Source of the DNA: an uncultured Bacteroidia bacterium
GTDB lineage: Bacteria; Bacteroidota; Bacteroidia; Bacteroidales; UBA932
Direction of reading: 5' to 3'
Assembly: GCA_902784965.1 (NCBI GenBank)
Contig: CACZWU010000004.1
Coordinates: 1-53,241 of the forward strand
DNA: 53,241 nucleotides
The notes under the pieces are model-generated. The model made no database searches. It saw nothing but the letters and a program-made list of their open reading frames with translations, and was not told where the DNA came from. Of the stretch, positions 1 through 53,241 are shown in pieces; position 1 is the stretch's first letter, and every line of letters begins with the position of its first letter. A program made the translations under genes and the position numbers.

Positions 1-345
1 CACTACGCAGTTGGTGGTGATCAGCGGCAGGAAGATACCCAGCGCCTGGTAGAGCGACGGGCTGATCTTCTTGATGATGATCTCGACCATCTGCACCAGA
101 GAGGCGATGACCAGGATGAAACTCACGGTCTGCAGGAACTCAAGTTCGAGCGGCACCAGCACATACTTCTGGAGCAGGAAGGTGACCAGCGTGGCGATGG
201 CGATCACGAAGGTGACCGCAGCGGTCATGCCCACGGCCGTCCCCACTTTCTTGGACACGCCCAGGAAGGGGCAGATGCCCAGGAACTGGCTCAGGACGAC
301 GTTGTTGACGAAAATCGCCGAAACGAATATCAGAATGATTTCCAT
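1..345 (-). CDS. rnfA: Rnf electron transport complex subunit RnfA (partial, C-terminus outside window)
   Basis: This is an integral membrane subunit of the Rnf ferredoxin:NAD+ oxidoreductase. The 115 residues in the window start [20 protein letters not shown] and contain the family signature [13 protein letters not shown] and, near the edge, LPLITTNC. All are strongly conserved in RnfA/RsxA and in NqrE. Several hydrophobic helices are visible, and RnfA normally has six and about 190 residues. The start ATG lies 2 bp after the rnfE stop, so this is the last visible gene of the minus-strand rnf operon. It is homologous to RnfE next door, with inverted topology. The cysteines in the ICP and TNC motifs correspond to those reported to hold an intramembrane iron-sulfur centre in the family. 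Confidence 0.95.
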
Positions 346-347
346 GG

Positions 348-941
348 TTAAGCCTGTTTAGTGAGTTTTCTGAAAATAACCATCAGGTAGGCCAGCACGA
401 TAAAGGCGCCCGGCGCCAGCACGAAGGCCAGCATGCCGTCGCCGGCCATGAATTTCCAGCCGAAGGCCGAACCACTGCCCAGGATCTCGCGGACGAGGCC
501 CACGGCGGTCAGCGCAATGGTGAAGCCCAAGCCGATGCCGACACCGTCGAGGGCGGAATCGCCCACCGTATTCTTGTTGGCAAAGGCCTCGGCGCGGCCG
601 AGGATGATGCAGTTGACCACGATCAGCGGCAGGAAGATGCCCAGCGATTCGTAGAGCACCGGCACATAGGCCTGCAGCAGCAGCTGCACGATGGTCACAA
701 ACGAAGCGATGACCACGATGTAGCACGGGATGCGCACCTTGTCGGGGATGATCTTCGCGATGGCGGAGATCGTGATGTTGGAAAGGATCAGCACGACCAT
801 CGTGGCCAGGCCCATGCCCAGGCCGTTGATGGCGGAAGTGGTGGTACCCAGGGTCGGGCACATACCCAGGACGAGCACGAACGTCGGATTGTTCTTGACG
901 ATGCCGTCGACAATCAGTTGGAGTTTGCTATTCTTGCCCAT
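348..941 (-). CDS. rnfE: Rnf electron transport complex subunit RnfE
   Basis: This is a 197-residue integral membrane subunit of the Rnf complex, homologous to RnfA and NqrD. The N-terminal [24 protein letters not shown] and the middle [21 protein letters not shown] are RnfE hallmarks, each with a conserved Cys. About six membrane helices are visible and the length is usual for the family. Its start overlaps the rnfG stop by 14 bp, and its stop sits 2 bp before the rnfA ATG, so translation is probably coupled along the operon. The neighbours in the order rnfB-C-D-G-E-A make the assignment secure. Confidence 0.96.
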
Positions 942-1503
942 GGTCCATGCAGTTGTTTTTGAATACTTCGTAAGCTGCGTTCACCCCTTTGAGGAAGGCC
1001 CGGGAGGTGATGGTCGAAGCCGTGATGGCATCGATCTCGCCGTTGTCTTTCCTGACGGCGATGTTGTTCGTCGCCGGATTCTTTCCTTTCACCTGGGCGC
1101 GCGGCGCACAGTTCTCGTCGACGATCTTCGCACCGAGGCCCGGGGTCTCGGCGTGCGAGATGACGGAGGTGTTGTAGATGGTGCCGTCGGGCGTGAAACC
1201 GACCATCATCTGCAGGATGCCGCCGAAACCGGAGGTCGACACCTTGATGGCGTAGCCCACCGGCTCGCCGTCCTGATTGCGGGCGGTGTAGATCTGGCCG
1301 CCCTCGACAGCCCGGACATCTTCGGAAGGAACATTGTCGAAGGCCGGGGTGACCGACGCGATGGCGGCGTTCACCTTGGCCAGTTCAGAGGCCTCGATCG
1401 GAGCCTTAGTCACCGCATAGACGGTACCCAGCAGCGCCGAGCAGACCAGGCAGATGCCGGCCAGGACCAGCACCATGTTGCCGAATGTAGATTGTTTAGC
1501 CAT
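928..1503 (-). CDS. rnfG: Rnf electron transport complex subunit RnfG (FMN-binding)
   Basis: This 191-residue membrane-anchored flavoprotein of the Rnf complex has one N-terminal transmembrane helix (about residues 8-30), then an extracytoplasmic FMN-binding domain. Near residues 161-167 is TASTITS, the family's flavinylation motif (usually SGATxTS), so Thr164 should carry covalent FMN through a phosphoester bond. GFGG near residue 92 and HAETPGLGAKI near 117-127 are other RnfG/NqrC landmarks. The gene overlaps rnfD by 8 bp and rnfE by 14 bp. The only slightly unusual point is Ala-Ser in place of Gly-Ala within the flavin motif. Confidence 0.95.
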   Translation of the reverse strand: MAKQSTFGNMVLVLAGICLVCSALLGTVYAVTKAPIEASELAKVNAAIASVTPAFDNVPSEDVRAVEGGQIYTARNQDGEPVGYAIKVSTSGFGGILQMMVGFTPDGTIYNTSVISHAETPGLGAKIVDENCAPRAQVKGKNPATNNIAVRKDNGEIDAITASTITSRAFLKGVNAAYEVFKNNCMDHGQE

Positions 1504-2491
1504 TTTTCTTTACCTCCCCAAACCGGCGCGGTTTGCAATATTTGTTGAGCAACGGGACGGTGCAGTTCATGATCAGGATGGCGAACGAGACGCCCTCCGG
1601 ATAGGAACCGAAGTAACGGACGAACACCGTGATCAGGCCGATGCCGATACCGAAGATGATCTGTCCCTTGGTCGTCATCGGTGAGGTCACGTAGTCGGTG
1701 GCCATGAAGATGGCACCGAGCAGCAGACCGCCCGTAAAGAGGTTGAACACCGGGTTGGTGAAACGCTCGGGGTCGGCCAGCCAGAAGATGCCCGAAACCA
1801 CGAACACCGTGCAGAGGATGGTCACCGGGATGGTGGCCTTGATCACGCGGCGGCAGAGCAGGTAGATGAAGCCCAGGATCAGCGCGATGGCCGAGAGCTC
1901 ACCGGCCGAGCCGCCCGCATTGAAGAAGAACTCCTGGCTGAAGGTCAGGTTGTCGTCTGCAATCTGTGAAAGCGTCATGCCGTTCTTGAGGCCTTCCTTG
2001 ACGGCGCCCAGCGGCGTCGCGCCGGAGAATGCGTCCACGATGCCGAACAGCGAACCGTCGTCGGACCACGAAGTCATCAGCACCGGGAAGGAAACCAGCA
2101 GGAACACACGGCCCACCAGCGCAGGGTTGAAGATATTCTGGCCCAGGCCGCCGAAGGTCATCTTGGCCACGCCGATGGCCACGATGGAACCGATGACGAT
2201 GAGCCACCAGGGAGAGTTCGGGGGAAGGTTGAGAGCGAGCAGACAGCCCGTGACGGCGGCCGACAGGTCGGAGATGGTCACCGGGCGTTTGAGCAGATAT
2301 TTCTGAATCAGGAATTCCGTCAGCATACAGGATGCGACGCCCACCACAAGCAGCATCAGCACCGACCAGCCGCTGGCGAGGATCGCCACCAGCATTGCCG
2401 GCGCCAGGGCGATGAGCACGTCGCGCATCAGCGACTGCGTGCTCTCACGGCCGTGGGTATGGGGAGAAGGAGATACGATAAGCTTGTTCAT
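1496..2491 (-). CDS. rnfD: Rnf electron transport complex subunit RnfD
   Basis: This 331-residue polytopic membrane subunit is homologous to NqrB. The N-terminus MNKLIVSPSPHTHGRESTQS and the motif FGGLGQNIFNPALVGR near residues 113-128 are diagnostic. SGATPLGA near residues 156-163 is the covalent FMN attachment site, with Thr159 the expected acceptor. About nine or ten hydrophobic segments are seen and no domain is missing. It lies 8 bp after rnfC and overlaps rnfG. In the complex it forms part of the membrane electron path and of the ion-translocating core (family knowledge). Confidence 0.95.
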   Translation of the reverse strand: MNKLIVSPSPHTHGRESTQSLMRDVLIALAPAMLVAILASGWSVLMLLVVGVASCMLTEFLIQKYLLKRPVTISDLSAAVTGCLLALNLPPNSPWWLIVIGSIVAIGVAKMTFGGLGQNIFNPALVGRVFLLVSFPVLMTSWSDDGSLFGIVDAFSGATPLGAVKEGLKNGMTLSQIADDNLTFSQEFFFNAGGSAGELSAIALILGFIYLLCRRVIKATIPVTILCTVFVVSGIFWLADPERFTNPVFNLFTGGLLLGAIFMATDYVTSPMTTKGQIIFGIGIGLITVFVRYFGSYPEGVSFAILIMNCTVPLLNKYCKPRRFGEVKKNG

Positions 2492-2499
2492 CGGTCTGT

Positions 2500-3837
2500 C
2501 TATTTTTTAACTCTGCTACGCATAATCTTCATGACTTCCGCCTTGTTGATGCGGATCATATCGAGCAGCGGAATGCCGGCCGGGCAGGTAAAGCTGCAGC
2601 AGCCGCATTCGATGCAGTCGAAGATGCGCTCGGCTTCCAGTTCGTCGTAGCGGCCGCCGGCCCGGCTGAGTTTGTTGAGCAGCCACGGCTCGAGGCCCAT
2701 CGGGCAGGCCTGTGCGCATTTGGAACAGCGGATGCAGCTGGTCTCGGGTCCGCGGCGCGTCTCCTTGTCGGTGAGGACGAGGATGGCACCGTTGGCCTTG
2801 ACGGTGGCGGCATCGAGGTTGGCGATGGCACGGCCCATCATCGGGCCGCCGCTGATGACCTTGGCTGCGTTTTCGGGCAGGCCACCGGCCACTTCCAGGA
2901 TCTTCGACATCGGAGTACCGATCCGGACCTTGTAGTTGTGCTGCACGGGGAGGCAGCTGCCGGTGACGGTGATCACGTTGTCGATCAGAGGTTTGTTCTT
3001 CTGTACCGCTTCGTAGACGGCCAGCGAGGTGCCCACGTTCTGCACCACGGCGCCGGTGTCAATCGGCAGGGCGCCCGAAGGGACCTGACGGCGGATGACC
3101 GCATCGATCAGCTGCTTCTCACCGCCCTGCGGATAGCGTTTCCTGAGCACCACCACCTCGATCTGCGGGAACTCGGCGGCGGCTTTCTGCATCGAGGCGA
3201 TGGCCTCGGGCTTGTTCTCCTCGATACCCACGTAGCCGCGGGTCACGCCGAGGGCTTTCATCATGATGGCGCCACCGATGAGGATCTCGACCGGGCGCTC
3301 CCGCATGATGCGGTCGTCGGAGGTGAGGTAGGGCTCGCACTCGGTGCCGTTGAGGATGAGGCACTCGGCCTTCTTGTCCTTCGGCGGGGCGAGTTTCACG
3401 TGGGTCGGGAAGGAAGCACCGCCCAGGCCGACGATACCGCAGGCCTTCACCTTGGCGATGATTTCTTCCGGAGAATAAGGAATATCTTTTACAATGGTAT
3501 CAGAGGTGTCGATACCTTCCATCCACTCGTCGCCTTCGACGGTGATTTCGACGTGCGGCACCATGTTGCCGGCGATGTCAGCCCGCGGGCCGACCGACTT
3601 GACGGTACCCGAGACGGGCGAATGCACATAGCCGGAGATGAAGCCGGCGGGTTCGGCGATCACCTGTCCCACCTTCACTTTGTCGCCCACTGCCACGACC
3701 GGCGTGGCCGGAGCGCCCAGATGCTGCGCCATCGAGACATAGGCCGTCTCGATCGCGGGGAAGACCTCAATGGCTGCCGCCGAAGAGATCTTGTTGTCGT
3801 GCGGATGCACGCCGCCAATCTTAAACGTTTTCTTCAT
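2500..3837 (-). CDS. rnfC: Rnf electron transport complex subunit RnfC
   Basis: This 445-residue peripheral subunit is the site of NADH/FMN chemistry in the complex. The N-terminal part has a barrel-sandwich (biotinyl-like) region, then a Nqo1-like Rossmann domain with GGASFPTHVKL near residue 140 and ILNGTECEPYLTSDD near 163. An SLBB-type segment follows. Two 4Fe-4S motifs near the C-terminus read CIRCSKCAQACP and CIECGCCSFTCP. The length is normal for the compact RnfC of Bacteroidota and lacks the long Ala/Lys tail seen in Enterobacteria. The start overlaps the end of rnfB by 17 bp. Confidence 0.96.
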   Translation of the reverse strand: MKKTFKIGGVHPHDNKISSAAAIEVFPAIETAYVSMAQHLGAPATPVVAVGDKVKVGQVIAEPAGFISGYVHSPVSGTVKSVGPRADIAGNMVPHVEITVEGDEWMEGIDTSDTIVKDIPYSPEEIIAKVKACGIVGLGGASFPTHVKLAPPKDKKAECLILNGTECEPYLTSDDRIMRERPVEILIGGAIMMKALGVTRGYVGIEENKPEAIASMQKAAAEFPQIEVVVLRKRYPQGGEKQLIDAVIRRQVPSGALPIDTGAVVQNVGTSLAVYEAVQKNKPLIDNVITVTGSCLPVQHNYKVRIGTPMSKILEVAGGLPENAAKVISGGPMMGRAIANLDAATVKANGAILVLTDKETRRGPETSCIRCSKCAQACPMGLEPWLLNKLSRAGGRYDELEAERIFDCIECGCCSFTCPAGIPLLDMIRINKAEVMKIMRSRVKK

Positions 3838-4741
3838 GGGGCTTCGGTTTTTCAGGGGTTACAGGAGCAGCAGGTGCTGCAGGAGCGGCAGGAGTTGCAG
3901 GAGTTGCAGGTGCTGCCGGTTTGGGCGGGAAATTCACGGCCTGGATGGCGTGGGTCGGGCATTCGTCGACGCACTTGCGGCACATCTTGCACTTGGAGAA
4001 ATCGATGTAGGCCACGTTGTTCTCGACGGTGATGGCTTCGAAGGGACAGGCTTTCGCGCACTTGCCGCAGCCGATGCAGCCGGCGGAGCAGGCCTTGCGG
4101 GTGACGGCACCCTTGTCCTTGTTGATGCACATCACGCAGACCCTTCTGTCCTTGAATCCTTTCGCGCGCAGTTCGATCACGCCTTTCGGGCAAGCCTTCA
4201 CACAGGCACCGCAGGCCGTACATTTGTCCTGATCCACCGTCGCGATGCCCGTGGCGGGATCGACGTGGATGGCATCGAACTTACAAGCAGCCGCGCAGTC
4301 GCCCTTGCCCAGGCAACCGTACTTGCAGGCGGTGTCACCGGCATAGAGGCTGGCCATCACCTTGCAAGACGCATAGCCGTCGTAGTCGTTGGTGCGGGCA
4401 CGGTTGGCAAAACTGCCCTGGCAGCGGACCACCGCCACCATCGGTGCCTTCTCTTCCACGGCACGGCCCAGCGCCTCGGCGATCTTGGTCATCACCGGGT
4501 TGCCGCCCACCGGGCAGAAGAAACCGTCCATCCCCGGAGCCTTCACCACATTCTCGGCGAATGCGTGACAGCCTGCCTGACCACAGCCGCCGCAGTTTGC
4601 GCCCGGAAGGATGGATTCCACCGTCGCGATACGGGGATCCTCCTCTACTTTGAACTTTTGCGCCACAAAGTAGAGCACAACTGCGAACAGCAGCCCGAGG
4701 GCTACCAGACAAGCAATTGTAAAAAGAATAGTTCCAGTCAT
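3821..4741 (-). CDS. rnfB: Rnf electron transport complex subunit RnfB (polyferredoxin) with Ala/Pro tail
   Basis: This 306-residue membrane-anchored iron-sulfur protein accepts electrons from ferredoxin. A single N-terminal helix (about residues 4-27) is followed by the Fe-S domain CGGCGQAGCHAFA near residues 50-62. Cys-rich ferredoxin repeats come next, including CTACGACVKACP, CIGCGKCAKACP and CKMCRKCVDECP, so at least five clusters are likely. The last 35 or so residues are a low-complexity Ala/Pro/Thr tail, encoded by short direct repeats at 3860-3917, that is not part of the conserved fold. The ATG overlaps the rseC stop in an ATGA arrangement. Confidence 0.96.
   Translation of the reverse strand: MTGTILFTIACLVALGLLFAVVLYFVAQKFKVEEDPRIATVESILPGANCGGCGQAGCHAFAENVVKAPGMDGFFCPVGGNPVMTKIAEALGRAVEEKAPMVAVVRCQGSFANRARTNDYDGYASCKVMASLYAGDTACKYGCLGKGDCAAACKFDAIHVDPATGIATVDQDKCTACGACVKACPKGVIELRAKGFKDRRVCVMCINKDKGAVTRKACSAGCIGCGKCAKACPFEAITVENNVAYIDFSKCKMCRKCVDECPTHAIQAVNFPPKPAAPATPATPAAPAAPAAPVTPEKPKPHEENV
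3860..3917. repeat. Short imperfect tandem repeats encoding the RnfB Ala/Pro tail
   Basis: On the plus strand, units of about 9-12 bases built on gcaggag and gttgcag repeat several times. In the rnfB frame they encode AAPATPATPAAPAAPAAP. The repeats sit outside the cluster-binding domains, so their number could drift without breaking the protein. Confidence 0.7.
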
Positions 4742-5172
4742 TTAGGTTGTTTTTCTATAGAAAATGTGAATATTTTGGAAATCTTGTCTCTGAACAGGAA
4801 AACGCCCAGGTAGTAGAGCGCCACGATGCCCAGGGAGGCCAGTCCCATGAGCAGTTCGCTGGCACCGCAGAGCCAGAACACCGTGACCGATGCCAGTAGC
4901 ACCATCAGCGGAACCACATAGGCGAACCAGACGGCCTGGGTACCCATCGAGGGAGCCATCACCACGTTGACGGTCTCGCCCACCTGGAAATCCTGGGTGA
5001 GCGTGGTGATGTCCTGGGCCACTTCGACCACCTTGACGGCCTGGTCGGACGCGCCGCACACGCCCTTGGCGTGGCAGGCGGCACAGGCCGACTTGTTGAG
5101 AATCTCCACGGCGATGTAGTCTTTGTCGACCGACACCACCTTGCCTTCGTGTTCGATCCTTTCCTTGGCCAT
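4738..5172 (-). CDS. RseC/MucC-family (SoxR-reducing system) membrane protein
   Basis: This 144-residue protein begins MAKERIEHEGKVVSVDKDYI. It has the RseC N-terminal cysteine cluster CAACHAKGVC near residues 25-34, a short soluble beta domain, and two C-terminal transmembrane helices (about residues 75-95 and 100-125). RseC/MucC proteins are linked to Rnf/Rsx complexes, for instance in reducing SoxR in Enterobacteria. In anaerobic Bacteroidota the gene simply precedes rnfB, and its function there is inferred. The start at 5172 is chosen because it lies just after the dnaB stop and begins the conserved domain; an upstream in-frame extension would run into dnaB. The stop overlaps the rnfB ATG by 4 bp. 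Confidence 0.88.
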   Translation of the reverse strand: MAKERIEHEGKVVSVDKDYIAVEILNKSACAACHAKGVCGASDQAVKVVEVAQDITTLTQDFQVGETVNVVMAPSMGTQAVWFAYVVPLMVLLASVTVFWLCGASELLMGLASLGIVALYYLGVFLFRDKISKIFTFSIEKQPK

Positions 5173-5174
5173 AC

Positions 5175-6638
5175 TCAATAATCTTCGTTCGCGGGGAACA
5201 TGGTATTCATCCGGGACTCCGTGTACGAGGCATTGTCGGCCTCGTAGGGCTGGTCGTTGTAGTCCACGAACTTCACCTCGGAAGAGAGGAAGCGCATCTT
5301 GACGTCGCATACCTGCCCGTTTCGGTGCTTGGCGATGATCAGGTCGGTCTCGCCGGGGAATCCGTGGTCGTCCTGGACGCCCAGGAACTCGGGCCGGTGG
5401 ATGAACATCACGATGTCGGCGTCCTGCTCGATGGCGCCCGACTCACGCAGGTCGCTCAGCTGCGGGCGCTTGTTGCCACCGCGCGTCTCCACCGAACGGT
5501 TGAGCTGCGACAGGGCGATGATGGGCACGTTGAGCTCCTTGGCGATGGCCTTGAGCGAACGGGAGATGGCAGCCACTTCCTGCTCGCGCATGCCCTTGAG
5601 CTCGGGCGGGCCGGTCATCAGCTGCAGGTAGTCGATAATGATGAGCTTCACGTGCTGCTTGTTCACCAGCCGCCGGGCTTTCGAGCGGAATTCGTAGATG
5701 GACAGCGACGGGGTGTCGTCGATGTACATCGGCGCGCGAGACAGGTTGTTCAGGCCGTCGTGGAGCTGCGCCCATTCGTCCTGCGTCATCTTGCGGGCGC
5801 CGCGCAGCTTGTCGGCGGGGAGGCCTGTCTCGCTCACCATCAGACGGGTCACGAGCTGGGTGTCGGGCATCTCGAGCGAGAAGAAGGCCACGGGAACATG
5901 ATGGTCGACCACCATGTTGCGGGCCATGGTCAGCACGAAGGCCGTCTTACCGACCGACGGGCGGGCCGCCAGGATGATGAGGTCGGCCGCCTGCCAGCCG
6001 AAGGTCACGCGGTCGATGCCGGTATAGCCCGAAGGCACGCCGCTCAGGCCGTCTTCGCGCTTCTGGTTGGTTTCGATCTGTTCGATGGCCCGGTTGATGA
6101 CCGAAGTGATGGGCTTGGTTTCGTTGCGGACGTTGCGCTGAGCCAGGGTGAAGACTTTCTCCTCGGCCGTGTCGATCAGGTCGTCGACCGGCAGGGAATC
6201 GTCGAAGGCGGCTTTCTGCACGTCGTACGAGATGGCGATCAGCTCCCGCTGCAGGAACTTCTGCAACAAGACCTTGGTGTGGTACTCCACGTGGGCTGCC
6301 GCACCGATCTTGGTGGAAAGCTGGCTCAGATAAGCCATGCCGCCCACCTCTTCGAGCTGGCCGCGCTTGTTGAGCTCATCCGACACGGAAAAGATGTCGA
6401 CCGGATCGTTGCGCGACGACAGCGTGGTGATTGCCTCGAAAATCTTCTTGTGGACGTCCTTGTAGAAGCAGTCGGCCTGCAGCTGGTCGAGCACCTCGGG
6501 CACCGCCTCGGGCTCCAGCAGCAGCGCGCCCAGCACCGCTTCCTCGATGTCGATGGCCTGCGGCGGCTTGCGGCCGCCGAAATCTTCGGCGATCGACTCC
6601 AGGTTCACCCGTTGCGGACGCTTCTCGTTCTTGGCCAT
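5175..6638 (-). CDS. dnaB: Replicative DNA helicase DnaB
   Basis: This 487-residue hexameric helicase unwinds DNA at the replication fork. The N-terminal primase-interaction domain begins near residue 28 with PPQAIDIEEAVLGALLLEPE. The RecA-like C-terminal domain carries Walker A ARPSVGKT (residues 225-232), the Walker B region LIIIDYLQLM near residue 335, and SQLNRSVETR. No intein interrupts the frame and the length is typical. It sits between the zinc-ribbon protein (15 bp) and rseC (2 bp), so replication, envelope and redox genes appear to share a transcript. Such a placement at the head of an rnf operon is unusual. Confidence 0.97.
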   Translation of the reverse strand: MAKNEKRPQRVNLESIAEDFGGRKPPQAIDIEEAVLGALLLEPEAVPEVLDQLQADCFYKDVHKKIFEAITTLSSRNDPVDIFSVSDELNKRGQLEEVGGMAYLSQLSTKIGAAAHVEYHTKVLLQKFLQRELIAISYDVQKAAFDDSLPVDDLIDTAEEKVFTLAQRNVRNETKPITSVINRAIEQIETNQKREDGLSGVPSGYTGIDRVTFGWQAADLIILAARPSVGKTAFVLTMARNMVVDHHVPVAFFSLEMPDTQLVTRLMVSETGLPADKLRGARKMTQDEWAQLHDGLNNLSRAPMYIDDTPSLSIYEFRSKARRLVNKQHVKLIIIDYLQLMTGPPELKGMREQEVAAISRSLKAIAKELNVPIIALSQLNRSVETRGGNKRPQLSDLRESGAIEQDADIVMFIHRPEFLGVQDDHGFPGETDLIIAKHRNGQVCDVKMRFLSSEVKFVDYNDQPYEADNASYTESRMNTMFPANEDY

Positions 6639-6653
6639 CGCAGCGACGTGCTA

Positions 6654-7478
6654 TCAGTTTTCGTTCTCGAATGCGGAGCTGACCAGGATACGGCCGCAGT
6701 ACTCGCACACGATGATCTTCTTGCTCTCTTCGATGTCGAGGCGGCGCTGGGGCGGGATCTTGTTGAAGCATCCGCCGCAGGCATCGCGGTTGACAGTCAC
6801 CACGGCCAACTTGTTGTGGGCATTGGCGCGCACTTTCGTGTAGGCGACCATCATGCGCTCATCGAGCTGGCTCACGAGGTTCTCGCGCTCCTTGAGGAGG
6901 GTTTCCTCTTCCTTGGCGGTTTCCTCGACGATGGTGTCGAGCTCTTTCTTCTTCTCCACCAGGTCGGCTTCACGCTGGGCCAGGTCTTTCTGGGCGTTCT
7001 CAACCACGACCTTGAGGTTGGAGATCTCCGCTTCGTTCTCGCGGATCTTCTTGGAAGCCACCTGCTGTTCGAGGTCCTGGTACTCGATTTCCTTGGTGAT
7101 GGACTCGTACTCGCGGTTGTTCTTCACGTTGTCACGCTGGGCACCGTATTTGGCAATCAGTTGCTTGCTTTCCTCGATGACGTGCTTGTGGTCGGCGTTG
7201 AGCTTCTCGATCTCCTTGATCTCGGCCTTGGTGTTGGTGATGCGGGTGTGAAGACCGGCGATCTCGTCTTCCAGGTCCTGCACCTCGAGGGGGAGTTCGC
7301 CCCGCAGGAGGTAGATCTTGTCGATCTTGGTATCGGTCTGCTGGATCCGATAGAGCGTACGGAGTTTCTGCTCCATCGCAATCGAATCGGTGTCGGCCAT
7401 ATTTTTCTGCAGGGAGACGAAGGTCTCGCGCTGGTCGATCGGGGTGACGATCTTGTTTACCTTCTTTTTAGTAGCCAT
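6654..7478 (-). CDS. Coiled-coil protein with C4-type zinc ribbon
   Basis: This 274-residue protein has a long antiparallel coiled coil (about residues 35-215) followed by a zinc ribbon. The ribbon is CGGCFNKIPPQRRLDIEESK near residue 233, with CEYCGR near 258, giving two CxxC pairs. LRGELPLEVQDLEDEIAGL near residue 60 is the conserved family signature. The family is often next to NIF3-like proteins, as here, and its molecular role is not firmly known. Possible starts are 7478 (used), 7400 (MADTDS) and 7376; the first 26 residues are Lys-rich and poorly conserved, so 7400 could be the true start. Confidence 0.85.
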   Translation of the reverse strand: MATKKKVNKIVTPIDQRETFVSLQKNMADTDSIAMEQKLRTLYRIQQTDTKIDKIYLLRGELPLEVQDLEDEIAGLHTRITNTKAEIKEIEKLNADHKHVIEESKQLIAKYGAQRDNVKNNREYESITKEIEYQDLEQQVASKKIRENEAEISNLKVVVENAQKDLAQREADLVEKKKELDTIVEETAKEEETLLKERENLVSQLDERMMVAYTKVRANAHNKLAVVTVNRDACGGCFNKIPPQRRLDIEESKKIIVCEYCGRILVSSAFENEN

Positions 7479-7487
7479 AGTGTCTTG

Positions 7488-8249
7488 CTAGAAATAGTAT
7501 ATCGGATTGTTGTTTTCTTGCGTAGTCGTGCAAACTGCAAATGTAGGCAATTTTTCTTGAAGTAGCGAAACGAACTTTTCCACAATGTCTTTTTCGCTCT
7601 CAAAATGCCCGATATCCAGGATCATACGGCCTTCCGGAACGAAGAAATGGTGGTACGACACGTCGCCCGTGACGAATGCGTCAGCACCGGCCCCGAAGGC
7701 CAGTTCGGCGAAACCGGAGCCCGCCCCGCAGCTGGTGGCCACGCGCGACACCTCCTCAACGGGAGCCGAGCAGCGCAGGACCTGCAGGGAGAAGCATTCT
7801 TTCACATAGCGGCAGAACGCCTCGCCGGTCATGGGCTCGGGCAGCAGGCCGATGAAACCCAGCCGGCTCTCGTCGAGCGGTTCGGGATCCACCAGGCCGA
7901 GCCGCGCGGCCATCAGGGCGTTCACGCCGCCCGGCGCCTTGTCGGCGTTGGTATGGGCTGCATAGACGGCAATGCCGTGGCGGATGGCCAGATAGACCGC
8001 CGCACCCACCGGGTCGTCGGGGGCGATGTGCTTCAAGCCGTTGAATATCAGTGGGTGATGGGTCACGATCATGTCGGCGCCCCGGGCGATGGCTTCCCGG
8101 ACGAGCTGTGGGGTGCAGTCGAAACCCACCAGCACGGCATGGACCTCGTCGCAGGGGCTGCCCACACACAGGCCCGCATTGTCCCAGCGCTCTTGCTCCT
8201 GGAGCGGGGCGAACTCCTCGAGAATGTCTGTGATGTCCTTGACGAGCAT
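7488..8249 (-). CDS. NIF3/YbgI-like dinuclear-metal protein (GTP cyclohydrolase 1 type 2 homolog)
   Basis: This 253-residue protein of the NIF3 family forms a hexameric ring with a two-metal site. Motifs seen are WDNAGLCVG near residue 22, THHPLIF (63-69), HTNAD (99-103) and, near the C-terminus, DIGHFESEKD, which together supply the metal ligands. It corresponds to the short E. coli YbgI form. Many Bacteroidota homologs are near 365 residues because of a PII-like insert, and that insert is missing here. The substrate is unknown despite the database label. Its start is 2 bp after the merR-like stop. Confidence 0.88.
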   Translation of the reverse strand: MLVKDITDILEEFAPLQEQERWDNAGLCVGSPCDEVHAVLVGFDCTPQLVREAIARGADMIVTHHPLIFNGLKHIAPDDPVGAAVYLAIRHGIAVYAAHTNADKAPGGVNALMAARLGLVDPEPLDESRLGFIGLLPEPMTGEAFCRYVKECFSLQVLRCSAPVEEVSRVATSCGAGSGFAELAFGAGADAFVTGDVSYHHFFVPEGRMILDIGHFESEKDIVEKFVSLLQEKLPTFAVCTTTQENNNPIYYF

Positions 8250-8251
8250 GA

Positions 8252-8572
8252 TCAGATGTTTTCGTAAAGTTCCGAAAGCTGGGCGCGGATGTCGTAGAGT
8301 TTTTCCACGATCTGCCGCTTGTGTTCCAGTCCGTCCCGGTTTTCCGACAGCTTGCGCTCCACGCCGTCGAGGGTCAGCCCTTCGACACGGGTGAGGTAGT
8401 GGATCAACCGCAGGTTGTCGACGTCTTCCGGATGGAAGAGCCGGTTGCCCTTCGCATTGCGTTCGGGCTTGACGAAGCGGGGGAAGGTATCCGACCAGAA
8501 ACGGATGGTGGAGACTTCCTCTCCGAGCATAGCGGCCACTTCGCCGATCTTGTAGTATAGTCGTTCTGCCAT
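8252..8572 (-). CDS. MerR-family transcriptional regulator
   Basis: This short 106-residue regulator has an N-terminal winged helix-turn-helix: YYKIGEVAAMLGEEVSTIRFW (split by one residue from the preceding start) matches the MerR consensus Y.IGEVA..LGV...TLRYW. The wing with NRLFHPEDVDNLRLIHYL follows, then a dimerisation helix to about residue 104. No effector domain or metal-binding Cys cluster is present, so the signal cannot be predicted. The gene lies 4 bp after an M23 gene and 2 bp before the NIF3 gene, an arrangement common in Bacteroidota. Confidence 0.88.
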   Translation of the reverse strand: MAERLYYKIGEVAAMLGEEVSTIRFWSDTFPRFVKPERNAKGNRLFHPEDVDNLRLIHYLTRVEGLTLDGVERKLSENRDGLEHKRQIVEKLYDIRAQLSELYENI

Positions 8573-8576
8573 AATT

Positions 8577-9539
8577 CTAATCCATCGACTGCCCCGTGGT
8601 GAGGGCGACGATCATCATTTCGCGGAAGGTCGTCGGGGAGAGTTCCGCGAAGAAATAATTCACCGGGTCCTGGACGAAATCGCCGCGCTGCACTTCGTAG
8701 TGGAGGCAGGGCGCGAAACACGAGCCGCTGCTGCCCACCGTGCCGATGACGTCGCCCTGGTGCAGGGTCTGTCCTTCCGACACCTTGATGGTGGCCAGGT
8801 GTGCATAGAGGGTCTTGAGCCCGTATTTGTGGGCCACCACCACCTGGTTGCCCATTCCCTTTTCGGTCTTGACCACCTTGACCACCTTGCCGTCCGCGCT
8901 GCAGCGCACCGTGGTACCGGCCGGCACCACCAGGTCGAGGCCCGTATGCTCCCGGATGGTCTTGAAGAACGGGGTGACCTTCTTGCCCACCGAAGCCCCG
9001 GTCTGCATCGGGGAGAAAGGCTTCACCGGCACGATCGAAGGGATGGCGGTCGCATCGATGCTGCCGCCCGACAGCAGGGTGTCGATTTCCGACAGCCACT
9101 GCGACACCTGCGAGGCCGCCGACTCCACCCGGTTGGTGAGCGCATACGCATCCCACACGAGATCGCCCTCATCCATGTTCTCCAGGTCACCGCCCAGCTG
9201 CAGGAGTGTGTCCTGCGCCTCGATGATGTAGTTGGGCGGATCGGCGTTGAACAACTCATGGTAGATCTCCCGGTCGCGCACCTGGAGGTATCCCACCGCG
9301 CCTTCCACCTCGTCGAGCTGCGCGGAAAGCGTCGCATATTCTGCCGACAGGAGGTCCTGCTCCCGCTCCAGCTGGCGCTCGCGGTCGGTGCTGTACGTCA
9401 GTGCGAACACCAGGTAGATCATGACCGCCGCCAGCGCCGTGGCCAGGGTATAGCGCAGCACGGCCCCCAACACGCGCTTGACTGTCAGGCGCCGGGGTGC
9501 GAAGGACCCTTTCTTCTCGTCGTATACAAATCTAGCCAT
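8577..9539 (-). CDS. M23/LytM-domain membrane protein with substituted catalytic His
   Basis: This 320-residue protein has an N-terminal membrane anchor (about residues 25-48), a coiled coil (52-150) and a C-terminal LytM domain (about 180-300). The zinc ligands His198 and Asp202 (HTGLD) and the third ligand His280 are present, and so is the catalytic-site His247 (YAHL). However, the final HxH motif reads Cys278-Leu-His280 where active M23 enzymes have His-Leu-His. The residue lost is the catalytic base/acid, not a zinc ligand. The codon is TGC at 8706-8708. This suggests a pseudoenzyme, perhaps an EnvC/NlpD-like amidase activator, or an altered active site. It overlaps the neighbouring intact M23 gene by 8 bp. 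Confidence 0.9.
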   Translation of the reverse strand: MARFVYDEKKGSFAPRRLTVKRVLGAVLRYTLATALAAVMIYLVFALTYSTDRERQLEREQDLLSAEYATLSAQLDEVEGAVGYLQVRDREIYHELFNADPPNYIIEAQDTLLQLGGDLENMDEGDLVWDAYALTNRVESAASQVSQWLSEIDTLLSGGSIDATAIPSIVPVKPFSPMQTGASVGKKVTPFFKTIREHTGLDLVVPAGTTVRCSADGKVVKVVKTEKGMGNQVVVAHKYGLKTLYAHLATIKVSEGQTLHQGDVIGTVGSSGSCFAPCLHYEVQRGDFVQDPVNYFFAELSPTTFREMMIVALTTGQSMD

Positions 9540-10485
9540 TGCGTGCCTGCCTGTTGTATTCTTCGGGGGAGATATCGGGATTGAGGTAGTTCCAGGGATT
9601 GATCTGCGTGCCGCGGTAGATCACCTCGTAGTGCAAGTGCGGGCCCGTGGAGAGGCCGCTGCTGCCCAGGGTGCCGATCTTGTCGCCGCGGATCACCACC
9701 TGGCCCGCCGTGACCTTGATTTCCTTGAGGTGGGCGTAGCGGGTCTTGTAGCCGAAGCCATGGTCGATGACTACGACGTTGCCGTAGCCAGAGAAATTCA
9801 CTTCGGTCGATTCGACCACCCCGTCGCCCGTGGCATAGACCCACTGCCCGGCAGGACCGGCCAGGTCGATGCCTTCGTGAAAGATCACGGCTTTCCGCAC
9901 CGGGTGGAAGCGGGCACCGAAGGGACTGGTGATGGTAACGGTCTTGGGGTTGACGGGATAGATCGACGGGATGCAGGAGGCCATGTCGCCGGCACGGCTC
10001 GAATAGACCATCACCTCGTCGAACGAAGTGGACTGCACATAGGCCTTGCGGGTAAGGCCGTCGACCTGCCGGGCCGCCGCCGCCATCAGGTCGGCGTGGT
10101 CCAGGCCCAGATACTCCGCATAGCGCTCGTCTCCGCCCAGCCCAGCGTCCCGCAGTTCGGCCGGAACTTCCGCCATGCCGAAGACGGGACGGTACACCAG
10201 GTTGTCGCGCGAAGCCAGGTCAAGCAGCACGGCGTCCTGAGCCTCGATCCGGCCTTCCAGCATCTCGATCTTCTCGGCCAGGATCCGGTTGCGGTACTGC
10301 AGATACAGGGCCTTGGGCGTCTCGACGCCCCGCAGCTGGATGAAGATGAAATAGCAGAGGAGGAAACACACCATGCCGCCCAGCAGCACGCCTCCCGTTT
10401 TGTAGAGGGTCGCACGCGCGGAGAGCCGGTCGACTTCGTAGGCCTGTGTCTGCTGGTTGAAAATATAACGGGTCTTGCGGGACAT
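9532..10485 (-). CDS. M23/LytM-family peptidoglycan endopeptidase, membrane-anchored
   Basis: This 317-residue protein has an N-terminal transmembrane helix (about residues 32-52), a coiled coil and a C-terminal M23 domain (about 180-300). The active site is complete: HEGID (His203, Asp207), RYAHL (His252) and GPHLHYEV (His283, His285). It should cleave peptide cross-links of peptidoglycan in the periplasm. The ATG at 10485 (MSRKTRYIF) is preferred over an in-frame GTG at 10500. It is probably the first gene of the minus-strand cluster leading to rnf, and is divergent from alaS. It overlaps the degenerate paralog downstream by 8 bp, which suggests they are made together. Confidence 0.92.
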
Positions 10486-10500
10486 CTGCGTTTTCACCAC

Positions 10501-10577
10501 TATATCTTTGCAAAATTACAGAAATTTACCCGGAAAAAGACTATTTTTGTGCCAAATTCCAAAGAATCGACACAGAT
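10501..10577. promoter_or_regulatory. Divergent promoter region between the M23 cluster and alaS
   Basis: For alaS, two -7-like boxes fit TAnnTTTG: TATCTTTGC at 10503-10511 and TATTTTTG at 10542-10549. For the minus strand, TAATTTTG reads from 10518 to 10511. None has a perfect -33 TTTG at the right distance; the minus-strand box has CTTTTTC at about the right place (10533-10539). I regard the region as promoter-bearing but cannot decide between the alaS boxes. Confidence 0.45.
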
Positions 10578-13190
<2,613 letters not shown>

Positions 13191-13193
13191 TGG

Positions 13194-15626
13194 ATGAAGA
13201 AACTCGACCTTTACCTGATCAAGAAGTTTGCCGGCCCCTTCGTGGCGGTCTTCTTCATCGTGGTGTTCTCACTGTCGATGCAGTTCCTGTGGCAGTTCAT
13301 CAACGAACTGGCAGGCAAAGGTCTGGGACTGGGCGTCATCTTCGAGTTCATGGGATGGGCCTCCTGCACGCTCTTCCCCAACGCCATTCCGCTGGCCACG
13401 CTGCTGGCCTCCATCATGACCCTGGGCAACCTGGGAGAGCGTAACGAGCTGCTGGCCATGAAAGCCGCCGGCGTGTCGCTGATGCGTATCCTCACCCCGC
13501 TGATGTTCATCTCGGTGCTGATCTCGATCGGCGCCTTTTTCGCGGCCGACCGCCTGGTGCCCCTGGCCTTCAACAAGGTCTATACGCTGCGGGCCGACAT
13601 CATCAACACCCGTGACGAGATCAAGATTCCGACCGGTATCTTCTACGACGGCATCGACGGCTACAAGCTCCGCATCTCCAGCCGCAACGAAGACACCGAC
13701 ATGATGTACGACCTGATCATCTACGACCATACCGACAACAGCGGAAACAGCAACAACATGACCGTGGCCGACAGCGGCCGCATCCGGGTCACACCCGACA
13801 AGCAAAACCTGATCTTCGACCTCTACAGCGGCTGCTCCTACACCGAGGAGAACAAGATGAGCTACCGCGACACCACCCTCAACCTGGTCCGTTCCCGCTT
13901 CGACGAACAGCAGCTCATCATCCCGCTCGACAACTACAGCTTCCAGCGCTCCGAGAAAGACAACTACGGCGATGAGATCAAGTCGCTCGGCCTGAAGCGC
14001 CTCCGCAACGACCGCGACTCCATCTCCCGCTACGTGGACACCATCGTGATGCGGCAGATGCCGCGTTTCATGTCTATGATGAGCATGCGATACCTCTACC
14101 AGCTCGACACCATCAAACCGGATTCGGCCTATATCGCCTGCCTCAACCTCGACAGCCTGAAACAGACGTTCACGCCCCAACAGGTGAAGCGCGCCAACCG
14201 CATGGCGGCAGAAAAGGCGGAGCAGGGCAAGGAGCAGGTGAAGCAGTTCTACATCGAGTCGCGCTACAACCTCAGCCTGATCCGGAAGATCGACATCGAG
14301 ATGATCCTCAAGTTCACGCTTTCGCTTTCCTGCCTGCTCTTCTTCTTCGTGGGCGCCCCGCTGGGAGCCATCATCCGGAAGGGCGGTCTGGGCACGCCGG
14401 TCATCATTTCGATCTTTTTCTACCTCATCTACTACATCATCGACATCATCGGCCGCAAGCTGGCCAAGGGCTCGCTCCCGCCTCTGGTGGGCACGCTGAT
14501 CTCGACAGCCATCCTCCTGCCGATCAGCATCCTCCTCACCCGCAAGTCGACCCAGGATTCCTCGCTCTTCAATCCCGATACCTACAAGGAGTTCTTCCGC
14601 CGCATCGGCAAGTGGATTTCGAAGCGCTACCACCGCTTCATCAACCTCTTCCGGAAGGGAGGCGGCAAGGTCCGCGTCGTGTATATGGGCACGCCCGAGT
14701 TCGCCGTGGCGCCGCTCGAGAAGCTGCTGCAGGCCGGCTATGAGGTGGTGGGCGTGGTCACGGCCACCGACAAGCCCGCCGGACGCGGCATGACCGTGCG
14801 CGAAAGCGCCGTCAAGCAATATGCCGTGGCCCACGGCATCCCCGTGCTGCAGCCCGAGAAACTCAAGGACCCCGCGTTCCTGGAGCAGCTCGCCGCACTG
14901 AAGGCCAACCTCTTCGTGGTGGTGGCCTTCCGCATGCTGCCCAAGGAGGTGTGGCAGATGCCGTCGATGGGTACCTTTAACCTCCATGCTTCGCTGCTGC
15001 CGCAGTACCGCGGCGCGGCGCCCATCAACTGGGCCATCATCCGGGGCGAGAAATTCACGGGTGTCACCACCTTCCTGCTCGACGAGCAGATCGACACGGG
15101 CAAGATCCTCTTCCAGGAGTCCTGTGCCATCGAAGACTACGAAGACGCCGGCGCGCTGCACGACAAACTGATGAAACTGGGCGCAGACCTGGTGCTCAAG
15201 ACGGTCGACGCCCTGGAGAACCACCGCACCAAGCCCTACGAGCAGACCCTCGGCTTCAACAAGACCCTCTATCCGGCACCGAAGCTCACCCGCGACAACT
15301 GCCACGTCGACTGGACGCGCAGCGCCCGCACCGTCCACCTGCTCATCCGCGGCCTGAGCCCCTACCCAGCCGCCTGGTCCACGCTCGTCAAGGACGATGG
15401 CACCCAACTCAGCGTCAAGCTCTACGACAGCTACGTCGTGCCCTGCCCGGACGACGATCCGCGCGTGCCCGGCCAGCTGACCACCGACGGCAAGACCTTC
15501 CTCGAGGTCCGCTGCGGCCGCAACGCCCTGCGCATCCTCAGTCTCCAGGCCTCCGGCAAGAAACGCATGGACATCGCCGACTTCCTCCGGGGCTTCCGCG
15601 AGCCGGAAAGCTATCGATTCGAATGA
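13194..15626 (+). CDS. LptF/LptG-family permease fused in frame to methionyl-tRNA formyltransferase
   Basis: A single 810-residue frame joins two complete proteins. Residues 1 to about 485 are a YjgP/YjgQ (LptF/G) lipopolysaccharide-export permease. Three N-terminal helices carry NAIPLATLLASIMTLGNLGE near residue 62, then come a periplasmic beta region (about 140-370) and three more helices (about 375-455). After a basic stretch and the linker RKGGGK, residues 493-810 are a full Fmt. It starts VRVVYMGTPEFAV, with the formyl-folate site Asn596-Leu-His598, the SLLPQYRGAAPINW loop and Asp634 in IDTGK, then the C-terminal tRNA-binding domain. No ATG lies at the normal Fmt start. A GTG (14679) or ATG (14685) could allow internal initiation. 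The LptF C-terminus is cytoplasmic, so a fused Fmt would sit in the right compartment. The stop overlaps the next ATG by 4 bp. Confidence 0.88.
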   Translation: MKKLDLYLIKKFAGPFVAVFFIVVFSLSMQFLWQFINELAGKGLGLGVIFEFMGWASCTLFPNAIPLATLLASIMTLGNLGERNELLAMKAAGVSLMRILTPLMFISVLISIGAFFAADRLVPLAFNKVYTLRADIINTRDEIKIPTGIFYDGIDGYKLRISSRNEDTDMMYDLIIYDHTDNSGNSNNMTVADSGRIRVTPDKQNLIFDLYSGCSYTEENKMSYRDTTLNLVRSRFDEQQLIIPLDNYSFQRSEKDNYGDEIKSLGLKRLRNDRDSISRYVDTIVMRQMPRFMSMMSMRYLYQLDTIKPDSAYIACLNLDSLKQTFTPQQVKRANRMAAEKAEQGKEQVKQFYIESRYNLSLIRKIDIEMILKFTLSLSCLLFFFVGAPLGAIIRKGGLGTPVIISIFFYLIYYIIDIIGRKLAKGSLPPLVGTLISTAILLPISILLTRKSTQDSSLFNPDTYKEFFRRIGKWISKRYHRFINLFRKGGGKVRVVYMGTPEFAVAPLEKLLQAGYEVVGVVTATDKPAGRGMTVRESAVKQYAVAHGIPVLQPEKLKDPAFLEQLAALKANLFVVVAFRMLPKEVWQMPSMGTFNLHASLLPQYRGAAPINWAIIRGEKFTGVTTFLLDEQIDTGKILFQESCAIEDYEDAGALHDKLMKLGADLVLKTVDALENHRTKPYEQTLGFNKTLYPAPKLTRDNCHVDWTRSARTVHLLIRGLSPYPAAWSTLVKDDGTQLSVKLYDSYVVPCPDDDPRVPGQLTTDGKTFLEVRCGRNALRILSLQASGKKRMDIADFLRGFREPESYRFE

Positions 15627-16264
15627 AAAAAGAGCATCCTTCCATCGTCATCCTCGCCGCAGGCGATTTTCCGAAGGCGGAGAAGCCGCTGCGGGCATTG
15701 CACGAAGCCGATCTGCGCATCTGCTGCGATTCGGCGGCGGAAGAGCTGGTGGCATACGGCCTGGAACCCGACCACATCGTCGGCGACCTTGACTCGCTGT
15801 CGCCCCAGTTCCGGGCGTGCTATGCAGATAGCATCACCCATGTCGAAGAGCAGGACGACAACGACCTGACCAAGACCTTCCATTATGCGCTGACGTTTCA
15901 TCCCTCGCGCATCACGATCCTGGGTGCGACCGGCAAGCGCGAAGACCATACGCTGGGCAACATCTCGCTGCTGCTCGACTATGCGCGGGAGGCGGACTGC
16001 CCCGTGGAGATCCTCACCGACTACGGCTATTTCAAGGCTATTTTCGATACGGTCACGCTGTCGTGCGCTCCCGGCCAGCCGGTTTCGATCTTCGCTTTCG
16101 ACAACTCCCTGAAAATAGAATCGGCCGGGCTGAAATACCCGACCGATCAGGTGCGTTTCGATTCGCTTTGGAAAGCGACGCTCAATGAGGCGCTTTCAGA
16201 GACATTTACGCTCAGGCTCTCACATCCCTGCGGCGTTCTTCTGTTTTTCGCCGATCACTTTTAG
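15623..16264 (+). CDS. Thiamine pyrophosphokinase
   Basis: This 213-residue enzyme converts thiamine and ATP to thiamine diphosphate. Family motifs are present: CCDSAAEELVAYGLEPDHIVGDLDSLS near residues 33-60 (read in two parts), QDDNDLTKTFHYA near 75-87, and GATGKREDHTLGN near 99-111. The C-terminal beta domain is short but ends normally. Its ATG overlaps the fused fmt stop (ATGA), so the two are probably translated together. Its last 45 bp overlap the end of the convergent threonine dehydrogenase gene. Confidence 0.9.
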   Translation: MKKEHPSIVILAAGDFPKAEKPLRALHEADLRICCDSAAEELVAYGLEPDHIVGDLDSLSPQFRACYADSITHVEEQDDNDLTKTFHYALTFHPSRITILGATGKREDHTLGNISLLLDYAREADCPVEILTDYGYFKAIFDTVTLSCAPGQPVSIFAFDNSLKIESAGLKYPTDQVRFDSLWKATLNEALSETFTLRLSHPCGVLLFFADHF

Positions 16265-17188
16265 CATGTCGTCGACCATTGCGTCGATGTCCCATTCCGG
16301 CTTCCAGCCCCACTCTTCGCGGGCGCAGGTGTCGTCCATCTTGTTGGGCCAGGAGTCGGCGATGGCGGCCTTCACCGGATCGACCTTGTAGTCGAAGGTG
16401 GCATCGGGGATGCGTTTCTTGATAACCTCGAACAGTTCGCGCGGGCAGAAGCTCATGCTGGCGATGTTGAAGCTGTTGCGGTGGATGAGTTTCTTGGGAT
16501 CGGCTTCCATGATCTCCACGGCGGCGCGCAGGGCGTCGGGCATGTACATCATATCCATGTAGCTGTCTTCCGGCACTTCGCAGGTGTAGTGGTGGCCGGG
16601 TTTGAGGATTTCGTAGAAGACTTCCACGGCGTAGTCGGTGGTGCCGCCGCCAGGCAGGGCACCGTTGGAGATGATGCCCGGGAAGCGGACGCTGCGGGCA
16701 TCCACGCCGAAGCGCTGCCAGTGGTAGTCACCCAGCAACTCACCCGTCACCTTGCAGATGCCGTAGATGGTGTTCGGACGCATGATCGTATCCTGCGGGG
16801 TATTGTCGTGCGGGGTGTTCGGGCCGAAAGCGCCGATGGAACTCGGGGTGAAGATGGAGCAGTGGTGTGCCTGGGCAATGTTCAGGGCGTTGATCAGGGC
16901 CGTGATGTTGAGGTGCCAGGCCACGCCGGGCATGTGCTCGCCCTTGGCGCTGAGCAGGGCCACGAGATTGTAGATGGCGTCGACCTTGTATTTTACCACG
17001 AGTTCGTTGAAACGCTTGTCATCCAGGACGTCGAGTTTCTCGGCAATCGCGTGCTGACCCAGCTTTTCGACCAGTTCGTCTTTCAAATCTGCGGCAATTA
17101 CATTATCTTCGCCATAAATATGCTGGAGATAGGGGACGAGTTCGGTACCGATCTGTCCGCCAGCTCCGACAACAAGGATCCGTTTCAT
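16220..17188 (-). CDS. L-threonine 3-dehydrogenase, short-chain/epimerase type
   Basis: This 322-residue NAD-dependent enzyme oxidises threonine to 2-amino-3-ketobutyrate, the substrate of Kbl (encoded at 49162). It belongs to the nucleotide-sugar-epimerase-like SDR family and not the zinc alcohol dehydrogenase Tdh of E. coli. The NAD motif GAGGQIGTE is at residues 8-16, SSIGAFGP at 116-123 and the catalytic Tyr142-x3-Lys146 in YGICK. Downstream SVRFPGIIS, GGTTDYAVE and NSFNIASMSF match the epimerase-type TDHs. A longer frame upstream to 17224 exists, but ATG 17188 starts the Rossmann strand directly. Confidence 0.9.
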   Translation of the reverse strand: MKRILVVGAGGQIGTELVPYLQHIYGEDNVIAADLKDELVEKLGQHAIAEKLDVLDDKRFNELVVKYKVDAIYNLVALLSAKGEHMPGVAWHLNITALINALNIAQAHHCSIFTPSSIGAFGPNTPHDNTPQDTIMRPNTIYGICKVTGELLGDYHWQRFGVDARSVRFPGIISNGALPGGGTTDYAVEVFYEILKPGHHYTCEVPEDSYMDMMYMPDALRAAVEIMEADPKKLIHRNSFNIASMSFCPRELFEVIKKRIPDATFDYKVDPVKAAIADSWPNKMDDTCAREEWGWKPEWDIDAMVDDMLKVIGEKQKNAAGM

Positions 17189-17214
17189 ATCGTTTTTGAC
17201 AATTTTAAATCGAT

Positions 17215-18108
17215 TTGTCCACAAATTTAATAAAAATCAATTATTCTGCGCACGGTTTCTTGGATTTTGGCGCTGCAAAGGTTGAAAAAGTTTCGGAAGA
17301 CCGCCAGGGGGATTTTGGCCGCTATCTGGAAGAAGGACGCCATGCCGGGATGGGCTATCTGGCCCGGAATCTGGAGAAACGCTTCGATCCGGCACAACTG
17401 GTGCCGGGCGCCGAAAGCGTGCTCTGTTTGCTGGCACCCTACGGCCAGGCAGGCGGCGGCATCGCGGGTTTTGCGCAGGGCGTGGACTATCACAAGATTG
17501 TCAAGGACCGGCTATTTGCCGTTATCGCAGAACTGCGGGAACAGTTCCCTGCTTTCGAAGGCCGGCCGTTCGTCGACAGTGCACCGGTACTCGAGCGTTA
17601 CTGGGCCGTCCGCTCCGGACTGGGATTCATCGGGCAGAACAACTTCTTCATTTCTCCGGAATTCGGCTTACGGACCATTATCGGCGTAATCATCTGCAAC
17701 ATACCGGCCGATCGTTTTGCGCCGCACGCGCCGCTGGCTGCCACGGAATGTGGCGCCTGCGGTGCCTGCCTCCGCGCCTGCCCCTCCGGGGCCCTGCGCG
17801 CACCCTTCGACCTTGACGCCCGCCGCTGCATCTCCTATCTCACCATCGAATCGTCCGGGCCGCTGCCCGACGACCTCGCCCCCGCCGCAGCGCGCCGCGG
17901 CTGGCGCTTCGGCTGCGAGGAATGCATGCGCGCCTGCCCCTGGGACAAGCCGCTCACCCCGCTGCCCGAATTCGAGACCCATCGCGCCGAACTCGCCGCG
18001 ATGAAAGAAGCCGAATGGTCCGCCCTCACGGATGAAGAGTTCGAAAAGCGCTTCTCCGACTCCGGCCTCCGCCGCGCCGGGCTTGACCATCTGAAAGAAT
18101 CGTCGTAA
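17215..18108 (+). CDS. queG: Epoxyqueuosine reductase QueG
   Basis: This cobalamin and Fe-S enzyme performs the last step of queuosine synthesis on tRNA, and the frame gives 297 residues. Motifs: YHKIVKDRL near residue 92, DSAPVLERYWAVRSGLGFIGQ near 121 (in two parts), then two 4Fe-4S motifs CGACGACLRACP near 182 and CEECMRACPWD near 240. No ATG lies upstream of the conserved N-terminus. The best start is TTG at 17215, with another TTG at 17260, so the exact start is uncertain. Only 26 bp separate it from the divergent threonine dehydrogenase start. Confidence 0.9.
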   Translation: MSTNLIKINYSAHGFLDFGAAKVEKVSEDRQGDFGRYLEEGRHAGMGYLARNLEKRFDPAQLVPGAESVLCLLAPYGQAGGGIAGFAQGVDYHKIVKDRLFAVIAELREQFPAFEGRPFVDSAPVLERYWAVRSGLGFIGQNNFFISPEFGLRTIIGVIICNIPADRFAPHAPLAATECGACGACLRACPSGALRAPFDLDARRCISYLTIESSGPLPDDLAPAAARRGWRFGCEECMRACPWDKPLTPLPEFETHRAELAAMKEAEWSALTDEEFEKRFSDSGLRRAGLDHLKESS

Positions 18109-18133
18109 CTTTACGGAACAAACCCTTTTAGCC

Positions 18134-18712
18134 ATGAAAAAGACCCTTCTCCTCTGCCTCCTGCTGTCTATGGCCTTCGGCGCTGCGGCACAGGACACCT
18201 TCAAGAAATACGCGGTGAAATCGGCCATTGCCAAGACGAAGTCCTCTACCGGCGGACAGGTAACCGACGGAACGCTGTATATCGATGACTACGGTGCCTT
18301 CGAATGTGACATCAAGACGATGGACATTCCCGACTTCATCACCTACGACTACGGCATCCTCACGCGGAAAGACCGGATATGGGTCTTCAACATCCAGGAA
18401 GGGAAAGTCGACGCTAAGGAGTCCCCCAATCCGATGTCCGACCTTAACTTTCTGGACGTCACGCCTGAACTGGCCCAGAAATATGAAATCGAGGATCTCG
18501 GCGAAGAAGAATTTATGGGCAAGACCTGCCATAAGTACACCTATATGGTGCTCACGAACCGGAAAAAGGTCTATTGGACCATCTGGGCCTACAAGGGTAT
18601 TCCCATGAAGACCGTCGTCAAGCAGGGCCGCCGCGAATCCGTCGTCGAAGTCGTTGACCTTCAAGAGAACGTACCCATCCCCGAAAACATCCTGCATTTG
18701 ATTCCGGAGTAG
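18134..18712 (+). CDS. Secreted protein of unknown function
   Basis: This 192-residue protein has a clear Sec signal peptide (MKKTLLLCLLLSMAFGAAAQ, cut after about residue 19). The mature part is predicted beta-rich, with pairs such as VTDGTLYIDDYGAFECDI and KVYWTIWAYKGIPMKTVV. It recalls the LolA/LolB-like or DUF4412-type periplasmic folds of Bacteroidota, but I cannot assign it to a family. There is no lipobox cysteine. It follows queG by 25 bp. TAACTTTA at 18106-18113 resembles a degenerate -7 box, so it may have its own promoter. Confidence 0.75.
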   Translation: MKKTLLLCLLLSMAFGAAAQDTFKKYAVKSAIAKTKSSTGGQVTDGTLYIDDYGAFECDIKTMDIPDFITYDYGILTRKDRIWVFNIQEGKVDAKESPNPMSDLNFLDVTPELAQKYEIEDLGEEEFMGKTCHKYTYMVLTNRKKVYWTIWAYKGIPMKTVVKQGRRESVVEVVDLQENVPIPENILHLIPE

Positions 18713-18810
18713 CCCTGACGCTTCCCCTTTCCGCCAACCTGGCGCAACCGAATCCCGCTCTCAGGCATTCTGGCGGGGGTATCCTTGCGGCAACGCCCGA
18801 TTTCGGCCCC

Positions 18811-18863
18811 AGGCGCAATGCAATCGGCCCCACAACACGCGTGAGGCCGATGATGTTGCGCCT
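18811..18863. repeat. Two-part inverted repeat in a convergent intergenic region
   Basis: The arms AGGCGCAA (18811-18818) and ATCGGCC (18823-18829) are matched by GGCCGAT (18845-18851) and TTGCGCCT (18856-18863) around a 15-base centre. Each has a 4-base internal spacer, so the transcript would fold into a 15-bp stem with one symmetric internal loop. It lies between the ends of two convergent genes, but lacks a T-run, so it is not a standard intrinsic terminator. The rest of 18713-18878 shows nothing else. Confidence 0.7.
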
Positions 18864-18878
18864 AGTTGACGGAAATCC

Positions 18879-20168
18879 TTACTTGGCCGGCTGGGCCTCC
18901 GGTTCATGTTTGTATTTGAAGAAGATGGCGAAGAGGATGGCGACCACCAGGGCGTAGCCGGCGAAGATGAACCAGGCCTTCGGCCAGTTGGCAGGCGTGT
19001 TGAACACGTCGCAGGCATCGATCACCGCGCCGGCGGCCAGCGTACCGATGGAAGCGCCAAAGCCGTTGGTCATCATCATGAACAGGCCTTGCGCACTGGA
19101 ACGGATATCCTTGTCGGTGCGCTGCTCCACGTAGAGCGAGCCCGAGATGTTGAAGAAATCGAACGCGATACCGTAAACGATGCAGCTGAGGACGAACAGC
19201 AGCACGCCGGGCCAGGACGGATGGCCGAGACCGAAGAAACCGAAGCGGAACACCCAGGCCAGCATCGAGATGAGCATCACCTTCTTGATGCCGAACCGCT
19301 TCATGCAAAACGGGATCAGCAGGATGCAGAGCGTCTCGGACGCCTGCGAGATGGCGATCAGCGCGTTGGAGTGCTTTACGGCGAAGGTTCCCGCCAGCTC
19401 AGGTTCGGAGGCAAACGAGCCCAGGAAGGTATTGGCATAGCCATTGGTGATCTGAAGCGAAGCGCCGAGCAGCATCGAGAAGATGAAGAACACGGCGAAC
19501 TGGCTGTCCTTGAACAGGGTGAAGGCCTTCAGGCCGAACGCATCGACGAACGACTGCTTGCCCTCGCCCCGGTTGACCGGGCACTTGGGCATGCTCAGGG
19601 CATAGAAGCAGAGGATGACCGAAAGGATGCCCGAAGAGATGAGCTGCGTGTAGCTGTCCTGCATCGCCACGCCGCCGAACTTCAGGAAGTTGGTCGTCAG
19701 CATGCTGCAGATGAATCCGATGGTTCCAAACACCCGGATGGGCGGAAATTCTTTCACGGGATCCATGCCCTCTGAACGCAGCGCATTGTAGGCCACGGAG
19801 TTGGTCAGGGCGATGGTCGGCATGAAGAACGCCAGGCTGATGCTGTAGAGGATGAACAGCGGAGCGAACTCCACGTTGCCTCCGGCGGACATGCAATAGT
19901 AGCCCGCGCCCAGCATGAAGACACCGGCAAAGCCGTGGCAGAGCGACAGCACCTTCTGGGCCTCCATCTTGCGGTCAGCCACGATGCCCATCAACGTCGG
20001 CATGAAGATCGAAACGATTCCCTGCATCGCAAAGAACCATTTGATGTGCGAGCCCAGGCCGATGTTGCCCAGATAACGGCCCAGCGACGTGAGATAAGCT
20101 CCCCAGACGGCAAACTCCAGGAAGTTCATCACGATGAGCCTGAATTTCAGATTGGATTTGGATTCCAT
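18879..20168 (-). CDS. MFS transporter, nucleoside:H+ symporter (NupG-like) family
   Basis: This 429-residue membrane protein has about twelve transmembrane helices. The start LKFRLIVMNFLEFAVWGAYL and the loop GIVSIFMPTLMGIVADRKM match the Bacteroidota members of the nucleoside:H+ symporter family. IRVFGTIGFI near residue 145 and the late YVEQRTDKDIRSSAQGLFMM are further family landmarks. It should import nucleosides by proton symport, though the exact substrate cannot be read from sequence. ATG 20168 (MESKSNLKF) is chosen over a longer frame to 20222 that would overlap lptG. It lies 16 bp after lptG in the tgt-lptG-transporter operon. Confidence 0.85.
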   Translation of the reverse strand: MESKSNLKFRLIVMNFLEFAVWGAYLTSLGRYLGNIGLGSHIKWFFAMQGIVSIFMPTLMGIVADRKMEAQKVLSLCHGFAGVFMLGAGYYCMSAGGNVEFAPLFILYSISLAFFMPTIALTNSVAYNALRSEGMDPVKEFPPIRVFGTIGFICSMLTTNFLKFGGVAMQDSYTQLISSGILSVILCFYALSMPKCPVNRGEGKQSFVDAFGLKAFTLFKDSQFAVFFIFSMLLGASLQITNGYANTFLGSFASEPELAGTFAVKHSNALIAISQASETLCILLIPFCMKRFGIKKVMLISMLAWVFRFGFFGLGHPSWPGVLLFVLSCIVYGIAFDFFNISGSLYVEQRTDKDIRSSAQGLFMMMTNGFGASIGTLAAGAVIDACDVFNTPANWPKAWFIFAGYALVVAILFAIFFKYKHEPEAQPAK

Positions 20169-20184
20169 AGTATAAGTGTTTGAT

Positions 20185-21282
20185 TTATTTCGGAGCGAGT
20201 CGATAGAGGATGGCCGCCACAAAGGCGAAGACGATGTTGGGAAGCCACATCGCCAGGGCGGGTGCCATGATGCCTTTGAGGACGAACATCGAACTGAACT
20301 TCATGAACAGGATGTACGTGAAACTGATGGCCAGGCCGATACCGATGTTCAGGCCCAGGCCGCCGCGCTTCTTGCGCGAAGACAGCGAGACCGCGATGAT
20401 GGTCAGCACGAAAGCTGAGAAAGGCATCGCCAGGCGGTTGTTCTTCTCGATCAGGGCGTTTTTGACCGCATCGTCGCCCCGCATCTTCTGGACTTGGATC
20501 AAATCGTCAAGGTCGCTGCCGGACATCGATTCCACAGCGTTCTTGCGACGGTAGAAATCGTCGATGGTCAGGGCGATGACCGTGTCGAGTTCCCGGCCGG
20601 TACGGACCATTTCCGAATCGCCGTAGAAGTCACGGATGTAATAGTTGCGCAGCTTCCAGCCATGGAAAGTGGTGTCCCAGGCCGCCGAGGTCGCCGACAG
20701 TTTCGACACCAGCCGTCCGTTCTCCATCCGCTCGAGGGTGAAGCCGTAGGCCGTGTTGGCGGCGGAACTGAACTGCCCCACATAGACGAACTCGCCCGGC
20801 GAAAGCTGGTAGTGGATGTCACGCTTGGTGTTGGCCACAACGGTCTGCGGCTTGATGTATTTGTTCTCGAAATCGAGACGTTTCTGGTTGGCGGGCGGAA
20901 TGATGTAAAGACCCAACAGCAGCGAGAGCCCGCAGATGACGGCCGCCGAGAACATGTAGGGCGCCATGAGGCGGCGGAAACTGATGCCGCCCGAAAGCAT
21001 GGCCACGATCTCACTGTTCTGCGCCAGCTTCGAGGTGAAGAAGATGGCGGAGATGAACACCAGCAAGGGACTGAAGCTGTTGACGATCCATGGGATGAAT
21101 CCGCCGAAGTAATCGAAGACAATCTCCTTCACGGGCACGCTCTTCTCCACGAACTTGTCGATTTTCTCGCTCAGGTCGAAGATAACGACGATGGCCACGG
21201 CAATCACGATCGTGAAGAAGAAGGTTCCGAGGAACTTCTTGACGATGTATTTGTCGAGGATCTTGACCTGGGGTACGTTCAT
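20185..21282 (-). CDS. LptF/LptG-family lipopolysaccharide export permease
   Basis: This 365-residue inner-membrane permease has three N-terminal helices, a periplasmic beta-jellyroll region (about residues 130-265) and three C-terminal helices. It starts LDKYIVKKFLGTFFFTI and has FISAIFFTSKLAQNSEIVAMLSGG near residue 77 (split in two), the loop typical of LptF/G. It works with LptB2 and the partner permease to lift LPS from the inner membrane. It is nearer in form to LptG, while the fused permease at 13194 is probably the LptF-like partner. It starts 1 bp after tgt ends. Confidence 0.9.
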   Translation of the reverse strand: MNVPQVKILDKYIVKKFLGTFFFTIVIAVAIVVIFDLSEKIDKFVEKSVPVKEIVFDYFGGFIPWIVNSFSPLLVFISAIFFTSKLAQNSEIVAMLSGGISFRRLMAPYMFSAAVICGLSLLLGLYIIPPANQKRLDFENKYIKPQTVVANTKRDIHYQLSPGEFVYVGQFSSAANTAYGFTLERMENGRLVSKLSATSAAWDTTFHGWKLRNYYIRDFYGDSEMVRTGRELDTVIALTIDDFYRRKNAVESMSGSDLDDLIQVQKMRGDDAVKNALIEKNNRLAMPFSAFVLTIIAVSLSSRKKRGGLGLNIGIGLAISFTYILFMKFSSMFVLKGIMAPALAMWLPNIVFAFVAAILYRLAPK

Positions 21283-21283
21283 G

Positions 21284-22414
21284 CTAAAGTCGGGTGTCGA
21301 GCTTCCGGAGGGTCTGCTCCTTCCAGCTGCCGAAGTCGCCTGCCGCGATGTGCTCGCGCGCCTGCTCTACCAGATGGAGGTAAAAAGCCAGGTTGTGCTG
21401 GCTGGCGATCTGGGCGGCCAGCATCTCGCCGGCAGCGAACAGATGCCGCAGGTAGGCCTTGGTGTAGCAGTGGTCTACAAAAGATGTTCCATTCGGGTCG
21501 AGCGGGGAGAAGTCGTCGGCCCATTTCTTATTCTTGATGTGGATGATGCCTTCGCTGGTGAACAGCATCGCGTTGCGTCCGTTGCGGGTGGGCATCACGC
21601 AGTCGAACATGTCGACGCCGCGCGCTATGCCTTCCAGCAGGTTGGCGGGGGTGCCCACGCCCATCAGGTAACGGGGCCTGTCGTGCGGCAGCACGGGATG
21701 CAGGAGCTCCAGCATCTCGTACATCTTTTCGGTGGGCTCCCCCACGGCCAGTCCGCCGATGGCGTAGCCCTCACGCTCGAAAGCCATCGCGTGCTCGGCC
21801 GCCCGCAGGCGCAGGTCCGGATAGACGCAGCCCTGCACGATGGGGAAGAAGGTCTGGCTATAGCCATAGAGGGGCTCCGTCTCGTCGAAATGCCGGATGC
21901 AGCGCTCCAGCCAGCGCTGGGTGAGCCCGAGCGACTTCTCGGCATAGCGGTAGTCGGCGTCGCCGGGGCAGCACTCGTCGAGCGCCATCACGATGTCGGC
22001 ACCGATGATGCGCTGGGTATCCACGTTGTTTTCCGGCGTGAAAACGTGCCGCGATCCGTCGATGTGAGACTGGAAGATGCAACCCTCCTCGGTGAGCTTG
22101 CGGCTTTGGGCCAGCGAGAACACCTGGAATCCGCCGCTGTCAGTCAGGATAGGCCGGTCCCAGGAGGTAAAGCGGTGGAGGCCGCCGGCCTGCCGCAGGA
22201 TGTCGAGACCGGGACGCAGGTAGAGATGGTAGGTGTTGCCCAGGATGATCTGGGCGTGGATATCTTCGCGCAAGTCTTTGTGATAGACGCCTTTCACGGA
22301 ACCGACGGTGCCAACCGGCATGAAGATGGGCGTATCGATGCTGCCGTGGTCGGTGGTGATCCGGCCGCGACGGGCGTTCGTGGCCTTGTCCGTAGAAAGT
22401 ACTTCGAATTTCAT
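21284..22414 (-). CDS. tgt: tRNA-guanine transglycosylase lacking the zinc-site cysteines
   Basis: This 376-residue enzyme exchanges guanine-34 for preQ1 in tRNAs with GUN anticodons. The catalytic Asp92 (TDSGGFQVFS) and Asp271 (DCVMPTRNGR) are present, with GGLAVGEP near residue 220 for substrate binding. The zinc motif CxCxxC normally found just before YLRHLF is absent. Aligned positions are Gly309, Ser311 and Asp314, while the fourth ligand His340 (QHNLAFYL) remains. Similar loss is, as I recall, seen in other Bacteroidota Tgt proteins, so it may be a clade trait. It is first in an operon with lptG and the MFS gene. Confidence 0.95.
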   Translation of the reverse strand: MKFEVLSTDKATNARRGRITTDHGSIDTPIFMPVGTVGSVKGVYHKDLREDIHAQIILGNTYHLYLRPGLDILRQAGGLHRFTSWDRPILTDSGGFQVFSLAQSRKLTEEGCIFQSHIDGSRHVFTPENNVDTQRIIGADIVMALDECCPGDADYRYAEKSLGLTQRWLERCIRHFDETEPLYGYSQTFFPIVQGCVYPDLRLRAAEHAMAFEREGYAIGGLAVGEPTEKMYEMLELLHPVLPHDRPRYLMGVGTPANLLEGIARGVDMFDCVMPTRNGRNAMLFTSEGIIHIKNKKWADDFSPLDPNGTSFVDHCYTKAYLRHLFAAGEMLAAQIASQHNLAFYLHLVEQAREHIAAGDFGSWKEQTLRKLDTRL

Positions 22415-22433
22415 CGACGAATGCTAAACATGG

Positions 22434-22441
22434 CAAAGATA
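22434..22441 (-). promoter_or_regulatory. Candidate -7 box for the tgt-lptG operon
   Basis: On the minus strand the sequence reads TATCTTTG, a full match to TAnnTTTG, about 20 bp upstream of the tgt ATG. No clear TTTG is found at the -33 position; the region there is AACGAAA. Confidence 0.5.
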
Positions 22442-22493
22442 GGCAAAATTGGTATATTTTTCGTTAACTTTAACTGCCAAAACCAAGTTTACG

Positions 22494-25400
22494 ATGAAAC
22501 GATTGCTTTGGACGGTCGCCCTGCTGGCCACTTTTGTTTTCAGTATGAATGCACAGAACAACAACTATTCACGCCTCTGGTCGAAGGTCCAGAAGGCGGA
22601 GAAGGAAGGCAAGCCCCAGACGGCTGCCGGCTACCTCAGGGAATTGGAACAGAAGACCATCACCGCCGGTGACGAGCTGGAGCAGCTGGCTGTCTCCGAG
22701 CGGCTTTACGAAAACCTCCAGAAATACAACTGGAAGGAAGCCAATGCGTACTATTCCACCTACGCGACGCTCAACCGCCGGGTCCTCTCCGACAGCCTGG
22801 ATGCCTATGTCGTCAAGTACAAAGACCATCCCCGCGTGATGATGCTGCTCTACAGGCAGTTGCAGAACCACAAGGAGGCGGTGGACCGCCGCTCGCGCAG
22901 CGTCGTGCGCGGCGAGGACTATCTGGCCGTCCGCCGCGAGGCAGAAGAACTGCTCCGGCACAAACGGGTGGGCAACTACAAGAAAAACATCGAAGCGATG
23001 ATCGCTTCGATGGATTCCCGCTCGCTCTATACCTCCTCCCACTCGACGATGGCTCCCACCCAAGGAGTGGAATATACCATCGACACCCGCAACGTCGACA
23101 AAGTCCTGGTGCGTGTCTACCGGATGAACGACGATGTGGTGTTCCTGCCCCACATGGGTGACGCCTCGCTTTCGATGCTGGAAAAGAACGCCACCCTGCT
23201 CGCTTCCACCGAAGTGACGGGCTTCAAGAAAGAATACAACATCGGTGAGCGGCAGAAGACCACGGTGGATTTCCCCACACCCGGCATCTACGTGATCCGT
23301 TTCGCGACGGCCGACAACGAAGAAGTCTGCTATGAAAGCGTCAACGTGAGCAACGTGGTGGGCGCCCTCCGCATCCGCGACGGCCAGCCCGAGGTCTACG
23401 CGGCCGATTTCACCACGGGCAAGCCTTTCGGCCAGGGGAACTATTCCATCTTCAAGAACCTGTACGACAAAAATAAGTCCAGCATCCTGAAGATGAAACC
23501 CTTCCTTACCGGCCATTTCGCCGGGGAGGGTTTCACGGCCATCGATGCCGGCCCTGCGACCACCGACTACAAGAACAATTACCTGCTGCGGATCGAAGAG
23601 GACCGGGACATCTACGCCCCGCTGATCGGCGGCCTGCAGGATGAGGAATGGTATGCCCGCAAGAGCAGCAGCTACCGCTACGACCATTCCATCATCTTCA
23701 CCGACCGCAACCTCTACAAGCCCACCGATACCATCTATTTCAAGGTGATCTGCTACAAGTCTTCCGAGACGGAAGGCGAAGTGCTGGCCAACCAGAGCAT
23801 CGTGCTGACGCTCCGGCACAGTTCCTCACCCGACACGGTGGCCCAGGTAAAACTCCTGACCAACGACATGGGCTCCGCCAGCGGCTTCTTCACCCTGCCG
23901 GAAGGCTGCAAGAACGGGCGCTACATCATCTCGGAAGGATACAATGCCCGGAAATCCATCCGGGTGGAAGAATACAAGCGGCCCAATTTCAGCGTGACGC
24001 TGCAGCCCGTGGAGGATGTGCTCTGCTTCGGCGACGTGGTCAAGCAAACAGGTACGCTCAAGAGTTACGCCGGCTTCTCGGTAGCGGGCGGCACCATTGA
24101 ATACACCCTCCGCCGCAGCTGCATGGTCCTTTCCAAGGCCGGCTGGTGGAACTCCTGGTACGAGAAGCTGGGCGAAGGCAGCACCCTGTCGGACAACCAG
24201 GGAAACTTCGAGATCGTGTTCCCGGCCGAACGTCCGGTGTACAAGGGCTACCGCCCCGAAGACTACCAGGACCTGTACCGGGCCTTCTATACCATCCAGG
24301 TCCGGGCCGTTGACCCGCAGGGCGAAGTCCACGAATCGCAGATTTCCGTGCCAGTGGCCGACATCCCGCTCGACCTCAACATCGAACTGCCCGAGGGAGA
24401 GAATTTCGACGGACGGCTCATCGTCGACAAGGACCAGGTGAAATCCGTCCTGGTCAGAGGCACCACCCTCAACGGAACGCCCTACCGCTTTACGGGCGAC
24501 TGGACCGTGACCGACCAGGAAGGGAAAGAAGCCGCCAAGGGTACTTTCACCTCCAACGAGCCCGTGGCCTTCGATTTCGGATCCCTGCCTTCCGGCCTCT
24601 ACGAGATGAGGGCCCGCACCGAATACCGCGGCCGCGAGATCGACACCCGTCGGAAGATCATCGTGATGAGCACGGACGACCGGCAGCTTCCCTTCGAATC
24701 GCGCTATTTCTACTATCCGGTGAAGACCGAAGGAGAGATCGAATTCGTACTGGGCACTTCGGAAGAGGATCTGTATTTCGAATTGGAGATCTTCGACAAC
24801 GCACAGGTGCTTTACCATGAAAGCGTCCACCTGCAGAACGAGATGCGCAAGTTCCGGATTCCTTACGATGCTGCCTGGCGCAGCGCCGTGAAGATGGGAA
24901 TCTATGGTATCCGTGACGGCGAAATCATCAGCCACCGCTATGAATTCCGGCGTCCGGGCGATGTCCGCCTCGACATCGCCATCGAGACCTTCCGCGACAA
25001 GACCACGCCCGGCGCACAGGAAGAAATGACCATCCGGGCGCCGGAGGGCACCGAGATGCTGGTCTCGATCTACGACGTGACGACCGACCGCTATGGCGCC
25101 AATTCCTTCTATTTCCGCCCGCTGCAGGAGTATCCGTCGGTAAGTGCTCCCGCCATCCATTCGTCGCTCGACGCCTGGGGCGCCGTGTCGGTCAATCAGA
25201 TGATGCGGAGCGCCGGCGCCAATGGCGTGATGGAAGACATGCTGATGGCTGAAGCCCCCGCCATGTACAAAAGCGCCGCCGTTGAAGAGAGCGCCGACGA
25301 CGCAGCGGTAAGCGAGGAGGAAGAGGAGGCGCCCGAATTCGAGGGTCGTACCAACTTCAGCGAGCTGATCGCCTTCTACCCGCACATCCGTGCAGAGAAG

Positions 25401-27281
25401 GGCGGTGTGACCAAGGTCAGCTACACCACCAACGACCTGCTGACCACTTTCCGGGTCCTGGTGATGGCGCACGACAAGCGCCTGTTCACCGGCGATGCCG
25501 AAGCGGAATTCATCGTCCAGAAAGAGCTGATGGTGATGCCGTCCGTGCCGCTCTTCGCCACGAAGGGCGACCGCTTGGTACTCAAGAGCAAGATCGTGAA
25601 TCTGAGCAACAAGGAGATCAAGGGAACGGCGTACGTGGAGATCCTCGACGACCAGGGCAAAAAGCTGAAACTCAAGGGAACAGCCAGCCAGAAGAAGACG
25701 CTGCTGGCCGGCGCCCAGGACGAAGTGGCCTGGGGCATCGAAGTGCCGGGCGGCACCGGCAAGCTGACGGTCCGCATCTGGTTCGCCACCCCGACGGCGA
25801 GCGACGGCGAACAGCACGAGATCCAGATCGTGCCCGACACCATCACCCTGACCGAAGCGGCCTCGTTCGTCATGGGCCAGGGCAAGGACCACGCCTATTA
25901 CGAGAAGCAGCTCCGCAAGCAGTTCGGCGCTGCCCATCCCAAGATCGAATATGCCGAATACTCCACGCTCGACGCCGTGAAAGAGTCGTTGCCCGCCGCT
26001 GTCAAGCCCGCGTGCGAAAACGCCATCAACTGGATCAACCAGCTCTACATCAACCAGATGCGCAATTTCGTGCTGCAAGATGACGCCGCGGATTACGTCC
26101 CGTTCCGCGACCAGGCCTTCTCTGCGCTCAAGACTTTCCAGGAGAGCGACGGACGCTTCTGCTGGTTCCGCGGCATGCCCAGCAGCGACATGATCACGCT
26201 CTACTTCCTCGAGAAGCTGGGCCAGCTGCGGCAGGTGGGTGCCATCACCCTCTCGGACGACGAGTTGCAGATGGTACGCAAGGCGGCCGCAGCCGTGGAC
26301 GACCGCGTGGTGGTCCGCAACGCCCAAAGCAAGGAATTTCATCCCTTCTCCTACATCCGCGACTTTGCCATCCGCAGCCTGTGGTTCGACATCCCGCTGA
26401 GCGACAAGGCCAAGGCCGTGTTTGAGAAATATGTCGACAAGAGCGGCGACGGCTGGCAGGATCTCTCCATCCTCGAGAAGGCGCAAATGTGCAACACCAT
26501 GCTGCGCGCCGACGGAACGCCGTACGCCGACAAACGCTTCGGCCAGCGGATCAAGCTCCTGCGCGAATCGCTCAAGGACTACGCCGTGGAGAACCCGACC
26601 ATCGGCTGCTACTTCCCCAATGCGGTGATGCCGTACCGGGGCCTGATGAACAGCGAGATCTACGCCCACGCCCAGCTGATGGAGCTCTTCGCCTCACTCA
26701 AGGAGCGCAAGATGGTCGACGGTATCGCCCAGTGGCTGCTGCTGCAGAAGCACAACCAGGCCTGGGAGAACACCGTGGCCACGACCGACGCGGTCCATGC
26801 CCTCATCGCCAGCAAGGCCAAAGACCTGAAGCTCGGTGCCGTGTACTACACCTACACTACGGAACTCAGCCGCGTGAAGGCCTCCGCCAACGAGCTCTCG
26901 GTCCGCCGCCGCTTCGTCCGCAACGACCACGAAACCCTCGTCGACGGCACCCCGCTCAAGGTGGGCGACAAGATCACCGTCTACTACGACATCGACAACC
27001 GCGAGAACCGCAGTTTCGTGCAGATGCGCGCCATGCGGCCGGCTTGCTTCTACCCGGTGGACGAGCGGTCCTATTTTACCTGGTGGGGCTACTACCGCGA
27101 GGTCAAGCCGTCCGAGACCAACTACTACTGGGAGCTGCTGCCCGAGGAAAAGACCACGGTCGTCGAGCAGTTCTACGTACAGCAGGAAGGCACCTTCAAC
27201 ACCGGCCTGGTTGAGATCGAATGCCTCTACGCCAAGGAATACCGCGGCCACACCGACGCAACAACTTTTACATCAAAATAA
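22494..27281 (+). CDS. Alpha-2-macroglobulin-family secreted protein without thioester
   Basis: This 1595-residue secreted protein has the signal peptide MKRLLWTVALLATFVFSMNA, then a helical N-terminal region, MG domains with the MG2 signature TDRNLYKPTDTIYFK near residue 402, and a bait-like acidic stretch near 925-945. The A2M domain is near 960 (FYPHIRAEKGGVTKV), and an alpha-toroid-like region lies about 1160-1440 (GRFCWFRGMPSSDMITLYFL). No CxEQ thioester motif is found, so covalent trapping of proteases is unlikely. It may be a structural or inhibitor protein in the periplasm or outer membrane. ATG 22494 is preferred over 22449 because it begins the signal peptide. It abuts the phosphatase gene with no gap. 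Confidence 0.88.
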   Translation: MKRLLWTVALLATFVFSMNAQNNNYSRLWSKVQKAEKEGKPQTAAGYLRELEQKTITAGDELEQLAVSERLYENLQKYNWKEANAYYSTYATLNRRVLSDSLDAYVVKYKDHPRVMMLLYRQLQNHKEAVDRRSRSVVRGEDYLAVRREAEELLRHKRVGNYKKNIEAMIASMDSRSLYTSSHSTMAPTQGVEYTIDTRNVDKVLVRVYRMNDDVVFLPHMGDASLSMLEKNATLLASTEVTGFKKEYNIGERQKTTVDFPTPGIYVIRFATADNEEVCYESVNVSNVVGALRIRDGQPEVYAADFTTGKPFGQGNYSIFKNLYDKNKSSILKMKPFLTGHFAGEGFTAIDAGPATTDYKNNYLLRIEEDRDIYAPLIGGLQDEEWYARKSSSYRYDHSIIFTDRNLYKPTDTIYFKVICYKSSETEGEVLANQSIVLTLRHSSSPDTVAQVKLLTNDMGSASGFFTLPEGCKNGRYIISEGYNARKSIRVEEYKRPNFSVTLQPVEDVLCFGDVVKQTGTLKSYAGFSVAGGTIEYTLRRSCMVLSKAGWWNSWYEKLGEGSTLSDNQGNFEIVFPAERPVYKGYRPEDYQDLYRAFYTIQVRAVDPQGEVHESQISVPVADIPLDLNIELPEGENFDGRLIVDKDQVKSVLVRGTTLNGTPYRFTGDWTVTDQEGKEAAKGTFTSNEPVAFDFGSLPSGLYEMRARTEYRGREIDTRRKIIVMSTDDRQLPFESRYFYYPVKTEGEIEFVLGTSEEDLYFELEIFDNAQVLYHESVHLQNEMRKFRIPYDAAWRSAVKMGIYGIRDGEIISHRYEFRRPGDVRLDIAIETFRDKTTPGAQEEMTIRAPEGTEMLVSIYDVTTDRYGANSFYFRPLQEYPSVSAPAIHSSLDAWGAVSVNQMMRSAGANGVMEDMLMAEAPAMYKSAAVEESADDAAVSEEEEEAPEFEGRTNFSELIAFYPHIRAEKGGVTKVSYTTNDLLTTFRVLVMAHDKRLFTGDAEAEFIVQKELMVMPSVPLFATKGDRLVLKSKIVNLSNKEIKGTAYVEILDDQGKKLKLKGTASQKKTLLAGAQDEVAWGIEVPGGTGKLTVRIWFATPTASDGEQHEIQIVPDTITLTEAASFVMGQGKDHAYYEKQLRKQFGAAHPKIEYAEYSTLDAVKESLPAAVKPACENAINWINQLYINQMRNFVLQDDAADYVPFRDQAFSALKTFQESDGRFCWFRGMPSSDMITLYFLEKLGQLRQVGAITLSDDELQMVRKAAAAVDDRVVVRNAQSKEFHPFSYIRDFAIRSLWFDIPLSDKAKAVFEKYVDKSGDGWQDLSILEKAQMCNTMLRADGTPYADKRFGQRIKLLRESLKDYAVENPTIGCYFPNAVMPYRGLMNSEIYAHAQLMELFASLKERKMVDGIAQWLLLQKHNQAWENTVATTDAVHALIASKAKDLKLGAVYYTYTTELSRVKASANELSVRRRFVRNDHETLVDGTPLKVGDKITVYYDIDNRENRSFVQMRAMRPACFYPVDERSYFTWWGYYREVKPSETNYYWELLPEEKTTVVEQFYVQQEGTFNTGLVEIECLYAKEYRGHTDATTFTSK

Positions 27282-28559
27282 ATGATGAAAAAGATATTCT
27301 TATTCCTTCCGACATTACTTCTGGCCCTCCTGCCCCTGCAGGGCCAGGACTTGCGTACACTGCTTCGGGAGAACCCCGAGCGTTATGCCAACATACACCA
27401 CAGCTATGAAGCCCCGGAAGCCATCTCCGATACACCCGCCCCGAAAGGATATGAACCTTTCTACGTGAGCCACTACGGTCGTCACGGCAGCCGCTATATG
27501 ACATCGATGAACTCGGTTACCAGGGTATCGCATATTTTCGATTCCCTCGATTCCCTCCAATTACTGACGGACGAAGGCAAACAGTTGCACGCTGCCCTGA
27601 AAGCGCTGGAAGCCAGCCACGAGGGACAGGCCGGCTATCTGAGCCTGCGCGGCGGACGGGAGCACCAGGGCATCGCGCGACGGCTCTATGAGCGTGTCCC
27701 CGGCGTGTTCCGCCAGCCTGACCGCGGGCATATCGTCGCCGAATCGAGCTACATCCAGCGCTGCATCCAGTCGCTGGCCAATTTCACGATGACCCTCAAG
27801 AGCATGGCTCCGCAGCTGGACATCGATATCTATGCCGGCGAACGCTTTATGAAGCACATCGCCCCCGGCACCAGTGTCAAGCGCAACGCGTCGCACTATG
27901 CCGTCTTCGATTCGGTGCTGTACGCCCGTTTCGATCCCACACGCGTCATGAACGCCTGGTTCACAGACCCTTGGGATGCCGCGCAGCACCTGGGAAAATA
28001 CGATGTCCGCTCCTTCATCTATCATGTGTTTTATGTGGGCGGTATCGTCCAGTGCCTGGCCGACGACTACGATCTGCCCGACATCTATCGCTTCTTCACG
28101 GAAGACGAACTGTATGCGCTCTGCCTGACCGACAACCTTTCCCACTTCGATTCGATGGCCAACACCGTCGACAACGACTGCCGCTTCAACGAGACGGGGC
28201 GCAAGATCCTGGCCGACTTCATCGAGAAGGCCGATGCGGCCGTGGCGGGCAACAACGTGGCTGCGGACCTGCGGTTCGGCCACGATTCAGGCCTGATGCC
28301 GCTGCTGAGCTACCTGCGCGTAGAAGGCTACGAGGAGCTGATCCCCATGGCCGAAGCGGCCGAAAAGGGCTGGTACTGTTTCGAACAGATGCCCATGGGC
28401 TCGAACCTGCAGCTGATCTTCTATAAGAATCCCAAGGGCGACGTTCTGGTGAAGATCCTCCGCAACGAGAAGGAAACCGTCATTCCCGCTCTCAAGCCCT
28501 GGAAAGGGCCATACTACCGCTGGAAAGATCTGCGGGATTACTTTATTAGTCTCCCGTAG
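27282..28559 (+). CDS. Secreted histidine phosphatase (branch 2, acid phosphatase/phytase-like)
   Basis: This 425-residue secreted protein has a signal peptide (about residues 1-22). The histidine-phosphatase motif RHGSRY begins at Arg67, with nucleophile His68, and the second motif is His334-Asp335 in RFGHDSGLMPLL. HD at this place resembles acid phosphatases and phytases more than the HAE of MINPP enzymes. It would release phosphate from organic phosphates such as inositol phosphates outside the inner membrane; the substrate is inferred. Its ATG follows the macroglobulin stop directly (TAA then ATGATG), so they are co-transcribed. Confidence 0.85.
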   Translation: MMKKIFLFLPTLLLALLPLQGQDLRTLLRENPERYANIHHSYEAPEAISDTPAPKGYEPFYVSHYGRHGSRYMTSMNSVTRVSHIFDSLDSLQLLTDEGKQLHAALKALEASHEGQAGYLSLRGGREHQGIARRLYERVPGVFRQPDRGHIVAESSYIQRCIQSLANFTMTLKSMAPQLDIDIYAGERFMKHIAPGTSVKRNASHYAVFDSVLYARFDPTRVMNAWFTDPWDAAQHLGKYDVRSFIYHVFYVGGIVQCLADDYDLPDIYRFFTEDELYALCLTDNLSHFDSMANTVDNDCRFNETGRKILADFIEKADAAVAGNNVAADLRFGHDSGLMPLLSYLRVEGYEELIPMAEAAEKGWYCFEQMPMGSNLQLIFYKNPKGDVLVKILRNEKETVIPALKPWKGPYYRWKDLRDYFISLP

Positions 28560-28560
28560 A

Positions 28561-28586
28561 GATGCCGGAACAAGTCCGGCATGACG
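28561..28586. repeat. REP-like palindrome, copy 1
   Basis: The arms ATGCCGG (28562-28568) and CCGGCAT (28576-28582) surround a 7-base loop and are followed by GACG. The same unit recurs at 28625-28650 with a different loop. Confidence 0.75.
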
Positions 28587-28622
28587 CAAAAAAACCGACT
28601 CTTTCGAGAGCCGGTTTTTTTT
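28587..28622. terminator. Bidirectional intrinsic terminator between the phosphatase gene and rplQ
   Basis: A hairpin AACCGaCTCT-TTCG-AGAGcCGGTT (28593-28616) has one A-C mismatch and a UUCG tetraloop. It is flanked by seven A residues on the left and eight T residues on the right, so it can stop transcription from both converging genes. Confidence 0.85.
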
Positions 28623-28624
28623 GA

Positions 28625-28650
28625 GATGCCGGGTCAGGCCCGGCATGACG
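28625..28650. repeat. REP-like palindrome, copy 2
   Basis: The arms ATGCCGGG (28626-28633) and CCCGGCAT (28639-28646) surround the loop TCAGG and are followed by GACG. It repeats copy 1 in the same orientation, with compensating changes that keep the stem. Confidence 0.75.
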
Positions 28651-28654
28651 GAGA

Positions 28655-29233
28655 TTACGAATTTCCGGATTTGCGGGGAGCCTGGACCTTGCGGGCTGCA
28701 GGAGCAGCCTTGGTGGCAGCCTGGTTCGGCGACTTCTGGGAATTCGCCTTGCGGGAGACGCTCTTCTTGTTGGCCGGGTTGGTCGTAGCCTCGCCTTCCG
28801 TAGCGGCGGCCTTCTTGGCACCGCTGCGGCGGGTCGTCGTCTTCTTGGTTTCCTTTGCAGGAGCCTCTGCACCTTCGGCGAAGTCGACAAGCTGGATGAG
28901 GGCCATATCGGCGGCATCACCCTCACGGAAGCCCGTGCGGACAATGCGGGTGTATCCACCCGGACGATCGGCGATCTTCGGCGCGACAACGCGGAACAGC
29001 TCGCTCACGGCCTCTTTCTGTTTCAGATAGCTGAAAACGATACGGCGGGAGTGCGTGGTGTCTTCCTTCGATTTGGTGATGAGCGGCTCTACATAGATAC
29101 GCAGTGCTTTTGCCTTGGCCAGCGTGGTTTCGATCTGCTTGTGAAGAATCAGCGAAGAAGCCATGTTGGAAAGCATCGCCTTGCGGTGACCGCTCTGACG
29201 GCCCAAATGATTAATTGCCCTGTTATGCCTCAT
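28655..29233 (-). CDS. rplQ: Ribosomal protein L17 with long basic/Ala-rich tail
   Basis: This 192-residue large-subunit protein has a core (residues 1-120) starting [20 protein letters not shown] that matches L17. Residues from about 125 form a Lys/Ala/Pro/Thr-rich tail (for example [17 protein letters not shown]) absent from the 127-residue E. coli protein. Bacteroidota L17 is often extended. It is the last gene of the ribosomal block, 5 bp after rpoA, and is followed by the terminator at 28587. Confidence 0.96.
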
Positions 29234-29238
29234 AATCT

Positions 29239-30297
29239 TTATTCTGTTTCAGTGGTTTCTGTTTCTTTTTCATTGTCCGCACCGGCTTCCGCATCGGGGG
29301 TCGACTGTTTCGGCTCAATGCCATATTTGGTGACATCCATGCCGAAGCCCAGTTTCACCTTGTCGATGAGGACCTCGATCTCGTTCATGGACTTCTTGCC
29401 GAAGTTGCGGAACTTCATCAGCTCGCTGCGCTGGTGCGACACCAGGTCGGCGAAAGTGTCGATATTGGCCGCCTTCAAGCAATTGAGTGCACGGACGGAG
29501 AGATCCATATCGGAGAGCTTGCTCAGCAGGAGGTGACGCATGCGCAGTGCCTCCTCGTCCAGCTCCTTGCTATCGACCTCGACCGGGGTCTCGGGCGTAA
29601 TCTTCTCGTCGGAGAAGAGCATAAAGTGGTAGATCAGAATCTTGGCCGCTTCCTTGAGGGCCTCCTTCGGATGGATCGATCCGTCGGTGGTGATTTCAAG
29701 GTTGAGCTTGTCGTAGTCCGTCTTCTGCTCGACACGCCAGGGTTCGACCGTATACTTCACATTCTTGATCGGCGTGAAGATGGAGTCGATGGCGATGGTA
29801 TCGACGGGAGCGAGCTCGACTTTGTTCTCGTCGGCAGGGACATATCCCCGGCCTTTGCCGATCCGGATATCGATCTTAAGGTTCACGCTCGGTTCCATCG
29901 AGCAGATGTGAAGTTCGGGATTCAGGACCTTGAAGGAGGAGAGATGTTTGGAGATATCTTCAGCGGTGAATTCAGGCTTGCCGCTCACTTCGATGGTCGC
30001 CGTTTCGCTGTCGACGTCTTCGATCATCCGTTTGAAGCGAACCTGCTTGAGGTTGAGCACGATGTCGACGACGCTCTCGATGACGCCAGGGATGGTGTCG
30101 AACTCGTGGGCGACACCGTCGATGCGGATCGAAGTGATGGCGAAACCCTCCAGCGAGGAGAGCAGGATGCGACGCAGTGCGTTGCCGATGGTGATTCCGT
30201 AGCCCGGCTCAAGCGGCCGGAATTCGAAACGACCAAAGGTGTCGGTTGCATCGAGCATGATCACCTTGTCCGGTTTCTGGAATGCTAAAATGGCCAT
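29239..30297 (-). CDS. rpoA: RNA polymerase alpha subunit
   Basis: This 352-residue subunit has the N-terminal assembly domain with [20 protein letters not shown]-like sequence (here [20 protein letters not shown], near residue 25). The C-terminal DNA-binding domain follows (LDMSVRALNC-like, here [22 protein letters not shown] near 267). A short acidic tail ([13 protein letters not shown]) ends the protein. It lies between rpsD and rplQ, as in most bacteria. Confidence 0.98.
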
Positions 30298-30310
30298 TGT
30301 CTGTCAATTT

Positions 30311-30916
30311 TTACTTGGAGTACAACTCGACGATCAACTGTTCATTGATGGTTTCGGGAATCTCGCTCCGTTCGGGCAGGCTGGCGAACTTGCCGGCGCA
30401 TTTGGCAGCGTCCCATTCCAACCAGGGATACTTGCCGGCAGAGGTGTTGAGACTGTCCTGAATGACTTCCAGGCTCTTCGAGCGCTCGCGGACACCCACG
30501 ATGCTGCCGGTCTTGACGATGGTCGAAGGAATGTTGCAGACATAACCGTCGACGGTGATGTGGCAGTGGGTGACAAGCTGGCGGGCGGCGGCACGCGAAG
30601 GGGCGATGCCGAGGCGGTAAACCAGGTTGTCGAGGCGGGATTCGAGCAGCATGAGCAGGTTTTCACCCGTACGGCCCTTCATGCGGTTGGCTTTGCCGTA
30701 GAGGTTGCGGAACTGACGCTCGAGCACACCGTAGGTATATTTTACCTTCTGCTTCTCAGCAAGCTGGATACCATACTCGGAGGTCTTCTTGCGCTTCTTG
30801 GCCAGGCCGTGCTGTCCCGGAGGGTAGTTCTTCTTTTCAAAATACTTGTCAGGACCGTAGATCGGCTCACCGAACTTACGGGCTATCTTGGTTTTCGGAC
30901 CAGTGTATCTTGCCAT
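30311..30916 (-). CDS. rpsD: Ribosomal protein S4
   Basis: This 201-residue small-subunit assembly protein begins [19 protein letters not shown]. The S4 RNA-binding domain around residues 90-155 includes [20 protein letters not shown] and [13 protein letters not shown]. The N-terminal zinc-type cysteines of some S4 proteins are absent. It lies 13 bp before rpoA. In E. coli S4 represses the alpha operon by binding its mRNA; no such site is evident here. Confidence 0.98.
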
Positions 30917-30936
30917 AATTACAAATCTTTTAAACG

Positions 30937-31326
30937 TTAGACTCTACGACGTCCCTTCGGGCGGCAACCATTGTGCGGAAGCGGCGTGACATCGATGATC
31001 TCGGTGACTTCGATACCGGCTCCGTGGAGGGTACGGATGGCGGACTCACGGCCGGCACCCGGGCCTTTGACATACGCTTTGATCTTGCGCAGACCGAGGT
31101 CGTAGGCGACCTTTGCGCAATCCTGGGCGGCGACCTGTGCGGCATACGGCGTGTTCTTCTTCGAACCGCGGAAGCCCATCTTGCCGGCGCTCGACCAGCT
31201 GATCACCTGACCCGTGCTGTTGGTCAGCGTGACGATGACGTTGTTGAAAGTAGACGAAATATGGGCTTGACCATAAGCGTCAACCTTGACAACCCTTTTC
31301 TTGCTTGTTGTAGTTTTCTTTGCCAT
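30937..31326 (-). CDS. rpsK: Ribosomal protein S11
   Basis: This 129-residue protein of the 30S platform has [20 protein letters not shown] near residue 21, [20 protein letters not shown] near 44 and the C-terminal [18 protein letters not shown]. It is standard in length and lies between rpsM (10 bp) and rpsD (20 bp). Confidence 0.98.
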
Positions 31327-31336
31327 AATCTAAACC

Positions 31337-31714
31337 TTATTTCGTTGCTTTCTTCTTGTTGGCCACAGTCTTCTTGCGGCCCTTGCGCGTACGGGCGTTG
31401 TTCTTGGTGCTCTGTCCGCGGACAGGCAGGCCGATACGGTGACGGATGCCGCGATAGCAGCCGATATCCATCAGTCGTTTGATGTTCAACTGAGTGGCGG
31501 AACGAAGTTCGCCCTCAATCTTGAATTCGTTGGCAATCATCGTACGGATTGCAGCAATCTGCTCGTCGTTCCAATCCTTGACCTTGATGTCGGGATTGAT
31601 GTCGAGCGTCTTGAGGATCTTCTCGGAAGAGCTGCGGCCGATACCGTAAATGTAGGTCAGGCCGATGACTCCACGCTTGTTGTTGGGTAAATCTACTCCG
31701 GCTATACGTGCCAT
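31337..31714 (-). CDS. rpsM: Ribosomal protein S13
   Basis: This 125-residue protein of the 30S head starts [20 protein letters not shown]. It contains [14 protein letters not shown] and the C-terminal [22 protein letters not shown], which contacts the P-site tRNA and 23S rRNA bridge. The length is standard. It follows rpmJ by 35 bp. Confidence 0.98.
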
Positions 31715-31749
31715 AATCTATTTTTACTTTATTTGTTTACAAATTAAGA

Positions 31750-31866
31750 TTATCCCTGGCGCATCTTGAATTTCGGATTCTTCTTGCAGATGACATACAA
31801 GCGGCCTTTGCGCTTTACGATCTTGCAATCCTCACTACGCTTCTTAATGGATGTCTTGACTTTCAT
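31750..31866 (-). CDS. rpmJ: Ribosomal protein L36, lacking part of the zinc ligand set
   Basis: This 38-residue protein was found by translating the gap between rpsM and infA. It starts [20 protein letters not shown] and ends NPKFKMRQG with a TAA stop. Zinc-binding L36 has CxxC, a later Cys and a His. Here only Cys14 and Cys27 remain, with Ser11 and Phe replacing the first Cys and the His, so zinc is probably not bound. Its place between infA (12 bp) and rpsM (35 bp) is canonical. Confidence 0.93.
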
Positions 31867-31878
31867 TGTTGTAAGTTT

Positions 31879-32097
31879 TTATTTGTATCTGAAAGATATT
31901 CTTCCTTTTGTCAAATCATACGGGGACATTTCGACTCTCACCTTGTCGCCCGGGAGGATGCGGATGTAGTGCATGCGCATCTTGCCCGAGATGTGGGCGA
32001 TGATCACGTGACCGTTGTCCAGTTCGACGCGGAACATCGCGTTCGACAGGGCTTCGATGATGGTACCTTCTTTTTCTATTGCAGACTGTTTCGGCAT
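31879..32097 (-). CDS. infA: Translation initiation factor IF-1
   Basis: This 72-residue single S1/OB-fold protein starts [20 protein letters not shown]. It has [20 protein letters not shown] and the end [15 protein letters not shown], matching IF-1 along its whole length. It binds the 30S A site during initiation. It sits between map (24 bp) and rpmJ (12 bp), the usual Bacteroidota position. Confidence 0.98.
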
Positions 32098-32121
32098 AAA
32101 ATGAACTCGTAGGGTTTAACG

Positions 32122-32886
32122 TTACTTTTTTTCAATAAATTCAAAAGTTGTCAGCACTTCAGGCTGTCCGTGGCGGACGACGACCGTCTTCTCGAAGTGA
32201 GCAGACTTGGCGCCGTCGGCCGTATGCACAGCCCATCCGTTGTCGTCGAGATAGACCTCCTTGCGGCCGGCGTTGATCATCGGCTCGATGCAGATGACCA
32301 TTCCTTCGCGGAGTTTCACACCGTGACCGCGGCGTCCGTAGTTGGGGACCTCCGGGCTCTCATGCATGTCGCGACCGAGTCCGTGGCCGACCAGCTCCCT
32401 GACGACGGAAAATCCGAGACCTTCGCAATACGACTGGACCGCTTCTCCGATGTCGCCCGTGCGACCTCCCGCCACAGCCTGCGCGATGCCCAGTTCCAGC
32501 GATTGCCGGGTGGCATCGAGCAGCTGCTGTGTGCGGGCGTCCACCTTCCCGACCGGGAACGTATAGGCGGAGTCACCGTAGAAGCCCCCGTACACCGTTC
32601 CGCAGTCGACCGACACGATGTCGCCTTCCTTCAGCTTGTAAGCGGAAGGGAAGCCGTGCACCACAATGTCGTTGACCGAGATGCAGAGCGTGGCAGGGAA
32701 GCCGTCGTATCCGAGGAAACCGGGCACTGCTCCGAGGGAACGGATGAACTTCTCGGCAATCACGTCGAGCTCCTTGGTCGTGATACCCGGCTCGATGTGG
32801 CGGCCGACCTCTGCCAGTGTCTTCGACACCATCAGGGCGTTCTCGCGCAGCAGGTCGATTTCTTGTTCGGATTTGAGTCTGATCAT
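32122..32886 (-). CDS. map: Methionine aminopeptidase, type I
   Basis: This 254-residue enzyme removes the initiator Met from nascent proteins. The metal ligands lie in VDCGTVYGGFYGDSAYTF (two Asp), GHGLGRDMHESPEVPNYG (His) and MVICIEPMIN (Glu), with a last Glu near the end. The length fits the type I bacterial form. Just upstream, at 32901-32908, the minus strand reads TAACTTTG. This matches the -7 box and could be an internal promoter for map-infA-rpmJ, although no -33 TTTG is seen. Confidence 0.97.
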   Translation of the reverse strand: MIRLKSEQEIDLLRENALMVSKTLAEVGRHIEPGITTKELDVIAEKFIRSLGAVPGFLGYDGFPATLCISVNDIVVHGFPSAYKLKEGDIVSVDCGTVYGGFYGDSAYTFPVGKVDARTQQLLDATRQSLELGIAQAVAGGRTGDIGEAVQSYCEGLGFSVVRELVGHGLGRDMHESPEVPNYGRRGHGVKLREGMVICIEPMINAGRKEVYLDDNGWAVHTADGAKSAHFEKTVVVRHGQPEVLTTFEFIEKK

Positions 32887-32918
32887 GTGAAAGAATCTAT
32901 CAAAGTTACATACACTCG

Positions 32919-34244
32919 TTACATCCCTGAACGGCCTTTGAGACGTCCCGTCTTCATCAGACCGTCGTAGTGACGCATGAGCAGGTGATTCTCAATCTGC
33001 TGGAGGGTATCCAGGATCACACCCACGAGGATCAGCAGCGAAGTGCCGCCATAGAAGGGAGCGAACTGGGAGTTGACGCCGAGCATCCGCGCGAAAGCGG
33101 GGAGGATGGCGACAAAGGCCAGCATGATGGAACCGGGAAGCGTAATGCGCGACATGATGGTATCGATGTACTCGGCCGTCTTCTTGCCAGGCTTGCAGCC
33201 CGGGATGAAGCCGCCGTTCTTCTTCATTTCCTCAGCCATGTTGGTCGGGTTCACCGTAATAGCGGTGTAGAAATACGTGAACAGGATCACCATGATGAAG
33301 TAGACGAAGTTGTACCAGAAACCGTTGGTGTTGCCCATTACTGCAGCAAGACCTTTCGTTGCGTTGAATCCCTGGAAGATGAGCGGGAAGAGCATCAGTG
33401 CCTGGGCGAAGATGATCGGCATCACACCTGCCGCATTCAGCTTCAACGGGATGTACTGACGGACACCGCCATACTGTTTGTTACCAACGATACGCTTGGC
33501 GTACTGCACGGGAATCTTGCGCACCGCCTGGACAAGCGCGATGGTACCGACAAACACCAGGAAGAGGATCACCAGTTCGATGACAAGCACGAGCATGCCA
33601 CCCAGGCTGGTCGTCCATTTCTCGGAGATTTCGATCCACAGGGCCTGCGGAAGACGGGCGATGATGCCGATCATGATGATTATGGAAATACCATTACCAA
33701 TGCCGCGGTCTGTAATTCTTTCACCCAACCACATGACGAACATCGTACCTCCGATCAGGATGATCGTGGCAAAGACACCGTACCACCAGCCGTTCATCGT
33801 GGTGACGAACGCCTCGGCAGGAAGGGTCGAACGCAGGGAGGCCACGTAGGCCGGGCCCTGGATGGCCAGGATCAAGATCGTGAGATAGCGCGTATATTGA
33901 TTCATCTTGCGACGTCCGCTCTCACCTTCGCGCTGGAGGCGCTGGAAGGACGGGAGGAAGACGCCCAGGAGCTGGATCACGATGGATGCGGAGATATAAG
34001 GCATCACACCCAAAGCGAAGATCGATGCGTTACCGAACGCACCGCCGGAGAACATGTTCAGGAGTCCGACCAGGCCTTCCGAAGTCTTCTGCTGCAGAGC
34101 TGCGATCTGCGTGGCATCGATGCCAGGGAGCACAACGTAGCTTCCGAGACGGTAGACAACAATCAGCAAGAACGTATAGATCAACCGTTTCCGGAGATCT
34201 TCGATCTTGAACATGTTGGCTATGGTTTGAAAAAACTTTTTCAT
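32919..34244 (-). CDS. secY: Protein translocase subunit SecY
   Basis: This 441-residue pore subunit of the Sec translocon has ten transmembrane segments. The N-terminal LRKRLIYTFLLIVVYRLGSY and LLNMFSGGAFGNASIFALGV (plug region) are typical. The cytoplasmic loop MAEEMKKNGGFIPGCKPGKK and the C-terminal IGLMKTGRLKGR-like end (here YDGLMKTGRLKGRSGM) are also conserved. It is encoded between rplO (15 bp) and map (32 bp), as in other spc operons. Confidence 0.98.
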   Translation of the reverse strand: MKKFFQTIANMFKIEDLRKRLIYTFLLIVVYRLGSYVVLPGIDATQIAALQQKTSEGLVGLLNMFSGGAFGNASIFALGVMPYISASIVIQLLGVFLPSFQRLQREGESGRRKMNQYTRYLTILILAIQGPAYVASLRSTLPAEAFVTTMNGWWYGVFATIILIGGTMFVMWLGERITDRGIGNGISIIIMIGIIARLPQALWIEISEKWTTSLGGMLVLVIELVILFLVFVGTIALVQAVRKIPVQYAKRIVGNKQYGGVRQYIPLKLNAAGVMPIIFAQALMLFPLIFQGFNATKGLAAVMGNTNGFWYNFVYFIMVILFTYFYTAITVNPTNMAEEMKKNGGFIPGCKPGKKTAEYIDTIMSRITLPGSIMLAFVAILPAFARMLGVNSQFAPFYGGTSLLILVGVILDTLQQIENHLLMRHYDGLMKTGRLKGRSGM

Positions 34245-34259
34245 TGGGCTCTCCGGGGA

Positions 34260-34706
34260 TTAGAGTTTGGTGACGGTTCCGCCTTTTTCTTCGATCTTCT
34301 TGACGGCCGTTGCCGAGAATGCGTCGGCGGTCACGTCGAGTTTGGCAGTCAGTTCGCCGTTGCCCAGGACCTTGACCAGGTCGCCCTTGGAGGCGAAGCC
34401 GGCGCCGATCATCACGTCGACGTCGATGGCGTTCACACCATAGCGCTCGCTGATGGTCTGAAGGGCCGAGAGATTGACGGCCTTGTATTCAATTCTGTTG
34501 TGGTTCTTGAAACCGAACTTCGGAAGGCGGCGCTGGATAGGCATCTGACCACCTTCGAAACCGATCTTGCGGGAATAGCCGGAACGGGACTTGGCACCGT
34601 TGCTACCACGACCGGCGGTCTTGCCCAGACCCGAACCCGGGCCGCGGCCGACGCGCTTCTCCGATTTCACAGAACCTTTTGCAGGTGTAAGATTATGCAG
34701 TTTCAT
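34260..34706 (-). CDS. rplO: Ribosomal protein L15
   Basis: This 148-residue protein starts [20 protein letters not shown]. It has the Gly-rich loop [20 protein letters not shown] and [20 protein letters not shown], diagnostic of L15. It binds early in 50S assembly. It lies directly upstream of secY, 15 bp away. Confidence 0.98.
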
Positions 34707-34718
34707 CTGTTGTTCCTC

Positions 34719-34904
34719 CTATTCGTTGACGGGTTCGACGGTGATCATGTGGGCCACGCGCTCGATCATACCTTCGGTGACCGGAGTCAGTTCCACGATG
34801 ACACTCTGGTGCATCCGGTGGATGCCCAGCGAAGTGAGGTTAGCGATCTGGCGCTTGGTAGCGCCGCTCTTGCTCTTGATTTGGGTAAGTTTGACCTTTG
34901 CCAT
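34719..34904 (-). CDS. rpmD: Ribosomal protein L30
   Basis: This 61-residue protein starts [20 protein letters not shown]. It shows the L30 pattern [19 protein letters not shown] followed by [13 protein letters not shown]. It lies between rpsE (14 bp) and rplO (12 bp). Confidence 0.96.
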
Positions 34905-34918
34905 TGCTTCACTCCTCC

Positions 34919-35437
34919 TTAACCGTTAAATACTCTGTTCATGGGAATGCCGCGAAGACCGGCCACGGTGTAGGCGTCACGCATCTCGGTCAGAGCGGTG
35001 ACCGTTGCCTTCACCAGGTTGTGGGGGTTCGAACTTCCCTTGCTCTTTGCCAGCACGTCGTGGATGCCCACCGACTCGAAGACGGCACGCATAGCACCAC
35101 CGGCCTTCACACCGGTACCGGGTGCTGCAGGTTTCATGAACACGCGGGCGCCGCCGAACTTGGCCGACTGCTCGTGCGGAATGGTCTGCTTGCTGAGCGG
35201 GATGCGGACGAGGTTCTTCTTCGCATCTTCAATACCCTTGGAGATGGCGGTAGTGACTTCGTTTGCCTTTCCAAGGCCGTAGCCCACGACGCCGTTTTCG
35301 TCGCCGACGACCACGATGGCAGCAAAGCTGAAGTGACGGCCACCTTTGGTGACTTTGGTGACTCGCTGGACAGCCACGAGGCGGTCCTTGAGCTCCAGGT
35401 CCGTAGTCTTTACTTTCTTAACATTGATATCTGCCAT
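34919..35437 (-). CDS. rpsE: Ribosomal protein S5
   Basis: This 172-residue protein is involved in decoding accuracy. The N-terminal [20 protein letters not shown] and [21 protein letters not shown] form the S5 RNA-binding domain. The second half includes [20 protein letters not shown] and [16 protein letters not shown]. The length is typical. It lies 5 bp after rplR. Confidence 0.98.
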
Positions 35438-35442
35438 AGCGC

Positions 35443-35805
35443 TTAGAATTTAAGGCCACCCTCACGGGCAGCATCTGCCAAACTTTTAACTCTTCCGTGA
35501 TAGAGGTAACCTCCGCGGTCGAATGCGACGGTGGAGATTCCCTTCTCGAGGGCGCGCTCTGCGATCGCCTTGCCGACGATGGCTGCTGCCTCGACACCCG
35601 TCTTGCCCTTGCAGGACGCGACGAGCGCCTTGTCGTTGGACGAAGCCGACGCCAGGGTCACACCCTTGGTGTCGTCCACGACCTGGACGTAGATCTGCTT
35701 ATTGCTTCTGTACACCACCATACGGGGCCGCTCGGCGGTACCGTTGACGATCTTGCGGATCCGGTGATGGATTCTCTGTCTTCTTTCTGTTTTAGTCAAT
35801 GCCAT
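35443..35805 (-). CDS. rplR: Ribosomal protein L18
   Basis: This 120-residue 5S rRNA-binding protein starts [20 protein letters not shown]. It has [20 protein letters not shown] and ends [20 protein letters not shown], the standard L18 finish. It lies between rplF (14 bp) and rpsE (5 bp). Confidence 0.98.
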
Positions 35806-35819
35806 AACTTGATCTCCTA

Positions 35820-36380
35820 TTATTTAGCAGAAGCGCTCTTGCCGGCCTTGCGACGGAGCTGTTCGCCGACGAACTTGATACCCTTGCCCTTGTACGGCTC
35901 AGGCTTGCGCAGCGAGCGGACCTTCGCGGCCACCATACCGAGCAGCTGCTTGTCAGCGCTCTTCAAAACCAACACGGGGTTCTGACCCTTCTTGACAGGT
36001 TCGGCCTCGGCCTTCACCTCTTTGGGAAGCTGGAACTGGATGTCGTGGGAATAACCCAGGCTGAAGATCACGATCTGGCCGTTGACCTCCACGCGATAAC
36101 CGACACCGACGAGCTCCTGTTTGACAGTATAACCTTCAGAGACACCCACCACCATATTGTGGATCAGGGCACGATAGAGGCCGTGCATGGAGCGGTGGCG
36201 AGGCTGGTCCGTAGGACGCTTGACAGTAAGAACACCGCCATCAACGGAGACTTCGATGTCCGGATCAATCTTCTGGGACAGTTCTCCGAGCGGGCCTTTC
36301 ACCGTGACGACATGGTCGTCGCTGACTTTCACAGCAACGCCAGAGGGCAGGTTTACAGGTAATTTACCGATTCTTGACAT
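35820..36380 (-). CDS. rplF: Ribosomal protein L6
   Basis: This 186-residue protein starts [20 protein letters not shown]. It has the two L6 repeats, with the motif [20 protein letters not shown] in the first and the C-terminal signature [20 protein letters not shown]. It sits near the factor-binding site of the 50S subunit. It follows rpsH by 22 bp. Confidence 0.98.
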
Positions 36381-36402
36381 TATCGTTCAATTTTAATTGT
36401 TA

Positions 36403-36798
36403 CTAATAAACGTAGCAAAGCACTTCACCGCCGACATTGAGCGTCTTGGCCTCCTTGTCGGTGATAATACCTTTGGATGTAGAGAGGATGGCGATTCCCA
36501 GACCGTTGAGCACGCGGGGCATGTTCTCCACGTCGGTGTAGGTACGCAGACCCGGGGAGCTGACGCGAATGAGTTTCTTGACAGCCGCCTTCTTGGTCTC
36601 CGGATGGTACTTGAGCGCCATCTTGATGGTGTTGCAGGGCTTGCCCTCAACCACCTTCCAGGCCAGGATGTACCCCTTCTCGTGGAGAATGCGGGTGATC
36701 TCGACCTTCATTTTCGATGCCGGAACCTCGACGGTCTTGTGGCCGGCGAGATAGGCATTCCTGACTCGAGTCAGGTAATCTGCAATTGGATCAGTCAT
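36403..36798 (-). CDS. rpsH: Ribosomal protein S8
   Basis: This 131-residue protein starts MTDPIADYLTRVRNAYLAGH. The end IAILSTSKGIITDKEAKTLN with GGEVLCYVY is characteristic. S8 binds 16S helix 21 and in E. coli represses the spc operon. It is preceded by an unusually long 97-bp gap that holds a small inverted repeat (36823-36855). Confidence 0.98.
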   Translation of the reverse strand: MTDPIADYLTRVRNAYLAGHKTVEVPASKMKVEITRILHEKGYILAWKVVEGKPCNTIKMALKYHPETKKAAVKKLIRVSSPGLRTYTDVENMPRVLNGLGIAILSTSKGIITDKEAKTLNVGGEVLCYVY

Positions 36799-36822
36799 TT
36801 CTTTTCTTTTTTAATGAATCCC

Positions 36823-36855
36823 GGCGTCACTCGGAAAAAGCCTTGGCGCGACGCC
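36823..36855. repeat. Small inverted repeat between rpsN and rpsH
   Basis: GGCGTC (36823-36828) and GACGCC (36850-36855) could pair around a 21-base loop in the mRNA just upstream of the S8 gene. The gap (36799-36895) is the longest inside the ribosomal block. A regulatory role is only a guess. Confidence 0.4.
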
Positions 36856-36895
36856 CGATATCCAATGTGTTATTATTAATTAAGTGAATGAATTT

Positions 36896-37165
36896 CTACC
36901 AGCTAGCCTTCTTCACGCCCGGGAGCAGGCCCTTGGAGGCCATTTCGCGGAACTGGATGCGACTGATGCCGAAGAAACGCATGTACCCTTTCGGACGACC
37001 GGTGATCGAGCAGCGGTTGTGCTGGCGGCACGGGGAGCTGTTCTTCGGGAGCTTGTCGAGAGCGGCCCAGTCGCCGGCTTCCTTCAAGGCTTTGCGCTTC
37101 TCAGCGTATTTGGCGCACATCTTCGCACGTTTGACTTCACGTGCCTTCATCGATTCTTTTGCCAT
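36896..37165 (-). CDS. rpsN: Ribosomal protein S14 (zinc-independent form)
   Basis: This 89-residue protein starts [20 protein letters not shown]. The C-terminal half [20 protein letters not shown] and [20 protein letters not shown] is conserved. The length of 89 and the missing CxxC pairs mark it as the long zinc-free type. It lies between rplE (10 bp) and rpsH (97 bp). Confidence 0.97.
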
Positions 37166-37175
37166 ACCTATACTA

Positions 37176-37790
37176 TTAGTTGTTGTGTTTGATATTCTTG
37201 AAAGGTATACCGAATTCGCGGAGAAGTGCGAAGGCCTCTTCGTCCTTGTTCGCGGTGGTGACGAAGGTGATCTCCATACCCATCACTTTCGTGATCTTGT
37301 CGATGTCGATCTCCGGGAAGATGATCTGCTCTTTCACGCCGAGGGTGTAGTTGCCACGGCCGTCGAAGTTCTCGCTCACGCCCTTGAAGTCGCGGATACG
37401 CGGCAGGGACACGGCGATCAGACGCTCGAGGAACTCATACATACGGACGCCGCGGAGGGTGACTTTCACGCCGATGGGCATGCCCTTGCGGAGCTTGAAG
37501 TTGGAAATATCCTTGCGGGAGACGGTCTGCACGGCTTTCTGGCCGGTGATGGTGGTAAGCTCCTGCTGAGCGACCTCCACCAGCTTCTTGTCCTGCGTGG
37601 CGCTGCCGATACCCTGGTTGACGGTGATCTTGGTGAGCTTGGGCACCTGCATCACGGTGGAGTACTTGAACTCCTTCATCAATTTGTCGACAATCTCTTC
37701 CTTATACTTCTTCTGAAGGGAAGGGACGTAACCGATCTGGGCCATGGAGGGACCCTGCGGTACTGCTGCTGCTTTTTCTTTCTTTGCCAT
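37176..37790 (-). CDS. rplE: Ribosomal protein L5 with N-terminal extension
   Basis: This 204-residue 5S rRNA-binding protein is about 20 residues longer than usual, with [20 protein letters not shown] before the core [20 protein letters not shown]. Core motifs [18 protein letters not shown] and the end [20 protein letters not shown] are typical. The start is supported by TAATG coupling, because the rplX stop and this ATG share a base. A second Met at residue 16 (37745) is less likely for that reason. Confidence 0.96.
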
Positions 37791-38110
37791 TACTTGATCT
37801 CCTCACCAGATTTTTTAGCATAACGGACGAGCTTGCCCTTGTCGTTCAGGCGACGGCCGATCTTGGTGGCGCCACCCTTCACAGGGTCGACGACCTGAAG
37901 ATTCGACACGTGGACGCCGGCTTCCTGCTTGACAATACCGCCCTGCGGGTTCTTGGAATTGGGTTTGGTGTGCTTGCTGACCATGTTGACTCCTTCAACG
38001 ATGGCGCGATTCTTCTCGGTGAGCACGGCGAGGACCTTACCGGTTTTACCCTTGTCGTTGCCTGCGTTCACGTAGACCATATCGCCTTTCTTGATATGCA
38101 GTTTTGCCAT
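37790..38110 (-). CDS. rplX: Ribosomal protein L24
   Basis: This 106-residue assembly initiator of the 50S subunit starts [20 protein letters not shown]. It has the KOW-type motif [20 protein letters not shown] and [20 protein letters not shown]. The stop codon overlaps the rplE start by one base. Confidence 0.98.
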
Positions 38111-38122
38111 GGTTGTACCTCC

Positions 38123-38488
38123 TTATAATACCTCAGGGGCCAGTGAAACGATTTTCATATAGTTTTCGCGGAGCTCGCGGGCCACGGGGCCGAAGATACG
38201 GGTACCGACGACCTCGTCCTGCTTGGTCAGCAGCACGCAAGCGTTGTCGTCGAAACGGATATAGGAACCGTCGGGACGGCGGATTTCCTTCTTGGTACGG
38301 ACGACGACCGCATTGGAAACAGAGCCCTTCTTGGCGTTGCCGCCCGGGATGGCGCTCTTGACGGCGACGACGATCTTGTCGCCGACAGTGGCATAGCGAT
38401 GGCGGGTACCACCGAGGACGCGGATGCAGAGCACTTCCTTCGCACCCGAGTTGTCAGCCACCAACAAACGTGATTCTTGCTGTATCAT
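38123..38488 (-). CDS. rplN: Ribosomal protein L14
   Basis: This 121-residue protein starts [20 protein letters not shown]. It contains [20 protein letters not shown] and [20 protein letters not shown], with [11 protein letters not shown] near the end. It forms an inter-subunit bridge. It lies 1 bp after rpsQ. Confidence 0.98.
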
Positions 38489-38489
38489 T

Positions 38490-38744
38490 TTATTTGACTT
38501 TTTCTACGATTTCTACTAATCTCCAGCGTTTGGTCTTGCTCAGGGGGCGGGTCTCCATGATGCGGACCGTGTCGCCTTCGCTGCACTCGTTCTTGTCATC
38601 CTGGGCGACGAACTTCGTGGTCTTGTTCACGAACTTGCCGTAGATGGGATGCTTCTCCTTGGTCTTCACAGCAACTACAATAGACTTATCCATCTTGTTG
38701 CTGACCACGATGCCGATTCTTTCTTTACGAAGATTTCTTTCCAT
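38490..38744 (-). CDS. rpsQ: Ribosomal protein S17
   Basis: This 84-residue protein starts [20 protein letters not shown]. It has the S17 pattern [20 protein letters not shown] and [20 protein letters not shown]. It is an early 16S rRNA binder. It lies between rpmC (13 bp) and rplN (1 bp). Confidence 0.98.
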
Positions 38745-38757
38745 AGGACTTTCTATT

Positions 38758-38952
38758 TTAGTTCTGTTTCTCTTTTTCTGCGAGCACGGTCATCATGCGG
38801 GCGACGTCAGCTTTCGCCTTCTTGATGGCGGAGGTGTTTTCCAGCGGAGAGATCACATGGTTCATCTTCATTTTGTTGAGATTCTGCTTCTCAACCTCGA
38901 GACGTTCGCGCAGGTCTTTCACTGCCATCTCTTCGATTTCTTTTCTTTTCAT
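38758..38952 (-). CDS. rpmC: Ribosomal protein L29
   Basis: This 64-residue helical-hairpin protein starts [20 protein letters not shown], with [20 protein letters not shown] and [19 protein letters not shown]. It sits at the polypeptide exit of the 50S subunit. It lies between rplP (18 bp) and rpsQ (13 bp). Confidence 0.96.
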
Positions 38953-38970
38953 AATCTGCTCTGCTAAAGA

Positions 38971-39390
38971 TTATTCAACATAGTCGCGACGAACGACGAA
39001 CTTGGTGGTGATAGGGAGCTTCTGGGCACCGAGACGGAGCGCTTCCTTGGCAACCTCCATCGGAACGCCTTCGGCCTCGATGATCATGCGGCCCGGCGTG
39101 ATGGGAGCCACGAAACCTTCCGGGTTACCTTTACCCTTACCCATACGGACTTCGGCCGGTTTCTTGGTATAGGGCTTATCCGGGAATACGCGGATCCAGA
39201 TCTTACCTTCACGTTTCATGTAACGGACAACAGCCTGACGGGCAGCTTCGATCTGCTGACCGGTGAGCCAGCAGCTCTCCATCGTCTTGATGCCGAAGGA
39301 CCCGAAGGCCAGCTGGCTACCGCGCTGGGCGATACCTTTCATGCGACCTTTCTGCTGTCTTCTGAACTTGGTTTTCTTAGGTTGTAACAT
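38971..39390 (-). CDS. rplP: Ribosomal protein L16
   Basis: This 139-residue protein starts [20 protein letters not shown]. It has [20 protein letters not shown], then [20 protein letters not shown] and [20 protein letters not shown]. The Arg hydroxylation region is conserved. In nearly all bacteria rpsC lies directly upstream. Here the gene is first, behind its own promoter (39468-39500) and an 80-nt leader, and the next gene upstream is an unrelated dipeptidase. Confidence 0.98.
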
Positions 39391-39467
39391 AGCCTTATTA
39401 CTTTAATTATACCTTAAACTTCTCATTCTCAGCGTCTTGACCCACTTCGGGCATAAGACACAGGGTT
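39391..39467 (-). promoter_or_regulatory. Leader of the rplP-rplQ transcript with hairpin
   Basis: The expected 5' untranslated region before rplP can fold. GTCTT at 39434-39438 pairs with AAGAC at 39455-39459, and ACCC at 39440-39443 pairs with GGGC at 39449-39452 (one G-U in the mRNA) around a small loop. A ribosomal-protein binding site is possible; no known leader family is recognised. Confidence 0.45.
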
Positions 39468-39500
39468 GCAAAGGTACACAAAAAAATTAAATACCAAAAA
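39468..39500 (-). promoter_or_regulatory. Promoter for the rplP-rplQ ribosomal operon
   Basis: Read on the minus strand, TTTTTGG (39500-39494) forms the -33 box and TACCTTTGC (39476-39468) a perfect -7 box, with 18 bases between TTTG and TA. The region is A/T-rich, in contrast to its surroundings. It is the best promoter match in the window and is placed to drive the whole ribosomal block. Confidence 0.8.
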
Positions 39501-39578
39501 CTTTTGCGAATTTTTCGACAAAAATTTTTGATACTTAACTTACTGACAAAGCAGGCGTTTAGCCGACTTGAAACGATT

Positions 39579-40649
39579 CTATTTTTTGGCGTTTTCGACC
39601 GCACGCATGACCCGGAGGAAATTGCCGCCCCAGAAGAGTTCGAGCTCCCGGTCGGTCCAGCCGCGGCGCATCAGCTCGACGGTGATGTCCTTCATCCGCG
39701 AGGCATCTTCCAGCTGGCGCATCCCGCCGCCCCCGTCGAAATCGGTACCGATGCCCACGTATTCCACCCCCACCAGCCGGCGGATATACTCCACATGGTC
39801 GCAGAAGGTGCCGATGTCGACCTGGTCGGCGGGCAGCCACGACAGCGCCCAGCGGCCCGTCGTGACCTGGATCACGCCGCCTTTTGCCGCGATGGCCCGG
39901 ATCTCATCGTCCGTCAGGTTGCGCGGGTGGTCCTTGATGGCATACACGCACGAGTGCGAACAGATGACGGGCGCGGTGCTGAGCTCCAGGCAGTCATAGA
40001 GCGTCTGGGTCGAGGCGTGCGAGCAGTCCACGATGATGCCCAGGCGGTTCATCTCGCGCACGAGCTCCTTGCCGAAAGGCGACAGGCCGCCCCAGGTCTT
40101 TTCGGGATAGCGCGAGGCGTCGCAGATGTCGTTGTCGTAGTTGTGGCAGAGCGTGATGATGCGGGTGCCCAGGTCGTAAAAGTCCTGCAGGCGCGACAGG
40201 TCGCGGCCGATGGGATACGCATTCTCCAGACCCATCACCAGGCTCAGGTGACGTTTCTTTTTGTTACGCTCGATATCCTTGACCGTCAGGGCGATGCGGG
40301 CTTCGCGGGGGCGTGCCTCGATGTAGGCGCGGATGGCTTTCATCTGGCCGATGGCCTTCTCGAAAGCCGCCTGCTCCGAAGCCTCGTCGAGCGGTCCCTG
40401 TTCCGTGAAGATGGGATAGAAGCAGCAGTCCACGCGTCCCTCCCGCAAGCGCGGGAACGAAGCCTGCACCCGGTTCATGTCCACGCTGTCCCGGATGAGT
40501 TCCAGCGCCGTATCCGTGTGCGTGTCGATCGATACGATGCGGTCGTGCAGCCGCTGTGCCCGCTGCAGCAGCGCCGCGTCGCCAGGGTCTTGTGCAAAGG
40601 CCGCCGCGGAAAGCAGCAGCGCAGGAAGGAGAATCCTCAATGATTTCAT
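39579..40649 (-). CDS. Secreted membrane-dipeptidase-type peptidase (M19)
   Basis: This 356-residue zinc dipeptidase has an N-terminal signal peptide (MKSLRILLPALLLSAAAFA). Metal-site motifs are DTHTDTALEL near residue 42 (HxD), MGLENA near 140, DCSHAS and SHSC in the second half, and GIGTDFDGGGG near 306. It should split dipeptides, often those with D- or dehydro-residues in this family, in the periplasm. ATG 40649 is chosen over upstream TTG 40658. The ATG overlaps the stop of the symporter gene (ATGA), so uptake and hydrolysis are probably co-expressed. Confidence 0.9.
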   Translation of the reverse strand: MKSLRILLPALLLSAAAFAQDPGDAALLQRAQRLHDRIVSIDTHTDTALELIRDSVDMNRVQASFPRLREGRVDCCFYPIFTEQGPLDEASEQAAFEKAIGQMKAIRAYIEARPREARIALTVKDIERNKKKRHLSLVMGLENAYPIGRDLSRLQDFYDLGTRIITLCHNYDNDICDASRYPEKTWGGLSPFGKELVREMNRLGIIVDCSHASTQTLYDCLELSTAPVICSHSCVYAIKDHPRNLTDDEIRAIAAKGGVIQVTTGRWALSWLPADQVDIGTFCDHVEYIRRLVGVEYVGIGTDFDGGGGMRQLEDASRMKDITVELMRRGWTDRELELFWGGNFLRVMRAVENAKK

Positions 40650-41983
40650 TTCCACCAATGGAGTTTACGGGCCAGCAAGAGAAGCAGCAAAGACGCCACC
40701 AGACAGCCAAGCATCAGCCAGAGGCCCGCGCCGGCGGCGAAGAGAATGGGCACGAAGGTGATGAGCAGGATCTCGACCGGGGCGCAGGGGAGATAGGCCA
40801 GCGCATAGTCGTCCATCGCCTTGCTCTGCATCTTCGGGTCGACAATGCGCAGCAGGGCGATGCCCATGGCCATGGTCCCCGTCCACCAGCCCCAGGCAAA
40901 GATCGATTTCTCAAACCAGTCCTTCTCGTTGAGCCGGCGGCCGAACCAGAACACGGTGAAGATTGTCAGGGCGATGCCCGCCACCGTCAGCACGACCAGC
41001 GGCAGTGCATATTTCACTACGACGCCGAGCTTGATGGCAGCCACGCCGCACGTCACCAGCAGATCGGTGGCCGTGCTGCTGATGCCCACCGTCGTGCGCG
41101 GATCGATGTAACGGGATGCTCCCACTTTATTGAAGATTGCCTTGAAGAGCATGCCCACCACGAAGGCACAGCTGAACACCGGCAGTTCCAGGGCCGGCCA
41201 GAGCAGTTTCACGCCCCGGCTCAGCATATAGCCGCCGAAGGCCGCCACCATCACGAGTGCGAGATGGAACATGTGCGAATCGATGGAGATGGGCGAGGTC
41301 GTGCCCACGGCGGTGGGCTCGCGCTTTTCCTCGGGCAGCAGGCCGCTGCGGTATTCGTCGGGCAGGTCGCTGAAATCGACAATGTAGGAAGTATGGCCCC
41401 TGCGGGTTGCCCGCTTGATGAAAAGCAGGCCGCCCAGGATGGCCACGATCACACCGATGGTGGCGGTGGTCATGCCCAGGCTCGCGGCCTCATCCCAGCC
41501 CAGGCCATGGAAAGCCGAGCCGATGGCGGCCGCTGTGCCGTGCCCGCCATAGAAACCCGTGGGGAGCATCACGCCGAAAGCCGGATGGAGCTCCGGCCAG
41601 ATGAGCCGCAGCACCAGCAGGCCGAAGAGTCCCATCACCGCCCACTGGAACAGCATCCCGAACTGGGAATACACCCACATCGGGCCCACCCGGTTCACCA
41701 CCTGTTTCAGCTTGAAATGGGGCGAGGAAAAGGGCAGCGCGGCGAAGACCACGGCGATGAGGAGGGCCGAATAGGTGCCGATGTTGTTGGAGAGCGGCAG
41801 CCAGCCCAGCCCGTTCGGGCCGAAGGTCAGGCCCAGGAGTCCGGCCAGCAGGCTCGGCGGGATGAAAAGCTTCTGTACGAGGGGAACTTTCACCCGGATC
41901 AACTTCCCGATGAGCAACAGGCCGCAGATGATTCCCGCATCGGAAAACAGCACCCACGGCGTGAAATTTGCAAGGTCGAACAT
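40646..41983 (-). CDS. Sodium/glutamate symporter (GltS) family protein
   Basis: This 445-residue membrane protein of the GltS family has about ten to twelve helices in two inverted halves. The first half carries IPPSLLAGLLGLTFGPNGLG, then LPTGFYGGHGTAAAIGSAF near residue 142, the typical re-entrant loop, and a second Gly-rich segment near 355-375. It would import glutamate or a related acid with sodium. ATG 41983 is used; GTG 41986 is the only upstream alternative. It heads a two-gene operon with the dipeptidase and is divergent from the DUF4294 gene. Confidence 0.87.
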   Translation of the reverse strand: MFDLANFTPWVLFSDAGIICGLLLIGKLIRVKVPLVQKLFIPPSLLAGLLGLTFGPNGLGWLPLSNNIGTYSALLIAVVFAALPFSSPHFKLKQVVNRVGPMWVYSQFGMLFQWAVMGLFGLLVLRLIWPELHPAFGVMLPTGFYGGHGTAAAIGSAFHGLGWDEAASLGMTTATIGVIVAILGGLLFIKRATRRGHTSYIVDFSDLPDEYRSGLLPEEKREPTAVGTTSPISIDSHMFHLALVMVAAFGGYMLSRGVKLLWPALELPVFSCAFVVGMLFKAIFNKVGASRYIDPRTTVGISSTATDLLVTCGVAAIKLGVVVKYALPLVVLTVAGIALTIFTVFWFGRRLNEKDWFEKSIFAWGWWTGTMAMGIALLRIVDPKMQSKAMDDYALAYLPCAPVEILLITFVPILFAAGAGLWLMLGCLVASLLLLLLARKLHWWK

Positions 41984-42001
41984 CACTTTTACGGATTAAG
42001 T

Positions 42002-42013
42002 CGTAAATTTACG
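42002..42013. promoter_or_regulatory. Perfect 12-bp palindrome in divergent promoter region
   Basis: CGTAAATTTACG is its own reverse complement, and it lies 9 bp before the DUF4294 ATG and 18 bp before the gltS ATG. TAAATTTA is one base from the -7 consensus on both strands, so it may be a shared -7 box for both genes or an operator. Confidence 0.4.
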
Positions 42014-42022
42014 AAAAATTAG

Positions 42023-42685
42023 ATGAAAATCCTATCCCGGTTCGCCACGGCCTTTCTCCTGGCCCTCGTCCTGCTTCCTTCGGTCTCCGCCCAGAACCGG
42101 CGGGAAGTGAACGTGATGGAATACTACGTGAACGGGAAGGACACCATCTATCTCGATGAGATCCCACCCGCAGTCATCCACCCGAAAAAGACGATGAAGC
42201 GGCGCGAGTGGGTGAAATACTACAAGCGCGTCCACAATTTCAGCAAGGCCTATCCCTATGCCCTGGCCATCAGCCACATCATCAAGCAGACCGACAGCCT
42301 GTTCGAAGCCGAACACTACACCAAGCGCCAGCAGGATAAATACCTGAGCAAACTGAAAGATGAGTTGCTCAAGGAGTTCGACCCGCTGTTCCGCAAACTC
42401 ACCCTCAAGCAGGGTCTGATGATGATCCGGCTCATCGACCGCGAATGCGGCCTGACCCCCTACTACATCCTGAAAAACTATATGGGCGGCGCCGCGGCGG
42501 GTTTCTGGCAAGGTGTGGCCAAAGTCTTCAAGGGGAACCTCAAGCAGCCCTACGACCGTTTCGGGGAAGACAAGGACCTGGAAGAACTGGTAGGAATCTG
42601 GCAACGCGGCGAATTCGACGACCTCTATTGGCTGATTTTCGGCAAGCCGAAACCCGAGGTCCCCATCCCGGAAAAATTCAAATAG
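42023..42685 (+). CDS. DUF4294-family secreted protein
   Basis: This 220-residue protein has a signal peptide (about residues 1-23, ending VSAQ). The conserved core includes DTIYLDEIPPAVIHPKKTMK near residue 38, then YYKRVHNFSKAYPYALAISH and TLKQGLMMIRLIDRECGLTP. The family is nearly confined to Bacteroidota and has no established function. Its last 8 bp overlap the end of the convergent lpxH gene. Confidence 0.85.
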   Translation: MKILSRFATAFLLALVLLPSVSAQNRREVNVMEYYVNGKDTIYLDEIPPAVIHPKKTMKRREWVKYYKRVHNFSKAYPYALAISHIIKQTDSLFEAEHYTKRQQDKYLSKLKDELLKEFDPLFRKLTLKQGLMMIRLIDRECGLTPYYILKNYMGGAAAGFWQGVAKVFKGNLKQPYDRFGEDKDLEELVGIWQRGEFDDLYWLIFGKPKPEVPIPEKFK

Positions 42686-43382
42686 CCAGGTAGTTTACTC
42701 CCTGCGACCAGTCACCGATGACATAGAGCTCGCCGCCGCTTTCCACCTCGAGGTGAGCGGGGGAATGCCAATGCCCGAAGATGTAGAGGTCGATGGGACG
42801 GGTTTTTCCGAATTCGTTGGCGAAGCGGTAGATGCCGCTTTCACGGTCGACCGTGATGGCACGGTCGGGATGGTGCTTCTTGCTGTAGGCCGACCACCTG
42901 TGGGCCAGGGCGAAGACCCAGCGTGGATGGAAGGCCTTGAGCAGGGCGATCAGCGCCTTGTTGCGGAAGATGTGGAACACCATCCACGACTTGGCGTCGC
43001 GGCAGCCCAGCGTATCGCCGTGCCCGATGCAGGCCTGGCGTCCGTCGAGGTCCACCACCACATAGGGCTCCTGTACGATCTTGACGCCCAGTTCCTTTTC
43101 GAAATAATCGCTGATCCACCAGTCGTGGTTGCCACGGAAATACCACACGGGCATTCGCTCCGCCACGGCTGCGATGGCCGCCAGCGCGCGGACGTTGCCC
43201 CGGGGCACCACATCGTGGTAGTCCACCCAGAAGTCGAAGATGTCGCCCAGCAGGAAAAGACCCTTCGCATCGGCGGGCAGGCCTTTCAGGAAATCGACGA
43301 AGAGCCGTTCGCGCGTCCCGTCAGAGTCGGGGACGCCCAGGTGCAGGTCGCACACGAAATAGTATTTCCCGCCCTCAGCCAT
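42678..43382 (-). CDS. UDP-2,3-diacylglucosamine diphosphatase (LpxH-like)
   Basis: This 234-residue calcineurin-like phosphoesterase should make lipid X in lipid A synthesis. Metal motifs: CDLHLG near residue 11, GDIFDFW near 46, GNHDWW near 84, GHGDTLG near 119 and GHWHSPA near 208. The DYHDVVPR and RDAKSWMVF regions fit the LpxH/UDP-DAGDP group more than generic phosphoesterases. LpxH and LpxG both exist in bacteria, and this is the LpxH type in length. It lies 6 bp after uppP. Confidence 0.88.
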   Translation of the reverse strand: MAEGGKYYFVCDLHLGVPDSDGTRERLFVDFLKGLPADAKGLFLLGDIFDFWVDYHDVVPRGNVRALAAIAAVAERMPVWYFRGNHDWWISDYFEKELGVKIVQEPYVVVDLDGRQACIGHGDTLGCRDAKSWMVFHIFRNKALIALLKAFHPRWVFALAHRWSAYSKKHHPDRAITVDRESGIYRFANEFGKTRPIDLYIFGHWHSPAHLEVESGGELYVIGDWSQGVNYLAI

Positions 43383-43388
43383 GGGAAA

Positions 43389-44183
43389 TCAGAACAGGGT
43401 CGAAATGATGCAGGCCAGGCCCACGATGGCGCAGTAGAGCGCAAACCAGCGGAGTTTCGCCTGCTTGACGATGGCGATCATGAATCGGCAGGCAAAGAGT
43501 CCGGAGAAGAACGCGGCCACGAAACCCAGCACCAGGGGCAGCACGCCGATACTGCTGGCTGCGAAATCACCCCCCACCACGTCGAGGAAAGCCTCGCCCA
43601 GGATGGGAACCAGCACCATCAGGAAGGAGAATCGCGTGACTTCTTCCTTCTTCACGCCGCAGAGCAGGCCCGTGGCGATGGTCGAGCCGCTGCGCGAGAG
43701 ACCGGGAATCACGGCTACCGCCTGCGCCAGACCCATCCAAAGGGCAGATTTCCAGGTAACCGGTCCCCCTTCGCCGCCACGGCGGGCAGCCAGGGTTTCC
43801 GAAAGGAAAAGCAGGAAGGCCGTCACGATGAGCGCAAAACCAACGACCAGCAGGCCGCTGCCGAAAATCGACTCCACCTGATCCTTGAAGAACATCCCCA
43901 CGACGAAGACCGGTACCATCGACAGGAGGATGAGCAGGAGGTAGCGCGTTTCAGGATTCATCTTGAATTGGAAAAGCCCCTGCAGAAGTTTGACGATATC
44001 TTTCCAGAACACGACGATGGTGGCCAGTACCGTAGCAGCGTGGACCGCCACTTCGAAACTGAGGTCGGCCGTCTCGATGCCGAAGAGGGCCTTGCCGATG
44101 GCCAAGTGGCCGCTGCTGCTCACGGGAAGGAACTCCGTGAGGCCCTGGACGATGCCCAGGATAATCGCTTCAATCCAACTCAT
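43389..44183 (-). CDS. uppP: Undecaprenyl-diphosphatase (BacA/UppP)
   Basis: This 264-residue membrane enzyme recycles undecaprenyl diphosphate, the lipid carrier for cell-wall and O-antigen units. The active-site motifs are GLTEFLPVSSSGHL near residues 14-27 and PGLSRSGST near 159-167. About seven or eight transmembrane helices are visible. The ATG overlaps the DUF3098 gene stop by 4 bp, and lpxH follows 6 bp later. Confidence 0.97.
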   Translation of the reverse strand: MSWIEAIILGIVQGLTEFLPVSSSGHLAIGKALFGIETADLSFEVAVHAATVLATIVVFWKDIVKLLQGLFQFKMNPETRYLLLILLSMVPVFVVGMFFKDQVESIFGSGLLVVGFALIVTAFLLFLSETLAARRGGEGGPVTWKSALWMGLAQAVAVIPGLSRSGSTIATGLLCGVKKEEVTRFSFLMVLVPILGEAFLDVVGGDFAASSIGVLPLVLGFVAAFFSGLFACRFMIAIVKQAKLRWFALYCAIVGLACIISTLF

Positions 44184-44416
44184 CGCTCTTCTTTTTCATC
44201 GCGGGGCTTGCGCATGATGCCCCAGATAATCACGCCGATGCCGATGCAGATGATGACGGGCGACACCACCAGGCGGCGGGCGTTGAACATTTCGGGATTG
44301 AAGACGTTCGGGTCGGACGATCCGCCGCCGAGCATCAGGATGAAGCCCAGCACCATCACCAGCAGACCGATGCCGATGAGTGTCACGTTCTTTTTAGGCA
44401 GGGAGAAATTTGCCAT
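44180..44416 (-). CDS. DUF3098-family small membrane protein
   Basis: This 78-residue protein has two transmembrane helices (about residues 11-30 and 50-68) and a charged end KPRDEKEER. GFILMLGGGSSDPNVFNPEM in the middle is the family core. DUF3098 proteins lie between ftsX and uppP in many Bacteroidota, as here, but their function is unknown. ATG 44416 (MANFSLPKK) is used, since longer frames run into ftsX. Confidence 0.88.
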   Translation of the reverse strand: MANFSLPKKNVTLIGIGLLVMVLGFILMLGGGSSDPNVFNPEMFNARRLVVSPVIICIGIGVIIWGIMRKPRDEKEER

Positions 44417-44426
44417 GGTTATCTTG

Positions 44427-45305
44427 CTAATAATACAAATCGTCTTTGCTGCCGAAGGCCACCTTGTTGACCACAAAGGCCGTGGAGATGACACAGATCA
44501 GGATGCCCAGCAGCACCGTTCCCACAAGGACCGCCCACACCAGCCGCATGTCAAGGATCATGCCCATCAGGTCGGAGTCGCGGCTCAGGTAGCGGATGAT
44601 GGCGCAGAGGATGCCCGAGGCGATGATGCCGGCCACGGCGCCCTGAACCACCGCCTGCCAGAGGAAAGGCCGCGCGATGAAGGAGCGCTTGGCCCCCACC
44701 AGGCTCATGGTGTGGATGGTGAAGCGGCGGGCGTAAATGTTGAGCCGCACCGTGTTGCTGATCAGGGCGAACGAAATGACCAGCAGCAGCGCGATCACGA
44801 CCCCCAGCACCAAGCTGATGCTGCGCAGGTTGGCGTTGAGCGCATCGACCAGCGTCTCCTGGTAGACCACCTCTTCGACGAAACGGTTGTCGAGCAGGCT
44901 GGCCTTGACCCATTCGAGCGAGTCTTTGGTGATATAGTCGCCGTCGAGTTTCAGGTCGATGGAGATGGGGATCGGGGAACTCTCGAAGACCGAGAGGAAA
45001 TCTTCGCCCAGGAGGCCTTTCATCTCCTCGGCGCCCTCTTCTTTCGAGACGAAGCGGCTTTCCTTCACATAGGGACGTTCGGCCAGCTGCTCGGCCAGCG
45101 CCCGGCCCTCCTTCTCGGAGGTCGACTGCTTGAGCATCACCGACACCGCCATGTTCTCCTTGAACCAGCGCGCCAGGCCACGGGCGTTGACGGCGAAGAC
45201 GGCAGCGGCCGACATCAGCACGAGCACCAGCGAAATGCTGATGACCGAGGTGACGTAGGAACGAATCAACCGCTTGTGTACTATATTTTTACCTTTCGCA
45301 GCCAT
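44427..45305 (-). CDS. ftsX: Cell-division ABC-type permease FtsX
   Basis: This 292-residue protein has four transmembrane helices. The first is near residues 20-40 and is followed by an extracellular domain (about 45-155, with AVSVMLKQSTSEKEGRALAE). The other three lie at about 165-275. FALISNTVRLNIYARRFTIH and MSLVGAKRSFIARPFLWQAV form the FtsE-contact region. With FtsE, which is not in the window, it controls peptidoglycan hydrolases at division. The ATG at 45305 follows a -7 box (45321-45328) and starts the DUF3098-uppP-lpxH run. Confidence 0.93.
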   Translation of the reverse strand: MAAKGKNIVHKRLIRSYVTSVISISLVLVLMSAAAVFAVNARGLARWFKENMAVSVMLKQSTSEKEGRALAEQLAERPYVKESRFVSKEEGAEEMKGLLGEDFLSVFESSPIPISIDLKLDGDYITKDSLEWVKASLLDNRFVEEVVYQETLVDALNANLRSISLVLGVVIALLLVISFALISNTVRLNIYARRFTIHTMSLVGAKRSFIARPFLWQAVVQGAVAGIIASGILCAIIRYLSRDSDLMGMILDMRLVWAVLVGTVLLGILICVISTAFVVNKVAFGSKDDLYY

Positions 45306-45320
45306 TTTCGGGTCAGGTTG

Positions 45321-45351
45321 CAAAGATAATCAAAATAATTTATTATCTTTG
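45321..45351. promoter_or_regulatory. Divergent -7 boxes for ftsX and the starch-synthase-like gene
   Basis: TATCTTTG reads on the minus strand from 45328 to 45321, toward ftsX, and on the plus strand at 45344-45351, toward the next gene. Both match TAnnTTTG exactly. Matching TTTG -33 boxes are not obvious. The region is A/T-rich. Confidence 0.6.
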
Positions 45352-45382
45352 TGTCGAATTTGCCTTAAAATGTCTTAAAAAG

Positions 45383-46207
45383 ATGGAAGAACCTGTACGA
45401 GTACTGTTCGTGAACTCCGAGATCTTCCCCTATATGCCTGAAACAGACATATCTGTACTGGGAAGGTATCTGCCGCAGGGGATCCAGGAGAGCGGGAAGG
45501 AGATCCGCTCCTTCATGCCGCGATATGGCACGATCAACGAACGCCGCAACCAGCTGCACGAAGTCATCCGCCTGTCGGGGATGAACCTCATCATCAACAA
45601 TGCGGACCGCCCGCTGGTCATCAAGGTTTCCTCCATCTCTTCGGCCCGCATGCAGGTCTACTTCATCGACAACGAAGACTACTTCCATCGCAAATTCATC
45701 TACCAGGACGCAGAAGGCAACGATTTCAAGGACAACGACGAACGCGCCATCTTTTTTGCAAGGGGCGTGCTCGAGACCGTCAAGAAGCTCCGCTGGAAAC
45801 CCGACATCGTACACTGTCAGGGATGGGTCTCTCACTTCCTGCCCGTGTACCTGAAGAAAGTATACCACGAAGATCCCATCTTTACCGACGCCAAGGTGGT
45901 GCTCTCGCTCTACAACGAGATGCTCGACGCCCGCCTGAGCGACAACGTGGTCGACAAGGTCGCCACCGGCGCCCTCCTGCCGGAGGACGTGGCGGTCCTG
46001 GCCGAGCCCAGTGGCATAAATCTTGCGAAACTGGCCATCCAGTATGCCGACGGCATCGTCGCCGGCGTGCCTGAAGTCGATGCCCGCCTGATGGCAGAGG
46101 TCAACCGGCGCAAGCTCCCGGTTCTGCCTCACACCCCCATCAGCCAGGATTACAGCCAATACGTCCGGGCTTACGACCAATTTTACGACGACCTGTTAAA
46201 AGATTAG
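45383..46207 (+). CDS. Short GT5 (glycogen/starch synthase-like) protein, probably non-catalytic
   Basis: This 274-residue protein corresponds only to the N-terminal half of a GT5 glycogen synthase, starting RVLFVNSEIFPYMPETDISV. PDIVHCQGWVSHFLPVYLKK near residue 140 is the typical HxxxW region. The ADP-glucose Lys motif KTGGL is replaced by ETDISVL, and the whole C-terminal Rossmann half is absent. So glucan synthesis is unlikely, and a regulatory or carbohydrate-binding role is possible. Such short forms recur in Bacteroidota beside DUF4270 genes, as seen 9 bp downstream. Confidence 0.85.
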   Translation: MEEPVRVLFVNSEIFPYMPETDISVLGRYLPQGIQESGKEIRSFMPRYGTINERRNQLHEVIRLSGMNLIINNADRPLVIKVSSISSARMQVYFIDNEDYFHRKFIYQDAEGNDFKDNDERAIFFARGVLETVKKLRWKPDIVHCQGWVSHFLPVYLKKVYHEDPIFTDAKVVLSLYNEMLDARLSDNVVDKVATGALLPEDVAVLAEPSGINLAKLAIQYADGIVAGVPEVDARLMAEVNRRKLPVLPHTPISQDYSQYVRAYDQFYDDLLKD

Positions 46208-46216
46208 CGACAAGAG

Positions 46217-47569
46217 ATGAAAAAAACAGGGGTTTCCTTCGGCTTGGCAGCGCTGCTGACCTTGTCCTGCCTCGTTTCCTGTATCACCACCGACAACACC
46301 CTGGGCTCCGCGCTGGTGCCCGACAATCAGGATATTTCCATCCGCACGGCGACCATCGACCTGCCTGTCGGCCTGAAGATGGCCGACAGCCTGCAGACCT
46401 CCGTCTCCCAGAGCGCCACCGTCGGCGCCATCCGTTCCGTACGCTACGGGCTTTTCCACTGCGATGCCGCCGTGTCGGTAACCTCCGCCTACGATTCCGT
46501 CGAATGGGGCCGGAACCCCTCGGTCCACAGTCTGGAGATGGTTCTGGTGAGTGACTCCACGCTGGTGATCGACGCCACGCAGCTCCATATCCCGCAGAAC
46601 CTCTATCTGCACCGCCTCCGCGTAGATCTCGACTCCACGATGATCTACAACAACAGCCTGAGTGCCGCTGACTACGAACCGGAAGTGCTCAACGAAGGCA
46701 GATTCGTCTACACGGGCGGCAGTTCCATCTCCGTACCGCTGAACAAGAAACTGGGTGAGGAACTCTTCCAGATCCCGATGGCTACGCGCGACAGCGCCGA
46801 ACTCTTCATGAAGGCTTTCCACGGCTTCTACCTGCGTTGCGACGATCCGGAAGAAGGCATGCTGGGCGGACGGCTCAATGTGTTCGACCTGAGCTCTTCG
46901 TATATCAACCTGACCTACGATTATGACGACGAAGACGGCGTACGCAAGCGCGCCATCGCCACCTTCCTGATGGGGATGAAGCGAACCGTGAACGTCTGCA
47001 CTTCGGGGGCCCGTCCCATGGAAAGCCCGCTGGCGACAGACGGCATCTTCATGGAGGGTCTCTGCGGCATCAAGCCCCATGTCGACGCACGCGAACTCCG
47101 CGATGCCGTGGCCCGCTGGGCAGCCGACAACCAGATTTCGCTCGACAACCTGATCATCGCCAAAGCCACCCTCAGTTTCCCCTTCGAATACTCCGGAGAC
47201 GGCCAGCAGTTCGAGTGCTATTCGACGTCTCTCTTCCCGTGCAAGCGCGTGCGCAAGGATGTATACGTCCGCTACACGCCCCTGGTGGAAATCGAAGATG
47301 AAAGCATGGAAAGCGGAGACATCGACCGCTCCAATCTATGCTATGACTCGAATGTGAGCATCTATCTCCAGAAACTCGTCCGTACCGACCGCAGCCAGCT
47401 GACGGCCTACGACGACCTGTGGATGATGCCCTACGTCAGTACCTACAATTCTTATACGGGAGAAACCACCTTCCTGGCCGATTACTTCTTCTACACACAG
47501 AGTGAGCTCAACGGCACGGAAGACCTCCGTCATCCTGTGATCAATCTGATCTATACGACACTTAAATAG
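46217..47569 (+). CDS. DUF4270-family lipoprotein
   Basis: This 450-residue protein has a lipoprotein-type signal (MKKTGVSFGLAALLTLSCLV, with a Cys at 18 or 22 as lipid anchor). The mature part starts with TTDNTLGSALVPDNQDISIR, the usual DUF4270 beginning, and is predicted beta-rich. The family is known mainly from Bacteroidota and lacks an assigned function; it is expected at the outer membrane or cell surface. It follows the GT5-like gene by 9 bp. Its end overlaps the convergent fabF by 8 bp. Confidence 0.88.
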   Translation: MKKTGVSFGLAALLTLSCLVSCITTDNTLGSALVPDNQDISIRTATIDLPVGLKMADSLQTSVSQSATVGAIRSVRYGLFHCDAAVSVTSAYDSVEWGRNPSVHSLEMVLVSDSTLVIDATQLHIPQNLYLHRLRVDLDSTMIYNNSLSAADYEPEVLNEGRFVYTGGSSISVPLNKKLGEELFQIPMATRDSAELFMKAFHGFYLRCDDPEEGMLGGRLNVFDLSSSYINLTYDYDDEDGVRKRAIATFLMGMKRTVNVCTSGARPMESPLATDGIFMEGLCGIKPHVDARELRDAVARWAADNQISLDNLIIAKATLSFPFEYSGDGQQFECYSTSLFPCKRVRKDVYVRYTPLVEIEDESMESGDIDRSNLCYDSNVSIYLQKLVRTDRSQLTAYDDLWMMPYVSTYNSYTGETTFLADYFFYTQSELNGTEDLRHPVINLIYTTLK

Positions 47570-48812
47570 CCCGGAAGATGAGGCTGGCGTTCTGCCCGCC
47601 GAATCCGAAGTTGTTGCTCAGGGCGACCCGCACACGCCGCTCCTGACGCTCGTTGAGCGTGAGGTTGAGCCGGTAGTCGATCTGCGGGTCTTCGTTTTTG
47701 AAATGGACGGTGGGCGGAATCACGCCGTCCTGGATGGCATGGATGCAGGCCAGCGCTTCCACGGCGCCGGCAGCGCCCATCATATGGCCGGTCATCGACT
47801 TGGTGGAGCTGATGTTGACCTTGTAAGCATCCTCGCCGAACACGCGCAGGATGGCACGGATCTCGGCCAGGTCGCCCAGCGGCGTAGAGGTGCCGTGGGC
47901 ATTGATGTAGTCGACGTCGGCCGGCCGGAGGCCTGCCTCGCGAAGGGCCAGTTCCATGGCATCGCCCGCACTCTGGCCGTCTTCCCGCGGAGCGGTGATA
48001 TGCCAGGCGTCGCAGGTCATGCCGAAACCGACGATCTCGGCATACATATGGGCACCGCGGCGACGGGCGTGCTCATATTCCTCGACCACGAGGACGGCGG
48101 AGCCTTCGCCCATCACGAAACCATCGCGCGTGGCATCGAACGGACGCGATGCGGTCTGGTATTCTTCGTTGTTGGTGGAAAGGGCGTGGGCCGCGTTGAA
48201 ACCGCCGATGCCGGGAATGCTGACCGGAGCTTCCGTGCCGCCCGAAATCATGATGTCGGCCCGGCCCAGCTGAATCTGGGACGATGCCGTCAGGATGGCA
48301 TGGGCCGAGGTGGCGCAGGCCGACGACACGCCGAAATTGGGGCCGCGGAAACCATAGCGGATGGCAATGTGGCCCGAAGCGATATTGGTGATGAATTTGG
48401 GGACGAGGAAAGGGCTGAAACGCGACCGGTCCGGCTGCGTATAAAAATCCCTGATCTCATCCGTATAGGTATTGATGCCGCCGACGCCCGAACCAACGAC
48501 CACCCCGATCCTGCGCAGGTCGGTCGTCTCGAGGTCAATCCCGCTGTCCAGGACCGCCTCATGGGCGGCGATCATCGCGTATTGCGTAAAGGGATCCGTA
48601 CGGCGCGCTTCCTTCCGGTCGAAGGCCTCGGGAAAACCTTCCGGATCATAGTCCGGAATCTGACACGCAAATTTGGTCTTGAAAGGGCTCGTGTCAAAGC
48701 GGGTGATCATCCGGGCGCCACTTACCCCGGCGTCGAGATTGCGGAAATACTCGGCAACGTTTCTGCCCAGAGGATTGATCGTGCCAATGCCCGTGATGAC
48801 AACCCGCTTCAT
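47562..48812 (-). CDS. fabF: 3-oxoacyl-ACP synthase II (FabF)
   Basis: This 416-residue condensing enzyme of fatty-acid elongation has the Cys-His-His triad: Cys166 in SSACATSAHA, His306 in NAHGTSTPLGD and His343 in TGHMMGAAGA. The GFGGQNASL end is typical. It lies 9 bp after acpP, the usual pairing. rnc, which often follows fabF in Bacteroidota, is not next to it; the DUF4270 gene converges here instead. Confidence 0.97.
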   Translation of the reverse strand: MKRVVITGIGTINPLGRNVAEYFRNLDAGVSGARMITRFDTSPFKTKFACQIPDYDPEGFPEAFDRKEARRTDPFTQYAMIAAHEAVLDSGIDLETTDLRRIGVVVGSGVGGINTYTDEIRDFYTQPDRSRFSPFLVPKFITNIASGHIAIRYGFRGPNFGVSSACATSAHAILTASSQIQLGRADIMISGGTEAPVSIPGIGGFNAAHALSTNNEEYQTASRPFDATRDGFVMGEGSAVLVVEEYEHARRRGAHMYAEIVGFGMTCDAWHITAPREDGQSAGDAMELALREAGLRPADVDYINAHGTSTPLGDLAEIRAILRVFGEDAYKVNISSTKSMTGHMMGAAGAVEALACIHAIQDGVIPPTVHFKNEDPQIDYRLNLTLNERQERRVRVALSNNFGFGGQNASLIFRAI

Positions 48813-48821
48813 CCTGCCCGT

Positions 48822-49061
48822 CTACTGCTGAACGTTGGCCTTGATGTAGTCGATGGCGTCCTGCACGGTCGAAATTTTCTCGGCCGCGTCGTCGGGAATC
48901 GTGATGTTGAATTCTTTCTCAAACTCCATGATCAGCTCGACAGTGTCGAGGGAGTCTGCGCCAAGGTCATTCTTGAAGCTTGCGGAGGGCGTCACTTCCG
49001 TCTCTTCAGCGCCCAGTTTATAGACAATGATAGAGATGACTTTCGAAGAAATGTCTTCCAT
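48822..49061 (-). CDS. acpP: Acyl carrier protein
   Basis: This 79-residue acidic protein has the phosphopantetheine serine Ser37 in [15 protein letters not shown]. It starts [20 protein letters not shown] and ends [12 protein letters not shown]. It shuttles acyl chains among fatty-acid and lipid A enzymes. The start at 49061 fits the family; a longer frame to 49160 is only an open extension. A promoter lies at 49095-49126, and fabF follows. Confidence 0.97.
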
Positions 49062-49094
49062 AATGAATGGTTTTGGTTTATAACGTATATTTCG

Positions 49095-49126
49095 CAAAGT
49101 AAGTAATTTTTGCGGAAAAAGGCAAA
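49095..49126 (-). promoter_or_regulatory. Promoter for acpP-fabF
   Basis: On the minus strand TTTG (49126-49123) is followed after 20 bases by TTACTTTG (49102-49095), one base off the -7 consensus. Its -33 lies between the -33 and -7 boxes of the divergent kbl promoter. Confidence 0.6.
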
Positions 49127-49140
49127 TTTTCATATATTTG
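49107..49140 (+). promoter_or_regulatory. Promoter for kbl
   Basis: TTTTTG at 49107-49112 (-33) and TATATTTG at 49133-49140 (-7) are separated by 20 bases, the ideal Bacteroidota spacing. The expected transcript starts about 15 bases before the kbl ATG. Confidence 0.75.
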
Positions 49141-49161
49141 TCAAACTGAAAGCAATCCACT

Positions 49162-50352
49162 ATGTATACCGATTTTCAAAAGTATCTGGAAGCCGAGCTT
49201 CAGTCGATCCGTGAAGCCGGCTTGTACAAGGAAGAGCGTGTCATCACCTCCCCCCAGCAGGCTGCCATCAAGGTGGCGCCCGGTAAAGACGTGTTGAATT
49301 TCTGCGCCAACAACTACCTCGGCCTGGCCAACAGCAAGGAACTCGTGGAAGCGGCCAAGAAGGCCCTCGACACCCACGGCTACGGCATGTCTTCGGTGCG
49401 TTTCATCTGCGGAACGGGCGACCTCCACAAAGAACTCGAGAAGAAGATCTCCGAGTTCTTTGGCACGGAAGACGCCATCCTCTACGCCTCCTGCTTCGAT
49501 GCCAACGGCGGTGTGTTCGAGCCCCTGCTCGACGAGCACGACGCCATCATCTCCGATGCGCTGAACCACGCCTCCATCATCGACGGCGTACGCCTGTGCA
49601 AAGCTCAGCGCTACCGCTACGCCAACGCCAACATGGAAGAACTGGAGAACTGCCTCAAGACGGCCCAGGCCCAGCGCCACCGTCTCATCGTGACCGACGG
49701 CGTGTTCTCGATGGACGGCAACGTAGCCCCGCTCGACCAGATCTACGCCCTGGCTACCAAGTACAACGCCATGGTAATGGTCGACGAAAGCCATTCCGCC
49801 GGCGTGGTCGGCCGCACGGGCCGCGGCACCACCGAGCAGTTCAACCTGCGCGGCAAGATCGAGATCCTGACCGGCACCCTGGGCAAGAGCTTCGGCGGCG
49901 CCGTGGGCGGCTTCACCACCGGCAAGAAAGAAATCATCGCCATGCTACGCCAGCGTTCGCGCCCGTATCTGTTCTCCAACTCGATCCCGCCGATGGTCGC
50001 AGCGGCCGGCATCAAGATGTTCGAGATGATGAGTGCCACCAACAAACTCCAGGATAAGCTCCACGCCAACACCGAATACTTCATCGGCCGCATGAAGGCC
50101 GCCGGCTTCGACATCAAGCCCACGCAGTCGGCCATCTGCGCCGTGATGCTCTACGACGCTCCGCTCTCGCAGAAGATGGCGGCACGCCTCCAGGAAGAGG
50201 GCATCTATGTCACGGGTTTCTACTATCCTGTGGTCCCGAAGGGCCAGGCCCGCATCCGCGTGCAGGTTTCGGCCGGGCACGAAAAAGAACACCTCGACAA
50301 ATGTGTCGAGGCCTTCACCAAGATCGGCAAGGAACTTGGCGTGATCAAATAA
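49162..50352 (+). CDS. kbl: Glycine C-acetyltransferase (2-amino-3-ketobutyrate CoA ligase)
   Basis: This 396-residue PLP enzyme of the alpha-oxoamine synthase family splits 2-amino-3-ketobutyrate with CoA into glycine and acetyl-CoA. Landmarks: [20 protein letters not shown] near residue 47, [16 protein letters not shown] near 78, VDESHS with Asp208, and the PLP lysine Lys242 in [12 protein letters not shown]. The Kbl-type FICGT sequence separates it from KBL-like BioF and HemA. It acts after the threonine dehydrogenase encoded at 16220. It has its own promoter and a terminator right after its stop. Confidence 0.95.
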
Positions 50353-50380
50353 AAAAAGGAGCCTCGCGGCTCCTTTTTTT
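50351..50380. terminator. Bidirectional intrinsic terminator between kbl and tsf
   Basis: A perfect hairpin GGAGCC-TCGC-GGCTCC (50358-50373) is flanked by seven A residues (50351-50357) and seven T residues (50374-50380), so it serves both converging genes. Confidence 0.92.
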
Positions 50381-50394
50381 ATTGCTTGATTCGA

Positions 50395-51393
50395 TTACTC
50401 GTCGGTGAGCGAGAAACGGTAGAACGCAAGGATCTTCGCATCCTTGTCGGCAGCGGCCAGGACATCCTTGACGGGCGTCTTGCCGTCGCCCATCTGGTAT
50501 TCCTGCTGCTCCAGCGTGCTCTCCTTGAAGAACTTCTGGATACGGCCGTTGGCAATGTTCTGGATCATCTGCTCCGGCAGATTGGCAGCCTTCTCGGCAG
50601 AGACCTTCGCGATGATCTCGCGGGCCTTCTGTGCCATCTCGGGCGTAAGCCAACCCTTGGCGGTGTTGCTCTCGATGTGATCTTCGCTGTCGCAGTGAGC
50701 CGGGTTGATGCCCACCTTCTTGAGGGCGTTCTCCACGGCCTTGCGAACCTGCTCTTCCTTGGTCTTCTCGACGGCGACCTGGCGCTCTTTCTCGACGACC
50801 TCAGCCGGGCAATCGTCGGCGGAGACCGACACCGGGTTCATCGTAACGACCTGGATGGCGATACCTTTGGCGAGTTCTTCGTCGATCGGCTTGTTGAAGG
50901 CCACGATGGCGCCGAGCTTGCCGTTGGTGGTGTGGACATAAGAAGCCACGTAAGGAGCTTCGAGCTTGCCGTAGAAGGCGAGGGTGTGTTTCTCACCACT
51001 CTTGCCGGTCTGCTGGGAGATGGCGTCTTCGACGGTCTCACCATTGGCCATCTTGGTAGCCTTCAGGGCTTCGAGGTCGGCCGGGCAGGCAGCGATGGCA
51101 GCGTCAGCGATGGCGTTGGCCAGGGCCTGGAATTCGGCGTTCTGCGACACGAAGTCGGTTTCGCAACCGAGGCAGACGAGGATACCCTTACCGTCGGCCA
51201 CGCGGGCCTTCACAGCACCTTCGGTGGTCTCGCGATCGGCACGTTTGGCGGCCACGAGCTTGCCTTTCTCACGGATAATCTCCTGTGCGCGGTCGAAGTC
51301 GCCTTCAGCCTCTACGAGGGCCTTCTTGCAGTCCATCATGCCGGCACCGGTCATCTTGCGCAGTTTCGCGACATCTGTTGCTTTGATTTCCAT
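50395..51393 (-). CDS. tsf: Elongation factor Ts
   Basis: This 332-residue nucleotide-exchange factor for EF-Tu has the signature VAKLRKMTGAGMMDCKKALV near residue 8 and LVCLGCETDFVSQNAEFQAL near 70. It is longer than the 283-residue E. coli protein, because of added length in the central coiled region, as usual in Bacteroidota. It lies 19 bp after rpsB and is followed by a shared terminator with kbl. Confidence 0.97.
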   Translation of the reverse strand: MEIKATDVAKLRKMTGAGMMDCKKALVEAEGDFDRAQEIIREKGKLVAAKRADRETTEGAVKARVADGKGILVCLGCETDFVSQNAEFQALANAIADAAIAACPADLEALKATKMANGETVEDAISQQTGKSGEKHTLAFYGKLEAPYVASYVHTTNGKLGAIVAFNKPIDEELAKGIAIQVVTMNPVSVSADDCPAEVVEKERQVAVEKTKEEQVRKAVENALKKVGINPAHCDSEDHIESNTAKGWLTPEMAQKAREIIAKVSAEKAANLPEQMIQNIANGRIQKFFKESTLEQQEYQMGDGKTPVKDVLAAADKDAKILAFYRFSLTDE

Positions 51394-51412
51394 TGTGTGC
51401 GTGGGTTAAGGG

Positions 51413-52234
51413 TTATTCTTCAGATTTGGTTTCAGCGGGAGCTGCAGGAGCCTCTGCCTTGGGAGCGGCGGCCTTGCGGGGGCGCTTCGGGGCGACAGGA
51501 GCTTCTTCTTTGGCAGGAGCCTCATCTTTCTCTTTTTCCTTCTCGATCCGACGCTCTTCCAGACCTTCGGCAACGGCGTTGCAGAGGGTTTCGGTAATGA
51601 GCTGGATGGATTTAGCCGCATCGTCGTTGGCCGGAATCACATAATCGATCGTGGTCGGGTCGCAACAAGTATCAACCATTGCGATAACGGGGATATTCAG
51701 ACGATTGGCTTCGCGGACGGCGTTGATTTCTTTCTGGACGTCCACGACGAAGATGGCGGAAGGAAGGCGGTTGAGGTCGGCGATCGAACCGAGGTTCTTC
51801 TCGAGCTTCGCGCGCTGACGCGAGATCTGCAGACGCTCGCGTTTGGCCAGGGTCTCGAAGGTGCCGTCGGTCATCATCTTGTCGATGGTGTTCATCTTCT
51901 TGACGGCTTTGCGGATGGTGGGGAAGTTGGTAAGCATACCACCTGCCCAGCGCTCGGTCACATACGGCATGTTGACTTTCTGTGCGCATTCCGCTACGAT
52001 ATCCTTGGCCTGTTTCTTGGTGGCCACGAACAGGATCTTGCGGCCGGCGTGTGCCAGCTGCTTCATCACGTTCGCTGCCTCGTCTATTTTGACGACAGTT
52101 TTATGCAGGTCGATGATGTGGATCCCGTTTTTCTCCATGAAAATATACGGAGCCATCTTGGGATTCCATTTCCGCTTCAAGTGACCGAAGTGGACACCTG
52201 CATCGAGTAAGTCTTGGAAATTGGTTCTGGACAT
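51413..52234 (-). CDS. rpsB: Ribosomal protein S2 with charged Ala/Pro tail
   Basis: This 273-residue protein starts MSRTNFQDLLDAGVHFGHLK. It has RKILFVATKKQAKDIVAECA, ERWAGGMLTNFPTIRKAVKK and VDTCCDPTTIDYVIPANDDA, all typical of S2. The last 45 residues are a Lys/Glu/Ala/Pro tail (KEKEKDEAPAKEEAPVAPKR...) not present in E. coli. ATG 52234 is chosen over 52273, since the 13 extra residues are unlike any S2. A 166-bp gap separates it from rpsI. Confidence 0.96.
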   Translation of the reverse strand: MSRTNFQDLLDAGVHFGHLKRKWNPKMAPYIFMEKNGIHIIDLHKTVVKIDEAANVMKQLAHAGRKILFVATKKQAKDIVAECAQKVNMPYVTERWAGGMLTNFPTIRKAVKKMNTIDKMMTDGTFETLAKRERLQISRQRAKLEKNLGSIADLNRLPSAIFVVDVQKEINAVREANRLNIPVIAMVDTCCDPTTIDYVIPANDDAAKSIQLITETLCNAVAEGLEERRIEKEKEKDEAPAKEEAPVAPKRPRKAAAPKAEAPAAPAETKSEE

Positions 52235-52400
52235 TGTTTTGTTTTTTAATTTTTGTGTTTCTCTTTTCTTCAATCCGGAGTAGCGGCATCGTTTTGGCCG
52301 GTCTCCTGGATTTTCCGCGGCTGAACAAACGGCGGGTAGCCTGGGAAGGATCCCTTCGTTTTCAATTCAGGCCGTGCATTTGTAAATCAGTGTCAGGCGA

Positions 52401-52790
52401 CTAACGTTTGCTGAACTGGAAGCGTCTGCGAGCACCAGGCTGGCCCGGTTTCTTACGCTCGACTTCGCGGGCGTCGCGGGTCATGAAACCGTTCGACTTC
52501 AGGACGGGGCGATAGGCTTCTGCATCGACCAGGCAAAGAGCGCGGGCGATACCGAGGCGGATGGCCTCTGCCTGTCCTTTGATGCCGCCACCGTCGACGT
52601 TGATCTTCAGATCGAACTGTCCCAGGGTGTCGGTCAGGACGAGCGGCTGGTTGACAATATACTTCAAGGTGTCTTCCTTGAAATACTCATCGAGCGGGCG
52701 ACCGTTGATGGTGATATTGCCGGAACCGGTGTTCAAAAAGACGCGAGCAACTGCTGATTTACGTCTTCCAAGGGCGTTGATTACTTCCAT
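52401..52790 (-). CDS. rpsI: Ribosomal protein S9
   Basis: This 129-residue protein starts [20 protein letters not shown]. It has [20 protein letters not shown] and the C-terminal [17 protein letters not shown], whose last Arg reaches the P-site tRNA. It is encoded 9 bp after rplM, the common pairing. The 166-bp gap after it (52235-52400) shows a palindromic GGGATCC-type site near 52350 but no clear promoter; it may hold the rpsB leader. Confidence 0.98.
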
Positions 52791-52799
52791 TACTCTGTC

Positions 52800-53241
52800 T
52801 TAAATTTCGTTTAACGTGAGGGGTTTGGGTTGCTGAGCTTCGTGCGGGTGCTCCGGTCCTTCATACACATAGAGGTTGCGGAACAGTTCGGCACCGAGGC
52901 GGTTCTTCGGAAGCATTCCTTTGATGGCGTGCTCCACGACAAAAGTCGGCTTGCGATCGAACATGTCTTTGGGCGTAGCGAAACGCTGTCCACCGGGGTA
53001 TCCGGTGTGACGGACATACACTTTGTCGGTCAGCTTCTTGCCCGTGAGGCGGATCTTCTCGGCGTTGACGATGATGACGTTGTCACCACAGTCCACGTGC
53101 GGCGTGAAGTCCGGTTTGTTCTTGCCACGGAGGACAAGGGCAACGCGGGAAGCGAGACGACCCAGCACCTGATCGGTCGCATCAATAACGTACCATTCTT
53201 TCTTGACGGTACCGCTATTGGCGGAAATGGTCTTGTAGCTT
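52800..53241 (-). CDS. rplM: Ribosomal protein L13 (partial, N-terminus outside window)
   Basis: The frame is open to the window edge and gives about 147 residues starting [20 protein letters not shown]. It then reads [20 protein letters not shown], a perfect L13 beginning. The later [20 protein letters not shown] and [20 protein letters not shown] are also typical. Only a few N-terminal residues are missing. It is the first visible gene of the rplM-rpsI-rpsB-tsf group. Confidence 0.96.

Follow-up and report, generated by a model that had tools for sequence, protein, structure and literature searches.

The window analysed here, a stretch of 53,241 nucleotides from an uncultured Bacteroidia bacterium whose genome is a draft MAG (59 contigs, 78% complete), carries a gene in which a permease of the LptF/LptG family and a methionyl-tRNA formyltransferase (Fmt) are joined in one frame (Table 1). 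On the 810-aa product, Pfam identified LptF_LptG at residues 7-450, Formyl_trans_N at 494-668 and Formyl_trans_C at 697-802. The in-frame LptF-Fmt fusion is real and both of its halves are intact; the preliminary description, which had been made from the nucleotide sequence and had claimed one uninterrupted frame with a full permease and a full Fmt, was borne out by the Pfam and TIGR00460 matches and by the recurrence of the frame in the genus. A predicted structure of the fusion (five sequences; mean pLDDT 37, pTM 0.25) supports no reading.

Table 1. Features of the fusion locus and its surroundings in the window, with the long-tailed LptF loci used for comparison (the latter given as locus and positions)
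Feature	Coordinates	Strand	Basis or remark
alaS, alanyl-tRNA synthetase	10578..13190	+	PF01411, 629.4 bits; 3 bases upstream of the fusion
LptF-Fmt fusion gene, 810 aa	13194..15626	+	one open frame, stop-free
LptF/LptG-family permease domain, residues 1-450	13194..14543	+	PF03739, 218.4 bits; hydropathy
Basic tail and linker, residues 451-492, ending RKGGGK	14544..14669	+	pN/pS; charge count
Methionyl-tRNA formyltransferase domain, residues 493-810	14670..15623	+	TIGR00460; solved-structure matches
tpk, thiamin pyrophosphokinase	15623..16264	+	PF04263, PF21275
Second LptF/LptG-family permease, probable partner	20185..21282	-	PF03739, 246.8 bits
tgt, queuine tRNA-ribosyltransferase	21284..22414	-	PF01702, 502 bits; adjoins the second permease
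Long-tailed LptF	L147:347-2248	-	
Long-tailed LptF	L148:569-2509	+	
Long-tailed LptF	L136:2769-4655	-	
Long-tailed LptF	L153:9-1868	+	

The start of tpk overlaps the stop of the fusion by 4 bases (window 15623-15626). Since tgt adjoins the second permease, both exporter permeases of the window lie beside genes of tRNA enzymes. Further along, a 947-aa open frame (window 23826-26669, minus strand) was without a Pfam match at E 0.001.

The permease half covered positions 2-352 of the 353 of PF03739, with 218.4 bits against a cut-off of 27.9. Hydropathy windows were observed at residues 14-32, 43-61/60-78, 86-104/99-117, 376-394, 402-420 and 431-449, which on our reading of the hydropathy fit six membrane segments before the basic tail, while a further window at 561-579 lies inside the Fmt half and was taken as a buried core strand of it. 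Residues 451-492, past the last membrane segment, contain 11 K/R against 3 D/E, as expected for the cytoplasmic side of the membrane, and the C-terminus of LptF is cytoplasmic, so that the arrangement is topologically possible, as had been proposed. Glu82 and Glu85, which follow the second membrane segment and precede the third and are presumably of functional importance, did not vary among the 70 fused loci. The scores on the LptF equivalog (TIGR04407, 130.6 bits) and on the LptG equivalog (TIGR04408, 104.3 bits) were below their cut-offs of 230 and 240, and because both were missed the permease is assigned to the LptF/G family and "LptF" is used as a name of convenience. The solved proteins nearest to the front part were LptF and LptG permeases, much weaker as matches than those of the Fmt half.

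Fmt is a soluble housekeeping enzyme. The Fmt half matched the NCBIfam fmt model TIGR00460 with 245.1 bits (cut-off 201.5) at residues 494-804, profile 2-307 of 315, and its best solved-structure matches were 4iqf (4e-60) and E. coli Fmt, 1fmt (4e-57). Asn596, His598 and Asp634, which we take to be the catalytic residues and which had been described as intact, were identical in all 70 fused loci, as was Arg531, presumably a functional loop residue; K789 was kept in 67 and W707 in 61 of them. In the alignment to 1fmt, which took in the catalytic residues as well, the GRG-loop Arg fell on residue 42.

At the joint the peptide reads ...INLFRKGGGK-VRVVYMGTPEF, and the DNA at the expected Fmt start reads AAG GTC CGC GTC GTG TAT ATG, where GTC, not a start codon, comes next after the linker. 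The absence of a junction stop and of the usual Fmt start had been stated before, and scans of the frame and of the start window agreed that a plausible separate start is absent. A start codon was present 3-14 codons before MGTPEF in 39/39 separate loci (ATG in 34/39); in the same start window, any start was found in 26/70 fused loci (ATG in 10/70), and in the genus of the window (g1) in 4 of 33 fused loci, none of them ATG. Across 17 species of the genus, residues 451-491 were free of indels with a mean identity of 86%, and pN/pS, from pooled, uncorrected Nei-Gojobori counts made with our own script, was 0.179 there, which is lower than the 0.384 of LptF and similar to the 0.220 of Fmt, indicating that the joint is under purifying selection. 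A frameshift product ending LptF early was rejected as a candidate: the other two frames contained 0-1 stops per species over codons 451-500 in the 17 species, so a conserved early stop is absent.

Exactly one locus over the fmt cut-off was found in 23 of 24 genomes searched, the 24th being G033, in which the fusion is split between contigs, and a second fmt over the cut-off was found in none of the 24. Nineteen of the 23 are fused genomes, in which the fusion is that single locus. Twelve fused genomes were searched for further components, and each possessed exactly two PF03739 loci, of which one is fused and the other free, together with one LptB over the cut-off and at least one deformylase. 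With the fusion as the only fmt found and deformylase kept, formylation seems to be retained, with its enzyme tied to one of the two permeases, and we infer from the same two facts that the Fmt half formylates initiator Met-tRNA. The LptD model PF04453 had no match in the 12 fused genomes; among 14 controls it matched only E. coli and Caulobacter, with no match in Bacteroides ihuae, so this phylum seems to be out of its reach.

The preliminary description had proposed to look for the same junction in related genomes, and of the 40 genus genomes examined, 37 carried the fused frame. In one of these, G033, the fused gene was split by contig ends past the joint, in two pieces, and in G009, G025 and G027 (65, 93 and 51% complete) neither a fused nor a separate locus was found in this search of 40 genomes. 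In the family sample, the fused frame was present in at least 50 of 149 genomes and in 9 of 25 genera among the matches listed, the genera being, by our reading of the match table, g1, g2, g3, g5, g6, g15, g16, g22 and g23. Two of the 50 (G033 and G135) matched part-way past the joint only, and G082, G113, G124 and G144, which aligned over most or all of the length with stops inside, were not counted as fused. Outside the family the fusion was not seen among the matches listed for 394 genomes of the class, 387 of the order and 295 of the phylum; these samples, searched at E 0.001, 1e-60 and 1e-120, overlap, and matches were sorted by E-value, a whole-length match being expected near the top. 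In one genome of the order sample (G584) the two genes were adjacent with stops in between.

Loci were called fused or separate by the stops inside and by our own scan of 109 loci; in G166, for instance, the actual Fmt frame was 324 despite a listed read-through of 953. In total 111 family loci were fetched, of which L129 and L137 had no Fmt in the stretch, leaving 70 fused and 39 separate. Among the 70 fused loci, 33 come from the genus, which has 37 genomes with the frame, and 37 from the 38 other genomes. As a fused state was part of the reason for choosing the 109 loci, 70/109 is not a frequency, for which the family sample is to be used.

The gene order alaS-lptF-fmt-tpk was common to fused and separate loci. 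Among the 109 loci, a co-directional alaS preceded lptF in 100/100 of those where alaS was found, and tpk, where found, followed fmt and was again co-directional in 73/74. In the separate loci, with each fmt gene taken to begin at the first ATG (or alternative start codon) of the start window, lptF and fmt were in different frames in 35/39 and overlapped in 26/39; in L136, also separate, they were about 1.2 kb apart. A quick tree with SH-aLRT support only and one long branch (L136) was made from 44 fused and 34 separate loci, 78 of the 109; 4 partial loci were excluded, large genera were represented by fewer loci, and the joint was mostly omitted. Four changes between the fused and the separate state were needed on it, and four were also forced by the starred branches. 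The AU test rejected all fused rows as one clade (p-AU 2e-7), and also when the single g23 row was taken out (7e-5), this test having been framed after the tree was seen. The fusion thus probably arose more than once: the count of changes alone cannot separate gain from loss, but with separate genes in the relatives sampled from outside the family, repeated fusion offers the simplest account. Candidates for recent fusion were observed in g23 (separate L123, fused L105) and in g2 (separate L126, fused L092), the fused form being represented by one genome in each. The fusion would have arisen when adjacent, often overlapping genes of an operon were joined through loss of the lptF stop and the fmt start.

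Taken as a whole, the locus most probably encodes one bifunctional inner-membrane protein, an exporter permease with Fmt, derived from the fusion of two operon genes. Its N-terminal half would be one of the two transmembrane subunits of an LPS exporter of the LptB2FG type, and its C-terminal tail would leave the membrane on the cytoplasmic side and continue through the basic linker into a complete Fmt, which would act on initiator Met-tRNA. The whole chain is expected to be present in the cell at the membrane, with both halves active, a picture drawn from the gene sequences. Because no other Fmt was found and only one other LptF/G permease is present, Fmt would be made one-for-one with the exporter subunit and be located at the inner membrane. 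The preliminary description had tied formylation to the LPS exporter: the in-frame fusion upholds this for the physical tether, provided that the chain stays whole, and makes functional coupling of formylation to LPS export possible.

Regarding why the genes were joined, a neutral ratchet is likelier than a functional tie and has somewhat better than an even chance of being the reason. Here the fusion would be a harmless accident of overlapping genes, with the halves working independently and the tether having no role, which is compatible with a bifunctional protein. The overlap of most separate pairs means that small changes can join the genes, re-splitting would be hard after the fmt start was lost, and fused and separate relatives coexist within g2 and g23. 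However, the neighbouring joints, equally tight, were never fused: alaS-lptF (placeable in 100 of the 109 loci) had a median gap of 9 bases and the same frame in 51/100, with 0/100 fused, and fmt-tpk (placeable in 73) had a median gap of -7 bases with 0/73 fused, whereas lptF-fmt changed at least 4 times on the tree, a comparison which is not decisive because the loci were picked partly as fused and the other joints may be more constrained.

The opposite idea, that the fusion was selected because a tethered only-copy Fmt couples translation initiation to envelope export, appears unlikely. If true, the coupling could act by bringing formylation to the membrane at which envelope proteins are synthesised, or the state of the exporter or the 1:1 dosage could set the supply of formyl-Met-tRNA, and its footprint would be the repeated change at the lptF-fmt joint with none at the two neighbouring joints.

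It is improbable that two products come from the one frame, Fmt being freed by an internal start (GTG 14679 or ATG 14685) or by proteolysis of the linker. Both codons are present and are the first possible starts after the linker, which is itself rich in K/R, and ATG occurs in the start window of 7/10 fused loci in g22 and 3/10 in g6. The full counts of any start in that window outside g1 were 8/10 in g22, 5/10 in g6, and, with none of them ATG, 4/10 in g15, 3/3 in g16, 1/1 in g2 and 1/1 in g5, so internal initiation may be possible in those genera. In the window, however, the two codons are 2 and 0 codons from MGTPEF, inside the expected first strand of Fmt, whereas the separate loci all have a start 3-14 codons ahead of it; the GTG at -2 was found in 8/33 loci of the genus, and the linker is strongly conserved within it. 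ATG 14685 encodes the Met of MGTPEF itself; separate fmt genes have this Met too, behind the start codon proper to them, so its presence does not speak for internal initiation.

That the Fmt half might instead be an ArnA-like N-formyltransferase of an LPS sugar, acting on the cargo of the exporter, has a functional logic and would agree with the 154.5 bits on the ArnA equivalog model, yet it is very improbable. The ArnA cut-off of 777 is far above this score while the Fmt equivalog cut-off was passed, all six top solved relatives were Fmt proteins, no other Fmt was found in these genomes, which keep deformylase, and the operon position of the half is that of the separate fmt genes; on these grounds an LPS-sugar formyltransferase was ruled out. 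An assembly or sequencing error, conceivable for a draft of 59 contigs at 78% completeness and for the single genomes behind L092 and L105, is refuted for the genus by independent assemblies with the same frame, which occurs in at least 75 distinct genomes (37 of the genus and 38 more) of about 60 to 100% listed completeness, and its probability for the window is negligible.

With the bifunctional protein as the preferred reading, the only Fmt copy found has become a covalent part of an LPS-exporter permease across the genus and in other genera of the family, by separate events on the tree. This could provide a natural system for asking whether a membrane-anchored Fmt can formylate initiator tRNA, and whether there is a link between translation initiation and envelope export. 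The fusion further suggests that the cytoplasmic tail of LptF tolerates a 35 kDa enzyme. No description of an LptF-Fmt fusion was found in the open-licence literature, judged by titles and abstract openings, and the preliminary description likewise knew of no such protein. Two known families are combined in a conserved, apparently recurrent architecture for which no description was found.

With Fmt (TIGR00460; E. coli 1fmt/2fmt) the fusion shares the two domains, the Asn-His-Asp residues and the GRG-loop Arg, but its Fmt is without an own start codon and is joined to a membrane permease. Compared with the LptF/LptG permeases (PF03739), it has the whole permease profile with E82 and E85, whereas its C-terminal tail carries an enzyme and it missed both equivalog cut-offs. 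Long-tailed LptF proteins, which occur in other Bacteroidales and in some genera of the family (Table 1), also have a C-terminal extension, of about 155-180 residues past the profile; it is not Fmt and is without a Pfam match, while the fusion has only about 42 residues from permease to Fmt. ArnA, in which a formyltransferase is combined with a decarboxylase/oxidase, likewise has Fmt-like domains within a fusion that belongs to LPS chemistry; it is soluble and acts on a sugar, and LptF-Fmt scored far below its cut-off.

One study (PMC11130926) places PF03739 among candidate transporters of queuosine precursors; there, the LptG/F proteins tested did not complement, and its authors leave expression problems as a possible cause. 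That study also describes proteins in which members of three transporter families other than PF03739 are fused to TGT (PMC11130926). Like the LptF-Fmt fusion, these join a transporter domain to a tRNA enzyme, but as presented there the enzyme is another one and the logic is salvage of queuosine precursors (PMC11130926).
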